The position numbers and the translations under genes are program-made. Below are positions 1 through 63,495 of a stretch of DNA of 63,495 nt, one piece after another. Under the pieces are notes generated by a model. It saw only the letters and a list, made by a program, of their open reading frames with translations, searched no databases and was not told the DNA's origin. The stretch is from NCBI GenBank assembly GCA_913062625.1, contig CAJXWP010000010.1, positions 1 to 63,495 on the forward strand. Reading direction: 5' to 3'. The first letter of the stretch is position 1. Every line of letters begins with the position of its first letter. This stretch comes from an uncultured Haliea sp. (GTDB lineage: Bacteria; Pseudomonadota; Gammaproteobacteria; Pseudomonadales; Halieaceae).

Positions 1-203
1 CGCCCCTTTAAGGCACTGAGGGCGAAGCGAAGATAGGCGTCTATATCTAGCTGGCCGGCCTGATAGTCAGCATAGAACTGATCATTGCGCTGGGCGTAAT
101 CGGCACTCTCTACCAGCTGCTGCTCGCAGAGGAATTGTCCCCACAGATTGTCGCTGTCGCCGCCGATTAGGGTGTTGTCGAGGTCAAAAATAGCCAGGGT
201 CAC
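1..203 (-). CDS. HAD-IB-like hydrolase, N-terminal part only
   Basis: Sixty-seven N-terminal codons are visible; the rest lies beyond the left edge. The protein begins with a GTG at 203 and immediately shows the HAD motif I, DLDNTLIGGDSD, in which the first Asp is the phosphoryl-accepting nucleophile of this superfamily. The DxDNTL plus GGDSD form is typical of the SerB-like HAD-IB group (phosphoserine phosphatase relatives). It is divergent from rppH, 117 bp away. A HAD gene beside rppH-ptsP is a known arrangement in Pseudomonas, which supports the call. The substrate cannot be told from this fragment. The Shine-Dalgarno sequence is weak, so the start is probable rather than certain. Confidence 0.75.
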   Translation of the reverse strand, partial: MTLAIFDLDNTLIGGDSDNLWGQFLCEQQLVESADYAQRNDQFYADYQAGQLDIDAYLRFALSALKG

Positions 204-280
204 AGTGAAGGTCTCGAAAAAAGGACTAATATCATAGCCCTAGAGTCAGCTATAGTACATTTCTCAGGACCTGCAAATTG

Positions 281-295
281 TGGAACACTATTCCA
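281..295. promoter_or_regulatory. Short inverted repeat upstream of rppH
   Basis: TGGAA-CACTA-TTCCA is a perfect 5-bp inverted repeat with a 5-bp spacer, 25 bp before the rppH start, in the gap between the divergent HAD gene and rppH. It could be an operator, but arms this short occur by chance and no known binding site is recognised. Confidence 0.2.
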
Positions 296-320
296 TTGTG
301 ACTATAGGTGAATTTTTTAA

Positions 321-821
321 GTGATTGATTCAGACGGTTTTCGGCCAAACGTGGGGATAATGCTGGTGAATGACCAGGCCCAGTTGCTGTGGGCCCGGCG
401 GGTTGGTGGCCAGGATAACTGGCAGTTCCCTCAGGGCGGCATCAGCAAGGGGGAGTCTCCGGAACAAGCGTTATACCGCGAATTACACGAAGAGTTGGGC
501 TTGTCGCCCGACGCGGTAGAGATTTTAGGCATCACCAAGGGCTGGTTGCGCTATCGGCTGCCGCGGCGATTCGTGCGTGAGGGCCAAAAGCCGCTGTGTA
601 TCGGGCAAAAACAAAAATGGTTTTTACTGCGCTTGTTAAAGGATGACGCAGCGGTGCGGCTGGACCTTGACGCCAAACCTGAGTTTGATGATTGGCAGTG
701 GGTCAGCTACTGGTATCCGCTGAACCAGGTGGTTTCATTCAAGCGCGATGTTTACCGCAGGGCAATGAAAGAGCTGGCCCTGCCGTTGGGACGTTACACT
801 GACACACTTGAGGGGGTGTAA
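321..821 (+). CDS. rppH: RNA pyrophosphohydrolase RppH
   Basis: A Nudix hydrolase of 166 aa that in enterobacteria removes pyrophosphate from the 5' end of triphosphorylated mRNA and so starts RNase E-dependent decay in the cytoplasm. The Nudix box lies at residues 39-61 with all key residues in place (G39, E45, R53-E54, E57-E58, G60). The N-terminal [11 protein letters not shown] stretch and the WQFPQGGI segment before the box are characteristic of RppH rather than of general Nudix enzymes. The start is a GTG. It is followed after 6 bp by ptsP, the same order as in E. coli (rppH-ptsP-lgt-thyA), so the two are probably cotranscribed. Confidence 0.95.
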
Positions 822-827
822 GCTATT

Positions 828-3092
828 ATGCTTGAAACGTTGCGCCATATTGTTCAAGAGGTCAACGCAGCCCGTGGCCTGACTGAGGCTCTCCAGATTA
901 CTGTGCGCCGTGTTCGTGAAGCTATGAATACTCAGGTGTGCAGTGTGTATATGCGGGATTTGGCGGGTGCACGCTATGTGTTTCAGGCGACACAGGGACT
1001 GAATCAGGAGTTGGTGGGTATGGCCAGCCTTGCCGAGGGTGAGGGCCTGATCGGCCTGGTCGCGGAGCGAGGAGAGCCGGTCAATCTTGAAGAAGCCGAA
1101 GATCACCCCAACTTTCAATTCCTTCCCGGTATTGGGGAGGAGCATTTTCATGCATTTTTGGGTGTGCCCATCATTCACCAGCGACGTTTGCTGGGCGTAT
1201 TGGTGGTGCAGCAGGCTGAGCGCCGTCGCTTTGATGAGAGCGAAGAAGCCTTCCTGGTAACGCTGTCGGCACAGCTGGCAGGTGTTATTGCGCATGCCCA
1301 AGCCACCGGTGTTGTAGAGTCGCAGGCTCTGGACGGTGCGGCTCCCGCCAAAATTGTGGGCGTGCCTGGGGCCGCGGGTATCGCCATTGGTACTGCTGTG
1401 GTGGTTTCACCGGGCGCAGACCTTTATGCCGTTCCAGCGCGTCAAGCGCAAAACAGACGCAAGGAAGTTCGTGCTTTTCGGGAGGCCCTGCAAAGCGTGC
1501 AGGAAGATATTCAGCGGGTCGCTGACAATTTGGGTTCAGAGCTAAGCCCTGAGGATCATGCTCTTTTTGATGTCTATCTCAGCATCTTGGACGACTCTAC
1601 CATTGGCGCTGAAGTGGTTGGCCTGATCAAAGCCGGGCAATGGGCGCAGGGCGCGCTAAGCCAAGTGATGATAGAGCATATTCGTCATTTTGAACGTATG
1701 GAACACAGTTATCTGAAAGAACGCGCCGTGGATGTCAAGGATCTGGGTACGCGAGTACTCGCTTACCTGCAGGCGGCAAGTCAAGAGGTGAAGACCTACC
1801 CGAGTCATACGATTCTTGTTGGCGAGGAGTTAACCGCGACCTCCCTCGGAGAGATTCCTCGCGATAAGCTAGTGGGCCTGATATCTGTGCGTGGCTCTGG
1901 CAACTCACATGTTGCCATTCTCGCTCGAGCGATGGGGGTGCCCACGGTGATGGGTGCAGTCGATTTGCCCTATGCCAGGCTGCAAGACCGCGAGTTGATT
2001 ATCGATGGCTATAACGGCACGGTGCATATCAACCCTTTGCCCGAGATCAAGCAGCGCTTCCAGCAAATAGTTGATGAAGACAGCGCGTTATCGCGGGATC
2101 TTGAATCGCTGCGTGACGAGCCTTGTGTCACGCTCGATGGTCATCGTATGCCGCTGTGGGTGAATACGGGTTTGATGGCGGATGTCACTCGCTCGCTGGA
2201 ACAAGGCGCCGAGGGGGTCGGACTTTACCGCACCGAGGTACCGTTCCTGCTCAGAGATCGTTTTCCGAGTGAGGAAGAGCAGCGGCAAATCTATCGCGAG
2301 CAATTAGAAGCCTTTGCGCCCAAGCCTGTGACGATGCGCACGTTGGACATCGGCGGCGATAAAGCACTCTCGTATTTTCCTATCGAAGAAGACAACCCGT
2401 TTTTGGGTTGGCGCGGCATTCGCGTGACACTGGATCATCCAGAGATATTCCTGGCGCAGGTGCGCGCAATGCTTAAAGCCAATGAGGGCCTAGGCAATCT
2501 GCGTATTATGTTGCCCATGGTGTGCAATATTCCAGAGCTGGATGAGGCGCTCGATTTGATTAAGCGCTGTCACCGTGAGCTCGCTGGGGACGGTTTAGCG
2601 GGAAAGCTGCCGCCCATTGGGGTTATGGTTGAGGTGCCGTCGGCGGTTTATCAGGCACGGGCGATGGCTAAACGCGTTGATTTCTTGTCTGTTGGCAGTA
2701 ACGATCTCACGCAGTACCTGTTAGCGGTGGATCGCAATAATGCGCGGGTAGCGCGGCTTTACCACTCTTTGCACCCGGCCGTATTAAAGGCGCTCGAAGA
2801 AGTCGTGGTGGCGGGTGTGGCAGAGAATGTTCCTGTTGGAATATGCGGCGAGTTGGCCGGCGACCCGGGCGCGGCGGTGCTTTTGCTGGCCATGGGATAC
2901 GACGTCTTGTCGATGAACGCCACCAGTCTCCCTAAAGTCAAGAACGCACTGCGGCACGTTCGAGGCAGTGAGGCGCGCGAATTGCTTGAAGAAGTGATGA
3001 CGATGGATTATGCCGATGAGATAAGTCGTCGCCTAGAGCGCTTTCTCGCCGAGCACGGAATGGAAAAATTTATTCACAATCCGGTGGAGTAG
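828..3092 (+). CDS. ptsP: PTS-Ntr enzyme I (phosphoenolpyruvate-protein phosphotransferase PtsP)
   Basis: Enzyme I of the nitrogen PTS, 754 aa, which takes phosphate from phosphoenolpyruvate and passes it to NPr (PtsO) and then PtsN. This chain regulates nitrogen and potassium responses and does not transport sugar. The order of domains is a GAF sensor (about 15-160), the PEP-utiliser N-terminal domain (about 175-300), the phosphohistidine domain with the GSGNSHVAILAR motif (His361 is the expected phospho-accepting residue), and the PEP-binding barrel (about 420-735) with SVGSNDLTQY and GICGELAGD. The N-terminal GAF domain separates PtsP from the sugar-PTS enzyme PtsI. The ATG is preceded by a GGGGG-rich ribosome site that overlaps the end of rppH. 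No ptsO or ptsN lies in the window. Confidence 0.95.
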   Translation: MLETLRHIVQEVNAARGLTEALQITVRRVREAMNTQVCSVYMRDLAGARYVFQATQGLNQELVGMASLAEGEGLIGLVAERGEPVNLEEAEDHPNFQFLPGIGEEHFHAFLGVPIIHQRRLLGVLVVQQAERRRFDESEEAFLVTLSAQLAGVIAHAQATGVVESQALDGAAPAKIVGVPGAAGIAIGTAVVVSPGADLYAVPARQAQNRRKEVRAFREALQSVQEDIQRVADNLGSELSPEDHALFDVYLSILDDSTIGAEVVGLIKAGQWAQGALSQVMIEHIRHFERMEHSYLKERAVDVKDLGTRVLAYLQAASQEVKTYPSHTILVGEELTATSLGEIPRDKLVGLISVRGSGNSHVAILARAMGVPTVMGAVDLPYARLQDRELIIDGYNGTVHINPLPEIKQRFQQIVDEDSALSRDLESLRDEPCVTLDGHRMPLWVNTGLMADVTRSLEQGAEGVGLYRTEVPFLLRDRFPSEEEQRQIYREQLEAFAPKPVTMRTLDIGGDKALSYFPIEEDNPFLGWRGIRVTLDHPEIFLAQVRAMLKANEGLGNLRIMLPMVCNIPELDEALDLIKRCHRELAGDGLAGKLPPIGVMVEVPSAVYQARAMAKRVDFLSVGSNDLTQYLLAVDRNNARVARLYHSLHPAVLKALEEVVVAGVAENVPVGICGELAGDPGAAVLLLAMGYDVLSMNATSLPKVKNALRHVRGSEARELLEEVMTMDYADEISRRLERFLAEHGMEKFIHNPVE

Positions 3093-3139
3093 TGTGGCGC
3101 GGCCAATTTTCTTGCCCGTCGTTACTGCCAACATCTGTT

Positions 3140-3913
3140 TTATTCGTCGCTCAAACTTATGTCTTTGTGTTGCACCTCTCGCAATACCCCCTGCGCATTG
3201 AAACTCAGCTCCAGCCAACCGGCCTGAGCCTGAGCGTCGAACCATAAAGTGGTGCTGGACCGAGTGCCATAGTCGTCAGTCACAATAAATTGAGATGAGA
3301 GTGCGGACTCCATGGTACCGTCCAAGCCCTGCGCGCTCAGGCTGCTCTGGTCTGCCTGGCGCTGGCTGGAAACGACGTCGGCAAGCGCGCGATGAGACAT
3401 CGAGCCGGTCTCAAGCAGTGCTAGCATGTTGGCTTTGCCGAGCATCACCTTGGGCCAGGGCGTGTCGAGTGTGGCGTTGCTGAGCCCATAAACCCCAGGG
3501 GCTAGACTCTGCGGACCTTGTGCGTCGCTGTTGGTGTAATACCACAGGCTGTTGCGATCGCCCACGAGAAGATTAAAGCCCGCATAGTGATCTGCCCGCG
3601 TTGCGATGTCGCCAAGGAAGTCTTTGGGTGTCTGTGAGCCTGTTAGGTACTTTAATGAGAGTTCTCCGCGGGAGCGGGGAGCCTCAGGTGTGTGTGCTGG
3701 GTCGCGGTAGTTAGTCACCGCTGCAAAACGTCCGCTGCGGGTCATGCCCATCCATGTCCCTCCCTGCAGGAGATCCTGGCCCGCCAGCAGTTCTGGGTGT
3801 TCAGGCCAGAAATGGGACGCGGCGGTCGGCCTAGCGTGAAACTCATCCCGGTTGGCCGCTACCAAAAGAGGGTAGTCTGATGAAATCTGGTGGGCCAAAA
3901 TTAACAAGCACAT
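3140..3913 (-). CDS. NRDE family protein (TANGO2-like)
   Basis: A 257-aa protein of the NRDE family, named after the N-R-D-E motif seen here at residues 21-24 and homologous to eukaryotic TANGO2. It starts MCLL, with Cys at position 2; a conserved N-terminal Cys is usual in this family. The biochemical role is not settled, though the fold resembles N-terminal-nucleophile hydrolases and TANGO2 has been linked to haem and lipid handling. It sits on the opposite strand between ptsP and lgt, breaking a block that is contiguous in E. coli. No signal peptide is visible, so it is probably cytoplasmic. Confidence 0.85.
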   Translation of the reverse strand: MCLLILAHQISSDYPLLVAANRDEFHARPTAASHFWPEHPELLAGQDLLQGGTWMGMTRSGRFAAVTNYRDPAHTPEAPRSRGELSLKYLTGSQTPKDFLGDIATRADHYAGFNLLVGDRNSLWYYTNSDAQGPQSLAPGVYGLSNATLDTPWPKVMLGKANMLALLETGSMSHRALADVVSSQRQADQSSLSAQGLDGTMESALSSQFIVTDDYGTRSSTTLWFDAQAQAGWLELSFNAQGVLREVQHKDISLSDE

Positions 3914-3943
3914 GAATTGTAACCATTAGTCGGGGCGAAATAA

Positions 3944-3972
3944 TTGTGAATCGCTACGCGCTGGATGATAAT
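3944..3972 (+). promoter_or_regulatory. Candidate sigma70 promoter for lgt-thyA-folA
   Basis: TTGTGA at 3944-3949 and GATAAT at 3967-3972 are separated by 17 bp. The -10 matches the consensus at five of six positions and the -35 at four of six. It lies in the 136-bp divergent gap between the NRDE gene and lgt, about 78 bp before the lgt start. Confidence 0.4.
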
Positions 3973-4049
3973 ACGTGTTTTCGATCTTGATTACTCATGC
4001 GGGCGAAGTTTGTCCGGCTTATCTGTTGGCTACTTATTGAAGTGAAACC

Positions 4050-4871
4050 ATGCTGCCATATCCTGAACTAGACCCCGTTGCCCTCTCCCTGGGACCGCTA
4101 ACGGTACATTGGTATGGCCTAACGTATCTGGCGGGATTGGGCTTTGCCTGGTGGCTGGCGGCGCGACGCAGCCGATTGCCCTGGACGGCGGTGCAGCGTG
4201 ATCAGGTCGACGACCTTATTTTTTATGCAGCACTGGGCGTAGTCCTTGGCGGTCGGGTAGGTTACGCCCTTTTTTATGGCGGTGAAAAGCTGGTGCAGGA
4301 TCCTACCTGGATCTTACGGGTTTGGCAGGGTGGCATGTCGTTTCATGGCGGTTTTCTCGGTGTGATGTTTGCCATGTACCTTTTTGCCCGTCGTCACAAA
4401 ATAGTGTTTGGGTCGCTGCTGGACTTTGTCGCGCCGCTGGCGCCAGTGGGGCTGGCCCTTGGTCGCTTGGGCAACTTTATTGGACAGGAATTGTGGGGGC
4501 GGGCCACTGATGCGCCCTGGGCAATGATTTTTCCGCGTGATCCGCTGCAGCTCGCCCGACATCCCTCCCAGTTGTATCAGTTTGCCCTCGAGGGGGTGCT
4601 GTTGTTTATTATCATGCTGTGGTTTTCGTCCCGAGAAAGGCCGACCTGGGCGGTTGCGGGAGTTTTTGCCCTCGGCTACGGCTGCCTGCGATTTATCGCC
4701 GAATTTTTCCGGGAGCCGGACCGGCACATTGGTTTTCAGGCACTGGGATGGATGACCCGAGGGCAGCTGCTGTCACTGCCCATGGTGGCATTAGGGCTTT
4801 ATCTGCTTGCACTAGCTTATCGCAATGCGAACGGGGCGACTAAGCAGGTTAGGGGGAAGGGCGCTAAATGA
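4050..4871 (+). CDS. lgt: Prolipoprotein diacylglyceryl transferase Lgt
   Basis: Inner-membrane enzyme of 273 aa that transfers diacylglycerol from phosphatidylglycerol to the lipobox cysteine of preprolipoproteins, the first step of lipoprotein maturation. The family signature [14 protein letters not shown] is at residues 138-151 and the conserved HGG motif has its His at residue 99. About seven hydrophobic segments are spread along the protein, as expected. The stop codon overlaps the thyA start (ATGA), which implies translational coupling. Several lipoproteins in this window (the DUF3012, DUF4136 and S8 peptidase products) would be its substrates. Confidence 0.97.
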
Positions 4872-5701
4872 AGCAATATCTGGAATTGCTGCAGGATATT
4901 ATTGATCACGGTGTGCGCAAAGGAGACCGAACGGGGACCGGCACTTTATCGGTATTTGGTCGTCAATATCGCCACGATTTAGCCACTGGGTTCCCGCTTC
5001 TCACAACCAAGAAACTGCATTTTAAGGGGATTGCTAACGAGCTTCTTTGGTTTCTGAGAGGGGACACTAATACCCGCTGGCTGAAGGAGAACGGCGTTTC
5101 GATCTGGGACGAGTGGGCAACCGAAGACGGTGAGCTCGGACCGATCTATGGCGCGCAGTGGACCGCATGGCCTTCTCATGATGGCAGCACAATCAATCAG
5201 ATTGACTATGTGATCGATTGTTTGCGCAATAATCCGGACAGTCGCCGCATTTTATTTCATGCGTGGAATGTCGAATTCCTGCCTGATGAGCGTATGAGTC
5301 CGCAGGACAATGTGAGGGCCGGTCGCATGGCGCTGCCGCCCTGCCATCTTCTGTATCAGTTTTATGTCGCAGAGGGGCGGCTGTCTGCGCAGCTAATGAT
5401 TCGCTCCAGTGACTCCTTTTTGGGCTTGCCTTACAACACTGCGAGCCTGGCGCTGCTGACCCTGATGCTGGCGCAGCAATGTGATCTGGTCCCAGGAGAA
5501 ATTATTATTTGTACCGGCGACTCTCACATCTACAGTAATCATATGGAGCAGGTGCAAAAGCAGTTGACGCGAGAGCCGCTGCCGCTTCCTCGCATGAATA
5601 TCCTGCGTCGGCCAGACAGTATCTATGATTATCGATTCGAAGATTTCGATTTACAGGACTACAGCCCTCATGCCCATATCTCTGCGCCGGTAGCCGTATG
5701 A
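4868..5701 (+). CDS. thyA: Thymidylate synthase ThyA
   Basis: Converts dUMP and methylene-tetrahydrofolate to dTMP and dihydrofolate. The 277-aa protein has the catalytic cysteine at residue 159 in ALPPCH, the phosphate-binding RTGTGT stretch near residue 21 and the [11 protein letters not shown] segment that binds nucleotide. The loop just before the catalytic Cys (about residues 138-155) seems longer than in the 264-aa E. coli enzyme. The ATG overlaps the lgt stop by four bases. folA follows 16 bp later and regenerates the folate that ThyA oxidises, so the pair forms a functional unit. Confidence 0.97.
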
Positions 5702-5717
5702 TATTTGGGTCAGCAGC

Positions 5718-6254
5718 GTGATCAGGTTGGCCGTTATGGTGGCCGCCGCTAAAAATGGCGTCATTGGCAAAAATAATGCCCTGCCTTGGTATCTTCCAGA
5801 AGACTTGCGCTACTTCAAGCGTGTCACCATGGGCAAGCCAATCATTATGGGCCGCAAGACCTTTGACTCTATCGGCAGGCCGCTGCCGGGGCGCACGAAT
5901 ATTGTGATTACACGCAATACGGCGCGGCAGATTGAGGGTGTAAAAGTGGTGTATTCCCTCAACGAGGCGCTGGAGCTGGCCGCGAGTATCGCGGTGCTTG
6001 ACGGTGCGCAGGAGGCTGTCGCGATTGGCGGGGCACAGATCTATCAGGCCGCGATTCCAGCCGCTGATCGCCTTTACATGACAGAGGTACACGCCAGCGT
6101 CGAAGGCGATGCTGTGCTGGCAGATATTGACTGGGCCAGGTGGCATGAGGTCAGTCGGGAGCATTGCGCTGCTGAGGCGCCCAACCCTTATGATTATAGC
6201 TTTGTGTGCTATGAATCCGTCGATGTTGATTCGCGGTCACCGTCGAGCAATTAA
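5718..6254 (+). CDS. folA: Dihydrofolate reductase FolA
   Basis: NADPH-dependent reduction of dihydrofolate to tetrahydrofolate, 178 aa. The substrate-site motif LPWYLPEDL carries the expected acidic catalytic residue at Asp29, and the cofactor-binding MGRKTFDSIGRPLPGR segment is intact. A GTG start is chosen because the following residues (IRLAVMVAAAKNGVIG) align with the N-terminus of other DHFRs; a GGGT stretch about eight bases upstream may serve as a weak ribosome site. It lies directly after thyA, as in many gammaproteobacteria. The C-terminus is about 15 residues longer than in E. coli FolA, with no recognised feature in the extension. Confidence 0.96.
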   Translation: MIRLAVMVAAAKNGVIGKNNALPWYLPEDLRYFKRVTMGKPIIMGRKTFDSIGRPLPGRTNIVITRNTARQIEGVKVVYSLNEALELAASIAVLDGAQEAVAIGGAQIYQAAIPAADRLYMTEVHASVEGDAVLADIDWARWHEVSREHCAAEAPNPYDYSFVCYESVDVDSRSPSSN

Positions 6255-6338
6255 TGTTACCTTGAAATACTATGCTCATAAAAAGTGTAACCAAAATACA
6301 CACTTACACAGATTATAAACAATGCTTTAGGACATTGA

Positions 6339-6367
6339 TTGAAAACACCCCCCGACTTGGTTTAAAT
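6339..6367 (+). promoter_or_regulatory. Candidate sigma70 promoter of the TonB operon
   Basis: TTGAAA at 6339-6344 and TTAAAT at 6362-6367 are separated by exactly 17 bp. It lies within the 222-bp gap before the DUF3450 gene and would give a leader of about 100 nt. No convincing Fur box was seen around it. Confidence 0.5.
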
Positions 6368-6476
6368 TCCCTTCCTCGGTTTGTTGGGACTGGTTTTTCA
6401 TCGGTATTGAAGATGAATCTGGTCTACCCTAGTTAACTGTGAACTACTCTGTTGGATTATAGGAAGCACTATTCTC

Positions 6477-7262
6477 ATGACGAAGCATCGATTAAAAGAA
6501 GTCTTGATCGCCGCGCTGGTTACCGCAGGCGCCCTCGGCGGTTCTGTGGCAGCGGTGCAAGCCACCACATTGGATTCCATCCTGGCGGTGGGCAAATCCA
6601 AAAACAATGCCGCGCGCAATTCACAGGTCAAAATTGATCGTTTGGCCGATGAGACGCGTGATTTGCTGTCCGACTACAAAACGGTGATCAAGCAAGTTGA
6701 CGGTTTGAAGGTGTACAACACGCGCCTGCAGCGTCAGATTGACAATCAGTTAGTGAGCCTCGCGACGATTGACGAAAACATTGATAACTCCACGGTCATT
6801 GCCCGACAGATGACCCCGCTGGTGATTCGTATGCTCGACGGGCTCGAGCAGTTTGTAGAGTTAGATGTGCCTTTTGAAGAAAAAGAGCGACTGAAGCGGG
6901 TGCAGGGTCTGCGCAGCAGCCTCGATCGCGCAGACGTGAGTGTGGCAGAGAAGTTTCGAGCGGTACTGGAAGCTTACAATATCGAGCTACAGTACGGCCG
7001 CGGAATGGATACCTATCGAGGATCCATTGAGATCGGCGGCAACGAGCGAGAGGTCGACTTTTTGCGCATGGGCCGCATCGCGCTTGCCTATCAGACGACC
7101 GATGGCGCACTGTCTGGCGCCTGGGACAACACCACCAGGAGCTGGGTGGAGCTGCCTTCGGGCGATTACAACTCTGCCATTCGCAAGGGTATTCGAATTT
7201 CGAAAAAACAAGCATCAATGGAGCTGTTGAAAATGCCCATAGCAGCACCGGAGGCTAACTGA
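6477..7262 (+). CDS. DUF3450 periplasmic protein of a TtpC-type TonB system
   Basis: A 261-aa exported protein with a signal peptide (about residues 1-28) followed by a long predicted coiled coil (about 38-95). DUF3450 proteins are found as the first gene of TonB2/TtpC operons in Vibrio- and Shewanella-like bacteria; their exact role is unknown, and a periplasmic link between the energy complex and TonB is a reasonable guess. An AGGAAG ribosome site sits ten bases before the ATG. The stop overlaps the next start by one base (TGATG), so the two proteins are probably made in a fixed ratio. Confidence 0.85.
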   Translation: MTKHRLKEVLIAALVTAGALGGSVAAVQATTLDSILAVGKSKNNAARNSQVKIDRLADETRDLLSDYKTVIKQVDGLKVYNTRLQRQIDNQLVSLATIDENIDNSTVIARQMTPLVIRMLDGLEQFVELDVPFEEKERLKRVQGLRSSLDRADVSVAEKFRAVLEAYNIELQYGRGMDTYRGSIEIGGNEREVDFLRMGRIALAYQTTDGALSGAWDNTTRSWVELPSGDYNSAIRKGIRISKKQASMELLKMPIAAPEAN

Positions 7263-8644
7263 TGAGCATTAAATGGGTAAAAGGTATTGCTTTCGCACTG
7301 TGTGGTGCACTGTCACTGTCAGGTGGATCTGCCCTTGCGCAGCAGGCTAAATCTCTGGATGAGTTGCTGGGTTTTGTTAAGCAGGGCCAGGCGACTGAAG
7401 CGAAGGAAAACCGTCAGCGGGAGCAACGTTTTGCCAATGACAAGGCCGGCCAGGCGGCTGAATTAAAACGGGCACAGGACGAGCGTGCTCGGCAGGAAGC
7501 ACTCTCCACCGAACTGGAAAACGCCTTTGAAGAAAATGAGCTGCTGATCGCGGCTAAAAGAGAGGTGCTGAGGGAAAAGCTCGGCACCCTGACCGAACTG
7601 TTTGGGCACCTGACTTCGGCTGCCGGTGACCTAGCATCGAATTTTGAGGTGTCGTTGGCCTCGGCCCAGTATCCGGGGCGAGAAGTATTTTTGCGCGAGC
7701 TGGTCGCCAAGATGAGCAATTCCGACGGCCTACCCAGTATTGAAGAGATAGAGCGGGTGTGGTTTGAGCTGCTGCGCGAAATTCAGCAGACCGGTGTGGT
7801 AACGACTTTCTCGGCAGAGGTTTCCTCTCCCGGCGGAGAGCGTACTGAGCGAGAGGTAATGCGAGTAGGCTCTTTTAACATTGTCGATATTGATGGCAAC
7901 TACCTTGGCTATCAGGAAGATAAACTCAGTGAGCTGCCCCGTCAGCCCAGTGGTCCTTATACCGGCTGGGCGGCAGATTTGGCCTCTGCCTCTAGTGGTT
8001 TGAGTCCTTTCGGCGTGGACCCTACTGGTCCTTCTGGCGGCTCCTTTCTGGCGGCCATCATTGATACGCCGACGCTAGTAGAGCGCTGGCATCAGGGTGG
8101 TTATGTCGGCTACGCCATCAGTGCGTTGGGTGTTTTTGCCTTTCTGCTGGCCATCTTCCGCTTTACTGTTTTGACCACCGTGAGCGGCAGGGTGAGCGCG
8201 CAGCTTAAGTCAGACAAGGCCAATGACAATAATCCGTTAGGCCGTGTGCTGAAGATACACGAGGACAACCCCAATATGGACACTGAGACCTTGGAGCTGA
8301 AGTTATCTGAGGGTGTGTTGAAGGAAACGCCCGATTTAGAGAGTGGTCTTACGCTGCTCAAGATTATCGCAGCCATTGCGCCGCTAATGGGCCTACTGGG
8401 TACCGTGACCGGCATGATCCTGACCTTTCAGGCCATCACTATCTTCGGTGCAGGTGATCCCAAGGCCATGGCCGGCGGTATTTCTAGCGCACTGATCACC
8501 ACCGTGCTGGGTCTTTTGGTGGCGATTCCGACCGTGCTGATGTATACCATCGTGAATGGTCGAGCCCAACGCATCATTCACATTCTGGATGAGCAGACCA
8601 CGGGTATGGTTGCGGAGCACACCGAAGCTAACTTGAGGTCTTGA
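7262..8644 (+). CDS. TtpC-like MotA/TolQ/ExbB proton channel protein with long periplasmic domain
   Basis: A 460-aa protein with a signal peptide (about 1-26), a charged coiled-coil periplasmic region (about 27-125), a further extracytoplasmic domain, a membrane segment near 281-305 and a C-terminal MotA/TolQ/ExbB channel domain (about 355-450) with the conserved PLMGLLGTVTGM and GGISSALITT motifs. The length and architecture match TtpC, the extra ExbB-like protein shown in Vibrio to be needed by the TonB2 system. It should act in the inner membrane together with the following ExbB and ExbD proteins. Confidence in the family is high; the specific TtpC name rests on architecture and synteny. 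Confidence 0.88.
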   Translation: MSIKWVKGIAFALCGALSLSGGSALAQQAKSLDELLGFVKQGQATEAKENRQREQRFANDKAGQAAELKRAQDERARQEALSTELENAFEENELLIAAKREVLREKLGTLTELFGHLTSAAGDLASNFEVSLASAQYPGREVFLRELVAKMSNSDGLPSIEEIERVWFELLREIQQTGVVTTFSAEVSSPGGERTEREVMRVGSFNIVDIDGNYLGYQEDKLSELPRQPSGPYTGWAADLASASSGLSPFGVDPTGPSGGSFLAAIIDTPTLVERWHQGGYVGYAISALGVFAFLLAIFRFTVLTTVSGRVSAQLKSDKANDNNPLGRVLKIHEDNPNMDTETLELKLSEGVLKETPDLESGLTLLKIIAAIAPLMGLLGTVTGMILTFQAITIFGAGDPKAMAGGISSALITTVLGLLVAIPTVLMYTIVNGRAQRIIHILDEQTTGMVAEHTEANLRS

Positions 8645-8645
8645 T

Positions 8646-9164
8646 ATGGACGGTGTGACTGAGATACTGCTCGCGTTCATGGAGAAGGGTGGTGAAGTCT
8701 TGTGGTTGATTGCCGCCCTGCTTTTGGTGATGTGGACTCTCATCTTCGAACGCGTGTGGTATCTGAAGTTTGCTTGGAAGCAAGATGCAACAAATATAAC
8801 TGCCAAGTGGGAGAGCCGCTCGGAGAGAAAATCCTGGGAAGCGAGCCAAATCCGCACCATGCTGCTCTCTCAGGCCCGAATGCGGATCAGCCAGTCCATG
8901 CCTATGATCAAGACGTTGGTGGCCTTGTGCCCGTTGCTGGGTCTGTTGGGTACAGTGTGGGGCATGATTGAAGTGTTCAATATCATGGCGGTAACTGGCG
9001 GTGGCGATGCCAAGTCTATGGCCGGCGGTGTCCAGCGGGCCACCATCCCCACCATGGCAGGCATGGTAGCGGCTCTGTCTGGCGTGTTTGCCAATACCTA
9101 CGTCACTCGGATTGCCCAGCGTGAGAGCGAGCTCTTGCGGGACAGCCTGACAACGGATCACTGA
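8646..9164 (+). CDS. exbB: ExbB-type proton channel subunit
   Basis: A short (172 aa) MotA/TolQ/ExbB protein with three predicted membrane helices at about 17-40, 89-112 and 136-157. The PLLGLLGTVWGM and SMAGGVQRATIPTMAG motifs line the channel in this family. With the ExbD subunits it forms the proton-driven motor that powers TonB. It starts two bases after the TtpC-like gene and precedes the first ExbD by 13 bp. Confidence 0.93.
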   Translation: MDGVTEILLAFMEKGGEVLWLIAALLLVMWTLIFERVWYLKFAWKQDATNITAKWESRSERKSWEASQIRTMLLSQARMRISQSMPMIKTLVALCPLLGLLGTVWGMIEVFNIMAVTGGGDAKSMAGGVQRATIPTMAGMVAALSGVFANTYVTRIAQRESELLRDSLTTDH

Positions 9165-9177
9165 TAGAGCGACATTG

Positions 9178-9588
9178 ATGCGCAAACGAAACCGACAATT
9201 AGATGCCGATGAGGCAGAGATTGACCTGACACCGATGCTGGACGTGGTGTTCATTATGCTGATCTTCTTTATCGTGGTGGCCTCTTTCCTCAGGGAGTCC
9301 GGTCTCGATGTGAATCGGCCCGACACTAACCAGAATCCCCCTGAGTCTGATGCCACAAGTATCACCGTAACTATAACCGGTGACGACCAGATCTGGATGG
9401 AAGGTCGGCTCATTGATATCAGGGCGGTGAGGGCGAACATTGCGCGGCTGCTGGCATCGGATCCGGAACAGTCTTTTTCGGTTATCACGAATACTGGTGC
9501 TACCTCGTACGCTATTCTCACTGTGACTGACGCCGCCTTAGATGCTGGCGTAAAACAGGTTAGTTGGCCGGCGGAGAAAAAACAGTGA
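9178..9588 (+). CDS. exbD: ExbD-type motor subunit, first copy
   Basis: A 136-aa ExbD/TolR protein with a short cytoplasmic N-terminus, one membrane helix (about 20-40) and a periplasmic domain. The helix contains the invariant channel aspartate in LTPMLDVVFIML. The ATG at 9178 is preferred to the TTG one codon earlier. Its stop overlaps the GTG of the second ExbD by four bases. In the Vibrio TonB2 operon a single ExbD2 is usual, so having two is worth noting. Confidence 0.93.
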   Translation: MRKRNRQLDADEAEIDLTPMLDVVFIMLIFFIVVASFLRESGLDVNRPDTNQNPPESDATSITVTITGDDQIWMEGRLIDIRAVRANIARLLASDPEQSFSVITNTGATSYAILTVTDAALDAGVKQVSWPAEKKQ

Positions 9589-10013
9589 GCAGGCGCAGAA
9601 CATTGAGGAGCCCGTCAGCAGCGCAGGATGGGAGCGGCGAGGGCGATATTGACTTGACGCCGATGCTAGATGTTGTGTTTATCATGCTCATCTTTTTTAT
9701 AGTGACGTCGACTTTTGTGAAAGAACCCGGCGCCGAGATCAGCAGGGTGGAGGCGGCTAATACTAGTGCCTGCGTGCGGGGCACCATTATATTCGCAGTC
9801 GATGCAGCAGGCAAAATTCACTACGACAAAAAGGAGATTCCTCTGGACCGCGCCTTTCGCCTAGCAGAGGCAGCCAAGGCAGAAACACCCGAGGCGAATT
9901 TCGTGATACAGGCGGACACGGGGTCATCCACTGCGATTGTTAGTGAAATGATGACCATACTGAAACCCCTTGGGCGTGTCACGATGTGCGTCTCTACTGA
10001 CGAGAAGGGGTAG
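9585..10013 (+). CDS. exbD: ExbD-type motor subunit, second copy
   Basis: A second ExbD/TolR protein of 142 aa that again carries the channel motif LTPMLDVVFIML and a single membrane helix (about 25-48). The GTG at 9585, which forms a GTGA overlap with the upstream stop, is chosen over an in-frame TTG at 9564 that would lie inside the previous gene. The periplasmic domain differs clearly from that of the first copy and includes a single Cys, so the pair are divergent paralogues. They could form a hetero-dimer in the motor. TonB follows after 5 bp. Confidence 0.92.
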   Translation: MSRRRTLRSPSAAQDGSGEGDIDLTPMLDVVFIMLIFFIVTSTFVKEPGAEISRVEAANTSACVRGTIIFAVDAAGKIHYDKKEIPLDRAFRLAEAAKAETPEANFVIQADTGSSTAIVSEMMTILKPLGRVTMCVSTDEKG

Positions 10014-10018
10014 GCGCT

Positions 10019-10621
10019 ATGGAGAGCGGCCCAATAAGAACGGTTATCTCGCTACTGCTGTCTATTGCCGTGGTCGTAATGCTGTTCCTGATCATGCACA
10101 GCCTTATCGATACCGACTACGTTGACCCGGGCGTAGATGATTTCCGGGTTGCAGACCTCGTCCAGCCTGACGAGGACATTGAACTCGAGAAGACCACGCC
10201 GAAACCGGACAAGGTGGAAGACCCGGAAGAGCCGCCGCCGGAAATGGACATGGTGCAGCTTGACGTGGATATGGACGTAGACATCGAGAATATCGCACCA
10301 CAGGCCAATATCGACATCTCCATAGGGACCGGCACGATGGCCCAGGGTGACGGCGAGTACTTGCCCATTGTGAAAGTGGCGCCCATTTACCCCAGAAGGG
10401 CCCAAACTCGCGGTATCAGTGGTTATTGTATTGTTGAGTACACGGTCACCACCTCTGGCGCTATTCGCGATCCACGGGCAGTGGACTGCAGCCCCAGTGG
10501 CGTATTCGATAAGGCGTCTGTCAGAGCCTCTTTGAAATTTAAGTATAAGCCACGTGTGGTCGATGGCGAGCCTATCGAAGTCGCAGGCGTGCGGAACAAG
10601 TTCACTTATCAGTTGGAATAG
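10019..10621 (+). CDS. tonB: TonB energy transducer
   Basis: A 200-aa TonB protein with an N-terminal membrane anchor (about 6-27), a short Pro/Glu/Asp-rich periplasmic spacer (about 57-78) and a C-terminal TonB domain (about 118-200) with the APIYPRRAQTRGISGY motif that contacts TonB boxes of outer-membrane receptors. The spacer is much shorter than in E. coli TonB, which is usual for TonB2-type proteins and may be offset by the large periplasmic parts of the TtpC-like and DUF3450 proteins. Two Cys residues lie in the TonB domain and could form a disulfide. No TonB-dependent receptor is encoded in the window. Confidence 0.92.
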   Translation: MESGPIRTVISLLLSIAVVVMLFLIMHSLIDTDYVDPGVDDFRVADLVQPDEDIELEKTTPKPDKVEDPEEPPPEMDMVQLDVDMDVDIENIAPQANIDISIGTGTMAQGDGEYLPIVKVAPIYPRRAQTRGISGYCIVEYTVTTSGAIRDPRAVDCSPSGVFDKASVRASLKFKYKPRVVDGEPIEVAGVRNKFTYQLE

Positions 10622-10638
10622 TAAACGGTTAATACGTT

Positions 10639-12090
10639 ATGACGTTGTTTAAAGCCACTACCTGGACACGCGCTGCGCTTTTGGCGGTGCCTTTGTTTGC
10701 CGCTCAAGTCGCAGTGACGCAGCTGCAAACTGATTGCGGCCTTGCGCCGCTTTCCAGCGCGTTTGCGGCAGACAAGAAAGAGAAGTCGCAAGAGGCGACA
10801 CGCCGAACCCCGGCCTTGCGCAACAGTGTTTATGAGAAGCTTTCGGAGGCGCAAGTTGCAGCGGAGGCCAAAGACCTGGCGACCGCTAAGCGAATCCTTG
10901 ATGAGATGATCGCCACTGACGGCAAGAAGTCTCTGAACAGTTATGAGCTGGCCAACGTCTATAATTTGTATGCGTTTATCCAATACTCCAGAGAAGATTA
11001 TGCCGGGGCGTTGAGATCCTATGAGCAGGTGGTGGCGCAGCCGGACATCCCACTGGCGATGGAAATCAACACCCGATTTACCATTGCCCAGCTGTATTTT
11101 GTGCAGGAGCAGTGGCAAAAAGGCATCAACGCGCTCATTAAATGGTTTGAAATGACCGATACACCCAATGCTAATGCCTACGTGCTGTTGGCTCAGGGCT
11201 ACTATCAGGTCAAGGACTATGACAAGTCCCTGCTCAACGTACAGAAAGCGATTAGCATGAGTGAAGCGGCCGGTAAGATACCCAGAGAGCAGTGGTACAA
11301 CCTGGCTCGCTACCTGTATTTCGAAAAGAACGACACCAAGAATACCGTTATCGTGCTAGAAGAGCTATTGAAGTACTACCCCAAGAAAGAGTACTGGGTA
11401 CAACTTTCTCATATGTATGGCGAGCAGAATAAGGAGTCTCAGCAGCTGGCCGCGATGGAAACGGCGTATGTTCAAGGTATGCTGGATAAGGGCAACGAGC
11501 AGGTCACAATGGCCTACCTTTACCTCAATGCTGATGTGCCTTACAAAGCGGCCAGCGTGATGGATAAAGGGTTACGCAATGACTCAATTGAAGGTAAATC
11601 GAAAAATTGGGAGATAACCGGTAACGCTTGGCGTCAGTCGCAAGAGCTTGAGAAAGCCATCCCAGCTATGGAGAAGGCCGCAGCCAAGTCGAATAAGGGC
11701 GAGCTTTATGTCCGCCTCGGCAATGTCTATCTGGATAATGATCAATTCAAAAAGGCGATAACCGCCATTAATAAAGGTTTGTCCCGCGGTGGTGTGAAAC
11801 GGCCGGATACTGCGCGGTTGGTGCTGGGTATGGCGTATTTCAATAATCAACAATATGAAAAAGCGCGCGAAGCATTCATGGCGGCAGGCCGCGATGAGCG
11901 CTCAGTCACTTATGCAGATCAGTGGATCAGCTATATGGACTCTGAATTGGCGCGGCAAAAATCCTTACAAGATGAAGATGTAGCGATGCAAGAGGAAAAG
12001 GCAGCGCTGCAGGCGGAGTTAATGCAGGGAGAAGCTGTGCAAGAGGAAGAGGTTGAGGTGCGAGAAGGCGAAGCGCAGGATCAGGGCTAA
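10639..12090 (+). CDS. Periplasmic tetratricopeptide-repeat protein of the TonB operon
   Basis: A 483-aa protein with an N-terminal signal peptide (cleavage probably near residue 40, after SSAFA) and a chain of TPR-like helical repeats over about 60-430, followed by an acidic Glu/Gln-rich tail. TPR proteins at the end of TtpC/TonB2 operons are a conserved feature, but their function is not established; a scaffold for the energy complex or a receptor is plausible. It is the last gene before a strong terminator, 17 bp after tonB, so the operon spans seven genes. Confidence 0.85.
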   Translation: MTLFKATTWTRAALLAVPLFAAQVAVTQLQTDCGLAPLSSAFAADKKEKSQEATRRTPALRNSVYEKLSEAQVAAEAKDLATAKRILDEMIATDGKKSLNSYELANVYNLYAFIQYSREDYAGALRSYEQVVAQPDIPLAMEINTRFTIAQLYFVQEQWQKGINALIKWFEMTDTPNANAYVLLAQGYYQVKDYDKSLLNVQKAISMSEAAGKIPREQWYNLARYLYFEKNDTKNTVIVLEELLKYYPKKEYWVQLSHMYGEQNKESQQLAAMETAYVQGMLDKGNEQVTMAYLYLNADVPYKAASVMDKGLRNDSIEGKSKNWEITGNAWRQSQELEKAIPAMEKAAAKSNKGELYVRLGNVYLDNDQFKKAITAINKGLSRGGVKRPDTARLVLGMAYFNNQQYEKAREAFMAAGRDERSVTYADQWISYMDSELARQKSLQDEDVAMQEEKAALQAELMQGEAVQEEEVEVREGEAQDQG

Positions 12091-12133
12091 AAATGCCCTT
12101 ACGCGCTTTGCATTGCCGCTTAACGGTATAGAC

Positions 12134-12166
12134 AAAAAAAGGAGCCCGAGGGGCTCCTTTTTTTGT
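12134..12166. terminator. Bidirectional rho-independent terminator
   Basis: GGAGCCC-GAG-GGGCTCC (12141-12157) is a perfect 7-bp GC-rich stem with a three-base loop, preceded by seven A and followed by seven T. It can end both the TonB operon on the plus strand and the convergent cold-shock gene on the minus strand. Confidence 0.92.
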
Positions 12167-12182
12167 CCTTGACCTTGCGGCC

Positions 12183-12389
12183 TTAGACGGGAGTTACATT
12201 TTCAGCCTGAGGGCCTTTCTGGCCATCTGTGACATCGAACTCAACCTTTTGACCATCAGCCAAAGTTTTGAAGCCATCACCCTGAATAGCGCTGAAATGA
12301 ACGAACACATCGGGACCATCTTCACGCTCGATAAAGCCAAAGCCTTTCGTTTCGTTAAACCACTTTACTGTACCATTTGTCTTAGACAT
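12183..12389 (-). CDS. Cold-shock domain protein (CspA family)
   Basis: A 68-aa single-domain cold-shock protein that binds single-stranded RNA and acts as an RNA chaperone. The RNP motifs are visible as KGFGFI and DVFVHFSAI. The start at 12389 ([11 protein letters not shown]) is the normal family N-terminus and follows a CAGGT ribosome site; an in-frame extension upstream to 12437 exists but is probably leader sequence. The 5' region carries a stable hairpin. Which paralogue it is (CspA, C, D or E) cannot be decided here. Confidence 0.95.
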
Positions 12390-12410
12390 AATTTTTACCT
12401 GTATAGCGAC

Positions 12411-12431
12411 AGGCACCATCTCCTGGTGCCT
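12411..12431 (-). promoter_or_regulatory. Leader hairpin of the cold-shock gene
   Basis: On the minus strand AGGCACC-AGGAGAT-GGTGCCT forms a perfect 7-bp stem with a 7-base loop, ending 21 nt before the start codon. The loop carries AGGAG, a Shine-Dalgarno-like sequence. Cold-shock mRNAs are known for structured leaders that control stability and translation with temperature, so a regulatory role is a fair inference. Confidence 0.45.
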
Positions 12432-12632
12432 TTCCATTTATTGTTATTTATGATTTACGTACCGATGACCATGCTGGAACTTCGATCGTGAGCATAAACC
12501 CCGCTGACTTCAGCCAGCAAAAATAAGTGTAGCACCATAGTTGGCGATTTACAGGGCCGTTTTGCAACTAGTTTCAGTCAACAGCACCCTACAATGGGCT
12601 GATTTTCCTTCGCCGTAGCTTTGCACAGGCCA

Positions 12633-13595
12633 TTATAAGGGCGCGTGTGCGGCACCGAGCAAGCCCGTAACGGCGCTGGTAATCGAGTAAAGCGGCACAT
12701 TGGCTAGATGATCACGCATTTTCCCTTTGTTCTGAAAACGCTGTACGAAGGTGCTGCTGCGTAAAAAGGGGATCATGTCAGGCAGTACGCCGCCGGCGAG
12801 GTAAAGCCCGCCATAAGCGCCGTTGGCGAGCACATAGTCACCGCTTATTGAGCCCAACAGGGCACAGAACGTGTTGAGAGTGAGTGTGCACAGCTCACAT
12901 TCACCTGTGAGGGCGCGAGCAGATATGACTTCTGGCGCCAGCGGTGGCAGGCTTTGGCCTTGAATGTCGGCCAGCGATTGGTAGAGGCGCTGCAGGCCTG
13001 GGCCCGACAAGAGCAATTCAGCGTAAATTTCCCCGTACTGTCGCAGTAGGTAGCGGAACAATTCCAGTTCCACGTCTGTGGCGGCAGCCAACCCCATGTG
13101 CCCTGGCTCGCTTGCGCCCGCAATGGGCGCTCCCTCGGTGAGGGTGAGTGTCGCTCCGCCCAGCCCCGTGCCGGCGCCGATCGTCGCCAACTTGCCGTCC
13201 GCACCTGGTTTCCCACAGTGCAGGGTTGTCAGGTCGTGGTCAGATAGGTGGGGTAGTGCATGGGCATTCGCTTCAAAATCGTTGATACAGCGCAAAGCGG
13301 AGAACTCGAAGCGCTCAGATATATCGCGGCAGGAGAATGACCAGTCGATATTGAACATGGTGACGCGGTCGCCAAAGGGTGGCGCCGCTACGGCCAAGCA
13401 ACAAACCGTTGGCCGCGGCTCATGCAAGGCGGCTAACCATGCGACGATAATGTCCTCGGGTTGGCCGTAGTCTCGATTGACATAGTGGCTCAGCGCGCGT
13501 AGCTCGTTTGTCGATGGGTCGAACAGGGCGAGACGAGTGTTGGTGCCACCAATATCGGCGACCAGCCGATGGGCGCTGGATGTTGTCAGTGGCAT
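12633..13595 (-). CDS. glk: Glucokinase
   Basis: ATP-dependent phosphorylation of glucose to glucose 6-phosphate, 320 aa, of the E. coli Glk type. The phosphate-binding motif ADIGGTNTRLALFD lies at residues 13-26 and the catalytic INDFEANA motif is present. The ATG at 13595 gives the usual length; an upstream in-frame start inside pyk would add 36 residues with no family similarity. It begins 4 bp after the pyk stop on the same strand, so a pyk-glk operon couples the first and last steps of glycolysis. Confidence 0.95.
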   Translation of the reverse strand: MPLTTSSAHRLVADIGGTNTRLALFDPSTNELRALSHYVNRDYGQPEDIIVAWLAALHEPRPTVCCLAVAAPPFGDRVTMFNIDWSFSCRDISERFEFSALRCINDFEANAHALPHLSDHDLTTLHCGKPGADGKLATIGAGTGLGGATLTLTEGAPIAGASEPGHMGLAAATDVELELFRYLLRQYGEIYAELLLSGPGLQRLYQSLADIQGQSLPPLAPEVISARALTGECELCTLTLNTFCALLGSISGDYVLANGAYGGLYLAGGVLPDMIPFLRSSTFVQRFQNKGKMRDHLANVPLYSITSAVTGLLGAAHAPL

Positions 13596-13599
13596 AGGC

Positions 13600-15048
13600 T
13601 TAATACACGGGCAGGATCTGCATGATACTGGTGGAACCCGCAGTTCCCATGACGGCACCTTTGGTAAGGATGATAGAGTCACCTTTTTGCAAATACCCGC
13701 CATCCATTAAAAACTCAATAGCGCGGCCATCTACTGTATCGTGTTCAAAAGCGGCAGCATCGAAAAACAGCGGCACGACACCCCGGCACAGAGAGAGCTT
13801 TTGCAGTGTTTCGCTGCGTTGACTGAGCGCGAAAATAGGCAAGCCCGAGCTTAGACGTGACATGAGCAGTGGGGTGGCGCCGGATTCGGTAAGACAGGCA
13901 ATGCCGCGCACGTTACTGTATCGGTTGGCGGCGTATATCGCTGACATGGCGATGGCGCTCTGAGCATTGGAAAACTCAGCTTCATGGCGGTATTTGGATC
14001 TTCTAGCGACCGGATGACGCTCGGCACCCAGCGCGGCATCTGCCATTGCCTCGACAACTTCTACGGGGTAGTCACCCACAGCAGTCTCTGCTGACAACAT
14101 AACAGCGTCGGTGCCGTCGAGTACGGCGTTGGCGACGTCAAAGACCTCGGCACGTGTTGGCATAGAACTGCTGATCATCGATTCCATCATCTGAGTAGCG
14201 GTGATAACGACCCTGTCCATTGTGCGTGCGAGGGTGATGAGTTCCTTTTGTATGCCGATTAACTGGGCATCACCGACTTCGACGCCTAGGTCTCCACGAG
14301 CCACCATCACGCCGTCTGAGGCGATCACGATGCGGTTGAGTAAACCGGCGTCGGCAACCACCTCTGCGCGCTCTATTTTGGCAATGATGGCGGGTTTTAG
14401 GTGATGTTGTGCCAATAGTTCTCTGGTTTGGAAGATATCTTCAGCCGCGGAGACAAACGACACGGCCACGAAATCTGGGCTGATCGCGCTCAGGCTATCG
14501 ATGTCTGTGAGATCCTTTGCGGTCAGCGCCGGCGCTGCGAGGCCACCGCCGAGACGGTTGATTCCCTTGCGTGACCCGAGTTTGCCGCCGATTAGGACGC
14601 TACATTCGACCGCTCTAGCCTCGACATTGTCTACCTTCAAGCGAATGCGGCCGTCATCCAACAGCAGGATATCGCCTCGAACGACACTGGAACACAGTGG
14701 CTCATACTCCAGCCCTACACCTCGGATATCACCCTCACTGTCACCTAGGTCGAGATCGAGGTGAAAGCGGTCGCCGGCGCTAAGCTCAACAAAGTCGTTG
14801 CGAAAGCTTCGGATACGAATTTTTGGCCCCTGCAAATCTGCCATGATGCCGACATATTGTCCTGCGATGCTCGCCTGTTTCCGAATGCGACTCGCCACTA
14901 GGGTATGTTGCTCCGTGGTGCCGTGGCTAAAGTTGAGACGAAAAACATTGACGCCAGACCTAATAAGCTTGGCGATGACGTCGTCCGAATCACTAGCGGG
15001 TCCGACAGTGGCGACGATCTTGGTTCGTCTGATGACCTTTGGGTTCAC
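13600..15048 (-). CDS. pyk: Pyruvate kinase
   Basis: Converts phosphoenolpyruvate and ADP to pyruvate and ATP, 482 aa, close to the usual 470-480 aa. Motifs seen are RLNFSHGT (about 37-44), KIERAE with the catalytic Lys, MVARGDLGVE and ITATQMMESM. The start is a GTG at 15048 followed by NPKVIRRTKIVATVGPAS, the normal N-terminus of the family. It is the first gene of a pair with glk. PykA and PykF types cannot be told apart with certainty. Confidence 0.95.
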   Translation of the reverse strand: MNPKVIRRTKIVATVGPASDSDDVIAKLIRSGVNVFRLNFSHGTTEQHTLVASRIRKQASIAGQYVGIMADLQGPKIRIRSFRNDFVELSAGDRFHLDLDLGDSEGDIRGVGLEYEPLCSSVVRGDILLLDDGRIRLKVDNVEARAVECSVLIGGKLGSRKGINRLGGGLAAPALTAKDLTDIDSLSAISPDFVAVSFVSAAEDIFQTRELLAQHHLKPAIIAKIERAEVVADAGLLNRIVIASDGVMVARGDLGVEVGDAQLIGIQKELITLARTMDRVVITATQMMESMISSSMPTRAEVFDVANAVLDGTDAVMLSAETAVGDYPVEVVEAMADAALGAERHPVARRSKYRHEAEFSNAQSAIAMSAIYAANRYSNVRGIACLTESGATPLLMSRLSSGLPIFALSQRSETLQKLSLCRGVVPLFFDAAAFEHDTVDGRAIEFLMDGGYLQKGDSIILTKGAVMGTAGSTSIMQILPVY

Positions 15049-15338
15049 GTTGATTTCCGTTGTTAGCGTTTTAACCCGAATACCTCACGGTCGAAAAGCA
15101 GACTCTGTATTGGGCAGCAAAAATACAGCCACGATAATGCCCTGTTAGGCGGCGCGGCGCTAGTGCCTGAGGTATTCTGGCAGCGGTTTGTAAGCGCGTA
15201 TCGCTGGGCTTTGGCGTTAAAATAGAGCGCAGCTTGGCCATGACGAATCTCTAACGCAGACCGCTCTGCCTTGCGCAGCCTTCGCACGACTAAGGCGTAT
15301 GAGTGATCAACCCTATGTTCAACTTTTTGGGAAAGCCA
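15049..15338. other. Intergenic region between pyk and the glycerophosphodiesterase gene
   Basis: Nothing convincing was seen in these 290 bp. One small minus-strand reading frame (15063-15287) has no family features or ribosome site and is not annotated. The pyk promoter must lie here. Confidence 0.5.
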
Positions 15339-16313
15339 TCAAACGATCCTATCCTTTTGAAGGAAGTCGACCACAATATCGGGAAAATCCGTGAACAGGC
15401 CATCCACGCCTGCCTGGTGGATAAGGATGTTCAGTAACTCCGTGAAATTATCAATGCCTTCGGGCAGCTCATCGCGGCGCAGTGTATAGGGGTGCACTAA
15501 AAGCCCGCGCGCCTGCGCTAGGTGGACTAATTTGCTGAGCTGGACGTCGCCCGATGCCGTTTTGCCCAAATAAATGTGCGATAGAAACGGGCCGATGCCC
15601 TGAGCATAGCTGGCTACGTAAGAGAGTCCCTCTGGCGTGCGGAGGTAGTCGTAGTCGACCGCACTGTCTTCGCCCCAGCTATTGTCGCCAATGAGCTGAA
15701 TCATTGGCAGGGGTGCCTTTAGGTCGTGGCGCAATTGGCACAGAGTTTGGTCATCGAAGCACTGTAGAAAAACCTGCTCAGGGCGATTCCAATACCCTGT
15801 CTCATCCAGCACTTGAAGGATAGCGCCCGACAGATCGTGGCCCTCCTGCCGGTGCCAGTTCGGTGACTTTAGTTCGATATACAGGCCGGTGCGTTGCCCG
15901 CGGCTGCGGTCCAGCCCGGCGACCATAACAATTTCTTCAGCGAGGGTGGGAACCTGGAACAAGGCAGGCTGTTCCGGAAAGCGCTCGGTAAAGACGGCAA
16001 GCCCGTTACGGTCGATGTCGAGGTGGGTCCGCTCATGGACCCGCAACTGCCTAATCTCTTGCAGGTCAAAATCAAGGGCATAAAATCGCCCATCCGTTCG
16101 GGCGCGATTAGGAAAGCACTGCGCTACATTTGTGGTGCTGTCGAGATGGATATCATGCAATACGATGGCGACTCCATCCCTGCTTAACACCACATCCTGT
16201 TCGATAAAGTCTGCTCCCATGGCATGTGCCATGGCCTTTGCCGCAAGTGTGTGCTCAGGGAGATATCCGCTGGCTCCGCGATGCGCGATAACGATTGGGC
16301 TAGGTGTCTTCAT
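15339..16313 (-). CDS. Glycerophosphodiester phosphodiesterase (GlpQ type)
   Basis: A GDPD-family enzyme of 324 aa that hydrolyses glycerophosphodiesters to glycerol 3-phosphate and an alcohol. The catalytic motif IAHRGASGYLPEHT is at about residues 8-21 and HDIHLD follows near residue 50; the acidic metal ligands of the family are in place. Length and sequence fit the GlpQ branch rather than the shorter cytoplasmic UgpQ. GlpQ is normally periplasmic, but the start at 16313 (MKTPSPIVIAHRG) leaves no signal peptide, and the 16 codons available upstream do not form one either. The protein may therefore be cytoplasmic. Confidence 0.9.
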   Translation of the reverse strand: MKTPSPIVIAHRGASGYLPEHTLAAKAMAHAMGADFIEQDVVLSRDGVAIVLHDIHLDSTTNVAQCFPNRARTDGRFYALDFDLQEIRQLRVHERTHLDIDRNGLAVFTERFPEQPALFQVPTLAEEIVMVAGLDRSRGQRTGLYIELKSPNWHRQEGHDLSGAILQVLDETGYWNRPEQVFLQCFDDQTLCQLRHDLKAPLPMIQLIGDNSWGEDSAVDYDYLRTPEGLSYVASYAQGIGPFLSHIYLGKTASGDVQLSKLVHLAQARGLLVHPYTLRRDELPEGIDNFTELLNILIHQAGVDGLFTDFPDIVVDFLQKDRIV

Positions 16314-16745
16314 GATGGATCTACAATACGACGGCGAGTGACCAATAGCCATGCGTAACAAAAAAAGCGGGATAGATTGTCTGCATCCTTGCTGATGTTG
16401 AGGTCAACAAGCTGTGCTTAGGGAAGGGATACTATCCACGCATCGTCTTCAAACCATTTTTGTCGCATCAATTTTGTCTTTCTCCAGCGCCTCCATCAGC
16501 TCGCCAAAAGGGATTGCCAGCGTGAGCGCAACAAGACCTGACAGGATAAGCCTTGTCATTGCTTTACACATTCAAGATTTCCCTCATAAAGTCAAATAGG
16601 CAGCGACAAAGTGAGTGGCTACTGGCAGGCTAGCTCAATTACTGGTCCGTAAACGGACGCGCTGTATAACTGTAATTCTGATCAGCACATTAAGCCAAAA
16701 CCTTTTATGATGCACCGCATACGTAAAGTGATTAGAGGGCAGGCA
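16314..16745. other. 432-bp gap between the phosphodiesterase and VOC genes
   Basis: The gap contains one candidate small minus-strand gene (16449-16571, listed separately). No terminator, RNA gene or repeat was recognised. Promoters of both divergent neighbours must lie here. Confidence 0.5.
16449..16571 (-). CDS. Possible small hydrophobic protein, 40 aa
   Basis: A minus-strand frame of 40 codons reading MCKAMTRLILSGLVALTLAI, then PFGELMEALEKDKIDATKMV. A GAGGGA ribosome-like site lies about 8 bases before the ATG. The first half could be a membrane segment or signal sequence, the second is an amphipathic charged helix. This is the usual form of small membrane proteins. It is unrecognised, and reading frames of this length also arise by chance. 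Confidence 0.35.
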   Translation of the reverse strand: MCKAMTRLILSGLVALTLAIPFGELMEALEKDKIDATKMV

Positions 16746-17444
16746 ATGACCATAACGTTTGAAAGGATAGTGATTGCTGTGCCGGAGCTGGATGCGGCAG
16801 CCGAGCAGTACCAACGGCTATTTGCGACACCACCTTTTAGGGGTAAATCCCTGCAGGGACGTTCGGTAGCCAGATGGGGCTTGCCTAATACGGTCATAGA
16901 ACTGGTGCAAAGTGCAGTGGGCCAGTCCTGCGTTCAGGGTCTGGTATTGAGCTTGCCCGAGGCCGAGCCGCAAGAGCAATCGGTGCCTAACGCTATGGGG
17001 TTGGATGTCCGTACCTGTGGGGGTCATTCAACGGCTGACTTTCGTCAGCTGCCTAGCGAGGCGCAATACGCAGGGTTATCGGTTGATCACGTGGTGTTGC
17101 GTACTAGCGATGCCGAGGCCTGCATTACATTATTTTCCGATGAGCTAGGGGTCCGATTAGCGCTGGATAAGACGGTGCCTGAATGGGGCGGCCGTATGCT
17201 CTTTTTCCGCACAGGAAAACTGACGCTGGAAGTGATCGAGTCGGATAAGGATGATTCCGGCGACAACTTCTTTTGGGGCCTTGCTTATCAATGTTCAGAT
17301 CTGGCGAGTGTCGTTAGCGACTTCGATGCACGTGGCATCGCCGCCTCAAGCATCCGGGACGGAAGAAAACCCGGTACCCTTGTGGCGACACTTAAAAGCC
17401 ATGACCTTGGGATACCTACATTGCTGATTCAGCCGGCTAAATAA
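16746..17444 (+). CDS. VOC (glyoxalase/dioxygenase-fold) family protein
   Basis: A 232-aa protein with two vicinal-oxygen-chelate-type modules, at about 4-75 and 110-225. The second opens with DHVVLRTSDAEACITLFSDE, the typical beta-alpha start of a glyoxalase/bleomycin-resistance domain, and ends with an LEVIES metal-ligand-like strand. The substrate is unknown. The ATG at 16746 follows an AGAGGG ribosome site and fits the domain start better than the upstream in-frame ATG. Its 3' end overlaps the convergent DUF3012 gene by 8 bp. Confidence 0.75.
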   Translation: MTITFERIVIAVPELDAAAEQYQRLFATPPFRGKSLQGRSVARWGLPNTVIELVQSAVGQSCVQGLVLSLPEAEPQEQSVPNAMGLDVRTCGGHSTADFRQLPSEAQYAGLSVDHVVLRTSDAEACITLFSDELGVRLALDKTVPEWGGRMLFFRTGKLTLEVIESDKDDSGDNFFWGLAYQCSDLASVVSDFDARGIAASSIRDGRKPGTLVATLKSHDLGIPTLLIQPAK

Positions 17445-17700
17445 CGCAGTTCTTGGCGTAACTTTCGGCCTCGTTGGCGGTCCATTCGCCTTTGGTTTTC
17501 GCCGATAAATCTGCGCACCAATTTTCAGAACCCACGGCAGAGCCATCGAACAAACAGTTCTGGGCGTAAGTGGCCGCGTCCGATCCCGTCCATTCACTCT
17601 TTGCTTGTTCCTTTTTGATGGCGCACCATTTTTCAGTGCCGGGTTCGGCACTGCATGCGCTGAGTAGAAAAACACTGCCGATAAGAAGAACGCGTAACAT
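17437..17700 (-). CDS. DUF3012 lipoprotein with two repeats
   Basis: An 87-aa lipoprotein. The signal peptide ends in the lipobox LSAC at about residue 16, so Cys16 should be lipidated. The mature part contains two tandem copies of the short DUF3012 motif, each with a WCA core and a W-[TG]-x-x-[DE]-A-x-x-YA-x-NC ending (about 23-50 and 58-87). DUF3012 proteins usually hold one copy. The function is unknown; the paired Cys residues suggest disulfides in the periplasm. The start at 17700 gives a normal signal peptide. Confidence 0.8.
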   Translation of the reverse strand: MLRVLLIGSVFLLSACSAEPGTEKWCAIKKEQAKSEWTGSDAATYAQNCLFDGSAVGSENWCADLSAKTKGEWTANEAESYAKNCVI

Positions 17701-17837
17701 AAAATGATTCTCTGTCTTGGTCTTTAGGATTGGGTAACGTAGCCACAATTTTGCTTAGAGCATACCCTTTGAGCGATCTGTGAAAGCATTTTGATGGCCC
17801 TTATCATGGTTCGTTTGAGCGCTGCAAAAAAGCAGAG

Positions 17838-19298
17838 CTACTTTTTTAACTGCATTTTGATCGTACTCTCTGTGGCCTTGCCATACGGCGGCAGCATGCC
17901 GCCCAGCTTGGCGATATTGAGGCTGGCCTGACGGTAGATAGACTTGGCGTGACTGAACGTTTGGAAACCTTTGAGGCCATGGTAGGCGCCCATGCCGCTG
18001 GGGCCGACGCCACCAAACGGCAAGTCCTCCTGTGCGACTTGCATAACGACGTCATTGATGCAGACTCCGCCGGAGGTGGTGCGACTGATCAAGGCCTCCT
18101 CCTCTTGCTTGTCATCACCGAAGTAATATGCCGCGAGTGGGCGAGGTTTGCTATTAATGTAGCTGATAGTTTCCTCGAAATTGTTGTAGGTGCGAATGGG
18201 GAGCAGTGGGCCAAACAGTTCCTCTTCCATCATTTTTAGGTCATCCGCCGGTTCGGGGATTAATGTGGGTGGTATTTTCAGCGTGCCCTGCTGGGTACTA
18301 AAGTCTTCTTGAGCGGGATTGATAGGAATGATTTTTTGGCCGCGCTCGCTCGCTTCGGCAAGATAGCTATTGAGACGCTCAAAATGACGCTCGTTAATCA
18401 CCGAGGTGTATTGCGGGTTGTCTAGAATTCTGGGGTACATTTGGGCTACCGCTTTTTGCGCGGCGGCGATGATCTCATGCAACTTCTCCTCTGGGACCAG
18501 AAGGTAGTCTGGCGCTAGGCAAATTTGCCCTGCGTTGAGAGTTTTACCGGTCATGATGCGGCCTAGGCTTTTCTCAATATCAGCGCTGCGGGAAATCACC
18601 ACAGGCGATTTTCCGCCTAGCTCCAGTGTGACGGGGACTAGGTTCTGCGCTGCAGCAGTGAGGATATGACGGGCGATCGAGGTTGCCCCGGTAAAAATCA
18701 TATGGTCAAAAGGTAGGCGGGAAAATGCTTGGCCGACCTCCGGTCCGCCATCGAATATGGCAACCTCTGCGGGGTCATAGGCTTCGGCGATCATTTCTGC
18801 CATGAGTGCAGAAGTGGCTGGAGTAAACTCCGACGGCTTGATCATGGCCCGATTACCTGCAGCGAGGACGCCGGCAAGCGGTGCGAATACCATATTGATT
18901 GGAAAATTCCACGGCGCAATAATGCCGACCACACCCAATGGCTGGTATTCGATGCGAGACCGCCCGCCGAGGAGGTTAAACGGGAACATAGTGGGACGTT
19001 TTTCCGGTTTCATCCAAGAGCGTAGATGCTTGATGGCGTGTTTCATAGGCGCTATCGCTGCACCGACGTCAGTCAGGAGAGTCACTTCACGCGGGCGGCA
19101 GGTAAAATCGGTATTTAGAGCATCCGTTATTCTTTCGTTGTACTTGATTAAAACATCGACGCCGCGCTGTAGCCGGTCAATGCGTGTCTCGGCAGAGACT
19201 ATACCTTCGCTTAGATAGGCATCACGCTGCATTTGAAGGGCGCTATTCATTGTCTGTTGAGGGTCGCTCAGGGTGGGTATTGGTTGCTCTGCATTCAT
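17838..19298 (-). CDS. Coniferyl-aldehyde-dehydrogenase-like NAD(P) aldehyde dehydrogenase
   Basis: An aldehyde dehydrogenase of 486 aa from the group that includes CalB, which oxidises coniferyl aldehyde to ferulate; many members act on other medium or aromatic aldehydes. The catalytic Cys is in GQICLAPDYLLVP, the general base Glu in TLELGGKSP, and the cofactor motif FTGAT is present. The start at 19298 has a clear GAGGAA ribosome site. The C-terminus is hydrophobic and basic, which is common in this subgroup and may allow membrane contact. It stands alone, divergent from the next gene. Confidence 0.85.
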   Translation of the reverse strand: MNAEQPIPTLSDPQQTMNSALQMQRDAYLSEGIVSAETRIDRLQRGVDVLIKYNERITDALNTDFTCRPREVTLLTDVGAAIAPMKHAIKHLRSWMKPEKRPTMFPFNLLGGRSRIEYQPLGVVGIIAPWNFPINMVFAPLAGVLAAGNRAMIKPSEFTPATSALMAEMIAEAYDPAEVAIFDGGPEVGQAFSRLPFDHMIFTGATSIARHILTAAAQNLVPVTLELGGKSPVVISRSADIEKSLGRIMTGKTLNAGQICLAPDYLLVPEEKLHEIIAAAQKAVAQMYPRILDNPQYTSVINERHFERLNSYLAEASERGQKIIPINPAQEDFSTQQGTLKIPPTLIPEPADDLKMMEEELFGPLLPIRTYNNFEETISYINSKPRPLAAYYFGDDKQEEEALISRTTSGGVCINDVVMQVAQEDLPFGGVGPSGMGAYHGLKGFQTFSHAKSIYRQASLNIAKLGGMLPPYGKATESTIKMQLKK

Positions 19299-19469
19299 GG
19301 TGTGTTCCTCGCAATGCGATGGTGGCGTGCTTGGGGGGTGCGTTAATGATAGGCAAGTATAGACCTGTGATGTACGAAAATTAACCAGAAAAGTCACTTA
19401 TTTAACGGTTACACGGACTGAAGCCTAGTCGGGCTTGGCATTCGGGTGATGAAATGGTAAACATTGCCA

Positions 19470-19817
19470 ATGAACTCAGATACCCTGCACCACGATACTC
19501 GCACGCCGTCGCCACCCTATGGTTATTCTCGGCTATGCACGCACTCACGAGAGCAGCAAATCCATATTGTGGCGGAGTTCCATTCGCACAAGATTAGGCC
19601 CAGTCGAATCGCCTACCGTGTTGGTATTGATATTGCGTTTATTGAGGAACTTATTGCCGGCGAGATAGAGCCGGAGCGTTTTGCTCAGCTGGTCAAATAC
19701 TATCGCACAGGTCGATATAGACAGCGCCTGCACGAATCGAGCCGAAGCAAGGGTGTTGCGCGCTATGAGCTGCAACAGCAAATCGAACGAGAGTTTGTGC
19801 AGGAAACAGATATTTAG
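19470..19817 (+). CDS. Unrecognised protein with a helix-turn-helix-like segment
   Basis: A 115-aa protein of no recognised family. Residues about 28-62 (reading ...IVAEFHSHKIRPSRIAYRV then GIDIAFIEELIAGE) have the spacing of a tri-helical DNA-binding unit such as those of small regulators and transposase N-termini. The rest is strongly basic (YYRTGRYRQRLHESSRSKG). No signal peptide or membrane segment is present. The ATG at 19470 is preferred to a TTG two codons earlier; the ribosome site is weak. An NTF2-like gene follows 30 bp downstream and could be cotranscribed. Confidence 0.6.
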   Translation: MNSDTLHHDTRTPSPPYGYSRLCTHSREQQIHIVAEFHSHKIRPSRIAYRVGIDIAFIEELIAGEIEPERFAQLVKYYRTGRYRQRLHESSRSKGVARYELQQQIEREFVQETDI

Positions 19818-19847
19818 CCCCTAGAGATTTGGCAAGGAGTGAATGCA

Positions 19848-20246
19848 ATGAATACCGTAGCGTTGTGGCATGAGATAGTGCGCGATCACGATATGGATCG
19901 TCTGGAAGAGCTGCTGGCAGAGGATTGTGTGTTTATGTCACCTGTTGTGCACACGCCTCAAAAGGGGCGTGAGCTAACGCGAGCGTATCTAACCGCCGCT
20001 TTTAATGTGTTCAATGACAGTTTTTGTTATGTAAAAGAAGTGGTGACACCACAACATGCGGTACTGGAGTTTGTCTGTGATCTGGATGGCATTGTGATTA
20101 ACGGGGTTGATATTATGACCTTCGATGACGCGGGGAAAATTGTCGAATTTAAGGTAATGGTGCGCCCGCTCAAGGCGGTTAACCTGCTGCATGCGAAGAT
20201 GCAGGCGATGCTGGAGCAGGGCCAGACTAATAAGCGCGGTTCTTAG
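19848..20246 (+). CDS. SnoaL/NTF2-like family protein
   Basis: A 132-aa protein with the cone-shaped NTF2/SnoaL fold signature: an N-terminal helix (WHEIVRDHDMDRLEELLAEDCVFMSP) followed by a ligand-pocket region and the C-terminal strands VDIMTFDDAGKIVEFKVMVRPL. Members include isomerases, dehydratases and binding proteins, so no function can be set. The ATG at 19848 is eight bases after a perfect AAGGAG ribosome site and is preferred to a GTG at 19839 that overlaps that site. Confidence 0.8.
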   Translation: MNTVALWHEIVRDHDMDRLEELLAEDCVFMSPVVHTPQKGRELTRAYLTAAFNVFNDSFCYVKEVVTPQHAVLEFVCDLDGIVINGVDIMTFDDAGKIVEFKVMVRPLKAVNLLHAKMQAMLEQGQTNKRGS

Positions 20247-20410
20247 GTATTTGCTATCCGAGGAAAGCGTTTGCGGCTGGGTAGTCGTGCCCCCTCCTTT
20301 TAGAGCGCTGAGTAGACTGGCACGGCGCTGAAGCGACACCCGCTGCGTTTCCCTGTATACTTTTCGACCGTTTCTACAGTGACTCTCTTACTCCCTTCAA
20401 GGTACTCATC

Positions 20411-22294
20411 ATGTCTTCTTTAGATGCGGTAACCAGTTTTGCAGAACTGGAACTGCCCGCGCCCCTGCAACAAGCCCTGGTTGATGTCGGATACGAGACA
20501 CCATCGCCGATTCAGGCTCGAATCATTCCCCATATGTTAGCGCGTGCGGATGTGCTGGGTCAGGCCCAGACGGGCACCGGTAAAACGGCAGCATTTGCGC
20601 TGCCTATTCTTGCCCTGCTGGACCTTAAGTTAAAATTGCCACAAGTATTGGTACTGGCGCCAACTCGAGAGTTGGCTATACAGGTCGCCGAAGCATTTCA
20701 GAAATATGCTCGGCATATGCCCGGGTTCCATGTGCTACCTATTTACGGTGGTTCTGATTACACCGGCCAGTTGCGCCAGCTGAAGCGCGGGGTGCACGTT
20801 GTTGTTGGCACACCCGGACGGGTAATGGATCACATGCGCCGTGGCTCGCTAGACTTGTCTGAGCTGAAAACGCTGGTGCTTGATGAAGCGGACGAAATGC
20901 TGCGCATGGGTTTTATCGACGATGTGCAGTGGATTTTAGAGCAGACGCCACAGGAGCGTCAGATCGCTCTGTTCTCCGCTACGATGCCGGAGGCCATCCG
21001 TCGCATTGCTAAACGTCATCTGCGTGATCCGCGAGAAGTTGCGATCAAGGTCAAGGCCGTTACCACCAACTTAATTCGCCAGCGGGTCTGGATGATGGCG
21101 GGGATGCATAAGCTTGATGCCCTGACCCGCATTCTGGAGGTGGAAGATTTTGATGGGATGCTGATATTTGTGCGCACCCGAATCCTGACTGCTGAGCTGG
21201 CCGACAAGCTGTCAGCGCGTGGTTATTCCGTCGCTGCTTTGAACGGCGATATCCCGCAAAAGCAGCGTGAGCAGACGGTAGAGAAGCTTAAAAACGGCAA
21301 ACTCGATATCGTTGTCGCTACTGACGTGGCAGCGCGTGGGCTGGATGTGCAGCGCATCAGTCACGTCATCAATTATGATATTCCGTCGGACGTCGAATCC
21401 TATATCCATCGTATCGGGCGAACAGGGCGAGCTGGCCGCAAGGGCGATGCTATTTTATTTGCGGCTAGTCGCGAGCGTCGATTGCTCGGTGCAATTGAAA
21501 AAGCCACGGGTAATACCTTAGATAAAATGGAATTACCGACAATCGAGGAAGTGACGGACAAGCGGGTTGGAAAGTTCAAACAGCGCATCACGGAAACGCT
21601 GGACACAGAAGATCTCGAGATATTCAGGAAACTCGTGCAGGATTACCAGCACGAGTATGGCGTACCTGTGGTGGAGATAGCTGCAGCGCTGGGCATGCTG
21701 GCGCAGGGTAAAAAACCATTACAGGATAAAATCAAGGCAGCACCGAAACATGAAAAGAAGAGTGATGCCAGCGAGCCCGGACGCAGTGCAAGCGGCAAGT
21801 CTAGGCGGGATCGGGACAATGAGCGAAAACCCTCCGACATCAAACGTTCGAAAGAGGTGAGTGCTAAACCTGAACGCAAGACGCAGACCGATAAAGATAG
21901 ATTGGATAGCGGCATGGAGCGATTCCGTATTGAAGTGGGGAATACGCACGGCGTCAAACCAGGCAATATCGTTGGAGCAATTGCCAACGAGGCGGAGATT
22001 GACAGTGAGCATATTGGCCGCATCGAAATTTTTGATGATCACAGCACTGTAGATCTGCCTGAAGGAATGCCAAAGGAACTCATGAAGCATTTAAAAACAG
22101 TGTGGATCAGTGGCCAGCGGTTGCAGATATCTAGGCTTAATTCATCTGAGAAATCATCGCCTGGCGGTGCGGGGAAACGAAAATCCGCAAGTGGCAAGAG
22201 TCGAGCTTCGCGTCCGCAAGTGCGATTAGAAGGCGAAACAAAGTCTGAAGGCGATTCTCGGCCGCAATCTCGTGATCGGCGACCTGCGAAATAA
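20411..22294 (+). CDS. deaD: DEAD-box RNA helicase, DeaD/CsdA type
   Basis: ATP-dependent RNA helicase of 627 aa used in cold-temperature ribosome assembly and mRNA decay. All core motifs are present in order: Q motif, AQTGTGKT (I), PTRELA (Ia), TPGR (Ib), DEAD (II), SAT (III), ATDVAARGLDV (V) and HRIGRTGRAGR (VI). After the helicase core comes a CsdA dimerisation-like segment (about 395-440), a basic disordered linker and a DbpA-type RNA-binding domain (about 500-575), then an Arg/Ser/Lys-rich tail. This layout is that of CsdA rather than RhlB or RhlE. Confidence 0.93.
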   Translation: MSSLDAVTSFAELELPAPLQQALVDVGYETPSPIQARIIPHMLARADVLGQAQTGTGKTAAFALPILALLDLKLKLPQVLVLAPTRELAIQVAEAFQKYARHMPGFHVLPIYGGSDYTGQLRQLKRGVHVVVGTPGRVMDHMRRGSLDLSELKTLVLDEADEMLRMGFIDDVQWILEQTPQERQIALFSATMPEAIRRIAKRHLRDPREVAIKVKAVTTNLIRQRVWMMAGMHKLDALTRILEVEDFDGMLIFVRTRILTAELADKLSARGYSVAALNGDIPQKQREQTVEKLKNGKLDIVVATDVAARGLDVQRISHVINYDIPSDVESYIHRIGRTGRAGRKGDAILFAASRERRLLGAIEKATGNTLDKMELPTIEEVTDKRVGKFKQRITETLDTEDLEIFRKLVQDYQHEYGVPVVEIAAALGMLAQGKKPLQDKIKAAPKHEKKSDASEPGRSASGKSRRDRDNERKPSDIKRSKEVSAKPERKTQTDKDRLDSGMERFRIEVGNTHGVKPGNIVGAIANEAEIDSEHIGRIEIFDDHSTVDLPEGMPKELMKHLKTVWISGQRLQISRLNSSEKSSPGGAGKRKSASGKSRASRPQVRLEGETKSEGDSRPQSRDRRPAK

Positions 22295-22350
22295 ATTTTT
22301 ATTCTGAGACTTATAGAGTCGAGGTGACGTAAGAGAGTGGAGGTAGCTTC

Positions 22351-22914
22351 ATGGCCAAGCCTATTATCGTAGGTATCAGTGGTGCATCCGGGATTGTATA
22401 CGGCGTGCGAGCCCTGCAGCTGTTGCGCGAGTGTTCGATACAAACCCACCTAGTCATTAGCAAGTCTGCAAAACTCACGTTGCATTATGAGTTAGACCTG
22501 TCGCTTGCCGAGCTTGAAGGGTTGGCTACCGAGGTGCATTCTGTCAACCAGATCGGTGCATCCATCGCCAGTGGGTCATTTCCCACTGCCGGAATGCTGA
22601 TTGCGCCTTGCTCGGTGCGCACTATGTCTGAAATCGCTACCGGTGTTACTTCAAGCCTGCTTACCCGTGCTGCGGATGTGGTACTGAAGGAGCGCCGCAG
22701 GCTAGTACTGATGGTCCGTGAGACGCCGCTGCACACGGGCCATTTGCGTACTATGACTCAATTGTCGGAGATGGGTGCGGTGATAGCACCCCCGGTCCCG
22801 GCACTCTACACGCGGCCTCAGACATTGGATGAGATAGTCACTCAGACGGTTGGTCGTGCGCTTGACCTTTTTGACCTAGATCTTGAGCAGGTAAAGCGTT
22901 GGCAAGGTGGCTAG
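22351..22914 (+). CDS. ubiX: Flavin prenyltransferase UbiX
   Basis: A 187-aa flavoprotein that joins dimethylallyl phosphate to FMN to make prenylated FMN, the cofactor of UbiD decarboxylases in ubiquinone synthesis. The FMN-binding GISGASG motif is at residues 8-14 and the family motifs ASGSFPTAGMLIAPCSVRT and LVLMVRETPLH are intact. The first ATG is used, with a GGAGG ribosome site. UbiD is not in the window. It is close to the following MFS gene but no functional link is evident. Confidence 0.95.
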   Translation: MAKPIIVGISGASGIVYGVRALQLLRECSIQTHLVISKSAKLTLHYELDLSLAELEGLATEVHSVNQIGASIASGSFPTAGMLIAPCSVRTMSEIATGVTSSLLTRAADVVLKERRRLVLMVRETPLHTGHLRTMTQLSEMGAVIAPPVPALYTRPQTLDEIVTQTVGRALDLFDLDLEQVKRWQGG

Positions 22915-22962
22915 CAGCGTGCGTATTGTGACGCGTGTTGCCGCAGTGGGTGCCCACTTCTA

Positions 22963-24153
22963 GTGCCGATTCTGTTCGGCGTTATCCTGTTAGATCTTAT
23001 TGGTTTTGGTATTGTGATTCCCATTCTGCCTTTTTTGTCGCCCGAGTTGGGCGCAGACAAGATGGATATTGCCCTTATTATCGTGACCTATGCGGTGTGC
23101 GCCGGGCTCAGTGGCCCTGTTTGGGGTCGTTTGTCAGACACGATCGGACGCAAGCCCGTTATTATGATTTGTCTGGCCGGAGCCGCCTGTGCTTACCTGA
23201 TGCTGGGTCTTGCATCACAGTTATGGATGGTATTTGCCGCCCGTGGTTTTGCTGGACTGATGGCGGGAAATTTTGGCGTGGCATCCGCAATGATTGCCGA
23301 CATTACCACGCCACAGAACCGCGCTCGAGGAATGGGATTAATTGGCGCAGCGTTTGGTTCGGGTATCGTTTTGGGCCCCATGCTCGGCGGCTTGCTGTCT
23401 GGAGACGAGGGGAGCTTCGTGTTGCCGTGCATCGTTGCTGGCGGTATGTCGATGCTGGCGATGATTGCCGCAGGAATTTTCCTGCCCGAGTCTCTGCCGC
23501 GACAACAGCGGCGCGATAATCATGAGCGACACAAGGCAGGTCAATCAGTCTCCATTTATGGATTGTTAAAGCAGACCGGCAGTCGTCTGCTGGTGTCACA
23601 ATTTGTCCTCCATCAGGCTGCAGTCAGTTCTATCACGTATATTTTCCCGCTTTGGGTGGGGGACACGCTGGGCTGGAGTGCGAGGGAGGTTGGCATCATC
23701 TTCGGTATTCAGGGCGTATTCATGGTGATCTTTCAGGGCGGTTTACTGAGTCCATTGGTGCGATTGCTGGGTGAGTGGCTGTTGCTGCGGCTGGCGATTT
23801 CAGCGCTTTTAATAGGCTTACTGGGCGCCGCTTTCGTCAATACTATGTTCGGCATGGTCGGCTCCTTCTTTCTGGCTCTGACAGGTGCAACCTTGTGCAT
23901 TCCTTTATTGAATACCATTGTGAGCTATACGACGGCCCAATCCTGCCGCGGACGAATGATGGGGATTACGAGCGCGGCTTCTTCCTGGGGGAGAGTGCTT
24001 GGGCCTTTATTGGCAGGCACTAATCTCGCATTGTTCGGTTATCGTGGCGCATGGGTAGGCAGCGCGGTTATTGTTTTGATCTATCTGCTGTGGGCCCTGA
24101 TGCAGAAAACACGACGGGTTGATTTGGAAAACGACGTACCCAAAAGGGTTTAG
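22963..24153 (+). CDS. MFS transporter, TetA/DHA1-like
   Basis: A 396-aa major-facilitator protein with about 12 hydrophobic helices. It shows the antiporter-type motif A (GRLSDTIGRKPV) in loop 2-3 and the motif C-like GAAFGSGIVLGPMLGG in helix 5, both usual in drug/proton antiporters of the DHA1 family. The start is a GTG with no alternative Met codon upstream in frame before a stop-free but motif-free stretch, so the first residues begin directly with helix 1. The substrate is unknown. Confidence 0.85.
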   Translation: MPILFGVILLDLIGFGIVIPILPFLSPELGADKMDIALIIVTYAVCAGLSGPVWGRLSDTIGRKPVIMICLAGAACAYLMLGLASQLWMVFAARGFAGLMAGNFGVASAMIADITTPQNRARGMGLIGAAFGSGIVLGPMLGGLLSGDEGSFVLPCIVAGGMSMLAMIAAGIFLPESLPRQQRRDNHERHKAGQSVSIYGLLKQTGSRLLVSQFVLHQAAVSSITYIFPLWVGDTLGWSAREVGIIFGIQGVFMVIFQGGLLSPLVRLLGEWLLLRLAISALLIGLLGAAFVNTMFGMVGSFFLALTGATLCIPLLNTIVSYTTAQSCRGRMMGITSAASSWGRVLGPLLAGTNLALFGYRGAWVGSAVIVLIYLLWALMQKTRRVDLENDVPKRV

Positions 24154-24222
24154 TCGCGCCGCATTGCTGTGCGGTGCTAACATTCGCGCTTGATTGACAA
24201 TAAACGCAGGGGAAATAATGGC

Positions 24223-24987
24223 ATGGCGACACAACTTTTTAATTTAACGGGAAAAATTGCTTTAGTAAGCGGGGCTAGCCGCGGCATTGGTGAGGAAGTC
24301 GCTAAGCTGCTCGCTGAGCAAGGTGCCCACGTGATTGTTTCAAGTCGCAAGATCGATGACTGCGCTGCAGTGGCTGACGATATTTGCAAGGGCGGCGGGA
24401 GCGCGGAGGCCTTTGCCTGCAATGTGGGTACGATGGATCAAATTGCGGCACTCTTCGCGCACATAGGCAAGGCTCACGGCAAGCTGCACATCTGCGTGAA
24501 CAATGCTGCCACCAATCCGTATTTCGGACATGTGCTGGATACCGATCTCGGCGCATACAATAAAACCGTTGAAGTGAACATCCGCGGCTACTTTTTTATG
24601 TCGATAGAGGCCGGCAAGTTGATGCGGGATAACGGCGGCGGCGCTATCGTTAACACCGCATCGGTCAATGCATTGCAACCCGGACCGATGCAGGGAATCT
24701 ATTCCATCACCAAGGCGGCGGTTGTCAATATGACAAAAGTATTCGCCAAAGAGTGTGCTCCTTTTGGTATTCGCTGTAATGCGCTGTTGCCGGGTCTTAC
24801 TAAGACTAAGTTTGCAGGCGCTTTGTTTAGCAACGACGATGTTTACCAAGCGGCGATGCAGGCTATTCCCATGGGTCGCCATGCGGAGCCCAGCGAAATG
24901 GCTGGCACGGTGCTCTATCTCGTCTCCGATGCCAGTAGCTACACCACCGGTGAGTGCATCACTGTGGATGGCGGTATGACTATCTAG
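24223..24987 (+). CDS. Short-chain dehydrogenase/reductase (SDR)
   Basis: A classical SDR of 254 aa. The NAD(P) site SGASRGIG is at about residues 15-22, NNAA at about 90, and the catalytic Ser...Tyr-x-x-x-Lys (SVNA...YSITK) near 143-160. The C-terminal YTTGECITVDGGMT segment is usual. The protein resembles the 3-oxoacyl-ACP reductase and dehydrogenase/reductase member 4 groups, but the substrate cannot be set. The ATG at 24223 follows an AGGGGAA ribosome site. Confidence 0.88.
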   Translation: MATQLFNLTGKIALVSGASRGIGEEVAKLLAEQGAHVIVSSRKIDDCAAVADDICKGGGSAEAFACNVGTMDQIAALFAHIGKAHGKLHICVNNAATNPYFGHVLDTDLGAYNKTVEVNIRGYFFMSIEAGKLMRDNGGGAIVNTASVNALQPGPMQGIYSITKAAVVNMTKVFAKECAPFGIRCNALLPGLTKTKFAGALFSNDDVYQAAMQAIPMGRHAEPSEMAGTVLYLVSDASSYTTGECITVDGGMTI

Positions 24988-25086
24988 CGCAGATTATTGC
25001 AATGGATATTAGGTTTGACGTAGCGGACGCACTGCTCATTTGGCAGCCTTACAAACACATCAGTATACGTATAAGAGACTACCGTT

Positions 25087-25512
25087 ATGACTCAGCCTAA
25101 TATTCCCGATCAACTGTTGGCAGACTGCCACCATCTCGGGTGGCTTCGCGGATCAGCCGTTCTGCTTAACCGCAACGCCGCCGTTCCTTGGTTTATCCTA
25201 GTGCCGCAAACGCAGATGAATGACGTCCTAGATCTGCCCGATGACCAGCGTGAGGCGATATTGGCAGAATGTGCAGCGGTCTCACGGTTTATTAAGCAAC
25301 AGCTGGGTTTTGATAAAGTGAACTTTGCCGGACTTGGTAACGTGGTTTCGGTTATGCACCTGCATATCATTGGGCGACATTCGAAAGACCTCTGTTGGCC
25401 GCAGCCGGTGTGGGGCAATCTCCCTCAAAGTGAACCCTACGCACCCGAACAGTTACGCGAATGGCAGCTTGATCTGATAACAATGGCAGGTCTTGCGCCC
25501 GCCACACTGTAG
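25087..25512 (+). CDS. HIT-family protein
   Basis: A 141-aa histidine-triad protein. The catalytic motif reads HLHIIGRH (about residues 95-102), a variant of the HxHxHxx nucleotide hydrolase motif, preceded by NFAGLGNVVSVM. HIT enzymes hydrolyse or transfer nucleotide phosphoramidates and dinucleotides. It lies 29 bp before the hydroxyacid dehydrogenase gene on the same strand and may be cotranscribed with it. The cellular substrate is unknown. Confidence 0.88.
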   Translation: MTQPNIPDQLLADCHHLGWLRGSAVLLNRNAAVPWFILVPQTQMNDVLDLPDDQREAILAECAAVSRFIKQQLGFDKVNFAGLGNVVSVMHLHIIGRHSKDLCWPQPVWGNLPQSEPYAPEQLREWQLDLITMAGLAPATL

Positions 25513-25541
25513 CTTCATAGGTTTAGAGGGTACACGCGGAT

Positions 25542-26528
25542 ATGCTTAAAAAAGTCGGAATCACCCAGTCGCTATCGCGCGGGCATCGAGAGGAATTGGC
25601 TAGGCACTGCGAGATAATAATACTCGAGGAGGGACAGTCCTTGTCGGGGCTTCTGGCGCGTGATGAACTGTCCGCCTGTCACGGCCTGATTTGTCTATTA
25701 ATTGATCCGATTACCCGGGCGGTAACTGATGCTATGCCGAAGCTGGAGTTTGTTTCTAGCGTATCAGCGGGCGTTGATCACATTGATATACAGGCATTGA
25801 CCGAGCGGGGAGTTCCCGTAGGACATACGCCCGGAGTCCTCGTTGCGACTACTGCGGACGCAGCATTTGGGTTGTTATTAGCCGCAGCTCGACGTTTGGT
25901 GGAAGGTGATCGCTTCATCAGGGAGGGCAACTGGCGTCCGGATAATCGATGGTCTCCAGACTTTTTCCTCGGGAAGGACGTCAGCGGTGCGACTCTGGGC
26001 ATCATTGGTCTGGGTGCTATTGGCCAGGCGGTGGCGCGTCGTGCTGCGGGTTTTGATATGCGCGTGATCGGCTGGACGCCTTCAGGGCGTGAGGTGCCTG
26101 GCGTGGACAGTGTGTCCCTCGAAACACTGTTGTCACGCAGTGATTTTGTCAGTGTTCATCTGGCACTTACCAGCAGCACCCGCGATTTTCTCGACGCGGA
26201 CAAAATTGCCACAATGAAACCCGGCGCGGTGTTGGTGAATACCGCACGAGGAGGCATCGTGAACGAGCTAGCGCTCGCTCAGGCTTTGGATTGCGGCCAT
26301 CTCTATGCGGCGGGATTGGACGTATTTGAAAGCGAGCCTGTGTCACTGGACAGCCCGCTGTTGCAGCATCCTAGAGTTGTCGTTGTGCCTCACATCGGCA
26401 GTGCGACCACCCTGACCCGGGCAAAAATGCTAGAGCTTGCAGTGCGTAACGCCGTTGCAGGTCTTCAAGGGCAACGCATGCCGCATTGCGTTAACCCGCA
26501 GGTTTACCCCCTTGCGGATGAGGGATGA
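25542..26528 (+). CDS. D-2-hydroxyacid dehydrogenase (glyoxylate/hydroxypyruvate reductase-like)
   Basis: An NAD(P)-dependent D-isomer-specific 2-hydroxyacid dehydrogenase of 328 aa. The Rossmann motif GLGAIGQAVARR is central (about 152-163) and the catalytic triad is visible: Arg in NTARGG, Glu in FESEP and His in VPHIGSAT. The sequence is closest in form to glyoxylate/hydroxypyruvate reductases of the GhrB/GRHPR type. It ends one base before the convergent DUF4136 gene stops. Confidence 0.88.
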   Translation: MLKKVGITQSLSRGHREELARHCEIIILEEGQSLSGLLARDELSACHGLICLLIDPITRAVTDAMPKLEFVSSVSAGVDHIDIQALTERGVPVGHTPGVLVATTADAAFGLLLAAARRLVEGDRFIREGNWRPDNRWSPDFFLGKDVSGATLGIIGLGAIGQAVARRAAGFDMRVIGWTPSGREVPGVDSVSLETLLSRSDFVSVHLALTSSTRDFLDADKIATMKPGAVLVNTARGGIVNELALAQALDCGHLYAAGLDVFESEPVSLDSPLLQHPRVVVVPHIGSATTLTRAKMLELAVRNAVAGLQGQRMPHCVNPQVYPLADEG

Positions 26529-26529
26529 A

Positions 26530-27114
26530 TTAGGACTGAGGTGCTTGCGGTAATGACTTTAGTGCCCGTTTCAGATATGCCGTAAGGTTGTCGCTGATGC
26601 GCGATGCGTCAATGTTGTTGGCATCCTCTATTATTTTGGTCAGGGTAACGCGCCATATTTCTTGGTTACTTGTCCTGTCGTTAAATTGAAGGATGATATT
26701 GTTAGTTTCTTTCACGCCGCCCAAGGCGATAGCATTATCCACGCTGGCCTGATCGATCTGACGGTTAGGTGTGACGTTTGGATAGGGTGAAATGTTGCTC
26801 GCTAAATTGCTGGCTTCTCCTTGGACCATGCCATTCATCAGGATATAGCCCACTGTGAACTGCGCCTGCTCTGGATTCAGGACATAACCTTTGCTCTGAA
26901 GGTCTGCATTCACTTCCCGACGCATCATCGGATCAATGACATACGCTGGGTCAGAATTCCTAACGCCAATCGGCAGGGGGTCTGTGCGCCATTTATAGTA
27001 GAGATAATTGCCGGCGATGAAGCGGTCAGTGTCGGCCGGCTGTATCTCGACCCCAGCGCACCCTAGCAGTGTGAGTGACAATATTCCGGTCGCTAGGATA
27101 TGAGTGATCCGCAT
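26530..27114 (-). CDS. DUF4136 lipoprotein
   Basis: A 194-aa lipoprotein with a signal peptide ending in the lipobox LLGC (Cys19), so it should be anchored in a membrane facing the periplasm. The remainder matches the form of DUF4136, an envelope family of unknown function, with the paired strands DLQSKGYVLNPEQAQFTVGY and the C-terminal SDNLTAYLKRALKSLP. It is divergent from the LysR gene. Confidence 0.8.
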   Translation of the reverse strand: MRITHILATGILSLTLLGCAGVEIQPADTDRFIAGNYLYYKWRTDPLPIGVRNSDPAYVIDPMMRREVNADLQSKGYVLNPEQAQFTVGYILMNGMVQGEASNLASNISPYPNVTPNRQIDQASVDNAIALGGVKETNNIILQFNDRTSNQEIWRVTLTKIIEDANNIDASRISDNLTAYLKRALKSLPQAPQS

Positions 27115-27280
27115 GGTATTCCTCTGGTCGTAGCCGCAGTTGGGTATAAAACGGGTGCCCCGGCGTGGTTTAGCCGGATCGATTGCATATGGTAGCAGGC
27201 TGCGTGAGGGTCGGCCATAGAGTTGACGTTTTGTAATTTTGTCAGGTGATTCGTTTATGGCAGTTTGTTACGCTTTAGAC

Positions 27281-27295
27281 ATAACTAAAAGTTAT
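27281..27295. promoter_or_regulatory. LysR-type palindromic site upstream of the LysR gene
   Basis: ATAACT-AAA-AGTTAT is a perfect 6-bp inverted repeat and contains T-N11-A, the core of LysR-type binding boxes. It ends 14 bp before the regulator's start codon, which fits negative autoregulation. Confidence 0.55.
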
Positions 27296-27309
27296 TTCTA
27301 AAGGCTGCA

Positions 27310-28287
27310 ATGATTTCTCGCAAGTTAATCCGCACTGATCTTAATTTGTTAGTCGCATTACAAATTCTTCTGGAAGAGCATAATGTCACGCGAGCGGCAG
27401 AGCGATTGTCCGTCTCCCAGCCGGCGATGAGCAGGACGTTACAAAAATTGCGCGATGTGTTTGAAGACGAGCTTTTCACCCGCACGGCGCATGGCCTCGT
27501 GCCAACCCCGCGCGCCGAAGAATTACGTCGAGAGCTTCCCGCTCTGCTGGAAAGCATAGAGCATGTGTTAGGTGACGCGGCCTTCAGCCCCGAGACCTAT
27601 GCTGGCTCATTCAAGTTGTTGATGCCACCCATCTTGTGCGAGTCGCTGCTGCCGAGTCTGATGGCGGAATTATCAATCATTGCGCCGCTTGTGCAGATCA
27701 TCATGGCCGAGGTGCCACCCAATTATGAAGAGCTATTGAGAAAGGGTGAGGCAGACTTTGCTGCTTTCGTCTCTCTTGAGACGGAGCGGGACATTCATGC
27801 AGAGCCCATTGCGGCCATCGCACCGCGTTGTTACATGCGTGTTGGTCATCCCTTGGAGGACAAACAGATGGATTTACAAGATTTTCTCGCCTATCCACAT
27901 GTGCGTCTTTACCTTCCTGGCTTGAAACGGGACAACGCCAGTATGGTCGATGATGTACTCGGCCAGTATGGTGTGCTTCGCAACATCGTTCTGGAAACAA
28001 CGCAGTTTTCCTCGGCCGTTGGTGTACTTACCCGCACTGACTCGTTACTGGTGGCCAATGCGGGGTTTCAAGAGAGCGGGCTCTATCATGAGCGCATCTT
28101 GGGTCAAGAGTTGCCAGCAGAGTTGCAGCGAATGATCCGTAACACACACAGCAGCAACAGAGGCAAGATGTCGCTTATGCGTCACACCCGCACTTCACGC
28201 AGCGCACCTCACCAGTGGATGCGGACATTACTGATGAATATTCTGACTCGTTCGCCGGCTGCGGAAGCGCCTGCCAACCCTTTGTGA
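27310..28287 (+). CDS. LysR-family transcriptional regulator
   Basis: A 325-aa LysR-type regulator. The N-terminal winged helix-turn-helix (about 1-65) contains the expected NVTRAAERLSVSQPAMSRTL recognition segment; the C-terminal ligand-binding domain covers about 95-300. A Ser/Arg-rich tail of about 30 residues after the domain is longer than usual. It is followed 204 bp later by the valine-type catabolic operon on the same strand, which it may control. No ligand can be inferred. Confidence 0.88.
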   Translation: MISRKLIRTDLNLLVALQILLEEHNVTRAAERLSVSQPAMSRTLQKLRDVFEDELFTRTAHGLVPTPRAEELRRELPALLESIEHVLGDAAFSPETYAGSFKLLMPPILCESLLPSLMAELSIIAPLVQIIMAEVPPNYEELLRKGEADFAAFVSLETERDIHAEPIAAIAPRCYMRVGHPLEDKQMDLQDFLAYPHVRLYLPGLKRDNASMVDDVLGQYGVLRNIVLETTQFSSAVGVLTRTDSLLVANAGFQESGLYHERILGQELPAELQRMIRNTHSSNRGKMSLMRHTRTSRSAPHQWMRTLLMNILTRSPAAEAPANPL

Positions 28288-28491
28288 TGTTGCATTGGTT
28301 GCCTGTTTTTATTATGCAGCGGTCTGCGCTGGCCAAGAAATAGCAATATAGCTCATAATAAGCCTACTCTATTTTCTTTCGAGTGCGCTCTGGGCGTCTG
28401 TTGCCCGGCGCTCATATTTTGAACACTTTGGTTATGTGAGGGCAGCCGCCGGTTGCACCCGCGTCAGCAGCGAACAGCGGAGCTTAGGGCA

Positions 28492-29901
28492 ATGGACGAC
28501 AATCAGGAACTGATAATGGCCAAAGAGGAAGTGGCTTTGATGATGGCACGCGCCCGAGCGGCTCAGGAGCAGATCGTCGATTACACTCAGGAGCAGGTGA
28601 ACGAACTGATAACTGCTATGGTCTGGGCGGTTGGCCGTGAAGACCGCTCAGAAGAAATCGCTCGGTTAGCGATTGATGAAACGCAACTCGGTAATTACGA
28701 GGGTAAGTACCTCAAGATCCATCGCAAAACTCGCGCCACCTTGGTGGACATCATCGGAGATAAATCGGTGGGCGTGATCGAGGAAATTCCGGAGCGCAAT
28801 ATTGTGAAGATCGCCAAGCCGGTGGGGGTCATCGGTGCGTTGTCGCCGTCCACTAACCCTGAGGCGACCCCCGTCATCAAGGCCATCTCTGCGGTCAAGG
28901 GCCGCAATGCCATCATTGTCGCGCCGCATCCACGCGCTAAGCTGACGAATAAGAAAATTTGCGATTATATGCGCGAGGCTATTGTTGCGATGGGTGGGCC
29001 GGCAGATCTGGTCCAGAGTATTGATGTTCCCTCACTGGACAAGACCAATGAGCTGATGCGGCAGTGCGACCGTATTTTGGCAACTGGCGGTGCTGCCATG
29101 GTGAGTGCAGCCTATTCCTCTGGCACTCCAGCGCTCGGTGTAGGGGTCGGTAACGCCGTCATCACGGTCGATGATTCCGCCGATCTTGATGAGGCGGCAG
29201 AAAAAATCCGGCTGTCGAAAACGCTGGATCTGGCAGCGTCATGCTCTTCGGACAATTCTGTACTCGTATTTGAATCAGTCTATGACGATTTTTTGGCCAA
29301 GCTCAAGCAGGTGGGCGGTCACGTCATTGAAGGCGAAGACAAGGAGAAGTTGCAGCGCGTCTTATGGCACGACGGCCACCTCAACCCTGGCATTGTTGCG
29401 CAGCATGCTGTGGCTATCGCCGGCCAGGCTGGGATTGACCTGCCTGAAGGCAAACAGTTCCTAATCGTCCCAGAAACCGGTTGTGGTCCGGACTACCCAT
29501 TCTCTGGCGAGAAGTTGACCGTTACCATGGCCTTTTACAAGGTTGCGGACATTGATGAAGCCATCGACTTAACTAACCGGATTCAAGCCTATCAGGGCCA
29601 GGGCCATAGCTGTGGCATCTACTCTTACAATGAAGACAATATCATGAGGTTGGCGATGGCCACCCGCACGTCTCGGGTGATGGTCAACCAACCGCAGTCC
29701 GCGTCAAACAGCGGTAACGTCTGGAACGGAATGCGCCAGACATTTTCCCTCGGTTGTGGTTCATGGGGTGGTAATGGCATCAATCACAACATTACCTGGC
29801 GAGACCTGATTAACGAGACCTGGGTTTCCAAGCCACTGGCTGTCAATAAGGTCATCCCCCCTGATGACGAACTCTTTCGTGCTGTGATGGGAAGATTTTA
29901 A
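28492..29901 (+). CDS. CoA-acylating aldehyde dehydrogenase (EutE/SauS-like), possibly methylmalonate-semialdehyde-active
   Basis: A 469-aa aldehyde dehydrogenase of the acylating group that includes EutE, the AdhE N-domain and sulfoacetaldehyde dehydrogenase SauS. The catalytic Cys is residue 251 in AASCSSDNS, and ALSPSTNPEATP is the N-terminal motif of this group in place of the PWNFP motif of ordinary aldehyde dehydrogenases. It heads an operon otherwise complete for valine breakdown, in the position where MmsA is expected. Like MmsA this family makes acyl-CoA, so acting on methylmalonate semialdehyde or another semialdehyde is plausible but unproven. Two ATG codons (28492, 28516) have acceptable ribosome sites. 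Confidence 0.8.
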   Translation: MDDNQELIMAKEEVALMMARARAAQEQIVDYTQEQVNELITAMVWAVGREDRSEEIARLAIDETQLGNYEGKYLKIHRKTRATLVDIIGDKSVGVIEEIPERNIVKIAKPVGVIGALSPSTNPEATPVIKAISAVKGRNAIIVAPHPRAKLTNKKICDYMREAIVAMGGPADLVQSIDVPSLDKTNELMRQCDRILATGGAAMVSAAYSSGTPALGVGVGNAVITVDDSADLDEAAEKIRLSKTLDLAASCSSDNSVLVFESVYDDFLAKLKQVGGHVIEGEDKEKLQRVLWHDGHLNPGIVAQHAVAIAGQAGIDLPEGKQFLIVPETGCGPDYPFSGEKLTVTMAFYKVADIDEAIDLTNRIQAYQGQGHSCGIYSYNEDNIMRLAMATRTSRVMVNQPQSASNSGNVWNGMRQTFSLGCGSWGGNGINHNITWRDLINETWVSKPLAVNKVIPPDDELFRAVMGRF

Positions 29902-29930
29902 AGCGGCTACGCAGATCCAAGGAGACCGAT

Positions 29931-31091
29931 ATGGATTTTTCTCTGACAGAAGACCAGCACGCATTTATTGCCAGTGCACGCGCATTTTCAGCGGGCGTAC
30001 TGGCACCCAATGCATCGATGTGGGATGCACAGGCGATTTTTCCTAAAGACGCGCTGCGCCAGGCAGGCGAGCTGGGGTTTATGGGCATGTATGCCCCAGA
30101 GGCTGCCGGTGGCTTGGGTATGAATCGTCTCGATGCCAGTATGATTGTCGAGGAGTTATCCAGGGGTTGCACCGCGACTGCGGCGTTTCTCACTATTCAC
30201 AACATGGCGACGAGTATGGTCGGCAAATACTGCACTGATCGGGTCATCGAGCAATGGTGTCCGGACCTTGTTCTGGGGACGAAGCTTGCGTCTTATTGCC
30301 TGACCGAACCGGGTGCAGGTTCGGATGCGGCCTCACTGGCAACTCATGCGGTGCGAGAGGGTGATGATTACATCGTCAGTGGCACCAAAATATTTATCTC
30401 TGGGGCCGGAGACACCGACGTTCTAGTGGTGATGTTGCGTACTGGGGACAGCGGCCCAAAGGGTATTTCAGCGCTACTGATTCCTGCTGATGCCGCCGGC
30501 ATCTCCTATGGTAAGAAGGAAGACAAGATGGGTTGGAATGCCCAGCCCACGCGCTCGATTACTTTTGATCAGGTGCGGGTGCCGGTCGCCAATCGGCTGG
30601 GCGCTGAAGGCCAGGGCTTTACGATTGCGATGGAAGGCTTGGATGGCGGCCGTATCAATATTGCCACCTGCAGTGTCGGCACGGCTCAGCAAGCGTTGGA
30701 AGAAGCCACCGCTTACGTTCGTGAACGCAAACAATTTGACACGGCGATTGCAGACTTTCAGTCGACACAATTTAAATTGGCGGACATGCTCACCGAACTC
30801 GTGGCCGCACGGCAGATGGTGCGCCTCGCAGCCCATAAACTGGACACTGAAGACTCTCAGGCCTCGACCTATTGCGCGATGGCGAAGCGGTTTGCTACCG
30901 ACATAGGCTTCAATGTTTGTAACGATGCTCTGCAATTATTTGGTGGCTACGGTTATATAAAGGACTACCCGATGGAGCGCCACGTTCGCGATACTCGTGT
31001 GCATCAAATTCTTGAGGGTACGAATGAAATCATGCGGGTGATTGTTTCCCGCCGACTGTTAATGGATGGAGCACTGGAGGTTATCAAGTGA
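29931..31091 (+). CDS. Acyl-CoA dehydrogenase, probably isobutyryl-CoA dehydrogenase
   Basis: A 386-aa FAD-dependent short/branched-chain acyl-CoA dehydrogenase. The signatures YCLTEPGAGSDA (about 122-133) and QLFGGYGYIKDYPMERHVRD are intact, and the catalytic base Glu lies in ILEGTNEIMR. Next to 3-hydroxyisobutyryl-CoA hydrolase and 3-hydroxyisobutyrate dehydrogenase genes, the likely reaction is isobutyryl-CoA to methacrylyl-CoA in valine catabolism. Electrons would pass to ETF. It overlaps the next gene by four bases (GTGA). Confidence 0.88.
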   Translation: MDFSLTEDQHAFIASARAFSAGVLAPNASMWDAQAIFPKDALRQAGELGFMGMYAPEAAGGLGMNRLDASMIVEELSRGCTATAAFLTIHNMATSMVGKYCTDRVIEQWCPDLVLGTKLASYCLTEPGAGSDAASLATHAVREGDDYIVSGTKIFISGAGDTDVLVVMLRTGDSGPKGISALLIPADAAGISYGKKEDKMGWNAQPTRSITFDQVRVPVANRLGAEGQGFTIAMEGLDGGRINIATCSVGTAQQALEEATAYVRERKQFDTAIADFQSTQFKLADMLTELVAARQMVRLAAHKLDTEDSQASTYCAMAKRFATDIGFNVCNDALQLFGGYGYIKDYPMERHVRDTRVHQILEGTNEIMRVIVSRRLLMDGALEVIK

Positions 31092-31876
31092 GTCTAAGCA
31101 CATCAGGCAAATTGAAAGTAGAACTGCGGGGGCACACGGCTCTCATTACAATAGACAACCCTGGTGCCAACACTTGGGACACAGAGAGTCTACCCGCGCT
31201 TAAAAATTTAGTGGAAAAATTGAACGGTGAAAAAGGCGTGTATGCCCTTGTCTTGACGGGCGCTGGAGAAAAGTTTTTTTCCGCCGGAGCAGACCTCAAG
31301 CTGTTCTCCGATGGGGACCCGATAACTGCCGGCAACATGGCGCAGCTGTTCGGAGAAGCGTTTGAGGCCCTAGCAGACTTTCGGGGCGTGTCCATTGCTG
31401 CGATTAATGGGTTTGCCATGGGCGGAGGCCTAGAAGTTGCGATGGCCTGTGACATTCGTATCGCCGAGGAACAGGCGCAGATGGCGTTACCGGAAGCGAA
31501 GGTGGGTTTGTTACCCTGTGCGGGCGGAACGCAGCGCCTGTCATGGTTGGTTGGAGAAGGCTGGGCAAAACGTATGATTCTTTGCGGCGAGCGTGTCAAT
31601 GCGTCTACGGCGGAGCGTATTGGTTTGGTGGAAGAAGTTGTCTGCAAGGGTGAAGCCCTCGCGCAAGCGCTTGCGCTGGCGGAGCAGGTCGGCGAGCAAA
31701 GTCCGACGTCAATCGCTATCTGTAAACGCTTGGTGCACAGCGGCCGCAATACTGTGCTTGCTGCTGGCTTGCAGAGTGAGCGTGACCTGTTTGTGGAGTT
31801 ATTTTCTACACAGGATCAGCGTGAAGGTGTGAATGCTTTTCTGGAAAAGCGCAAGCCCGTCTGGAAGAACTGCTAA
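31088..31876 (+). CDS. Enoyl-CoA hydratase, probably for methacrylyl-CoA
   Basis: A 262-aa crotonase-fold enzyme. Both catalytic glutamates of true hydratases are present, one in GGGLEVAMACD and one in LPEAKVGLLPCAGGTQRL; the oxyanion-hole segments FSAGADLKLF and GFAMGGG are also present. Its place between the acyl-CoA dehydrogenase and the 3-hydroxyisobutyryl-CoA hydrolase suggests hydration of methacrylyl-CoA. The start is a GTG that overlaps the upstream stop. Confidence 0.88.
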   Translation: MSLSTSGKLKVELRGHTALITIDNPGANTWDTESLPALKNLVEKLNGEKGVYALVLTGAGEKFFSAGADLKLFSDGDPITAGNMAQLFGEAFEALADFRGVSIAAINGFAMGGGLEVAMACDIRIAEEQAQMALPEAKVGLLPCAGGTQRLSWLVGEGWAKRMILCGERVNASTAERIGLVEEVVCKGEALAQALALAEQVGEQSPTSIAICKRLVHSGRNTVLAAGLQSERDLFVELFSTQDQREGVNAFLEKRKPVWKNC

Positions 31877-31887
31877 GGAGCATTCTT

Positions 31888-33000
31888 ATGTCTGAAGCAT
31901 CCGTAATCTTTCAGGAACTGCCTGCAGCTTCCGGAAAACTCGGTCGAGTAACGCTGAATGTAGCGGCTACGCTGAATTCTCTCACATTGGAAATGGTCGA
32001 TCTGTTGCAAGAAAAACTGGATGTCTGGCTGCACGATGATGCCATCTCCGCTATTTTTATTGACGGCGCTGGCGAGAAAGCCTTTTGCGCCGGAGGCGAT
32101 GTGCAGGCGCTGCATCGATCTGCGGTCGCCACGCCCGGCGGTCCCTGCGATTATGCAGAGAAGTTTTTCGCGCGGGAATATAGATTGAACTACACGCTTT
32201 ATACCTATCGCAAGCCAATCATTTGTTGGGGCCACGGCATTGTGATGGGTGGCGGTCTGGGTGTGATGGCCGGATGTTCGCACCGGGTGGTGACTGAAAA
32301 AACGCGCATCGCTATGCCTGAAGTCACGATTGCCCTGTTTCCCGATGTAGGTGGCACCTGGTTCTTGAATCATATGCCAGCAAGCTCCGGGCAGTTCCTG
32401 GCCCTGACCGGCGCATCAATCAATGCTGCAGATGCGCTCTATACAGGCATTGCTGATCGCTTTATTTCCAGTGAGCGTAAATCCGAAGTGTTAGCACAGC
32501 TTCTGTGTCAGGACTGGGAATCGGAGCCTTCGACTCATCATGCGTTGGCTCATTATGTGTTGCGTTCGTTCGCAAAACAAAGTGCTGATCAGTGTCCGGT
32601 CGGTCAAGTTGAGTCCCATCTAAGGTCTATCAATACCTTGTGTGACGGAGATGACATCCATGGGATTATCGACAATATTGTGTCTTTGCAGACGGACGAC
32701 CTGTGGTTATCCAAGGCCAGTGAAAGTTTGTCTCACGGATCTCCACTTGCCGCACTATGGATTTCGCGGCAGTTGATAGCGTTGCGCCATGCCTCACTGA
32801 AAGAGGTTTTTCAGTCTGAAATACAGCTGGTCACCAATATTGTCCGACACCCGGAGTTTGCAGAGGGGGTCCGCGCCCTATTGATCGATAAGGACCGCAG
32901 GCCTTCATGGCAGTATCAATCCTCGCGTGACGTGCCGGCAGATGTGTTGGCAGCTTTCTTTGATGCGCCCTGGGATATTAACCCTTTGGCTGATCTATAA
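31888..33000 (+). CDS. 3-hydroxyisobutyryl-CoA hydrolase
   Basis: A 370-aa crotonase-superfamily thioesterase that releases free 3-hydroxyisobutyrate from its CoA ester. The length (100 residues more than a hydratase), the CAGGDVQALH and GIVMGGGLGVMAGCSHR motifs and the MPEVTIALFPDVGGTWFL segment are characteristic of this subfamily. The final residues (WDINPLADL) are a typical C-terminus. The free acid then goes to the dehydrogenase encoded 26 bp downstream. Confidence 0.92.
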   Translation: MSEASVIFQELPAASGKLGRVTLNVAATLNSLTLEMVDLLQEKLDVWLHDDAISAIFIDGAGEKAFCAGGDVQALHRSAVATPGGPCDYAEKFFAREYRLNYTLYTYRKPIICWGHGIVMGGGLGVMAGCSHRVVTEKTRIAMPEVTIALFPDVGGTWFLNHMPASSGQFLALTGASINAADALYTGIADRFISSERKSEVLAQLLCQDWESEPSTHHALAHYVLRSFAKQSADQCPVGQVESHLRSINTLCDGDDIHGIIDNIVSLQTDDLWLSKASESLSHGSPLAALWISRQLIALRHASLKEVFQSEIQLVTNIVRHPEFAEGVRALLIDKDRRPSWQYQSSRDVPADVLAAFFDAPWDINPLADL

Positions 33001-33026
33001 TTTGTAACTGTTAGAGGGATAACGTC

Positions 33027-33923
33027 ATGGCAGCTGTAGCGTTCATTGGTCTTGGCAACATGGGCGGCCCAATGGCCAGCAATCTAATCAATGCCGGGCA
33101 TGCGGTTGTTGTTTTTGACCTTTCGCAGGCCGCCTGTGACCGGTTGCAGGTACAGGGGGCCTCTGTCGCCGGTTCAGCGGTGGAGGCCGTGGCCAGAGTT
33201 GATTATGTCATTTCGATGCTTCCGGCGGGCAAGCATGTTGCTGAAATTTATCTCGGAGATAACGGTTTGTTGTCAACACTGGGCGCTTCTGTCACCGTTC
33301 TTGATTGCAGCACCATTGATGCTGCGACTGCGCGGCGAGTCGGTGAGGCGGCGGCCGAATTGGGCATAGGCTTTATGGACGCGCCAGTTTCAGGCGGAGT
33401 GGCCGCGGCTGCGGCAGGCACCTTGGCATTTATGTGCGGTGGCGGCGCTGACACGTTTGAGAAGGCGCGAGTGATTCTGAAAGATGTGGGTAAAAATATC
33501 TTTCACGCTGGCCCTGCAGGTGCGGGGCAGGTCGCCAAAGGTTGTAATAATATGCTCCTAGCTATTCACATGATTGGGACCTGCGAGGCACTGGAAATGG
33601 GAGCGCGCAATGGTTTGGATCCAAAGATATTGTCTGAGATTATGCTGGCCAGTTCCGCGCGCAACTGGTCATTGGAAGTCTATAATCCCTATCCCGGCGT
33701 TATGGACACCGCCCCAGCGAGCGACGATTATCAGCCAGGATTCATGGTTGATTTGATGGTTAAAGATCTGGGTTTGGCGATGGAAATTGCACAGCAATGT
33801 GATATCGATAATGCCATGGGGCAATTGGCCGCAGAGCTTTATGGCCAGCATCAACGGTCTGGTAACGGGAAACGTGACTTTTCCAGTATTTTGCAGAAAT
33901 TGCAAAACGAAGTTGCCCCTTAA
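33027..33923 (+). CDS. mmsB: 3-hydroxyisobutyrate dehydrogenase MmsB
   Basis: A 298-aa NAD-dependent beta-hydroxyacid dehydrogenase that oxidises 3-hydroxyisobutyrate to methylmalonate semialdehyde. The nucleotide site FIGLGNMGGPMASNL is at residues 6-20, the substrate motif DAPVSGGVAAA at about 118-128 and the catalytic Lys in GQVAKGCNN. The product would be the substrate of a semialdehyde dehydrogenase, which in this operon can only be the acylating enzyme encoded at the start of the cluster. Confidence 0.92.
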   Translation: MAAVAFIGLGNMGGPMASNLINAGHAVVVFDLSQAACDRLQVQGASVAGSAVEAVARVDYVISMLPAGKHVAEIYLGDNGLLSTLGASVTVLDCSTIDAATARRVGEAAAELGIGFMDAPVSGGVAAAAAGTLAFMCGGGADTFEKARVILKDVGKNIFHAGPAGAGQVAKGCNNMLLAIHMIGTCEALEMGARNGLDPKILSEIMLASSARNWSLEVYNPYPGVMDTAPASDDYQPGFMVDLMVKDLGLAMEIAQQCDIDNAMGQLAAELYGQHQRSGNGKRDFSSILQKLQNEVAP

Positions 33924-34158
33924 ACCAGAAGCCCCCGTAGCCAAACAACACGGAAACAGTTTCAGTGTAGGGTCTGATTACACCAGCATTGACCCCCTGT
34001 CCAGGTCACAGGTGTTTGGCAACGCAGTTCAAGCGGCGACGTGTTGCAAGGTGAGCATGGCGGAGTAGGCAGCGCATTCAGATTGGCCTATTCGGACATG
34101 GATCAGGCGCTCTCTAAGGCGTAATTTGAGGCATTACAAATCACTGCAGGGGGTTAAT
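33924..34158. other. Gap after mmsB with possible decayed coding sequence
   Basis: No complete gene is seen in these 235 bp. A short stop-bounded frame ending at about 34120 reads GGVGSAFRLAYSDMDQALSKA at its end, which looks like protein-coding sequence, but it has no clear start or ribosome site. It may be the remnant of a lost gene. Confidence 0.3.
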
Positions 34159-34962
34159 ATGTCATTTGTCACCGTGGAAAAACCGCGTCCTTACATCACG
34201 CTTATTACTTTGAATCGACCTGATCGCATGAATGCTATGGCTTTTGATGTGATGGTGCCTTTCAAAGAAGCACTGGAAGAGGTTAGTTTTGACAACGATA
34301 CTCGGGTCGTGATCGTGACGGGCGCGGGTGCGGGTTTCTGCGCCGGCGCTGATCTGCAAGACCCCGGCTGGTTAGCGATTTTTGACGGTCTGACTATTCC
34401 TGGTATCGCGCGTCGGGCCATGAGAATTTTAGATGATGTGGTCAAGGCAATTCAAAATATGCACCAGCCTGTCATTGGCGCCATTAACGGTCCAGCCATT
34501 GGTGGCGGATTCTGCCTTGCCATGGCAACCGACATTCGTTTGGCTGCGGATAGTGCGTACTTTCGCCCAGCGGGGATTAACAATGGACTGACGTCCGCCG
34601 AGTTAGGTTTGAGTTATTTGCTGCCGCGGGCGATAGGAACCAGTCGTGCTTTTGACATTATGTTGACGGGCAGGGATGTGGACGCCCAGGAGGCACAGCG
34701 GATTGGCATGGTGTCGAAGGTTGTGCCTCAGGAAGCATTATTAGAGGAATGTTATGCCATTGCCGAGCGTATCAATGGGTTTAGTCAGTTGGGCGTGGAG
34801 CTGAGTAAACAGATGCTGTGGGCAGGCATGGATGCGGGCAGTTTACACTCTCACATGAATCATGAGGGACATGCTCAACTGTTCGTGCGCATGACCACCA
34901 AAAATTTTGAAGAGGCGATTAAGGCGCGTAAGGAAGGGAGGTCTCCAGACTTTAAAGACTAG
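34159..34962 (+). CDS. Enoyl-CoA hydratase/isomerase family protein
   Basis: A second crotonase-fold protein, 267 aa, with the CoA-site segments FCAGADLQ and GAINGPAIGGGF. The second catalytic Glu is kept in LTSAELGLSYLLP, but the first position, Glu in true hydratases, is not acidic here (GGGFCLAMATD). Thus it may be an isomerase, or may act on a substrate other than a simple enoyl-CoA. The ATG at 34159 follows an AGGGGG ribosome site. It lies 235 bp after mmsB and may belong to the same transcript or be independent. Confidence 0.82.
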   Translation: MSFVTVEKPRPYITLITLNRPDRMNAMAFDVMVPFKEALEEVSFDNDTRVVIVTGAGAGFCAGADLQDPGWLAIFDGLTIPGIARRAMRILDDVVKAIQNMHQPVIGAINGPAIGGGFCLAMATDIRLAADSAYFRPAGINNGLTSAELGLSYLLPRAIGTSRAFDIMLTGRDVDAQEAQRIGMVSKVVPQEALLEECYAIAERINGFSQLGVELSKQMLWAGMDAGSLHSHMNHEGHAQLFVRMTTKNFEEAIKARKEGRSPDFKD

Positions 34963-35009
34963 GCACAATACGGATCCGAAGAGTGAAGTTCGTAAGCGGG
35001 AGGAGATTT

Positions 35010-35600
35010 TCAGCGGTCGACGGTTCTAACAAAAAGGCCTTGCAGTAGCGGTGAGTCTTTACTTTGCGAGAGCCACAGGATTGCCGGGGCAAGTGTCGGA
35101 ACAATGAGTACGCTGAATTGGTAAGATATCGCGATCACCTCCGCGTTGGGAACGAAAACCCCCGCTTGATTAAAAAAGGGTGCGCCAACGTTGACCATCA
35201 GTGTCTTCAGGCACAGACACACGAGGCCGCATATAAACAGTACATAGAGAATGAGCACACCCCACAGGTAGTCAGCCAGATAGGTTTTTCTCTGCGTGGC
35301 AAAATGTAGGGCCGTATAGAAGGGTAAAGAGTAGGAAAGAACTCGTGTGTTTATCTGGAACCCTAGGCGATAGTCGGCCTGACTTAAGGGAATAAGCTGT
35401 CCGGCTTTCTCACCGAATTCTGTCATTAAAATGGCCTCCGGGCCACTGGCACTGAGCGCGTTCACTACATCGGGAAACCAGTTACTGAGCAGGCTGCCGG
35501 CAATGCCGATAGCGGGCAGTCCTATTGGCGCATTAGCGACGGTCCAGAGTCCAAAACATGGAATCAGAAGAGCAAATACGAACAGTAAAAACTGTCGCAT
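35010..35600 (-). CDS. Exosortase H-associated membrane protein
   Basis: A 196-aa membrane protein with a hydrophobic N-terminal segment and further helices at about 100-130 and 155-180. It follows exosortase H by 10 bp on the same strand, in the place where a conserved membrane partner of XrtH is found in other bacteria. Its biochemical role is unknown; assisting sorting or processing is an inference from synteny. The ATG at 35600 has no strong ribosome site, which suggests translational coupling to xrtH. Confidence 0.65.
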   Translation of the reverse strand: MRQFLLFVFALLIPCFGLWTVANAPIGLPAIGIAGSLLSNWFPDVVNALSASGPEAILMTEFGEKAGQLIPLSQADYRLGFQINTRVLSYSLPFYTALHFATQRKTYLADYLWGVLILYVLFICGLVCLCLKTLMVNVGAPFFNQAGVFVPNAEVIAISYQFSVLIVPTLAPAILWLSQSKDSPLLQGLFVRTVDR

Positions 35601-35610
35601 GTGATGGGGT

Positions 35611-36117
35611 TCAACCAACCGTAGTCTCCAGAGGCTTCGCCTGCGTTGACAGGTAGCGCAGGTAAACAATAAAAACGACCAACACGTCCAGCATGATTAA
35701 GGCGGGCCAAAGGTATAGATGTATCCAAGAAAAATATTCCATATTCCAGTCGCCTAGATAAAATAGACTAATAATACGTACAATATTTAGTACCTGTATC
35801 GCAAGAAATCCCAAGGCAATGGCGATGGCGCGAGCTCGCCAGCTGGCAGGGAAAGCGCATATAGCGGCAATTAAGACGATAGTGGCCTCTACGCCGTTGC
35901 AACCCGCTTCGATTGAAACTGCAAATCCACTGTCTTTGAATTGTAGAATTTTTCCATAAGCAACGACAGAACTGTCGAAAGGTAAAATAAGAACAGCGCT
36001 AAGACGAGCCAACATTGCGGTAAACGGGACAATAACGTGTTCCTGAACCGGAGCGAGTAATTCGAGTGTGAACAGTGCTAGCAGTATGAGCAAAAAAGTC
36101 GTTACAAATCGCAGCAT
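35611..36117 (-). CDS. xrtH: Exosortase H (XrtH)
   Basis: A 168-aa inner-membrane cysteine protease/transpeptidase-like enzyme of the exosortase/archaeosortase superfamily, with five to six helices. The triad is visible: Cys73 in EAGCNGVEA, Arg114 in NIVRI and His133 in WIHLYLW. The short form and the sequence around the Cys fit XrtH, whose targets carry a C-terminal IPTLxxWG signal, a membrane helix and basic residues. No such target was found in this window. ATG 36117 is used; a TTG seven codons upstream is also possible. Confidence 0.8.
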   Translation of the reverse strand: MLRFVTTFLLILLALFTLELLAPVQEHVIVPFTAMLARLSAVLILPFDSSVVAYGKILQFKDSGFAVSIEAGCNGVEATIVLIAAICAFPASWRARAIAIALGFLAIQVLNIVRIISLFYLGDWNMEYFSWIHLYLWPALIMLDVLVVFIVYLRYLSTQAKPLETTVG

Positions 36118-36493
36118 GTATTTAGGCTTAAGTGACAAAATTGAATATTAGCACGTTGCCACTGGTCTCGACTATCGATTGTCACGCCGAGTGTATATAG
36201 CACAACATGGGCTGATTCTCGATACTGCCTGAGTAGTCCACGCGCGCTCATGCCCATCGCTCTTTGGGGCGTGATGAGGAAACTTGTCATCAGCTAAAAA
36301 TGAATCGAACTGACCTTGTACTACTGCACAGAGATTCTGCAGTGCGGTGATTGGAAGTGAATCGACTGTGCCATTGTCTGGCGGCGGAACAAGATTTCTC
36401 AGGCCGATTGCGTCCATGTTTGGCGTGATGTTGATTCTGATTCTGATTCTGTAGTTCTTAGTGACCACCTTATTGTGCTGTGATGCCACCGAG
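36118..36493. other. 376-bp gap between exosortase H and the TauE/SafE permease
   Basis: No gene is supported here. A 121-codon minus-strand frame (36172-36537) crosses the region, but it starts inside the upstream permease gene and its signal-peptide-like N-terminus is only the complement-frame reading of a membrane helix. A GATTCT hexamer is repeated three times in tandem at 36433-36450. The xrtH promoter should be here. Confidence 0.4.
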
Positions 36494-37252
36494 CTAGAAA
36501 TTGAACAACAGCTTAATAATAAAAATAATAAGTACAAAGTTTAGCACTCTTCGGATCGTGCGTTCGCCCCCGCTAATAGTGAAACGGGCGCCTAAATAGC
36601 CACCTATCGAGTTCCCAACGGCAAGCGCAATGCCGATCATCCACGCCAACTCAATCTGACTGGCGAAGATTAGTAGCGCGACAATTGTGTAGACGGCAAC
36701 GATAAAGACCTTGTGCATGTTCGTTCTCACCAGATCGAGCCCCATCACTCGATTAAGAACAGGCATGATAAGGAAGCCCACACCAAGCTGAATAAATCCT
36801 CCCCAGAAGCCTACTACGACCATAAGCAAGTGGCCATTTCGAAGTTGCCTGCGCGTCGGCTGATAGTTTTCAGACTGTTGTGCTGTGCGTTTTTCGAAAT
36901 ACATCACCAGCATAACGCCCACCATGATTAGTGCGAGTGCGCGATTGAACCAGACGCCCTGTAGCTGGACCCCAAGTATTGCCCCTACCACAGCGCCAGG
37001 GAGGGCACATGCCGCAAGGGTCATGCTGAGTCGGAAATCCCCAAAACCGCGGCGAGCAAAGGTCGCAATGGCGGTAATATTCTGTGCCAGGATTGCGATG
37101 CGGTTGGTGCCGTTGGCAACGGGGCCAGGCAAGCCCATGAAAACCATCACCGGTACGGTCAGGAGCGAGCCTCCGCCAGCCATAACATTAAGAAATCCTG
37201 CCGCGGCCCCCACCGCAACGAGAAGGCCTGCCTGCCAGAGGTCGAACTCCAC
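36494..37252 (-). CDS. TauE/SafE family membrane permease
   Basis: A 252-aa protein with about eight hydrophobic helices, of the TauE/SafE family, named for sulfite and organosulfonate exporters but functionally diverse. The N-terminal repeat AAGFLNVMAGGGSLLTVPVMVFMG and the GGFIQLGVGFLIMPVLNRV segment are the two conserved halves. The GTG start lies two bases after the glutathione reductase stop, so the genes are cotranscribed. The transported compound is not known. Confidence 0.88.
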   Translation of the reverse strand: MEFDLWQAGLLVAVGAAAGFLNVMAGGGSLLTVPVMVFMGLPGPVANGTNRIAILAQNITAIATFARRGFGDFRLSMTLAACALPGAVVGAILGVQLQGVWFNRALALIMVGVMLVMYFEKRTAQQSENYQPTRRQLRNGHLLMVVVGFWGGFIQLGVGFLIMPVLNRVMGLDLVRTNMHKVFIVAVYTIVALLIFASQIELAWMIGIALAVGNSIGGYLGARFTISGGERTIRRVLNFVLIIFIIKLLFNF

Positions 37253-37254
37253 GG

Positions 37255-38613
37255 TTAACTTTCCGTCCAGGGTTCGCGCATGGTGACGAGTTCCTCTGCT
37301 GTGGTCGGATGAATGCCAATCGTTGTGTCAAAGAGTGCTTTGGTGGCTCCAGCACGCATGGCGATCGCGATGCCCTGTAGGATTTCTCCCGCATCGGGGC
37401 CCATCATATGTACGCCGACTACCCTGTCGGTGTTGGCATCGACAACGATTTTCATGAAAGCTTTTTCATCGCTACCACTCAGTGTGTGTTTCATGGGTCT
37501 AAAGCTGGATTTGAACAGCCGGATATCTCCAAATTTCGCGCGAGCCTCCTCTTCAGTGAAACCTACGGTGCCGATGGTGGGCTGACAGAATACGGCAGTC
37601 GGTATGAAATCGTAATCTACTTGCTGCTCCAAGCTACCGAAATTACTTCGGGCGAAGGCCATACCTTGGGCGAGAGCAACCGGGGTGAGTTCGATGCCTC
37701 CGGTCACATCTCCGAGGGCAAAGATAGTGGGTTCACTGGTGCAAAATGCTTCATCGACTGTTACTGCACCGTGCTCACTAATGCGCACATTGACATTCTC
37801 CAGCCCGAGACCCTCAAGGTTCGCCTTGCGCCCGGTAGCGTACAGCACCGCATCAGCTTGCAGTTCAGATCCGTCTGTCAGCCTAACCTTTAAGTTCTCG
37901 CCATCGGGGGTGATTGTCTGCACATTGACTTCGAAGCGGAGGTCTACCCCTCTTTTGCGGATTTCCTGAGCGGCGTGAGCGCGAATATCGGCGTCGAAGC
38001 CGCGCAAAAATAACGGACCCCGATAGAGTTGTGTTGTTTGCGCCCCGAGGCCATTAAAAATGCCTGCAAACTCCACCGCAATGTAGCCGCCTCCGACAAT
38101 CACTAGGCGCTGTGGAAAGCTCTTTAGATCGAATATTTCATTCGAGCTGACGGCGTATTCACTGCCTTCAAAGTCCGGAATATGGGGCCAGCCGCCCGTC
38201 GCTATCAGTATTTTTTCAGTCGTATAATGCTTGTTTCCGACCGCCACAGTGTTGGCATCCACGATGCTAGCACGCCCGTCAATGATCTGCGCATTTGCGC
38301 CTCCCAGCAGGTCGCGGTAGATTAAATTCAGGCGAGAAATTTCAGTTTTCTTATTATCTCGCAGTGTGGCCCATTCAAAGTGCGGCTGCTCACTTTCCCA
38401 CCCAAAACCGCGGGCGTCATGGAAACCTTTGCCGTACTGGGCGGCATAGACGTAGAGTTTCTTCGGGACGCAGCCGACATTGACACATGTGCCTCCCATA
38501 TAGCGATCCTCTGCTATAGCTACCCGTGCGCCAAATCCTGCTGCCATGCGCGCCGCTCTCACGCCCCCCGAGCCGGCTCCGATGACAAACAGATCAAATT
38601 CAAAATTGCTCAT
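37255..38613 (-). CDS. gor: Glutathione reductase
   Basis: NADPH-dependent reduction of glutathione disulfide, 452 aa. The FAD site VIGAGSGGVRAARMAA is N-terminal, followed by the redox-active disulfide motif GGTCVNVGCVPKKLYVYAAQ (about 38-57); the last word is characteristic of glutathione rather than lipoamide or mercuric reductases. The C-terminal catalytic His-Glu pair is in IGIHPTTAEE. The ATG at 38613 follows a GAGGA ribosome site. It forms a pair with the TauE/SafE gene. Confidence 0.93.
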   Translation of the reverse strand: MSNFEFDLFVIGAGSGGVRAARMAAGFGARVAIAEDRYMGGTCVNVGCVPKKLYVYAAQYGKGFHDARGFGWESEQPHFEWATLRDNKKTEISRLNLIYRDLLGGANAQIIDGRASIVDANTVAVGNKHYTTEKILIATGGWPHIPDFEGSEYAVSSNEIFDLKSFPQRLVIVGGGYIAVEFAGIFNGLGAQTTQLYRGPLFLRGFDADIRAHAAQEIRKRGVDLRFEVNVQTITPDGENLKVRLTDGSELQADAVLYATGRKANLEGLGLENVNVRISEHGAVTVDEAFCTSEPTIFALGDVTGGIELTPVALAQGMAFARSNFGSLEQQVDYDFIPTAVFCQPTIGTVGFTEEEARAKFGDIRLFKSSFRPMKHTLSGSDEKAFMKIVVDANTDRVVGVHMMGPDAGEILQGIAIAMRAGATKALFDTTIGIHPTTAEELVTMREPWTES

Positions 38614-38855
38614 GACTTTTGTCCTCAATGATAAAGCATAAGTCTAGCAGGCTGTGTTTACCTCACGCCAACACGCTCGGAGGTATGAAGCGTTCAACTG
38701 ATACGCTGATTGGTTGTCTAGAGCTAATAGACAAGTGTCACCTGACCTGTTGTTTTATCGCCTTGCGCTAGAATTTTTTTCTACTTCAATTTACTATAGA
38801 CATTCTAAACGTATGAATACCCTTCGGCAAAAAAAAATGATAAAGGAAAACAATA

Positions 38856-39899
38856 ATGATGTTTTATAGGGCAGTCAAAAAATTGCTGCTCATTTGGACT
38901 GTTGCGATGCTTGCTGCAGTTTCCGCGCAGGCCGAAAGCGCGACACCGACTTATGATGAAGTCGTTCTGAAGGATGGCTCGCGACTCATCGGTACGGTGA
39001 TGGCGGCCAAGGATGGGCTTATGACCCTTAAGACGACTTTCGCTGGTACGCTCAGTATTTCTATGGATCAGATTGTGTCTGTCAATAGGCGAAATCCGGT
39101 TGTTGTACTTTTGGCAGACGACACAGTCCTTCGTGGCACCTCGCTGATTATCAATCAAGAGAACTTAGTACTTCCCGATTCTGCGCAGACCTACCCAATT
39201 GGAGATTTGCAGGCGCTTAACCCAGAACCGTGGGAGCTCGGAAATGGATACCGGTGGACGGGGGCGGTTAGCTTTGCTTTGGCTATACAGCGAGGAAACA
39301 CCGATACTGACGAGCTGGACTTCAAGCTGCATCCGGTGTGGCGCAGCAAACGAGATCGCTACACAGTGAAATGGTCTGGAGAGAAAGATGAGACTAACGG
39401 TGAAGAGAGTGCCGACAATTGGCGGCTTGTTGGGAAATATGACTACTTCTTGACTGATCCGAACTACGTTGGACTGATCGTCTCCGCCGAAAAAGACAAA
39501 TTTCAGGATCTCGATATTCGCTATTTTGCGGGTCCTTATTTTGGCAGCCAGTTTTACGATAAGCCAATTTTTGCCCTGAGCGGTGAGCTTGGACTTTCCT
39601 ATGTGACTGAGAAATATAATATCGCCGAAGAAAGGCAGTATTGGGCAAGCAACTGGAACTTGCATATAACGAGTAATTATCTGGGCGGTAAGTCGGCGCT
39701 GTATTTTGATCAGGCAGGAATTTGGAGCTTGGAGGATACCTCCGATATTATTGTTAATTCCACGTTTGGGCTGTCTTTTCCGCTCAAGTGGGATTTAGAA
39801 GCGGCAGCTGAAATGTTGTTTGAATATGACTCTGACGCTGTGGAAACTGTAGAGGATCTGGATCAAACGTATAAAGTCCGCATAGGCTATACCTGGTGA
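38856..39899 (+). CDS. DUF481 outer-membrane beta-barrel protein (YdiY-like)
   Basis: A 347-aa exported protein. A signal peptide (about 1-26, cleavage after SAQA) is followed by an SH3-like N-terminal module (VVLKDGSRLIGTV, repeated as VVLLADDTVLRGT) and a C-terminal DUF481 region of alternating hydrophobic strands, ending in Trp, as outer-membrane barrels do. DUF481 proteins such as YdiY are salt- or acid-induced in E. coli, but their function is not known. Confidence 0.83.
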   Translation: MMFYRAVKKLLLIWTVAMLAAVSAQAESATPTYDEVVLKDGSRLIGTVMAAKDGLMTLKTTFAGTLSISMDQIVSVNRRNPVVVLLADDTVLRGTSLIINQENLVLPDSAQTYPIGDLQALNPEPWELGNGYRWTGAVSFALAIQRGNTDTDELDFKLHPVWRSKRDRYTVKWSGEKDETNGEESADNWRLVGKYDYFLTDPNYVGLIVSAEKDKFQDLDIRYFAGPYFGSQFYDKPIFALSGELGLSYVTEKYNIAEERQYWASNWNLHITSNYLGGKSALYFDQAGIWSLEDTSDIIVNSTFGLSFPLKWDLEAAAEMLFEYDSDAVETVEDLDQTYKVRIGYTW

Positions 39900-40161
39900 T
39901 GAAATAGCCCTTGGCTTGTCCCACGGCACTGTGCGTAAGACATCGCGGTATTGCATCTATGCAGTACAGTCGTAAAAGTGGTTCACTGAATTAAGTGCGC
40001 GTAGAAAAATTTTTATTCAAAAGTGGCGATAGACTTTTTTTAGAAATGGCATTAATAGACTGTAAGGGCAGGGTATAGATGAAAAAATAGACGTTACATC
40101 TTTGTGATTTAGTAATACACTAAAATCGTACTATAAATGTTCTATATGGAGTGTCCTCATC
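39900..40161. other. AT-rich region upstream of the lysine-rich protein gene
   Basis: The 262 bp hold no gene. The sequence becomes strongly AT-rich from about 40000 and should contain the promoter of the next gene; no single hexamer pair stands out. Confidence 0.4.
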
Positions 40162-40743
40162 ATGTTAGAAAAAGAATTAGCCCAAGCTGCAAAATTGGCA
40201 GAAAATGCGCATAAAAAAGTAGAGCAGATTCGCAAGAAGTTGGTCTCTGATTCGGAAAAGGCGCATGTCCGTGTAAAGCGTGAACTCGCCGCTTCACGCA
40301 AGAGACATCAGACTGCTAAAGCTAGGTTGAAAAGCGCTAAGGTTGCACTTCGAAAAAAGGTAACACCTGAAAACAAAAAGAAAGTTGATCTGTTGGTGAA
40401 GCAGGCGCAAGAGTTTGGAGAGTCACTGTCGAAGGCCGCTGAGACGGCTTATGATGCTGCCGAAAAATTCGTGGCGGTGAAGACTGAGGCTGTTCTAGCC
40501 GATCGTAAAGCCAAGGCTGCAAATCAAGCAGCGAGTTTGGTTGAAAAGGCGGCAGCCAAGGCCAAGAAGAAGCCCGCTGCGAAGAAAAAGGTCGCTGCTA
40601 AGAAGAAGCCCGCCGCCAAGAAAAGGCCCGTAACTAAGAAGAAAGTTGTCGTGAAGAAGAAACCCGCTGCAAAGAAAAAAGTTGTCGCGAAGAAGAAGCC
40701 CGCTGCAAAGAAAAAAGCGCCAGCCAAGAAAAAGGCCGCCTGA
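40162..40743 (+). CDS. AlgP/histone H1-like lysine- and alanine-rich protein
   Basis: A 193-aa protein with two parts. Residues 1-130 form a charged, probably coiled-coil helix. Residues about 131-193 are a low-complexity tail built from KKKPAA and KKVVAK-type units, very similar in composition to eukaryotic histone H1 tails and to the Pseudomonas regulator AlgP (AlgR3). Such tails bind DNA without strong sequence preference, so a nucleoid or regulatory role is likely. The gene is monocistronic and followed by a clear terminator. Confidence 0.8.
   Translation: MLEKELAQAAKLAENAHKKVEQIRKKLVSDSEKAHVRVKRELAASRKRHQTAKARLKSAKVALRKKVTPENKKKVDLLVKQAQEFGESLSKAAETAYDAAEKFVAVKTEAVLADRKAKAANQAASLVEKAAAKAKKKPAAKKKVAAKKKPAAKKRPVTKKKVVVKKKPAAKKKVVAKKKPAAKKKAPAKKKAA
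40561..40740 (+). repeat. Imperfect KPAAKKK-coding repeats
   Basis: Roughly 180 bp of degenerate repeats of AAGAAGAAGCCCGCTGC and related units encode the basic tail of the AlgP-like protein. Arrays like this change in length by slippage or recombination, as known for algP in Pseudomonas. Confidence 0.75.
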
Positions 40744-40756
40744 TAGAGGCGTGTTA

Positions 40757-40789
40757 GCGGCGTCCGACTTAAATCGGCGCCGCTTTTTT
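40757..40789 (+). terminator. Rho-independent terminator of the AlgP-like gene
   Basis: GCGGCG-T-CCGA pairs with TCGG-CGCCGC around a six-base loop (one bulged base), followed by TTTTTT at 40784-40789. It begins 14 bp after the stop codon. Confidence 0.88.
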
Positions 40790-40858
40790 GTCCGAGCCTC
40801 AAACCCTGGTTAAAGCTGGTTTACCTCGCTTCTGCCGTCTTTTAGCCTTGTCCTTGCC

Positions 40859-43522
40859 CTAATCCCTTATGGTTTTGAGCATGCCTAGTTTGGCGTTGGA
40901 TTGTTCGATACTGTTAGCAGCAGGCAGTGTGACAAGGTATCCCACGGGGAAGTTCAGGTCTTTTATGTTACTGTCCACTTCGATTTGAATCGGCTGATCC
41001 GTAGTTAGCCATGCGCCGCAGGCTTCACCGGCATCGCAGATGACGAGGTCATTGTCAGCGTCGGTTCCGGCTATAATTTCATAGCGCCCAGGCGAAATGT
41101 CAGAAAATTGAAAGCGATAACCGGTCTTGCTACTACGAGCGCTGACTTCCGCGACAACGTCATCCAGTGCAGGGTCATAGAGAAGAATGTAGATCACGCC
41201 AAGATCTGCCGCAGTGTCCGCTCCACCTTCTGAGGCTAGGATCTGAATCCTCAGGTTATTTTTTGAGGATTGGGCGTTAATATCTGCCGCATAGACTCCT
41301 GCAGGGAGATTGGCCCTATCCACGGTCACCTCGTACTCACCCAGGCCAGCGGCATCCACGTTTACGGGCACAATTTGTAGCCAAGACGCAGAAACAGACA
41401 GGGATTCCAATGTCAGGTCGCCTTTGCCACCGTTGCGCAAAACCAGATTCAATGTTGTGGTGGTGCTTCCAAAGTTCAGAGTGTTGGTCGAGGCGCTCAG
41501 GAGCGGGCGATCAGCAGGGCTGTTGCCGTTTGCCTCCACAGCAGCAAGCACAGAGCGCTGCGCATTAATGATGCCATAACCGAACAGGTCATCCCTGCCC
41601 GGAAGGCCGACATCGTCGGTGAGCGTCCCAGAAGCTAACAGAGCGTCTATATCTGAAGGCGTGAGCGCTGGGTTGACACTTTTCATCAGCGCAAGAACGC
41701 CCGCGACATGTGGTGCTGCCATTGAGGTGCCACTGAGGAAAGTGTACACATAGTCGATACCGTCGCCGTTGACGCTGCCATCTGTGCTCAATACGCCATC
41801 GGGATAGCCGTCACCGTTGAGGTCGACACTACTGTCACCGCCGGGAGCGCCCACGTCAACGCCGGGACCGATATTTGAGTAAGCGGCTAGTCGCCGCTGC
41901 CCATCTACCGCACTGACAGAAATGACACCCCTATAGCTTGCGGGATAGGAGGGAGCTGCGCTGGCCTCGTTACCTGCTGCAGCGACGACGATTACGCCGG
42001 CGGACCGCACTGCGTCATAAAGTGTTTGGGTGGTCTGACTGAAGGGCGCGCCGCTGAGGCTCAAGTTGATAATGTCAGCACGTTTTTGTGGCAATGTTCC
42101 TGAGTCATTCGCTAGACCTGCAGCGTAACGTATTGCCTGACTAAGATCATAGGACGTGCCGCTACCGTCGGCGCCCAGAGCGCGTAACGGCATAACGCGC
42201 GAACCATAGGCAGAACCCGCTACCCCTAGCCGATTATTGCCTCGAGCGGCGACTATCCCGCTGACATGAGTGCCATGAAAACTAGAGGAGTTGCCGCCTA
42301 AAGAATTACCCGGATCCTTTGGGTCGGGATCGATGCCGTCGCCGTCCATTGCGCTGTCACTGTTACTGACAAAGTCATAGCCATCAACCAGCTGCCCGAC
42401 GAGGTCAGGATGGTTTGCAAGGATACCGGTATCAATGACTGCGACCACGACTTCTGGACTGCCCGTGCTAATCTCCCAAGCGTCGGGCATCGCTATCAGT
42501 GGATAAGGCCACTGCAGTTGATAGGCTTCATCATTCGGAGCGCCTAACGCGTTGACCTGAAAATTGGGCTCGGCATAGAGGACACGTGAGTCCTTGCGCA
42601 ATGCCTTTATCGCCATCAGTGTTTCTGTGCGTGCACGCAGGTTAGGGTCGTTTATGGTCCCGATATTCGTGGCCCAGCTAGCAGGTTGTAGATTAAGCCG
42701 GGCTGAGCGCGACAGCGCTCTGCGCAGAGCCATCAGCCGTCCGCGTCCGCGTCCGCCCGCTCGCTGTTGTATGCCCAACCCTCGGCTCACCTGTTGAGTC
42801 TTACTGCTCAAATGCTGCGTATCGTTTTTGTAGGTCACCACAGCCTCCCATGGAATAATCGTATGCTCGCTCAGGTCGGCCTGCCTTGCCGTGTTCGTGC
42901 CGCCAATCGCAAGAATGTAGTTAGTGGCACCGTCATACGCATTAATGACCACAAAATAGTTCCCATCTTCTGGCACAAGTAAGGATTCTATTTCGCCGCT
43001 ATTAAGTGAGTTTTCTACTTGAACGCCCTGAGAATCAACCAGGTAGAGATCGGCATCGGCTTGTTCAAAGTCTGCGACCAGCATAGTGACGCGCTGACCG
43101 GCAAGTAGGTCGACCTGGAAAAAGTCATCGATATCTCCTGGCGCCATAGAGCTCCCAGCGGCTCCCGCGCCAGGAACATTAACGTAGCCGCCAAGAGTGA
43201 CGGGGTTGGGTATTGACTGGGCTGTGCCTGGGCCGTTATTACTAATGCGGAGTTTATTTGGATCATTGGTATCGCTATCGACTAATTGACTCGTCGAGGT
43301 CGAAATTGCGCCTGATAAGCTAAAGGTTTCTGTCGGAGCAACGGGATCAACGGGATCAACGGGATCAGCGGGATCAGCGGGATCAACAAAAACTGGAGGC
43401 TCAGGAAGGTTTGGTGTGTTGTTGTCGCCCGCTCCTGGGCCACTACCACCGCCACCGCCGCACGCAACGGTGAGCATTGAAATAATGCAGCAGGCCATTA
43501 GGTTGCGGAATTTTATTGTCAT
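40859..43522 (-). CDS. Subtilisin-like (S8) serine protease, lipoprotein
   Basis: An 887-aa secreted protease. A signal peptide ends in a lipobox (LTVAC), so it should be anchored to the cell surface or periplasmic face. Then come a Pro/Asp repeat linker (about 45-62), a pre-peptidase-type beta domain (about 105-215), and an S8 catalytic domain with Asp in AVIDTGI, His in FHGTHVSG and Ser in SGTSMAAPHVAG. The C-terminus has two beta domains, the first like BACON-type carbohydrate/mucin-binding modules. The PPC-like domain before the catalytic unit is unusual since it normally follows it. An ATG five codons upstream (43537) is also possible. Confidence 0.88.
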   Translation of the reverse strand: MTIKFRNLMACCIISMLTVACGGGGGSGPGAGDNNTPNLPEPPVFVDPADPADPVDPVDPVAPTETFSLSGAISTSTSQLVDSDTNDPNKLRISNNGPGTAQSIPNPVTLGGYVNVPGAGAAGSSMAPGDIDDFFQVDLLAGQRVTMLVADFEQADADLYLVDSQGVQVENSLNSGEIESLLVPEDGNYFVVINAYDGATNYILAIGGTNTARQADLSEHTIIPWEAVVTYKNDTQHLSSKTQQVSRGLGIQQRAGGRGRGRLMALRRALSRSARLNLQPASWATNIGTINDPNLRARTETLMAIKALRKDSRVLYAEPNFQVNALGAPNDEAYQLQWPYPLIAMPDAWEISTGSPEVVVAVIDTGILANHPDLVGQLVDGYDFVSNSDSAMDGDGIDPDPKDPGNSLGGNSSSFHGTHVSGIVAARGNNRLGVAGSAYGSRVMPLRALGADGSGTSYDLSQAIRYAAGLANDSGTLPQKRADIINLSLSGAPFSQTTQTLYDAVRSAGVIVVAAAGNEASAAPSYPASYRGVISVSAVDGQRRLAAYSNIGPGVDVGAPGGDSSVDLNGDGYPDGVLSTDGSVNGDGIDYVYTFLSGTSMAAPHVAGVLALMKSVNPALTPSDIDALLASGTLTDDVGLPGRDDLFGYGIINAQRSVLAAVEANGNSPADRPLLSASTNTLNFGSTTTTLNLVLRNGGKGDLTLESLSVSASWLQIVPVNVDAAGLGEYEVTVDRANLPAGVYAADINAQSSKNNLRIQILASEGGADTAADLGVIYILLYDPALDDVVAEVSARSSKTGYRFQFSDISPGRYEIIAGTDADNDLVICDAGEACGAWLTTDQPIQIEVDSNIKDLNFPVGYLVTLPAANSIEQSNAKLGMLKTIRD
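43341..43385 (-). repeat. Five 9-bp tandem repeats in the S8 protease linker
   Basis: Five copies of ACGGGATCA or GCGGGATCA follow one another exactly. Each unit codes for three residues (DPV or DPA) of the linker behind the lipobox. As the unit is a multiple of three, changes in copy number would alter linker length without breaking the frame. Confidence 0.85.
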
Positions 43523-43687
43523 GATCCGATAAAGCATCAAGAGTGACTATGAAGACCTGAAAAGGTAACAGAGATTTTGCATGGGCAATACCGTTTTTGT
43601 ACTGTGTTAATAATAGCGGAGAACAATACTTAAGGTGTCGTTTACCGAACACCCGACCCCCTCGAATATTAATCCTTTAGGGCATCT

Positions 43688-45424
43688 CTACTCGCCTCGG
43701 TAAACAGTGCCCAACACTTCGATGTCTTTTAGTGCAATTGGTTCCATTTTCAGTGGATTTTCGTCTAGCAAGACGAAGTTCGCATTTTTTCCGACTTCAA
43801 TAGACCCTATTTCATCTTCTAGGTTTAAAACTCTCGCAGCGTTGATGGTGATAGCCTGTAAGGCCGTGTATACATCGACTCGCTGATCTTGAGAGAATTT
43901 ACTGCCTTGCGAGGTTACGCGATTGACCGCTGTCCAGGCCAGCGTCAGCGGTTCCATCGGAGCCATAGAAAAATCCGAGTGAAAAGATATGGGGACATTT
44001 CTCTCGGCCAAAGAGTTAACGCGGACAAGATTTTCGGCACGTTCCTCACCCAAGCCCATTGCCGAATATTTATCCGCTAAAGCCCACAAGTAGTAAGGGT
44101 TTACTGATGCGTCCATTCCCAAATCAGCGACCTGCTGTGCCTGTGCATCAGTAAAATACCCCATGTGATGTAAAGTAAGACGGTGATCGGCCCGTGGGTT
44201 TCGTATTTGATCAGCACGATTGAAATCCAAAACTTGTTGAATCCCTAAGTCGCCATTAGCATGCACGTGAATCTTATAATCGTTATCCCAATAAAGGCTT
44301 AGCTGCTCTTCAAACAGAGCTGGGGGAGTCATCCACTCTCCATCATGGCCATCGGTATAACCATCCTCCATCTGCATTAACTGAGAATAGATGGCGCCAT
44401 CAGAAAAAAGCTTGATCTGGTTAGGTAGAAACTGAATATTCTCTGTGTTGTATTTCGCATCTAGCGTTCTAGTGAATGCCAGAGCCTCTTTATTGCCCCC
44501 TTTCATTCGGTACAGCTGAGTCCCATTAGGGATAAGATAGACGCTGTAGGGCGGTAGTTTATCCATTTCGAGCTTTAGCAAGGCGTACTCCGCCTCGAAA
44601 TTCGCACTGGGAAATCCGGGTTCGGCAATTGTGGTTATTCCATTTTGAATGACGAGCTGGCTCATGATACTCAAGCCCTCTAAATAACGCTCAATGTCCA
44701 GTAGGCTAGACGCCATTCGAGGTACTAACGCTAACCAGCCTCCTTCATAAAAATGTCCCGCTTCCCAGTCGACCTGGGGATTATTCTGGAAATCTGCCTC
44801 CTCAATGCCGATTGCGGCGATAGCCGCATCGTTAAGATAAATCTCGTGAAAAGAGCGATGTATGATGGCAACGGGCTGATCCGGTGCAATGTTGTTTAAG
44901 AGTTCCCGGGACAGTTCACCATGCCACAGCTGGTGATAGCCCCAAATGAAATAGACGCTGTCGCTTTGCGCGTTCGTTTTAATGGATTCCGTTATGCGAT
45001 TGATATAATTGTCATGACCTTGCACGCCCCTTTTCGTCTCATCAGGTAACACCCAGTCATAGGGTGCAATAATCTCATTGGGCAACATAATTGCAGCAAT
45101 TGATGGATGTAAGTGGGGCTCAATGAAACCTGGCATCATCGTCTTGCCTTTCAGGTCGACCATCGTCGTCTCGTCGCTTTGGTGCAGTAGCGCCCCCTTG
45201 TTTGTCCCCACATAAAGAATTTTGCCGTTTAGAACAGCAACCGCCTCCGCATACTGAGCCGCATCAGTTGCCATAGTGAGAATGTCTCCACCGAAATAAA
45301 TCGAATTTGCGACGGTTTTTACGGTAGGCACGACAGAACTTTTCGCGGTCTGTGGCGGAGCGTCTGCGGCGGAGCTGGCCGCCAGCAGGAAAGCCAGTGG
45401 CAAAAATAATACTGGAAACGTCAC
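43688..45424 (-). CDS. Exported amidohydrolase, YtcJ-like
   Basis: A 578-aa metal-dependent hydrolase of the amidohydrolase-3 type. A signal peptide (about 1-21) puts it outside the cytoplasm. The metal-binding HxH appears in GFIEPHLHPS, the later His ligands in HVHANGD and LTLHHMG, and the final Asp region in SFHSDFSMAP. YtcJ relatives are annotated as N-substituted formamide deformylases, but most have unknown substrates. The gene is monocistronic and divergent from the MscS-type channel. Confidence 0.85.
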   Translation of the reverse strand: MTFPVLFLPLAFLLAASSAADAPPQTAKSSVVPTVKTVANSIYFGGDILTMATDAAQYAEAVAVLNGKILYVGTNKGALLHQSDETTMVDLKGKTMMPGFIEPHLHPSIAAIMLPNEIIAPYDWVLPDETKRGVQGHDNYINRITESIKTNAQSDSVYFIWGYHQLWHGELSRELLNNIAPDQPVAIIHRSFHEIYLNDAAIAAIGIEEADFQNNPQVDWEAGHFYEGGWLALVPRMASSLLDIERYLEGLSIMSQLVIQNGITTIAEPGFPSANFEAEYALLKLEMDKLPPYSVYLIPNGTQLYRMKGGNKEALAFTRTLDAKYNTENIQFLPNQIKLFSDGAIYSQLMQMEDGYTDGHDGEWMTPPALFEEQLSLYWDNDYKIHVHANGDLGIQQVLDFNRADQIRNPRADHRLTLHHMGYFTDAQAQQVADLGMDASVNPYYLWALADKYSAMGLGEERAENLVRVNSLAERNVPISFHSDFSMAPMEPLTLAWTAVNRVTSQGSKFSQDQRVDVYTALQAITINAARVLNLEDEIGSIEVGKNANFVLLDENPLKMEPIALKDIEVLGTVYRGE

Positions 45425-45502
45425 GGGAATCCCCTATTCTGTTGGAAATTAAGGCACTGTTATATTAGCGTGCTAAAATGTCTTTTTAAACAGGTTGAAT
45501 GA

Positions 45503-46735
45503 ATGAACATGATAACGCGGCTAGGACAATATCACCCGGCGCTACCCGATATTACCGTCGTTTTGATTCTGCTACTCACAGCCATTCTTGGCTACATTGT
45601 AGCGCACCGGCTGTTAGATGTTGCCTTGCGCGCTGTCGCAAAATACTCGACATACACCTGGAGTGACGCCCTAATTAAAAATGGGGTAGGTAAAAGACTG
45701 GCACAGCTGCTCCCCGCGTTCACCATCCACATGGGTGTGAATTTTCTGCCCAGTATTGACGCCGGTTTGGAAACCTTCGTGATGAACTTGACCAGTGCCT
45801 ATATGATGGTGGTCGCAACGATTACTATTATTGCGGTTCTCAATGCGGCCAATGATATTTACGAGTCAGACCCGGAAGCACGAAAGCGGCCCATCAAGGG
45901 ATTTATCCAGCTATTACAACTTGCCGTGATGATTATGGGAGGACTGCTGTTCATTGCAGCATTACTTGATCAGTCACCGGTGCTACTGCTCAGCGGTTTT
46001 GGTGCGATGACCGCAGTGCTGTTACTAGTGTTTAAAGATACTTTGCTGTCTTTAGTGGCCAGTGTGCAATTGGCCGCTCAGGACATGGTGCGGGTTGGAG
46101 ACTGGATCGAGGTGCCACAGTTGGGCGCTGATGGGGACGTGGTGGATATGGAGCTATACACCGTCACCGTGCAAAACTTTGACAAAACGATCACCACTAT
46201 TCCGACCCAGCGGCTGATTACTGATTCTTTTAAAAACTGGAGGGGCATGTCGAATTCGGGCGGCCGCCGCATCAAGCGTGCCCTGCACATTGATGCATCA
46301 TCGATACGCTTTATAAGCGCACAAGACGCGAGTTGCTATAAACGGTTCTCGCTACTAGAGGACTATCTAGTCGGCAAACAAGACGAGCTTTTAAAATATA
46401 ATCAAGCACTGGTCGGGGTGACGGCAGATGAGCCTGATGGTGCTGTAAATACGCGCCGACTGACTAATATCGGTACGTTTCGAGCTTATGCGTTGCGTTA
46501 CCTTGAAGAGCATCCGAAGATACGGAACGATATGACTTTATTGGTTCGTCAATTAGCGCCCGATGACGGCATACCCATACAATTGTACTGCTTCACGAAC
46601 ACCGTAAAGTGGACAGAATACGAAGATATTCAGGCGGATATTTTCGACCACTTGTTAGCGATCATGCCAGAGTTTGGTCTGCAGTTATTTCAAAGGCCAG
46701 CTGGCACAGAGTTCTCATTCAGACAGCTGCAGTGA
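45503..46735 (+). CDS. MscS-family mechanosensitive channel, YbdG-like
   Basis: A 410-aa membrane protein with about five helices and a C-terminal cytoplasmic MscS domain. The pore-helix region LLSGFGAMTAVLLLVFKDTLLSLVASVQL (given here as its key residues, about 160-188) and the following beta-domain word GDWIEVPQLGADGDVVDM are family signatures. Length and the extended C-terminus match E. coli YbdG (415 aa), which protects against mild osmotic downshock. Confidence 0.87.
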   Translation: MNMITRLGQYHPALPDITVVLILLLTAILGYIVAHRLLDVALRAVAKYSTYTWSDALIKNGVGKRLAQLLPAFTIHMGVNFLPSIDAGLETFVMNLTSAYMMVVATITIIAVLNAANDIYESDPEARKRPIKGFIQLLQLAVMIMGGLLFIAALLDQSPVLLLSGFGAMTAVLLLVFKDTLLSLVASVQLAAQDMVRVGDWIEVPQLGADGDVVDMELYTVTVQNFDKTITTIPTQRLITDSFKNWRGMSNSGGRRIKRALHIDASSIRFISAQDASCYKRFSLLEDYLVGKQDELLKYNQALVGVTADEPDGAVNTRRLTNIGTFRAYALRYLEEHPKIRNDMTLLVRQLAPDDGIPIQLYCFTNTVKWTEYEDIQADIFDHLLAIMPEFGLQLFQRPAGTEFSFRQLQ

Positions 46736-46802
46736 TCGCGGGGACAGCTGGGACAGCCTGCCTTCTAGGCTATCACGTAGCAATCAATAATGGCGGTTGC
46801 CT

Positions 46803-47483
46803 TTAGCCTAGGTAATTACGGATGGCGAGGTAGTCGCGTAGCACCGTGTCGGGACTAAAGCTGTGTGTTCCCGCGTGGCTAATCTCAGGCTTGAAAATTG
46901 CCTGTAGTGCGCCCTTCGGGTTAAGGAGAAACAGCGTAACCCCGTGATTGACCTGATACTCATTGGCAGCGGGATCAATACCGGCCCCTGTGGCGGGCAC
47001 CAATTGTGCCACGATACCGAGACCCTGCTCGAATGGCAGATGAGGGTTCTTGCTGTCATCGAGGTGCGTGAGCCCTACGAAGTCGGGATCAAAAAAGGAC
47101 ACATACGACGCCAATTGCATAACAGTGTCACGCCGGTGATCAACACTGTAAAACAACACTCTGAGGTCGGTGTGGCCTAGCGCTTTCAGGCGATGGTTTA
47201 CGGTAGCCAGTTGTGACAGGGTTGTGGGACAAATGTCGGGGCAGGTAGTGAAGCCATAGGAGATAAGATGCCACTGCCCCTTCAGGTTTTCTTGGTTAAC
47301 ACTTTGGTTGTTATGATCGAGTAGTTGAAATTCTGGCAGCGGGCGAGCCTGCGGTAGCAGCACTCCTTGAATCTGTGGTGGTGACCGGGGCTGGTTTAGC
47401 AAAGCAACCGCAATGACGGCTGCAATGACAACATTGGCTAGCAGTAAGCCGGTCAGCATTTTTGCGCGGGGAGACAATGTCAC
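46803..47483 (-). CDS. SCO1/SenC copper chaperone for cytochrome oxidase
   Basis: A 226-aa membrane-anchored thioredoxin-fold protein that delivers copper to the CuA site of subunit II. The anchor is at about 10-30; the copper-binding CPDICP motif is near residue 80, and the third ligand is the His in VNHGVTLFLL. The start is a GTG. As the last gene of the oxidase operon it is the expected assembly factor. No Cox11/CtaG gene accompanies it. Confidence 0.92.
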   Translation of the reverse strand: MTLSPRAKMLTGLLLANVVIAAVIAVALLNQPRSPPQIQGVLLPQARPLPEFQLLDHNNQSVNQENLKGQWHLISYGFTTCPDICPTTLSQLATVNHRLKALGHTDLRVLFYSVDHRRDTVMQLASYVSFFDPDFVGLTHLDDSKNPHLPFEQGLGIVAQLVPATGAGIDPAANEYQVNHGVTLFLLNPKGALQAIFKPEISHAGTHSFSPDTVLRDYLAIRNYLG

Positions 47484-47496
47484 AGTCAGTGTACGC

Positions 47497-47814
47497 CTAT
47501 GGATCGAAAAATATTTCTCTGATCATGAAGGTGTAGTCACCTTCCATTGCCATTAGAATAATGAGTACGACGATGGCGCTAAGCGGGACGAATAGGAGAT
47601 ATTTGAGCGCCAGACGCTCCCAAGTAACATGCATGAAGATGGTGACAATAAGTCCGGCTTTTAAAAACATAAAAATGAGAATCAAGGTCCAGCGCAAATA
47701 GCCCTCGACATGAAATAAGTCGACGAGATAGGAAAATGTACTGAGGACAAATAGCAGTAGCCATATCTTCAGATAGATTCCAATGGGGTGTTGCTGTTCG
47801 GCAGATTCGCTCAT
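47497..47814 (-). CDS. Cytochrome c oxidase subunit IV
   Basis: A 105-aa protein with three hydrophobic helices (about 12-32, 38-60 and 70-92), of the caa3/bo3-type subunit IV family (CyoD/CtaF-like), with the IFMHVTWE motif in the second loop. It is a small structural subunit. It lies 9 bp after the subunit III gene and 13 bp before SCO1. Confidence 0.88.
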   Translation of the reverse strand: MSESAEQQHPIGIYLKIWLLLFVLSTFSYLVDLFHVEGYLRWTLILIFMFLKAGLIVTIFMHVTWERLALKYLLFVPLSAIVVLIILMAMEGDYTFMIREIFFDP

Positions 47815-47823
47815 TGGTTTACC

Positions 47824-48507
47824 TCACCACAGATAGAAAAATGCAAAGATAAATACCCACACTAAATCGACGAAGTGCCAGTACAGACCGGTTATTTCAA
47901 CAATGGCATAGCCCTTCTTCTCATAGTCACCGCGCGCAACTTTACGCGCAATAATACTCAGATAAATAACACCTGCAGTCACATGCAGTCCGTGAAAGCC
48001 CGTGATCATAAAGAAGGTCGAGCCAAACTGCGCAGCTCCCATAGGGTTGCTCCACGGACGAACGCCTTCTTCAACGATCAGTTTGGTCCACTCGAATACC
48101 TGCATTCCGACGAAGGACGCCCCCAACGCCGCTGTTAAAGCCATGAGTATGACGGTCTTGCGTTTGTCGCCCCGGTAGGCAAAGTTAACGGCCATGGCCA
48201 TGGTGCCGCTGCTGGTGATGAGAGCGAAGGTCATAATTGCGATGAGTATTAGCGGCAGATGATGCCCGGCGATTTCTAGTGCGAATACTTCGCTCGGGTT
48301 GGGCCAATTATCAGTCTGCGATAGGCGGACATTCATATAGCCCGTGAGAAATATGCTAAAGATAAAAGTATCACTGAGTAGGAATATCCACATCATCAAC
48401 TTGCCCCAGGGCACGTCGAAGGTTTGCTTGTCCGACGACCAGTCAGCTACTAAGCCCTCGATTCCTGGCTCTGCGTAGCTTGTATTCTTATCCGTTTGAA
48501 TGGTCAT
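47824..48507 (-). CDS. Cytochrome c oxidase subunit III (CoxP-like)
   Basis: A 227-aa subunit with about five helices. GKLMMWIFLLSDTFIFS opens the first helices and TGFHGLHVTAGVIYL and GLYWHFVDLVWVFIFAFFYLW are conserved subunit III words. The ATG at 48507 is preferred to an upstream in-frame start that would overlap the preceding gene. The operon has another subunit-III-like gene directly upstream, the arrangement called CoxO and CoxP in the alternative oxidase of Bradyrhizobium. Confidence 0.88.
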   Translation of the reverse strand: MTIQTDKNTSYAEPGIEGLVADWSSDKQTFDVPWGKLMMWIFLLSDTFIFSIFLTGYMNVRLSQTDNWPNPSEVFALEIAGHHLPLILIAIMTFALITSSGTMAMAVNFAYRGDKRKTVILMALTAALGASFVGMQVFEWTKLIVEEGVRPWSNPMGAAQFGSTFFMITGFHGLHVTAGVIYLSIIARKVARGDYEKKGYAIVEITGLYWHFVDLVWVFIFAFFYLW

Positions 48508-48517
48508 GCAATGGCCC

Positions 48518-49198
48518 TTAAAATCCGCACATAGCAGCGAGTGTGTTGATCGTCTCTGGTGTGCTCGTAAGCAGTGCAAAGAGCACCAGCCAGACCCCGA
48601 GTAGGAAATGCCAATAGGTGGTACACAGCCGTAACGGCGCGGTTAGGGAGTCGACGCTGCGGTCATACCAGATGCGAAAGACGATATTTGATAACACGAT
48701 CAGGCCGCCAATGAGATGCAGTCCATGCATACCGGTTAGCAGATAGAAATAGCTGTTAGCGGGGTTACCGGCAAGGTAGAACCCCATGGACTGTAGACGT
48801 AGCCATAGATCAAATTGCGCGACCAAAAAAAGCAGGGTAAAAAATACCGCGGCACTGATGCCCGCTACCGTGACATTTAATTTCCCTGAACGGGTGCCCC
48901 CTAAGCCCCATTGTATAGCGAGACTAGCGCAAGCGAGCAGAGCAGTGTTAAACCAAAGTCGAGACGAGTCGCTGAAAGGTTGCCATGGCGATCCTGCAAG
49001 CGCTTCAAAATCTGGATACTGAGACCGTGAAAGAAATGTGATGATAAACAGGAAAAACAGTACGCCTACAATTGCCAGGACAAATCGCAGCATAATCCGC
49101 GAGGCCGCTACCGCATCCGGGCCACTGTACTGCTCCAGAGTGGCATCGGCTGTCGAGTGCAGCCAGGGTTTGTCACGCAAAATCTTCAGAATGTTCAT
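48518..49198 (-). CDS. Second cytochrome c oxidase subunit III-like protein (CoxO-like)
   Basis: A 226-aa membrane protein of the subunit III superfamily with about five helices. The words LTGMHGLHLIGGLIVL and TTYWHFLLGVWLVLFALL are the same conserved positions as in the downstream paralogue, but the rest is divergent, and the first N-terminal helix follows a 38-residue hydrophilic region. It lies between subunit I and the other subunit III. Its exact role in the complex is unknown. Confidence 0.82.
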   Translation of the reverse strand: MNILKILRDKPWLHSTADATLEQYSGPDAVAASRIMLRFVLAIVGVLFFLFIITFLSRSQYPDFEALAGSPWQPFSDSSRLWFNTALLACASLAIQWGLGGTRSGKLNVTVAGISAAVFFTLLFLVAQFDLWLRLQSMGFYLAGNPANSYFYLLTGMHGLHLIGGLIVLSNIVFRIWYDRSVDSLTAPLRLCTTYWHFLLGVWLVLFALLTSTPETINTLAAMCGF

Positions 49199-49201
49199 AA
49201 A

Positions 49202-50959
49202 TTATCGCCCCTCGTGCTCGCCGGCGGTTTGCTCGGCATCAGTGACTGGGTGATTTTGGGGAATAAAGTCTTTTTCTGCACCGGGTACTCCGTAGTCATA
49301 CGCCCAGCGGTAAACCGTCGGCAGTTCCGCGCCCCAGTTACCATGGTGGGGGGGAACATCCGGAGTTTGCCATTCGAGACTGGTGGCTTCCCAAGGATTG
49401 TGTCCCGCGGGTTTTCCAGCACGCAAGCTCCAGATCACGTTATAAAGAAAAATGAGTTGGCTCAGGCCCACAATCAGTGCAGAAATCGTGATGCTCGCAT
49501 TGAGACTTTGAGCTGATTCTGGAATAAAATCAGTGGATCCCATGGCAAAGTAGCGCCGTGGGACACCCAGAAATCCGAGGTAGTGCATAGGAAGATAAAT
49601 GGCATAGGTGCCAAGGAATGTGAACCAGAAGTGGATTTTGCCCAGCTTCTCATTAAACATCTTGCCAGTGATCAGCGGGTACCAATGGTAGATGGCAGCG
49701 AACAACACCATGATCGGAGAAACCCCCATCACCATATGGAAGTGAGCGACGACAAAGTAGGTGTCTGAAAGCGGCAAATCGATCACCACGTTACCTAGAA
49801 ATAAACCGGTTAAGCCTCCATGTGTGAATGTGAAAATAAAGCCGATCGCAAATAGCATGGGTACGGTGAGGTGTATATTTCCTCGATACAAGGTCAGTAC
49901 CCAGTTGTAAACTTTGATAGCGGTCGGTACTGCAATAATGAGCGTTGTGGTTGCAAAGAAAAATCCAAACGCTGGCAGCATACCGCTGACGTACATGTGG
50001 TGCGCCCACACAACAAAGCTAAGGCCGCCAATCGCCACTATCGCCCAGACCATCATTCTGTAGCCGAATATATTTTTACGCGCGTGAGTCGATAGCACAT
50101 CAGATACCATACCAAAAGCAGGTAAGGCGACAATATAAACTTCTGGATGACCAAAAAACCAGAACAGGTGCTGAAACAAAACGGGACTGCCGCCTGAATA
50201 ATCGAGACTCTCTCCCATCGACACCAGCGCCGGCATGAAGAAGCTGGTGCCAAGCGTTTTGTCTAGCATCATCATAATGGCGCTGACTAACAGCGCGGGA
50301 AAGGCAAGCAAACCCAGTACGGTTGCAGTAAAAATCCCCCACACCGTCAGTGGCATGCGCATCAGCGTCATGCCGTGGGTCCGCGCCTGCAGGACAGTGG
50401 TGACGTAGTTCAATCCGCCCATGGTGAACGCAATAATAAATATCACCAGAGATGCCAGCATCAGCATGATGCCCCAGTCATGGCCTGGAGTGCCGGGCAA
50501 AATAGCCTGCGGTGGATACAATGTCCATCCTGCACCCGTCGGCCCCCCGGGTACAAAAAAACTGGCCAGTAGAACAATGACGGAGAGTAGGTAAAACCAA
50601 AAGCTCAACATGTTCATAAACGGGAAAACCATATCCCTAGCGCCAACCATAAGAGGAATCAGATAATTGCCGAATCCGCCCAGTAATAATGCCGTCAATA
50701 GATAAATCACCATAATCATGCCGTGCATGGTGACGAATTGCAGGTAGTCGCTTGGGTCTATGAAATCAAACGTGTCGGGGAACCCCAGCTGCAGGCGCAT
50801 CAATCCAGACAAGGCCAGAGCGATTAGTCCGACGAAAATGGCGGTAATCGCATACTGAATAGCAATGACCTTGTGATCCTGGCTATAGACGTATTTGGTA
50901 ATAAAGGTCTGTGGATCGTGGAGCTCGTCAAGCTGGTCGGCAATGGCCACATTTTGCAT
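49202..50959 (-). CDS. Cytochrome c oxidase subunit I
   Basis: The 585-aa catalytic subunit, with twelve membrane helices, binding haem a and the haem a3-CuB centre. The CuB and haem histidines appear in FVTMHGMIMVIYLL, FFGHPEVYI, VWAHHMYVSG and YFVVAHFHMVMG. GHPEVY carries the D-channel glutamate of the A1-type oxidases, so proton pumping is expected. The C-terminus extends into a cytoplasmic tail without motif. It follows subunit II and forms with it the core of an aa3-like oxidase. Confidence 0.96.
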   Translation of the reverse strand: MQNVAIADQLDELHDPQTFITKYVYSQDHKVIAIQYAITAIFVGLIALALSGLMRLQLGFPDTFDFIDPSDYLQFVTMHGMIMVIYLLTALLLGGFGNYLIPLMVGARDMVFPFMNMLSFWFYLLSVIVLLASFFVPGGPTGAGWTLYPPQAILPGTPGHDWGIMLMLASLVIFIIAFTMGGLNYVTTVLQARTHGMTLMRMPLTVWGIFTATVLGLLAFPALLVSAIMMMLDKTLGTSFFMPALVSMGESLDYSGGSPVLFQHLFWFFGHPEVYIVALPAFGMVSDVLSTHARKNIFGYRMMVWAIVAIGGLSFVVWAHHMYVSGMLPAFGFFFATTTLIIAVPTAIKVYNWVLTLYRGNIHLTVPMLFAIGFIFTFTHGGLTGLFLGNVVIDLPLSDTYFVVAHFHMVMGVSPIMVLFAAIYHWYPLITGKMFNEKLGKIHFWFTFLGTYAIYLPMHYLGFLGVPRRYFAMGSTDFIPESAQSLNASITISALIVGLSQLIFLYNVIWSLRAGKPAGHNPWEATSLEWQTPDVPPHHGNWGAELPTVYRWAYDYGVPGAEKDFIPQNHPVTDAEQTAGEHEGR

Positions 50960-51007
50960 ATTATTTTCCCTTAGTTGCTTGAGCGAGCACTCTGTTTTTT
51001 CGACGGA

Positions 51008-52360
51008 TTACAGCGTATTCACGTATGCCAGCAAATCATTGATTGATTGTTCGTTCTGCAAAGATCGAGCCATTAACACCATCTGATGACCGTAGGTGTC
51101 ACCCTTATGCGCGCCGCGTACGCCCAGGCGAAAATTCTCCAACTGTCGTTTTAGATACCAATCATTCTGTCCTGCAAGGCGGGGTGACTGTAATGCATAG
51201 TTGCCCTGCGCCTTTGCGCCATGACACGCGCCGCAACTGTTATAAAAGAACGCGCCTTTCTCGACGTTGCCATTCAGGGTGCTGATGGTTGCTGCAGGAG
51301 TGAGTGTGCCAATGTATGCAGCCACATTTCGGATGGCAGTTTCGTCTATTAGCATATTGGCCATGGGCGCCATTTGCCGACCATATTCGTCGGACTCATT
51401 TGCGCCGCGGATGCCGTCTTTAAAATAGTGGACTTCTCGGGCGATATACCAAGGTTGCAGGATGGCAAGGTTGGGCGAGTTCATTGCCAAGTTGCCTTCG
51501 CCCTGCTGGCCGTGACAGGCAGCGCAGGTCGCATAGCTGCCTTTTCCCGCAATGGGATCGCCAGGTGGAATGGACTGTATCTCGGCCCAGGTTTGCTGTT
51601 GTGACATCCAGTGATCAAAATCTTTCTGCTGATCGACGACGACATGGCCGCGCATGGTGTAATGAGCGATGCCGCATAACTCCATACACAGTATGTCAAA
51701 TTTTCCAGTGCGAGTTGGTGTGAGCCAGACATAAGTGACCGTGCCAGGAACAAGATCCATCTTCACGCGGAACTGCGGTACGGCAAAATCGTGTAGTACA
51801 TCCTTGGAACGCAGCAACAGTTTGACCGGCCGATCTATGGGCAGGTGTAATTCGTTGCTACTAATAAGCACGTCGTCATTTCCGGCCTTGTCATTGGGGC
51901 TCATTCCAAAGGGGTTGTCGGAGCTGACGAAACGGGAATCGACTTCGCCAAGAATGCCGTCAGCACCGGGGAACCGATAGCTCCACTGCCATTGGGCGCC
52001 GACGATTTCAACTTCATCTGCGTTTTCAGGCACCTCAACAAAATCCGCCCACACCACTAAGCCAGGCGCCAACATGGCAGCGACGCCTACAGCAGTAATG
52101 ACCGTTAGCCATGTTTCAAGTTTTTTGTTTTCAGGCTCATAATGTGATCGTCGCGAGGGGTCGAAGCGATAGCGAAAAATGGCCCAGGCCATAAATAAAT
52201 TTACCGCAACAAAGACGACGCCGGTAATATAGAGTGTGAGTTCAATAGTGTCATCGATGGCGACCCAGTTGGAAGCAATAGGCGTCATCCACCAGGGACT
52301 CCACCAGTGAAACCATAAAGACCCTAGGACTAGTAACACCAGCGCGATCACTAGCTTCAT
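51008..52360 (-). CDS. Cytochrome c oxidase subunit II fused to two cytochrome c domains
   Basis: A 450-aa subunit II with two N-terminal membrane helices (about 2-20 and 35-60, followed by a third hydrophobic stretch near 90-107). The CuA site is complete in CMELCGIAHYTM with the upstream His in LHDFAVPQFR. The fusion then adds two class I cytochrome c domains with haem sites CAACHG (about 283-288) and CGACHG (about 377-382), each followed by a distal Met region (QMAPMANML and HQMVLMARSL). One such domain is common in caa3 oxidases; two in tandem is rarer. A GGAAGG ribosome site precedes the ATG. Confidence 0.93.
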   Translation of the reverse strand: MKLVIALVLLVLGSLWFHWWSPWWMTPIASNWVAIDDTIELTLYITGVVFVAVNLFMAWAIFRYRFDPSRRSHYEPENKKLETWLTVITAVGVAAMLAPGLVVWADFVEVPENADEVEIVGAQWQWSYRFPGADGILGEVDSRFVSSDNPFGMSPNDKAGNDDVLISSNELHLPIDRPVKLLLRSKDVLHDFAVPQFRVKMDLVPGTVTYVWLTPTRTGKFDILCMELCGIAHYTMRGHVVVDQQKDFDHWMSQQQTWAEIQSIPPGDPIAGKGSYATCAACHGQQGEGNLAMNSPNLAILQPWYIAREVHYFKDGIRGANESDEYGRQMAPMANMLIDETAIRNVAAYIGTLTPAATISTLNGNVEKGAFFYNSCGACHGAKAQGNYALQSPRLAGQNDWYLKRQLENFRLGVRGAHKGDTYGHQMVLMARSLQNEQSINDLLAYVNTL

Positions 52361-52445
52361 ATACCTTCCCTTATAATTATTATTGGGTGAGCGTTAGTAC
52401 GTCTTAAAAACCTCTGTGTGTTTTATATTACCGTTATGCTTTCAA

Positions 52446-53000
52446 TCAGGGGGCAAGATGCATAAAGCGCGCAAACTTGGTTTGAGCAGTGATCACCCAG
52501 CGTGGCGTTGAAGTGCCCTCGCCGGCATCCTGTAATTTGGGATGTGCAGTTACGACACTTTGCAGGATGCTTTCTTGATCAGGGTCGGTGTCGACAAAAA
52601 GGATATGCTTGCCTTGGCGTAGATCTTCCTGAAATCTTTTGAAATCAGTATGGGGTTCCTGTATGCCAATCAAGCCACCTTCCCAAGTGCAGAAACCGAG
52701 AACGATAATGGAAAGACAGATTGCCGGTACCCACGTGTAGGTTTCAGTAAGGCCCGTTATCCAAGCCAAAAGTAAGACTGAAACAGCCCCTATGGCACCG
52801 ACTACCGCGCCCAGTCTGGTGCCTTTTACGACGTCCTTTTTAAGCACCGCCTCCACCTGATGGAGGTGATGTTGTTGAACGCCGGAGTCATCTTTACTGA
52901 GCACGTGGATTTGTGGCGTGGAAACACCTGCGGCTTCTAGCTGTTGTTCGATAATTTCTAAGTCATCAAGGTCGTCACTGATGTAGTAATGCCGTTTCAT
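52446..53000 (-). CDS. Membrane protein of unknown function, stress-protein-17M-like N-terminus
   Basis: A 184-aa protein. The first 60 residues (YYISDDLDDLEIIEQQLEAAG...) form an alpha/beta unit like that of general-stress 17M-type proteins, followed by two membrane helices (about 63-84 and 88-112) and a cytoplasmic C-terminal segment FKRFQEDLRQGKHILFVDTDPDQ. Homologues are often labelled 'NAD/FAD-utilising enzyme' without evidence. It ends 85 bp before subunit II on the same strand, so it may be the first gene of the oxidase operon, though no function in respiration is known. Confidence 0.65.
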   Translation of the reverse strand: MKRHYYISDDLDDLEIIEQQLEAAGVSTPQIHVLSKDDSGVQQHHLHQVEAVLKKDVVKGTRLGAVVGAIGAVSVLLLAWITGLTETYTWVPAICLSIIVLGFCTWEGGLIGIQEPHTDFKRFQEDLRQGKHILFVDTDPDQESILQSVVTAHPKLQDAGEGTSTPRWVITAQTKFARFMHLAP

Positions 53001-53270
53001 CGCAGCCTTCCTTATTGTTCTTATTTTGACTGCGAGTATAGCACCGGCGAAATTGGAATCTAGCCGGCACCATTTTTAGTCGGTATGCGAAAGGGTTTTA
53101 AGCTCATAAGGAAATAACTAGCATCTTTTTTTATTACAAAAAAGAATAAAAATTAGGCATAAACCCAGTTTTTTTAGAAAGATGATGATCTAGTGGGGGG
53201 GACAGCAGCGGTTTTAAGACTGTTTCGTTACAAAGAGACTGATTAATAGACGAATAACGATTTAAAAACG
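53001..53270. other. AT-rich gap between the oxidase region and the catabolic island
   Basis: No gene is seen in these 270 bp. The stretch 53100-53220 has runs of A and T, and G7 at about 53195, unlike the surrounding sequence, but no perfect hairpin or known signal was found. Confidence 0.4.
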
Positions 53271-54269
53271 CTATATTTTGATAATAATCTTACCCATGTG
53301 TTGTCCGCCTTCCATATGTCCGTGGGCTTGTTCAACGTGCTCGAGTGGATAAATACTATCGATGATGGGTTTGATCCTGCCACTCTCCAGGTGAGGGAAG
53401 ATATGCTTCATGACCTCCTGAACCATTATCGCTTTCTGGGCAAAGGTCTGGGCGCGCAGGGTAGAGCCTGTCATGGTGATGCGTTTCATCAGTAAGGGTG
53501 CGAAATTGACTTCGGCCTTGAACCCCCTCATGTAGGCAATGTTAACAATGCGCGCTTCCGCCGCCGCGATGTTGAGATTTTTCTGGATGTAGTCGCCGCC
53601 GATCATGTCGAGAATGACATCAATCCTGTTGTTTAATCCCATTTCTGTCAGAACGGCTTCGAAGTCTTCTGTTTTGTAGTTGATGGCTCGCGTGGCTCCG
53701 CGAGCTTCGAGCGCGCGACACTTTTCGTCGCTACCGGCAGTGGTATAGACCTCGGCACCCAGGGTGGCGCAAATCATTACACCCATCGTGCCTATGCCAC
53801 TGGCTCCGCCGTGAATGAGCACGTTTTCCCCAGGCTGCAGCCCAGCGCGTTGAAATAGGTTATGCCAATTGGTGAGAAGCGCTTCCGGCAGCGCTGCAGC
53901 CTCGCCTTTACTGAAGCCCTTTGGAACCGGCATGCACTGACCCATCGGCGCTACCGCGTATTCGGCATAACCACCGCCGTGCGTCAACGCACAAACGCTA
54001 TCGCCCACCTGCCATGTGCGAACATTTTTACCAATAGCCTTTACTGTGCCCGCGACCTCCAGTCCCATGATGGGCGAAGCATCCTCTGGTGGAGGGTATA
54101 GACCTTTGCGTTGCAGTAAATCGGCTCTGTTGATGCCGGCTGAGTGCACTTTTATTAAAACGTCCTCCGCGCCTGGCGTTGGGATTGGGCCGGATTCTAT
54201 ACTCAAATGGTTTTCAGCACTGACGGCGACATGGCGGCACTGATCGGGAAGGTCGGTTGTTGTACTCAT
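53271..54269 (-). CDS. NADPH:quinone oxidoreductase family protein (PIG3-like)
   Basis: A 332-aa zinc-free medium-chain dehydrogenase of the quinone oxidoreductase type. SAGINRADLLQRKGLYPPP (about 45-63) and the NADPH site NVLIHGGASGIGTMGVMI are characteristic of the PIG3/QOR subgroup. It reduces quinones or unsaturated carbonyls. It closes a minus-strand pair with the CoA-racemase-like gene and may serve the catabolic island. Confidence 0.88.
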   Translation of the reverse strand: MSTTTDLPDQCRHVAVSAENHLSIESGPIPTPGAEDVLIKVHSAGINRADLLQRKGLYPPPEDASPIMGLEVAGTVKAIGKNVRTWQVGDSVCALTHGGGYAEYAVAPMGQCMPVPKGFSKGEAAALPEALLTNWHNLFQRAGLQPGENVLIHGGASGIGTMGVMICATLGAEVYTTAGSDEKCRALEARGATRAINYKTEDFEAVLTEMGLNNRIDVILDMIGGDYIQKNLNIAAAEARIVNIAYMRGFKAEVNFAPLLMKRITMTGSTLRAQTFAQKAIMVQEVMKHIFPHLESGRIKPIIDSIYPLEHVEQAHGHMEGGQHMGKIIIKI

Positions 54270-54338
54270 CGGAATGTTTATCCTGTTGCGGTCATGATGA
54301 CGCCAGTAAAGCCTTCGGAGTTATTCCGGTGCATTAGT

Positions 54339-55493
<1,155 letters not shown>

Positions 55494-55569
55494 GGCGTAT
55501 GCTCCAAATGGTGGGTGGTGAACAGGCGATTGTTGCTTTTTTCTTACTACGACAACGGTGCGAGAGGTA

Positions 55570-56193
55570 TTATGGGCTGTCCTTGCAAATCAAGTGTTCG
55601 AACATAACTCGCGCCTCCTCAAGCTTAGCAAAAATGGGGTAGTCGCTGTTCATGGCCCAGCTGATGGTGAGCATATTGAGCGTGCCGACTACCATCGCAG
55701 CGAGTATTTCCGCAGAGAAGTCTGCTTTAGCGTCTCCCATGTCTATCCCGGCAGCTATCAGGTGAACAAAGCTCGCAATTGCGCCGTCGCCTAGTTCGCG
55801 CTGCCGTTGTGCATCTTCAGCAAACGTGGACGGCGCAATGAGGATTAGTTGGCGATCAATGTCCTCATAACCCGCAAAATTGGACTCAATGTAGTCAATC
55901 ATGGCCTCCAATCGGTCCCGCGTCGCCAGGTGGTTATTCATTAACACGCGGAACATTGGTTCTGACTGATCATAGAGGCGGGAGATGCCCAGCCCTCCCA
56001 GGAGAGCGTGTTTGTTGGGGAAATGCCCATAGAATGTGCGCCGAGCGACATCGGCTTGCACGCAGATCTGTTCGATGCTGGTGTCTTCGATGCCCTGCTC
56101 ACGGAAAAGCCGGTAGGCCGCTTCTTCTATACGGCTGCGGATTTCCTGTTTGCGCTTTTCTCGGCGCCCGAGAGGCGCCTCCGCTATGTCCAT
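55570..56193 (-). CDS. TetR-family transcriptional regulator
   Basis: A 207-aa TetR-type repressor. The N-terminal helix-turn-helix (about 15-62) reads AAYRLFREQGIEDTSIEQIC followed by VQADVARRTFYGHFPNKHAL, the standard pattern. The C-terminal ligand domain gives no clue to its inducer. It is divergent from the amidohydrolase gene with a 123-bp gap that holds a 24-bp palindrome, its probable operator. It likely controls the plus-strand catabolic genes and itself. Confidence 0.9.
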   Translation of the reverse strand: MDIAEAPLGRREKRKQEIRSRIEEAAYRLFREQGIEDTSIEQICVQADVARRTFYGHFPNKHALLGGLGISRLYDQSEPMFRVLMNNHLATRDRLEAMIDYIESNFAGYEDIDRQLILIAPSTFAEDAQRQRELGDGAIASFVHLIAAGIDMGDAKADFSAEILAAMVVGTLNMLTISWAMNSDYPIFAKLEEARVMFEHLICKDSP

Positions 56194-56245
56194 GAAATTT
56201 CCGTAATACTATTGCAATCGCTTGTGCATTAAACTATTTTGTATA

Positions 56246-56269
56246 CATATGTGCAAGTTTGCTCATATG
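56246..56269. promoter_or_regulatory. Probable TetR operator palindrome
   Basis: CATATGTGCAA-GT-TTGCTCATATG has 11-bp arms with a 2-bp centre and one mismatch. It lies 52 bp from the TetR start and 47 bp from the amidohydrolase start, the usual position for a site that represses both directions. A TGTATACA palindrome overlaps its left border at 56240-56247. Confidence 0.7.
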
Positions 56270-56316
56270 GGAAGCTATACACGAGTTTTTGTCGAGCACA
56301 ATAAAGAGAGGATATT

Positions 56317-57531
56317 ATGTCTGACCATTTGATTGTGGTTTCTGCCGATTGTCATGCCGGCCTGCCGATCGCCGACTATAAGCCCTATGTTGAGTCAAAG
56401 TACCACGAGATGATGGATATGGCGGTGCCCATCACGATCGACATGATGGATAAAGCTGAGTCCACTTTTTTAATTAAGGACATTAACGATGCTTGGCGCG
56501 CGCCTATTAAGCAAGAACTCACGGGTGCCTGGGACTATGAGGAACGTCTGAATATGTTGGCCGGTGATGGGATTGCCGCTGAGGTTATTTTCCCCGACGG
56601 CATCACCGAGAAAAACACGCCGCCTTTCGGCGCTGGCCTCGGTTTGTCGCCCCGAGATATGGTGCCTGAGCTGCAGTGGGCCGGGGCCATGGCTCACAAT
56701 CGCTGGCTGGCCGAATGGTGCGCAAACGACTCTGCCCGCCATATAGGCGTGGCGTCGATTCCACTTTTGTGGGACGTGCAGCAGGCCGTAGAAGCGGTGC
56801 AGTGGTGTGTGGACAACGGTCTAAGAGCGGTCATGATTCCGACGTTATGGGGCGAGCACGACCCCTATCATCACGTCAAATATGATCCCTTCTGGGCGAT
56901 CTGTGAAGACCTTGAAGTGATTGTTCACTTTCACTCTGGGCCAGCCCCTCACTTGGAGTACTTCGGAGCAGGGTTTCCCGTGGAGGATAAGCGTGACGAG
57001 CTGCCGGGCGCTATGGGTATTTATGTGTCCGAAGTAATGTGGTGGCTTTACCGGCCGCTGACGTTCATGATTTGGGGCGGTGTCTTCGAGCGCTTCCCGA
57101 ACCTCAAAACGATGATTGTTGAAGGTGGCACGATGTTTATGCTGCCTTCTTGGCTGCGTCTAATGGATTTCCATTACACGGAAGGACAGATTTCTGCCAA
57201 GTTGGGGAATTTTCGCAAGCATTTGTCCCTTAAACCCAGTGAGTATTTTGCCCGTAATATCGGTGTTGGCGCGTCTTGTGTGCTGCGTCCCGATCTGGAT
57301 ATGCGCGATGAAGTGGGCCTCGAAAAGGTAATGTGGGGAAATGACTTCCCTCACCCCGAGGGTAGCTGGCCCAATACCGCGCAGTATTTTAAGGACAACT
57401 TCAGTAATTTTCCCGAGCGCGATGGCCGCAAGATTCTAGGCGAGAACGCCGTGAACTTTTACGGGTTGGATCGTCAGCGACTGCAAGTGATCGCCAATGA
57501 AATAGGGCCTACGGCCGCGCTCTTTAATTGA
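56317..57531 (+). CDS. Amidohydrolase-2 (PF04909-type) metal-dependent hydrolase
   Basis: A 404-aa TIM-barrel hydrolase/decarboxylase. The metal-binding start VVSADCHAGLP (Asp-x-His) is at residues 6-17; a further His is in VHFHSGPAP, and the catalytic Asp in MWGNDFPHPEGSWP near residue 345. Members of this family, often beside Rieske oxygenases, act as decarboxylases or ring-cleavage-product hydrolases. It is the first gene of the plus-strand part of the island and its substrate is unknown. A GAGAGGA ribosome site precedes the ATG. Confidence 0.87.
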   Translation: MSDHLIVVSADCHAGLPIADYKPYVESKYHEMMDMAVPITIDMMDKAESTFLIKDINDAWRAPIKQELTGAWDYEERLNMLAGDGIAAEVIFPDGITEKNTPPFGAGLGLSPRDMVPELQWAGAMAHNRWLAEWCANDSARHIGVASIPLLWDVQQAVEAVQWCVDNGLRAVMIPTLWGEHDPYHHVKYDPFWAICEDLEVIVHFHSGPAPHLEYFGAGFPVEDKRDELPGAMGIYVSEVMWWLYRPLTFMIWGGVFERFPNLKTMIVEGGTMFMLPSWLRLMDFHYTEGQISAKLGNFRKHLSLKPSEYFARNIGVGASCVLRPDLDMRDEVGLEKVMWGNDFPHPEGSWPNTAQYFKDNFSNFPERDGRKILGENAVNFYGLDRQRLQVIANEIGPTAALFN

Positions 57532-57569
57532 TGTTAGTTAACGGGTACAAGTGATCCAAAGAGGCATAT

Positions 57570-58541
57570 ATGAGTATCGTAGAAGCATGTGAATCGAAAA
57601 CCAATACAACACCTGAGTTCCCCATGGGCTGGTATTCCGTTGCGCGTTCCCAAGAGCTGTTGGTGGGTGAAGTAAAGGCAGTTCAAGCTTTCGATCGCGA
57701 GTTCGTGCTATACCGCACTCGGTCCGGTGTCCCGGTGTTACAGGACGCATACTGTCCGCACCTGGGGGCACATCTGGGCGTGAAGGGCCGAGTGATAGGG
57801 GAGTCTATCCGCTGTCCGTTCCACGGTTGGCGCTATGGTACAGACGGCATGTGTGAACATATTCCTTACAGCGATGAGATCCCAGAGCGCGCGCGTTTGC
57901 GCACGTGGCATTGTGAGGAAAAAAATGGGGAGGTCTACATTTGGTTTCACATGGAAAATACCGGCCCCCAGTGGGAGCTGCCGTCGCTGCCGGAACTGGG
58001 TCACCCCGAGTGGACGAGTCCGCGCTATACAGAGTTCCTAGTACCTGCGCATGTTCAGGACATTGCCGAAAATTCTTGTGACCCGGTACATTTTCAGTTT
58101 GTCCACAAAATGGAGGATGTGCCACCATCAGAGGTCACCATTGATCCGGACGGTCGTACGCTGCACCTGCATTCCGAGGCTGAACAATCAGGCGTCAGCA
58201 CGCATCTGCATGCCACCGTGTATAACCCCGGGTTTGCTATGGTGCGTAACACCTATGCGCCCGGCGCTGAAATGGTGATGTACAACAGCGCCCAGCCCAT
58301 CAGCAAGCATCAGACCCTTATGCGGTGGACGCTGACAGTCAGTCGAGCGATTGAGGATCTGGCGGGCGATGATGTTATGGAAGGTATTATTGCCGGGCTG
58401 GACGATGACTATCCGATCTGGGCGAATAAGGTCCATAAGCATCGGCCGCTGTTTTGTAAAGAGGACAAGAGCTTGGTGATGTTCCGCAAGTGGGTGCGTC
58501 AGTTCTACGTCACATCAAGCGACAAGCGAAAGATCGCCTAG
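57570..58541 (+). CDS. Rieske non-haem iron oxygenase, KshA-like
   Basis: A 323-aa terminal oxygenase. The Rieske [2Fe-2S] ligands are Cys62, His64, Cys82 and His85, and the mononuclear iron site is in the word ENSCDPVHFQFVH with Asp171, His174 and His179 (Asp/His types by position). CPFHGWRYGTDGMCEHIPY is very like the corresponding segment of 3-ketosteroid 9-alpha-hydroxylase (KshA) and of cholesterol 7-desaturase. It would hydroxylate a ring substrate with electrons from a reductase, which is not encoded in the window. The exact substrate cannot be set. Confidence 0.88.
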   Translation: MSIVEACESKTNTTPEFPMGWYSVARSQELLVGEVKAVQAFDREFVLYRTRSGVPVLQDAYCPHLGAHLGVKGRVIGESIRCPFHGWRYGTDGMCEHIPYSDEIPERARLRTWHCEEKNGEVYIWFHMENTGPQWELPSLPELGHPEWTSPRYTEFLVPAHVQDIAENSCDPVHFQFVHKMEDVPPSEVTIDPDGRTLHLHSEAEQSGVSTHLHATVYNPGFAMVRNTYAPGAEMVMYNSAQPISKHQTLMRWTLTVSRAIEDLAGDDVMEGIIAGLDDDYPIWANKVHKHRPLFCKEDKSLVMFRKWVRQFYVTSSDKRKIA

Positions 58542-58673
58542 GCGTTTGAGGTTGTAGCAATTAAGGTTGGTGCTCAACGGCGGCCCGAGCCAATATAATA
58601 TTCAATACAGAGACACCAGCGCCTAATACAGTGGGCGCTCAATTCAGCAACGACAATTCATAAGGAAAAGAAT

Positions 58674-59453
58674 ATGACCAGTGAATCAGGCGCACCTCAG
58701 GGAAACCCGGGAGATATAGTCAATTGGCCCATGCTGAAGATCGTGTATCGGACAGATCCGGACAAGATAGCGGCGTTGTTACCCCCTGGAATTTCACCCG
58801 GAGCCAACCCTAACGTCAACCTCACTATTTACAACTTTCCGGTACCGGACGAGCCCGAGTACGGCATTGTTACCAGTGTAGATGCCGATTTCAACGGAGT
58901 AGCCGGCGAATTTACATTGGGTTACGGTATTGATCAAGAGTCAGCCATTTTTGTTAGTCAGGAAACCAATGGCCAGCCGAAATACCCCTGCACCACTGAA
59001 TTTTATCGTCTCGGGCCACAGGTCAAAGCGCGCTGTATTCACCAGGGTTACACCTTTGTGGAGTTTGAGGGTGTTTCCACCGGCCCTTCGGGACCCCGCG
59101 AGCCACATCAGCAGAATGAGTGGTGGCTGAAGTACTCGCGCGCGGTCAGTGTGGGGGGCCCTGCAACCGATTTTGATTTTCCGCCCCATGTGGTTCGAGT
59201 GCGCAGTGAGTATGGCACGGCATGGCGTGAGGAAGTTGAGGGGACACTAGTGCTGCGTGACAGCCCTTGGGATCCGCTAACAACCCTGTTGCCAATGCGT
59301 GAGCAGCTCGAGTCCTACCTCTGGTGGCCGGCGTTCCTTGATCGTGAAATGACACTGGCCGGAAAGCTCGATCCGCAGGCTTTCTTGCCGTTTACCGATA
59401 CAATCTCTGGTTCGCGTTGGCCTGGCACGAACGGCGGTCCAAAGCGCGGTTGA
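58674..59453 (+). CDS. Acetoacetate decarboxylase family protein
   Basis: A 259-aa protein of the ADC family. The Schiff-base lysine of the true enzyme corresponds to Lys103, in the word QETNGQPKY, the same place as the GFPKK motif of the Clostridium enzyme; the second Lys of that motif, which lowers the pKa of the first, is Tyr here. Proteins with such changes can act as cyclase-dehydratases or aldolases on other 2-keto or diketo compounds. It follows the Rieske gene by 132 bp and a weak AAGGAAAAG ribosome site precedes the ATG. Confidence 0.82.
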   Translation: MTSESGAPQGNPGDIVNWPMLKIVYRTDPDKIAALLPPGISPGANPNVNLTIYNFPVPDEPEYGIVTSVDADFNGVAGEFTLGYGIDQESAIFVSQETNGQPKYPCTTEFYRLGPQVKARCIHQGYTFVEFEGVSTGPSGPREPHQQNEWWLKYSRAVSVGGPATDFDFPPHVVRVRSEYGTAWREEVEGTLVLRDSPWDPLTTLLPMREQLESYLWWPAFLDREMTLAGKLDPQAFLPFTDTISGSRWPGTNGGPKRG

Positions 59454-59465
59454 TTTTTTGTTGGA

Positions 59466-59490
59466 TCTGCGGGGAAATAGTCCCTGCAGA
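59466..59490. other. Ten-base-pair hairpin between the ADC-like and MFS genes
   Basis: TCTGCGGGGA-AATAG-TCCCTGCAGA forms ten pairs (one G-T wobble). No T-run follows on either strand, so it is not a classical terminator. It may be an RNA-processing or stability element between the two genes. Confidence 0.4.
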
Positions 59491-59546
59491 GCCAATTGCT
59501 TCCTCAGCCGAACAGTAGCGGGCGGTCTCATTAGCACGAAAAAAGC

Positions 59547-60716
59547 ATGCAATTTTTAAGCCCGTTGCGTCCGGTATTGACCGGTATGTGCTGTTTGGCG
59601 TTAGGCCCGGGAATTATGGGAATCTATGGCTTCTTTGTTGAGCCATTGTCGAGCGAGTTCGGTGTCGGTGTGGCAATCCTCAATATGGGTCCAGTGGCAC
59701 TGCTGCTTGTGCCGGCTATTTTGGGCGCTTGGGTCGGCAAAATGGCGGACCAGCTGCCGATTCGAAACATCCTTCTCGTCGGCGTTACTCTGGCGATGTT
59801 ATCTCTGATGGCGATCAGTCATGCGCCAACGTTGTGGTTAGTCGCATTGGGGTTTTTGTCATTTTCACTGGGGCTGACGCTGTATGGGCCGGTTGTTGTC
59901 AATGGGCTCATGGTAAAGCTCTACTCTGGGCGTGAGGCGCGAGCCCTCGCGATAGTCGCGATAGGCATGAGTCTGGCCGCGGCCACTTTGCCTCCTCTGG
60001 TGGGAACCCTGCTGGAATATTATAGTTGGCGCTGGACGCTGCAAAGTCTCGCAATAGGGGCGCTCGTCGTGTTGTGGCTGGCGATCCTGATTGGAATACC
60101 AAAGGGCGTTATTCTGACGCCGTCTACCGGCGATGCTCCTGTCGCAAAAGCGTTTTATCGCATTAAGGCTTTTTGGTTGATTGGATTGTGTGTCGCCCTG
60201 GCAATGAATGTGGCTATTGTGCTGGCGGTTTGCTATCCGCCTTTGTTTGCTAGCAAAGGGTACAGTATGGCGGAGGCTGGCTGGTTTTTGGCGCTTGCTG
60301 GTATGAACGGATTAGTGGGTAAGAGCTTTCTCGCATGGCTGGGAGATAACGTTCGGCACTATGTGAAATGGCTCGCTGCCGGTATGCTGATCCTTCAAAG
60401 TGCAGGCTTGGGTCTGCTCTTTATCGCGACTAATGTGTCTGAAATGATCCCGGCGATGTGCCTGCTCGGTTTTAGCGGCGGCGCCTTTTTGCCGATGCAC
60501 CCGTATCTCAACAGTCGCTATTTTGATGCGTCCATTATCAGTCAGGTAACCGGCGCACAAATGCCGCTGTTTTTGCCCTTCGGTTTGGTGGGAGCGCCAC
60601 TCGCCGGTTATGCCTTCGATCAGACGGGCAATTATAATGCAGTGTTAATAGCACTCGCAGCGACACTTTGCGTGGCCGCTCTGCTGGGGCTGGGATTACC
60701 TAAACAGGCGAACTAG
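59547..60716 (+). CDS. MFS transporter of the catabolic island
   Basis: A 389-aa protein with about twelve hydrophobic helices of the major facilitator superfamily. The first-half word LVGVTLAMLSLMAISHAPTLW and the pair NGLVGKSFLAWLGDNV (loop 8-9, a motif-A-like site) fit the monocarboxylate/oxalate-type MFS group. Its position in the island suggests uptake or export of the island's substrate or a product. No substrate can be inferred. Confidence 0.83.
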   Translation: MQFLSPLRPVLTGMCCLALGPGIMGIYGFFVEPLSSEFGVGVAILNMGPVALLLVPAILGAWVGKMADQLPIRNILLVGVTLAMLSLMAISHAPTLWLVALGFLSFSLGLTLYGPVVVNGLMVKLYSGREARALAIVAIGMSLAAATLPPLVGTLLEYYSWRWTLQSLAIGALVVLWLAILIGIPKGVILTPSTGDAPVAKAFYRIKAFWLIGLCVALAMNVAIVLAVCYPPLFASKGYSMAEAGWFLALAGMNGLVGKSFLAWLGDNVRHYVKWLAAGMLILQSAGLGLLFIATNVSEMIPAMCLLGFSGGAFLPMHPYLNSRYFDASIISQVTGAQMPLFLPFGLVGAPLAGYAFDQTGNYNAVLIALAATLCVAALLGLGLPKQAN

Positions 60717-60871
60717 GCAGGCCCCTTCTGCGTCGCCGCCCGTGATCGACGCCCATTAATTAACGTCCTTGTGTTAAACAGGCTTATAATCACTTGTGTT
60801 GATGCAGATGTTTGCTGATGCCTTACAATAGCAACCGCGTGCAAAAATTCAACCCGTCAGTGGAGAGCTTT

Positions 60872-62083
60872 ATGCCAATGTTTATTCGAAAGATGTTACA
60901 CGCCATGTACCTCAAACTGATGACCGTGGTGGTTTTTTTCTCGCCTTCATTGCGGCACACGGTGTTTGCCGGCACCGGGAGTTCAGCTCAGCTGTGTGAA
61001 CATATTGTTCGTACTGGCGTTAAAAAAGTGATCGTCGTTACCGATAAGCCTTTGCGTGAACTTGGCGTGGTCGACCATGCAATAGCAGCACTTTTGGCCG
61101 CGGATGTTGATGTCGCGTATTACGACGGTGTATTACCTGACCCGACTTTCGCTCAGGTTGTTGAGGGCGCTGCGGCGGCCAAGGCCCACGGCAGTGAGGC
61201 GGTTTTGGCCATCGGTGGTGGCTCGTCTATTGATGCCGCGAAGGTCATCGCTGCGGCGGCGACCAGTGATGCCTCTCCGGCAGACTGGGTAGGCATTGGC
61301 AAGATAAAACATCCTATCCTAAAGCTTTACGCCATTCCTACAACGTCCGGAACGGGCTCAGAGGCGACAATAGGGGCGGTGATTTCCGATGCGGTGACCC
61401 ATGAAAAAGCCATTATTATGGGCGACTGTTTACTGCCACTTGCTGCCGCATTGGATGCAGATCTCATGTTGGGCCTGCCGCCGCACATCACAGCAGCAAC
61501 GGGTATGGATGCGCTAACCCACGGTATTGAAGCCTATATCGGGGTGTGGGAGCGTGGCACGCGGTTAGAGGATGCGCGTCTGGCAATCAAGTTGGTTTTC
61601 GATAACTTGGCGACTGCCTATCACGAGGGCAAGAATTTGGATGCGCGTAACGGTATGGCTATGGGTGCTTACTATGCCGGCCTCGCGATCAACCAGGTCA
61701 ATGTCGGTAATGTGCACGCTATTGCGCACCAACTGGGCGGTAAGTATGGGATTCCACACGGACTGGCAAACGCGCTGGTGTTGCCGCACGTGCTGGAGTT
61801 TTGTTGTCACGAAGCACAGCAAAGCCTTGCTGAGCTGAGCCTACTGGTCGGCGTCGGCAGCGAAGGTGAGGCCCCGGCTGTTTTAGCGCGGAAGTTCATC
61901 GATGCGGTGCGAGAACTGCGCACAGAAGTCGGGATTCCGGAACAGATGGACGTGATTAAACGCGCAGATTTTGAAGCCATCACGCAGCAGGCCATTCAAG
62001 AGGGCGCGACGTATCCAGTGCCACGCTTATTGGACAGTGAAAACGTGATGCAGATCCTGATGAATATCGCAAAACCCGCGTAG
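60872..62083 (+). CDS. Iron-containing alcohol dehydrogenase
   Basis: A 403-aa NAD(P)-dependent group III alcohol dehydrogenase. The nucleotide site is GGGSSIDAAKVIAAAAT (about 118-134); TTSGTGSEAT and the iron-ligand region MDALTHGIEAY followed by NVHAIAHQLGGKYGIPHGLANA are complete. The N-terminal 25 residues before HTVFAGTGS form a hydrophobic helix, unusual for a cytosolic enzyme. The ATG at 60872 has a GGAGAG ribosome site; ATG 60818, twenty codons upstream on the + strand, is another option. It converges with the DUF3604 gene. Confidence 0.88.
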   Translation: MPMFIRKMLHAMYLKLMTVVVFFSPSLRHTVFAGTGSSAQLCEHIVRTGVKKVIVVTDKPLRELGVVDHAIAALLAADVDVAYYDGVLPDPTFAQVVEGAAAAKAHGSEAVLAIGGGSSIDAAKVIAAAATSDASPADWVGIGKIKHPILKLYAIPTTSGTGSEATIGAVISDAVTHEKAIIMGDCLLPLAAALDADLMLGLPPHITAATGMDALTHGIEAYIGVWERGTRLEDARLAIKLVFDNLATAYHEGKNLDARNGMAMGAYYAGLAINQVNVGNVHAIAHQLGGKYGIPHGLANALVLPHVLEFCCHEAQQSLAELSLLVGVGSEGEAPAVLARKFIDAVRELRTEVGIPEQMDVIKRADFEAITQQAIQEGATYPVPRLLDSENVMQILMNIAKPA

Positions 62084-62088
62084 CTATT

Positions 62089-63495
62089 CTATTGCGGCTG
62101 GTACCAGATTGCTGAAGTGACAGCACGTTCCTGCAGGCTGACTGGCTCAGGCGCCGGGATGCCGAGCTTCACCGCATCGTAGACAGTCCAGCGCGGTGTT
62201 GGAATTTCTATGACGCGGGCGTAGTAGAACGTCTCCTGCAGTGGATCAAACTCCGGGTCTGTCCATACTGCAGATAATTGGCCGCTGCCAATAGTATTGG
62301 CATAAGTGGCCGTTGTTGCATCGACCGTGTTGCCGACTGCGGGTAAGTTACCTGCAGTGTCTACACTGCGCGTCCCCGACCATACGACATTGAACACCTT
62401 TTCATGAGACTTACCGACGTCGTCTACCCAGCCCTTGATGATTTGTATTCTGTCCAGATTACCACTGAGGGGATCACGCATGGCCCACACGGCAAAAGTG
62501 GGTGCTGTGGCGTCACCGGAAGGCAATTTTTGCCCCATAGCGACGCCGTGTTGTTCTGCTAGTGCTATCCAGTTCTGTTGCTTAAACAGGTCTTTGGGAT
62601 ACTCCCAGCCACCGAAAAAACGCACGACGATGCGTGGCCCAGAGGTGGCGTAGGTTTCCTTGCGGAGCATCGCATCGTACAGGGATCCCCGCGTGTTCTC
62701 CTGAGCCCACACCGCTGCCAGTCCGGCGCTACTCCAGCGTTGGCCACCCGGCATGCTGGCGGGGTAGAAGTTGGCTTCTCCCATGCGCAGTCCGGCGCTG
62801 CCATCGAGAATAGGCAGCTTGCCGTGGTAGTTATTTTCGTCCACTGGCGAGCTGGCATTGTGTCCGTCGGAACTTCCGATCACACCAAAGCGGTAGGGGT
62901 TGAAACCTTCGTTGTGTGACATTTCCAGTCCGGTGCGCAGCGCATCCCTGATATAGCTACCTCTGGCGCGCGAGTCTTCCTGGCTCTGCGACAGCACGGT
63001 GTCATAGATTTCAAACCCTGCGAACTCGTCTTGATTGGAAAGCAATGGGTGTGTTTCCGAGGAGCCCTTGACCTGGAAAATTTCGCTCAAAGGTTCATTT
63101 TCCATCCGTCTGCGTGCATAGCTGGCATCCATTGTTTTACCGTCGAACATCACCTCGTCGTACATGCGCCCGTCGCTGACATTGCCGTTGTGAGGAATTG
63201 CAAAAGACGTCATGCCCTGTTTGCGTTGCTGTTCCAGGGCGGTCCACAAATCTCGAGGATCTTCAGAATCGACTGAACTGAACGGTAGTTCCGGCACCTG
63301 AGCACTGCGGTAAATGACATTGCGATGCAGGTTGCGCTCTCCCGGCATGGAACTCCATTCGTAGCCAACGAACGCTGTAAAGCGGCCGGGGTCATTGTGT
63401 TTCTCTGCCGTCGCTACGATGTCACGCCATGCGGCTCGGCTGAAATCCTCCCAGCCGGGGACAAGGGCATTTTCCAGATCGAAGCCCAACATCGT
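62089..63495 (-). CDS. DUF3604 protein, C-terminal 468 residues
   Basis: The 3' part of a large DUF3604 gene that runs off the right edge; the frame stays open to the window end. DUF3604 proteins of about 600-700 aa are secreted or periplasmic hydrolase-like proteins of the PHP/metallo-phosphoesterase type. Visible metal-ligand words are AFVGYEWSS, FAIPHNGNVSDG, GVIGSSDGHNA and the C-terminal WDPEFDP-like segment TDPEFDPLQETFYYARV. The function is unknown. It lies 5 bp from the stop of the alcohol dehydrogenase and may belong to the same island by its position. Confidence 0.82.
   Translation of the reverse strand, partial: TMLGFDLENALVPGWEDFSRAAWRDIVATAEKHNDPGRFTAFVGYEWSSMPGERNLHRNVIYRSAQVPELPFSSVDSEDPRDLWTALEQQRKQGMTSFAIPHNGNVSDGRMYDEVMFDGKTMDASYARRRMENEPLSEIFQVKGSSETHPLLSNQDEFAGFEIYDTVLSQSQEDSRARGSYIRDALRTGLEMSHNEGFNPYRFGVIGSSDGHNASSPVDENNYHGKLPILDGSAGLRMGEANFYPASMPGGQRWSSAGLAAVWAQENTRGSLYDAMLRKETYATSGPRIVVRFFGGWEYPKDLFKQQNWIALAEQHGVAMGQKLPSGDATAPTFAVWAMRDPLSGNLDRIQIIKGWVDDVGKSHEKVFNVVWSGTRSVDTAGNLPAVGNTVDATTATYANTIGSGQLSAVWTDPEFDPLQETFYYARVIEIPTPRWTVYDAVKLGIPAPEPVSLQERAVTSAIWYQPQ

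Follow-up and report, generated by a model that had tools for sequence, protein, structure and literature searches.

MmsA, the CoA-acylating enzyme found in the equivalent operon of relatives (TIGR01722), yields propionyl-CoA and CO2. SucD, a CoA-acylating enzyme of another aldehyde dehydrogenase branch, is known from clostridia; we know of no SucD in a valine operon. In SucD, Lys70 and Ser243 hold the distal carboxylate of the substrate (PMC10249356). Among the literature matches listed (titles and abstract openings, mostly outside subscription journals), no EutE-, SucD- or SauS-type methylmalonate-semialdehyde dehydrogenase was described, and the available part of PMC9007349 mentioned neither valine nor mmsA. 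Here we report on such a candidate in a 63,495-nucleotide stretch from an uncultured Haliea sp. (the whole stretch is termed the window). We consider it highly probable that frame 28492–29901 encodes a CoA-acylating aldehyde dehydrogenase of the SucD/SauS/AdhE branch that took over the MmsA step; from its context and residues we infer its substrate and activity.

Operon layout and the aldehyde dehydrogenase

The open-frame listing of the window contained five tightly packed + strand frames within 28492–33923 (Table 1), in agreement with the operon of aldehyde dehydrogenase, acyl-CoA dehydrogenase, hydratase, hydrolase and mmsB that a sequence-only reading had described. Successive intergenic gaps were 29, −4, 11 and 26 bp. 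Promoter-like sites (4 found vs 4.1 expected) and terminator-like sites (7 vs 5.9) between 28200 and 34200 occurred at chance level; thus, co-transcription is suggested by spacing and conservation only. Three of the downstream products exceeded curated cut-offs: mmsB (TIGR01692, 388 bits vs 291.6), the hydrolase (PRK05617, 344 vs 274) and the first hydratase (PRK09076, 431 vs 286). The hydrolase’s top raw score was to DspII (375 bits, below that model’s cut-off of 600). Because the acyl-CoA dehydrogenase reached no NCBIfam cut-off, its designation as an isobutyryl-CoA dehydrogenase is drawn from context. The upstream LysR-type gene was retained in part of the Halieaceae loci. A match of 269 bits to branched-chain keto-acid dehydrogenase E1 was found in the source genome; in genomes G077, G106 and G040, strong matches to this dehydrogenase occurred only in long frames (>700 aa).

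Table 1. Features of the operon and its flanks, in window coordinates.
Feature	Coordinates	Strand	Basis
LysR-type regulator, upstream, possible operon regulator	27310..28287	+	candidate from position
CoA-acylating aldehyde dehydrogenase, SucD/SauS-like clade, proposed methylmalonate-semialdehyde dehydrogenase	28492..29901	+	profiles, alignment, structure model
Start alternative of the aldehyde dehydrogenase frame	28492 or 28516, end 29901	+	
Acyl-CoA dehydrogenase, proposed isobutyryl-CoA dehydrogenase	29931..31091	+	substrate inferred from operon
Enoyl-CoA hydratase, proposed methacrylyl-CoA hydratase	31088..31876	+	exceeds PRK09076 cut-off; substrate inferred
3-hydroxyisobutyryl-CoA hydrolase	31888..33000	+	exceeds PRK05617 cut-off; ECH_2
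3-hydroxyisobutyrate dehydrogenase (mmsB)	33027..33923	+	exceeds TIGR01692 cut-off
Second enoyl-CoA hydratase, located downstream; possibly a non-operon neighbour	34159..34962	+	exceeds PRK05864 cut-off

With the start at 28492, the cysteine of AASCSSDNS is residue 251, as had been claimed, and the protein contains ALSPSTNPEATP. The earlier classification as EutE/SauS-like can be refined. The best NCBIfam model was indeed SauS (NF047625, 500 bits, below its cut-off of 600), with AdhE and EutE next, and the scores to PRK13805 (418 bits, cut-off 951), TIGR02518 (356, cut-off 620) and PRK15398 (208, cut-off 403) were likewise too low for assignment; TIGR01722 was absent from the best 25 of the 33 matching models. 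The nearest structure was SucD, not EutE or SauS: a model with pLDDT 92 matched PDB entries 8cei, 8cej and 8cek best (TM 0.91/0.95, 37–38% identity). A previous model from a 19-row alignment was poor (pLDDT 67) and was set aside.

By alignment, Cys251 is the predicted catalytic cysteine and His372 the predicted second catalytic residue, matching the Cys/His pair of SucD. Lys79 and Ser252, conserved in 33/33 clade members, are proposed carboxylate holders, counterparts of SucD Lys70 and Ser243. Both residues also occurred in 2/2 SauS and 4/4 other relatives, and therefore point to an acidic substrate rather than to methylmalonate semialdehyde in particular.

Exchange with mmsA

We surveyed 194 genomes of the order, calling MmsA where TIGR01722 exceeded its curated cut-off of 448.5 bits. 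A canonical mmsA elsewhere in the source genome would have spoken against the replacement that had been proposed from the operon. A profile search of that genome (96.7% complete, 117 contigs) gave no match over the cut-off, and frame 28492–29901 was not one of its 15 TIGR01722 matches. Its other aldehyde dehydrogenases, which scored up to 271 bits, could carry the MmsA step. The carrier G158, a single contig of 100% completeness, also had no match over the cut-off.

The clade gene was present in 21 of the 194 genomes at 62–85% identity to the window protein, and the remaining relatives were at or below 41%. Sixteen of the 95 genomes with mmsB were without mmsA, and 14 of those 16 had the clade gene. 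The full partition of these 95 was 14 with the gene only, six with both, 73 with mmsA only and two with neither (Fisher p = 2e-10, uncorrected for kinship). Thus 14 of the 20 mmsB-bearing carriers lacked mmsA, which was present in 6/21 carriers overall. In a second collection of carriers, gamma- and alphaproteobacterial according to record titles and at least three of which were shared with the first set, mmsA over the cut-off was missing in 47 of 49. Cultured carriers include Haliea salexigens DSM 19537 and Novosphingobium lentum.

The clade gene headed the complete five-gene order in 14/21 carriers, with two more interrupted by contig ends, and a looser definition of the operon was satisfied by 62 of 80 named loci; these counts place the gene order far beyond chance. 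The gene lay away from the operon in three carriers (G047, G127, G099) and adjoined only the hydrolase in G003; in G023 the locus fell at contig ends, which preclude a judgement. Within one genus, G158 had the clade gene, and two further species (G106 and G180) had mmsA in the same operon slot. DNA homology flanked the exchange on both sides, in a divergent AraC-family regulator (75–76%), the acyl-CoA dehydrogenase–hydratase–hydrolase segment (79%) and mmsB (77–78%), indicating that the clade gene and mmsA occupy one slot. The equivalent operon of relatives likewise contains mmsA. Where the mmsA region of genomes with both genes was examined (five of six), mmsA was separate from the operon each time: it adjoined the omega-aminotransferase gene AptA in G030 and lay within an iol cluster in G174. 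In two such genomes mmsA was another subtype, found with malonate-semialdehyde pathways (iol, AptA).

The operon, the lack of an mmsA over the cut-off, the alternation of the two genes, the swap within a genus, the SauS score below cut-off and the SucD-type Lys/Ser pair together make it very probable that the clade enzyme substitutes for MmsA and uses methylmalonate semialdehyde, and they support the non-orthologous replacement first suggested for this locus.

Product of the reaction

In the mechanism we propose, the four downstream enzymes would oxidise, hydrate, hydrolyse and again oxidise isobutyryl-CoA to give methylmalonate semialdehyde. Cys251 would then attack the aldehyde, NAD(P)+ would receive the hydride and CoA would take the acyl group, with the substrate carboxylate held by Lys79 and Ser252. 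The product may be methylmalonyl-CoA, which would pass directly to epimerase and mutase, or alternatively propionyl-CoA and CO2, as with MmsA.

Methylmalonyl-CoA is slightly the likelier product, because of the SucD-like chemistry and because the mutase was found in carriers. We tentatively suggest that the clade makes it directly, in a non-decarboxylating valine pathway that would span Halieaceae and Sphingomonadaceae and be tied to bearers of the mutase. Methylmalonyl-CoA mutase was found in 21/21 carriers of the order and in 46/49 of the second collection, and in 14 of 75 mmsB-bearing genomes without the gene, two of which (G060 and G093) had weaker matches in 569-aa frames. This association was rejected as proof of the product: it is confounded by relatedness, since on a 48-row acyl-CoA dehydrogenase tree each trait changed five times and an independent-pair test gave p = 1.

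An only slightly less likely alternative is the same replacement of MmsA by an enzyme that decarboxylates to propionyl-CoA, the mutase association then reflecting ancestry only. That the clade gene alternates with mmsA inside one family and one genus suggests that both enzymes may form one common product. A carboxylase pair able to use propionyl-CoA adjoins the mutase in the source genome, which also has the epimerase, and so that genome needs no methylmalonyl-CoA-forming dehydrogenase. Moreover, 3/49 carriers had no mutase match, 2/49 had prpB over its cut-off together with the mutase, and one carrier MAG (L162) had the full operon and mmsA with no mutase match. Against propionyl-CoA, SucD holds a distal carboxylate and is no decarboxylase, a loose comparison as its substrate carries a gamma-carboxylate (PMC10249356). 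In addition, prpB exceeded its cut-off of 354.4 in 0/21 carriers (G158 and G068 reached 271 and 262 bits), all with the mutase, whereas 11 of 14 mmsA genomes, chosen by hand from other families or genera, had it. Absence of a carboxylase was discarded as proof of the direct route, because carboxyltransferase-family matches, all short of the mmdA cut-off, occurred in 24/24 genomes.

A methylmalonyl-CoA product would retain the carbon released by MmsA and spare a biotin carboxylase and one ATP. Valine catabolism would in that case be shortened by skipping decarboxylation and recarboxylation. The enzyme would also represent a naturally occurring methylmalonyl-CoA reductase, an activity needed in synthetic schemes (PMC8706239, figure legend).

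Other substrates and comparison with known enzymes

It is improbable that the operon serves another C3 route, from acryloyl-CoA/3-hydroxypropionate to malonate semialdehyde, with malonyl-CoA or acetyl-CoA as the product. The best NCBIfam model of the acyl-CoA dehydrogenase was acryloyl-CoA reductase (370 bits, well below the cut-off of 640), and such enzymes are frequently promiscuous; however, mmsB passed the 3-hydroxyisobutyrate dehydrogenase model, the same operon of relatives holds mmsA, and in two genomes with both genes an mmsA of another subtype lies with malonate-semialdehyde pathways. A true sulfoacetaldehyde dehydrogenase whose operon membership is incidental is very improbable and was dismissed on score and clade: although SauS is the top curated model and branches as sister to the clade, the clade is separate and fully supported, eight members (the window enzyme and seven relatives) scored 489–526 bits, all below the cut-off of 600, vs 690 and 708 for two SauS of the order, and the operon with valine genes is conserved. 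In G047, a true-scoring SauS adjoins the clade gene, in a neighbourhood that differs from the valine operon.

An MmsA replacement of this kind would supply the missing valine-degradation step in a number of gamma- and alphaproteobacteria, for an enzyme to which the curated models used here would give no specific name. It is also a clean example, visible inside one genus, of an operon that traded one gene for that of an enzyme from a different branch.

Among known enzymes, MmsA/IolA shares with the clade the operon slot, the proposed substrate and CoA acylation, the clade gene being first in the valine operon, but belongs to a different branch of the superfamily; the clade profile met the solved MmsA-type enzyme 1t90 only at E 0.001. 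EutE and AdhE belong to the same branch and have the catalytic Cys and His, yet the clade falls below their cut-offs, and AdhE-type relatives have Ala at both carboxylate positions (5/5). SauS is about 40% identical and has Lys79 and Ser252 in common with the clade; it differs in its sulfonate substrate, where a carboxylate is proposed for the clade. SucD resembles the clade in modelled fold, in its catalytic Cys/His and, by alignment, in the Lys and Ser for a distal carboxylate, whereas its substrate is a linear C4 compound.

The valine operon and its first gene

The sequence-only reading had described a valine-type operon with an acylating aldehyde dehydrogenase whose catalytic residue is Cys251, and both the five genes and the cysteine were confirmed. 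The intergenic gaps between the five operon frames were 29, −4, 11 and 26 bp, and three of the four downstream enzymes passed curated cut-offs in the profile search. The closest relatives of the dehydrogenase in the named collection were MAGs labelled Haliea and Halioglobus (94% protein identity), so that the window most likely comes from a member of the Halieaceae. The valine pathway and the aldehyde dehydrogenase superfamily are already known; their combination was not found in our literature search, which covered titles and abstract listings with subscription journals mostly outside it.

Features of the window and of three other loci (ACAD, acyl-CoA dehydrogenase; ECH, enoyl-CoA hydratase; mmsB, 3-hydroxyisobutyrate dehydrogenase gene)
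Feature	Location	Strand	Description	Basis or remark
Further aldehyde dehydrogenase	window 17937-18944	-	general superfamily	weak TIGR01722 match, 95 bits
First gene of operon	window, 28492-33923 stretch	+	CoA-acylating aldehyde dehydrogenase	catalytic Cys = residue 251
Operon genes 2-5	window, 28492-33923 stretch	+	ACAD, ECH, 3-hydroxyisobutyryl-CoA hydrolase, 3-hydroxyisobutyrate dehydrogenase, in order	profile and Pfam matches
Two small frames	window 35010-36138	-	exosortase-like and companion membrane protein	by eye
Lys/Ala-rich protein	window 40162-40743		histone-H1-like tail with KKPAAKK repeats	by eye
Second, shorter CoA-mutase (653 aa)	L103:22-4058 (G000:C1, own genome)	+	beside mutase cluster; followed by MeaB-like GTPase, then CitE/malyl-CoA-lyase-like protein	GTPase by eye
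SauS and adjacent clade member	L072:7819-10602 (G047)	divergent	SauS 708 bits; clade member 75% identity	no further valine-operon gene matched across 19 kb stretch
mmsB, ACAD, ECH in a row	L193 (G050:C54:1-14000)		thiolase-like frame upstream	frame by eye

Distribution of the gene and of mmsA

A canonical, valine-induced mmsA elsewhere in the genome had been named as one of two findings that would refute replacement. Our search of the window's own assembly (3.07 Mb, 117 contigs, 96.7% complete) with TIGR01722, the MmsA model, gave 15 aldehyde dehydrogenase matches, none of them above the 448.5-bit cut-off (best 271).

We then surveyed 194 genomes of the order, the window's own included, and found the gene in 21. 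Besides the window itself there were 18 full or nearly full copies (62–85% identity); G141 contributed a 66% fragment, and in G023 the gene was represented by two incomplete matches (72 and 70%), both at contig ends. The next-best relatives of the window enzyme, among the matches listed, reached at most 41%. Over the cut-offs, mmsA was present in 121 genomes and mmsB in 95. In the proposed survey for the gene with mmsB and without mmsA, 14 of the 95 mmsB genomes had the present gene only, six had both, 73 had mmsA only and two, G002 (75% complete) and G050, had neither (Fisher p = 2e-10, relatedness ignored). One carrier, G115, lacked an mmsB match; its operon runs past the contig end. G050, which is positive for prpB, presents another gap at the methylmalonate-semialdehyde step.

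The gene heads the full five-gene operon in 14 of the 21 carriers, and a contig end cuts the operon in two more (G115, G141). Among the others, G023 has its matches at contig ends, G003 has the gene beside the hydrolase only, and in G047, G127 and G099 it is unlinked. Because ACAD lies immediately downstream on the same strand in 26 of the 30 best mmsA loci, the gene occupies the slot of mmsA itself. The best 80 of 362 named loci were labelled as Halieaceae and other gammaproteobacteria, Sphingomonadaceae and other alphaproteobacteria. In 62 of them the gene is followed, in the same orientation, by ACAD, mmsB and at least one of hydratase and hydrolase (median distance to ACAD 32 bp), 13 had a partial set (eight with less than 3.2 kb of downstream DNA remaining), and five had none, including L169, where the operon is divergent beside the gene, and L178, with 0.6 kb remaining. 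In most alphaproteobacterial loci of these 80, the hydrolase precedes the hydratase. A second set, drawn from 50 of the 80, comprised 49 genomes of unstated completeness, at least three of which are apparently order-set genomes (G077, G134 and G029; identical match coordinates); mmsA passed its cut-off in two (L162, L180).

One genus code held both states, with the present gene in G158 and mmsA in G106 and G180 (94% identical to each other). Upstream homology (75–76%), which in G158 covers an AraC-family regulator gene pointing the other way, broke at the first operon gene and returned over ACAD-ECH-hydrolase (79%) and mmsB (77–78%). The gene label changed five times on the ACAD tree, and mmsA rows G040, G106 and G180 were nested within rows of the window's family. 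Two genomes sharing a genus code with G115 and G141 (G012 and G054; loci L186 and L187) had ACAD-ECH-hydrolase-mmsB with a 189-aa frame, and no aldehyde dehydrogenase, ahead of ACAD; both had mmsA over the cut-off.

We viewed the mmsA neighbourhoods of five of the six carriers with both genes (all but G099). In all five, it is the present gene that stands in the valine operon, and mmsA lies elsewhere. The mmsA of G030 adjoins the omega-aminotransferase AptA and that of G174 sits within an iolG-iolD-iolC cluster, both of them settings of known malonate-semialdehyde pathways. Those of G030, G174 and G192 form a subtype (61–62% among themselves, 46–51% to the other nine compared). The mmsA of G063 (67–76% to eight others outside that subtype) and of G148 (69% to the mmsA query) are away from the operon.

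Product of the reaction

MmsA is decarboxylating. For an enzyme resembling SucD (succinyl-CoA reductase), the carboxylate should be retained and methylmalonyl-CoA formed; we tentatively give methylmalonyl-CoA a little under an even chance of being the product. Methylmalonyl-CoA mutase was found in all 21 carriers of the order, in 46 of the 49 second-set carriers (MAGs L150, L175 and L162 had no match) and in 14 of the 75 other mmsB genomes. Over its cut-off, prpB occurred in none of the 21 carriers and in two of the 49 (L149, L183, both with mutase), and in 12 of 19 examined among those 75; the 12 are 11 of 14 hand-picked mmsA genomes plus G050, while G002 and all three mmsA genomes of the window's family were negative. 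Propionyl-CoA is a serious possibility, at a chance only slightly lower than that of methylmalonyl-CoA. Genomes of the window's family with mmsA, too, have mutase and lack prpB, and an independent-pair test of the gene against mutase was uninformative (p = 1). A single cluster of the own genome contains mutase, epimerase (over cut-off) and MeaB-like GTPase, together with a biotin carboxylase/carboxyltransferase pair (no NCBIfam cut-off passed), so that propionyl-CoA could be handled as well. The second CoA-mutase group beside this cluster might be part of an ethylmalonyl-CoA-type route.

Relation to SucD, SauS and AdhE-type enzymes

The earlier EutE/SauS-like label held in part: SauS (sulfoacetaldehyde dehydrogenase) was the best curated model, but the score of 500 bits missed the cut-off of 600, and the best structural match was SucD (8cek; TM 0.91/0.95, 37% identity) for an AlphaFold model built from a 44-row alignment (pLDDT 92). 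Seven clade relatives scored 489–526 bits, and two SauS of the same order 690 and 708. The clade was fully supported as sister to SauS in a 44-row tree for which the program warned of long branches.

For SucD, PMC10249356 describes Lys70 and Ser243 as holding the distal carboxylate. These align with Lys79 and Ser252 of the window enzyme, conserved in 33 of 33 clade rows. The same pair occurs in six of six other relatives, two SauS included, and the residues thus speak for an acidic aldehyde substrate and not for one compound. Thirty-four columns, among them Arg102, Glu124, Trp411, Arg415 and Gln416, separate the clade from 11 other rows.

The window enzyme shares with SucD the modelled fold and the aligned Lys/Ser pair. 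SauS, the sister clade, has the pair as well, but the two SauS scored from the order lie above the model's cut-off and the eight clade members scored, the window enzyme included, below it. AdhE-type rows, classed by open frames of 875–966 aa, differ in having Ala at both positions (five of five), in contrast to Lys79 and Ser252.
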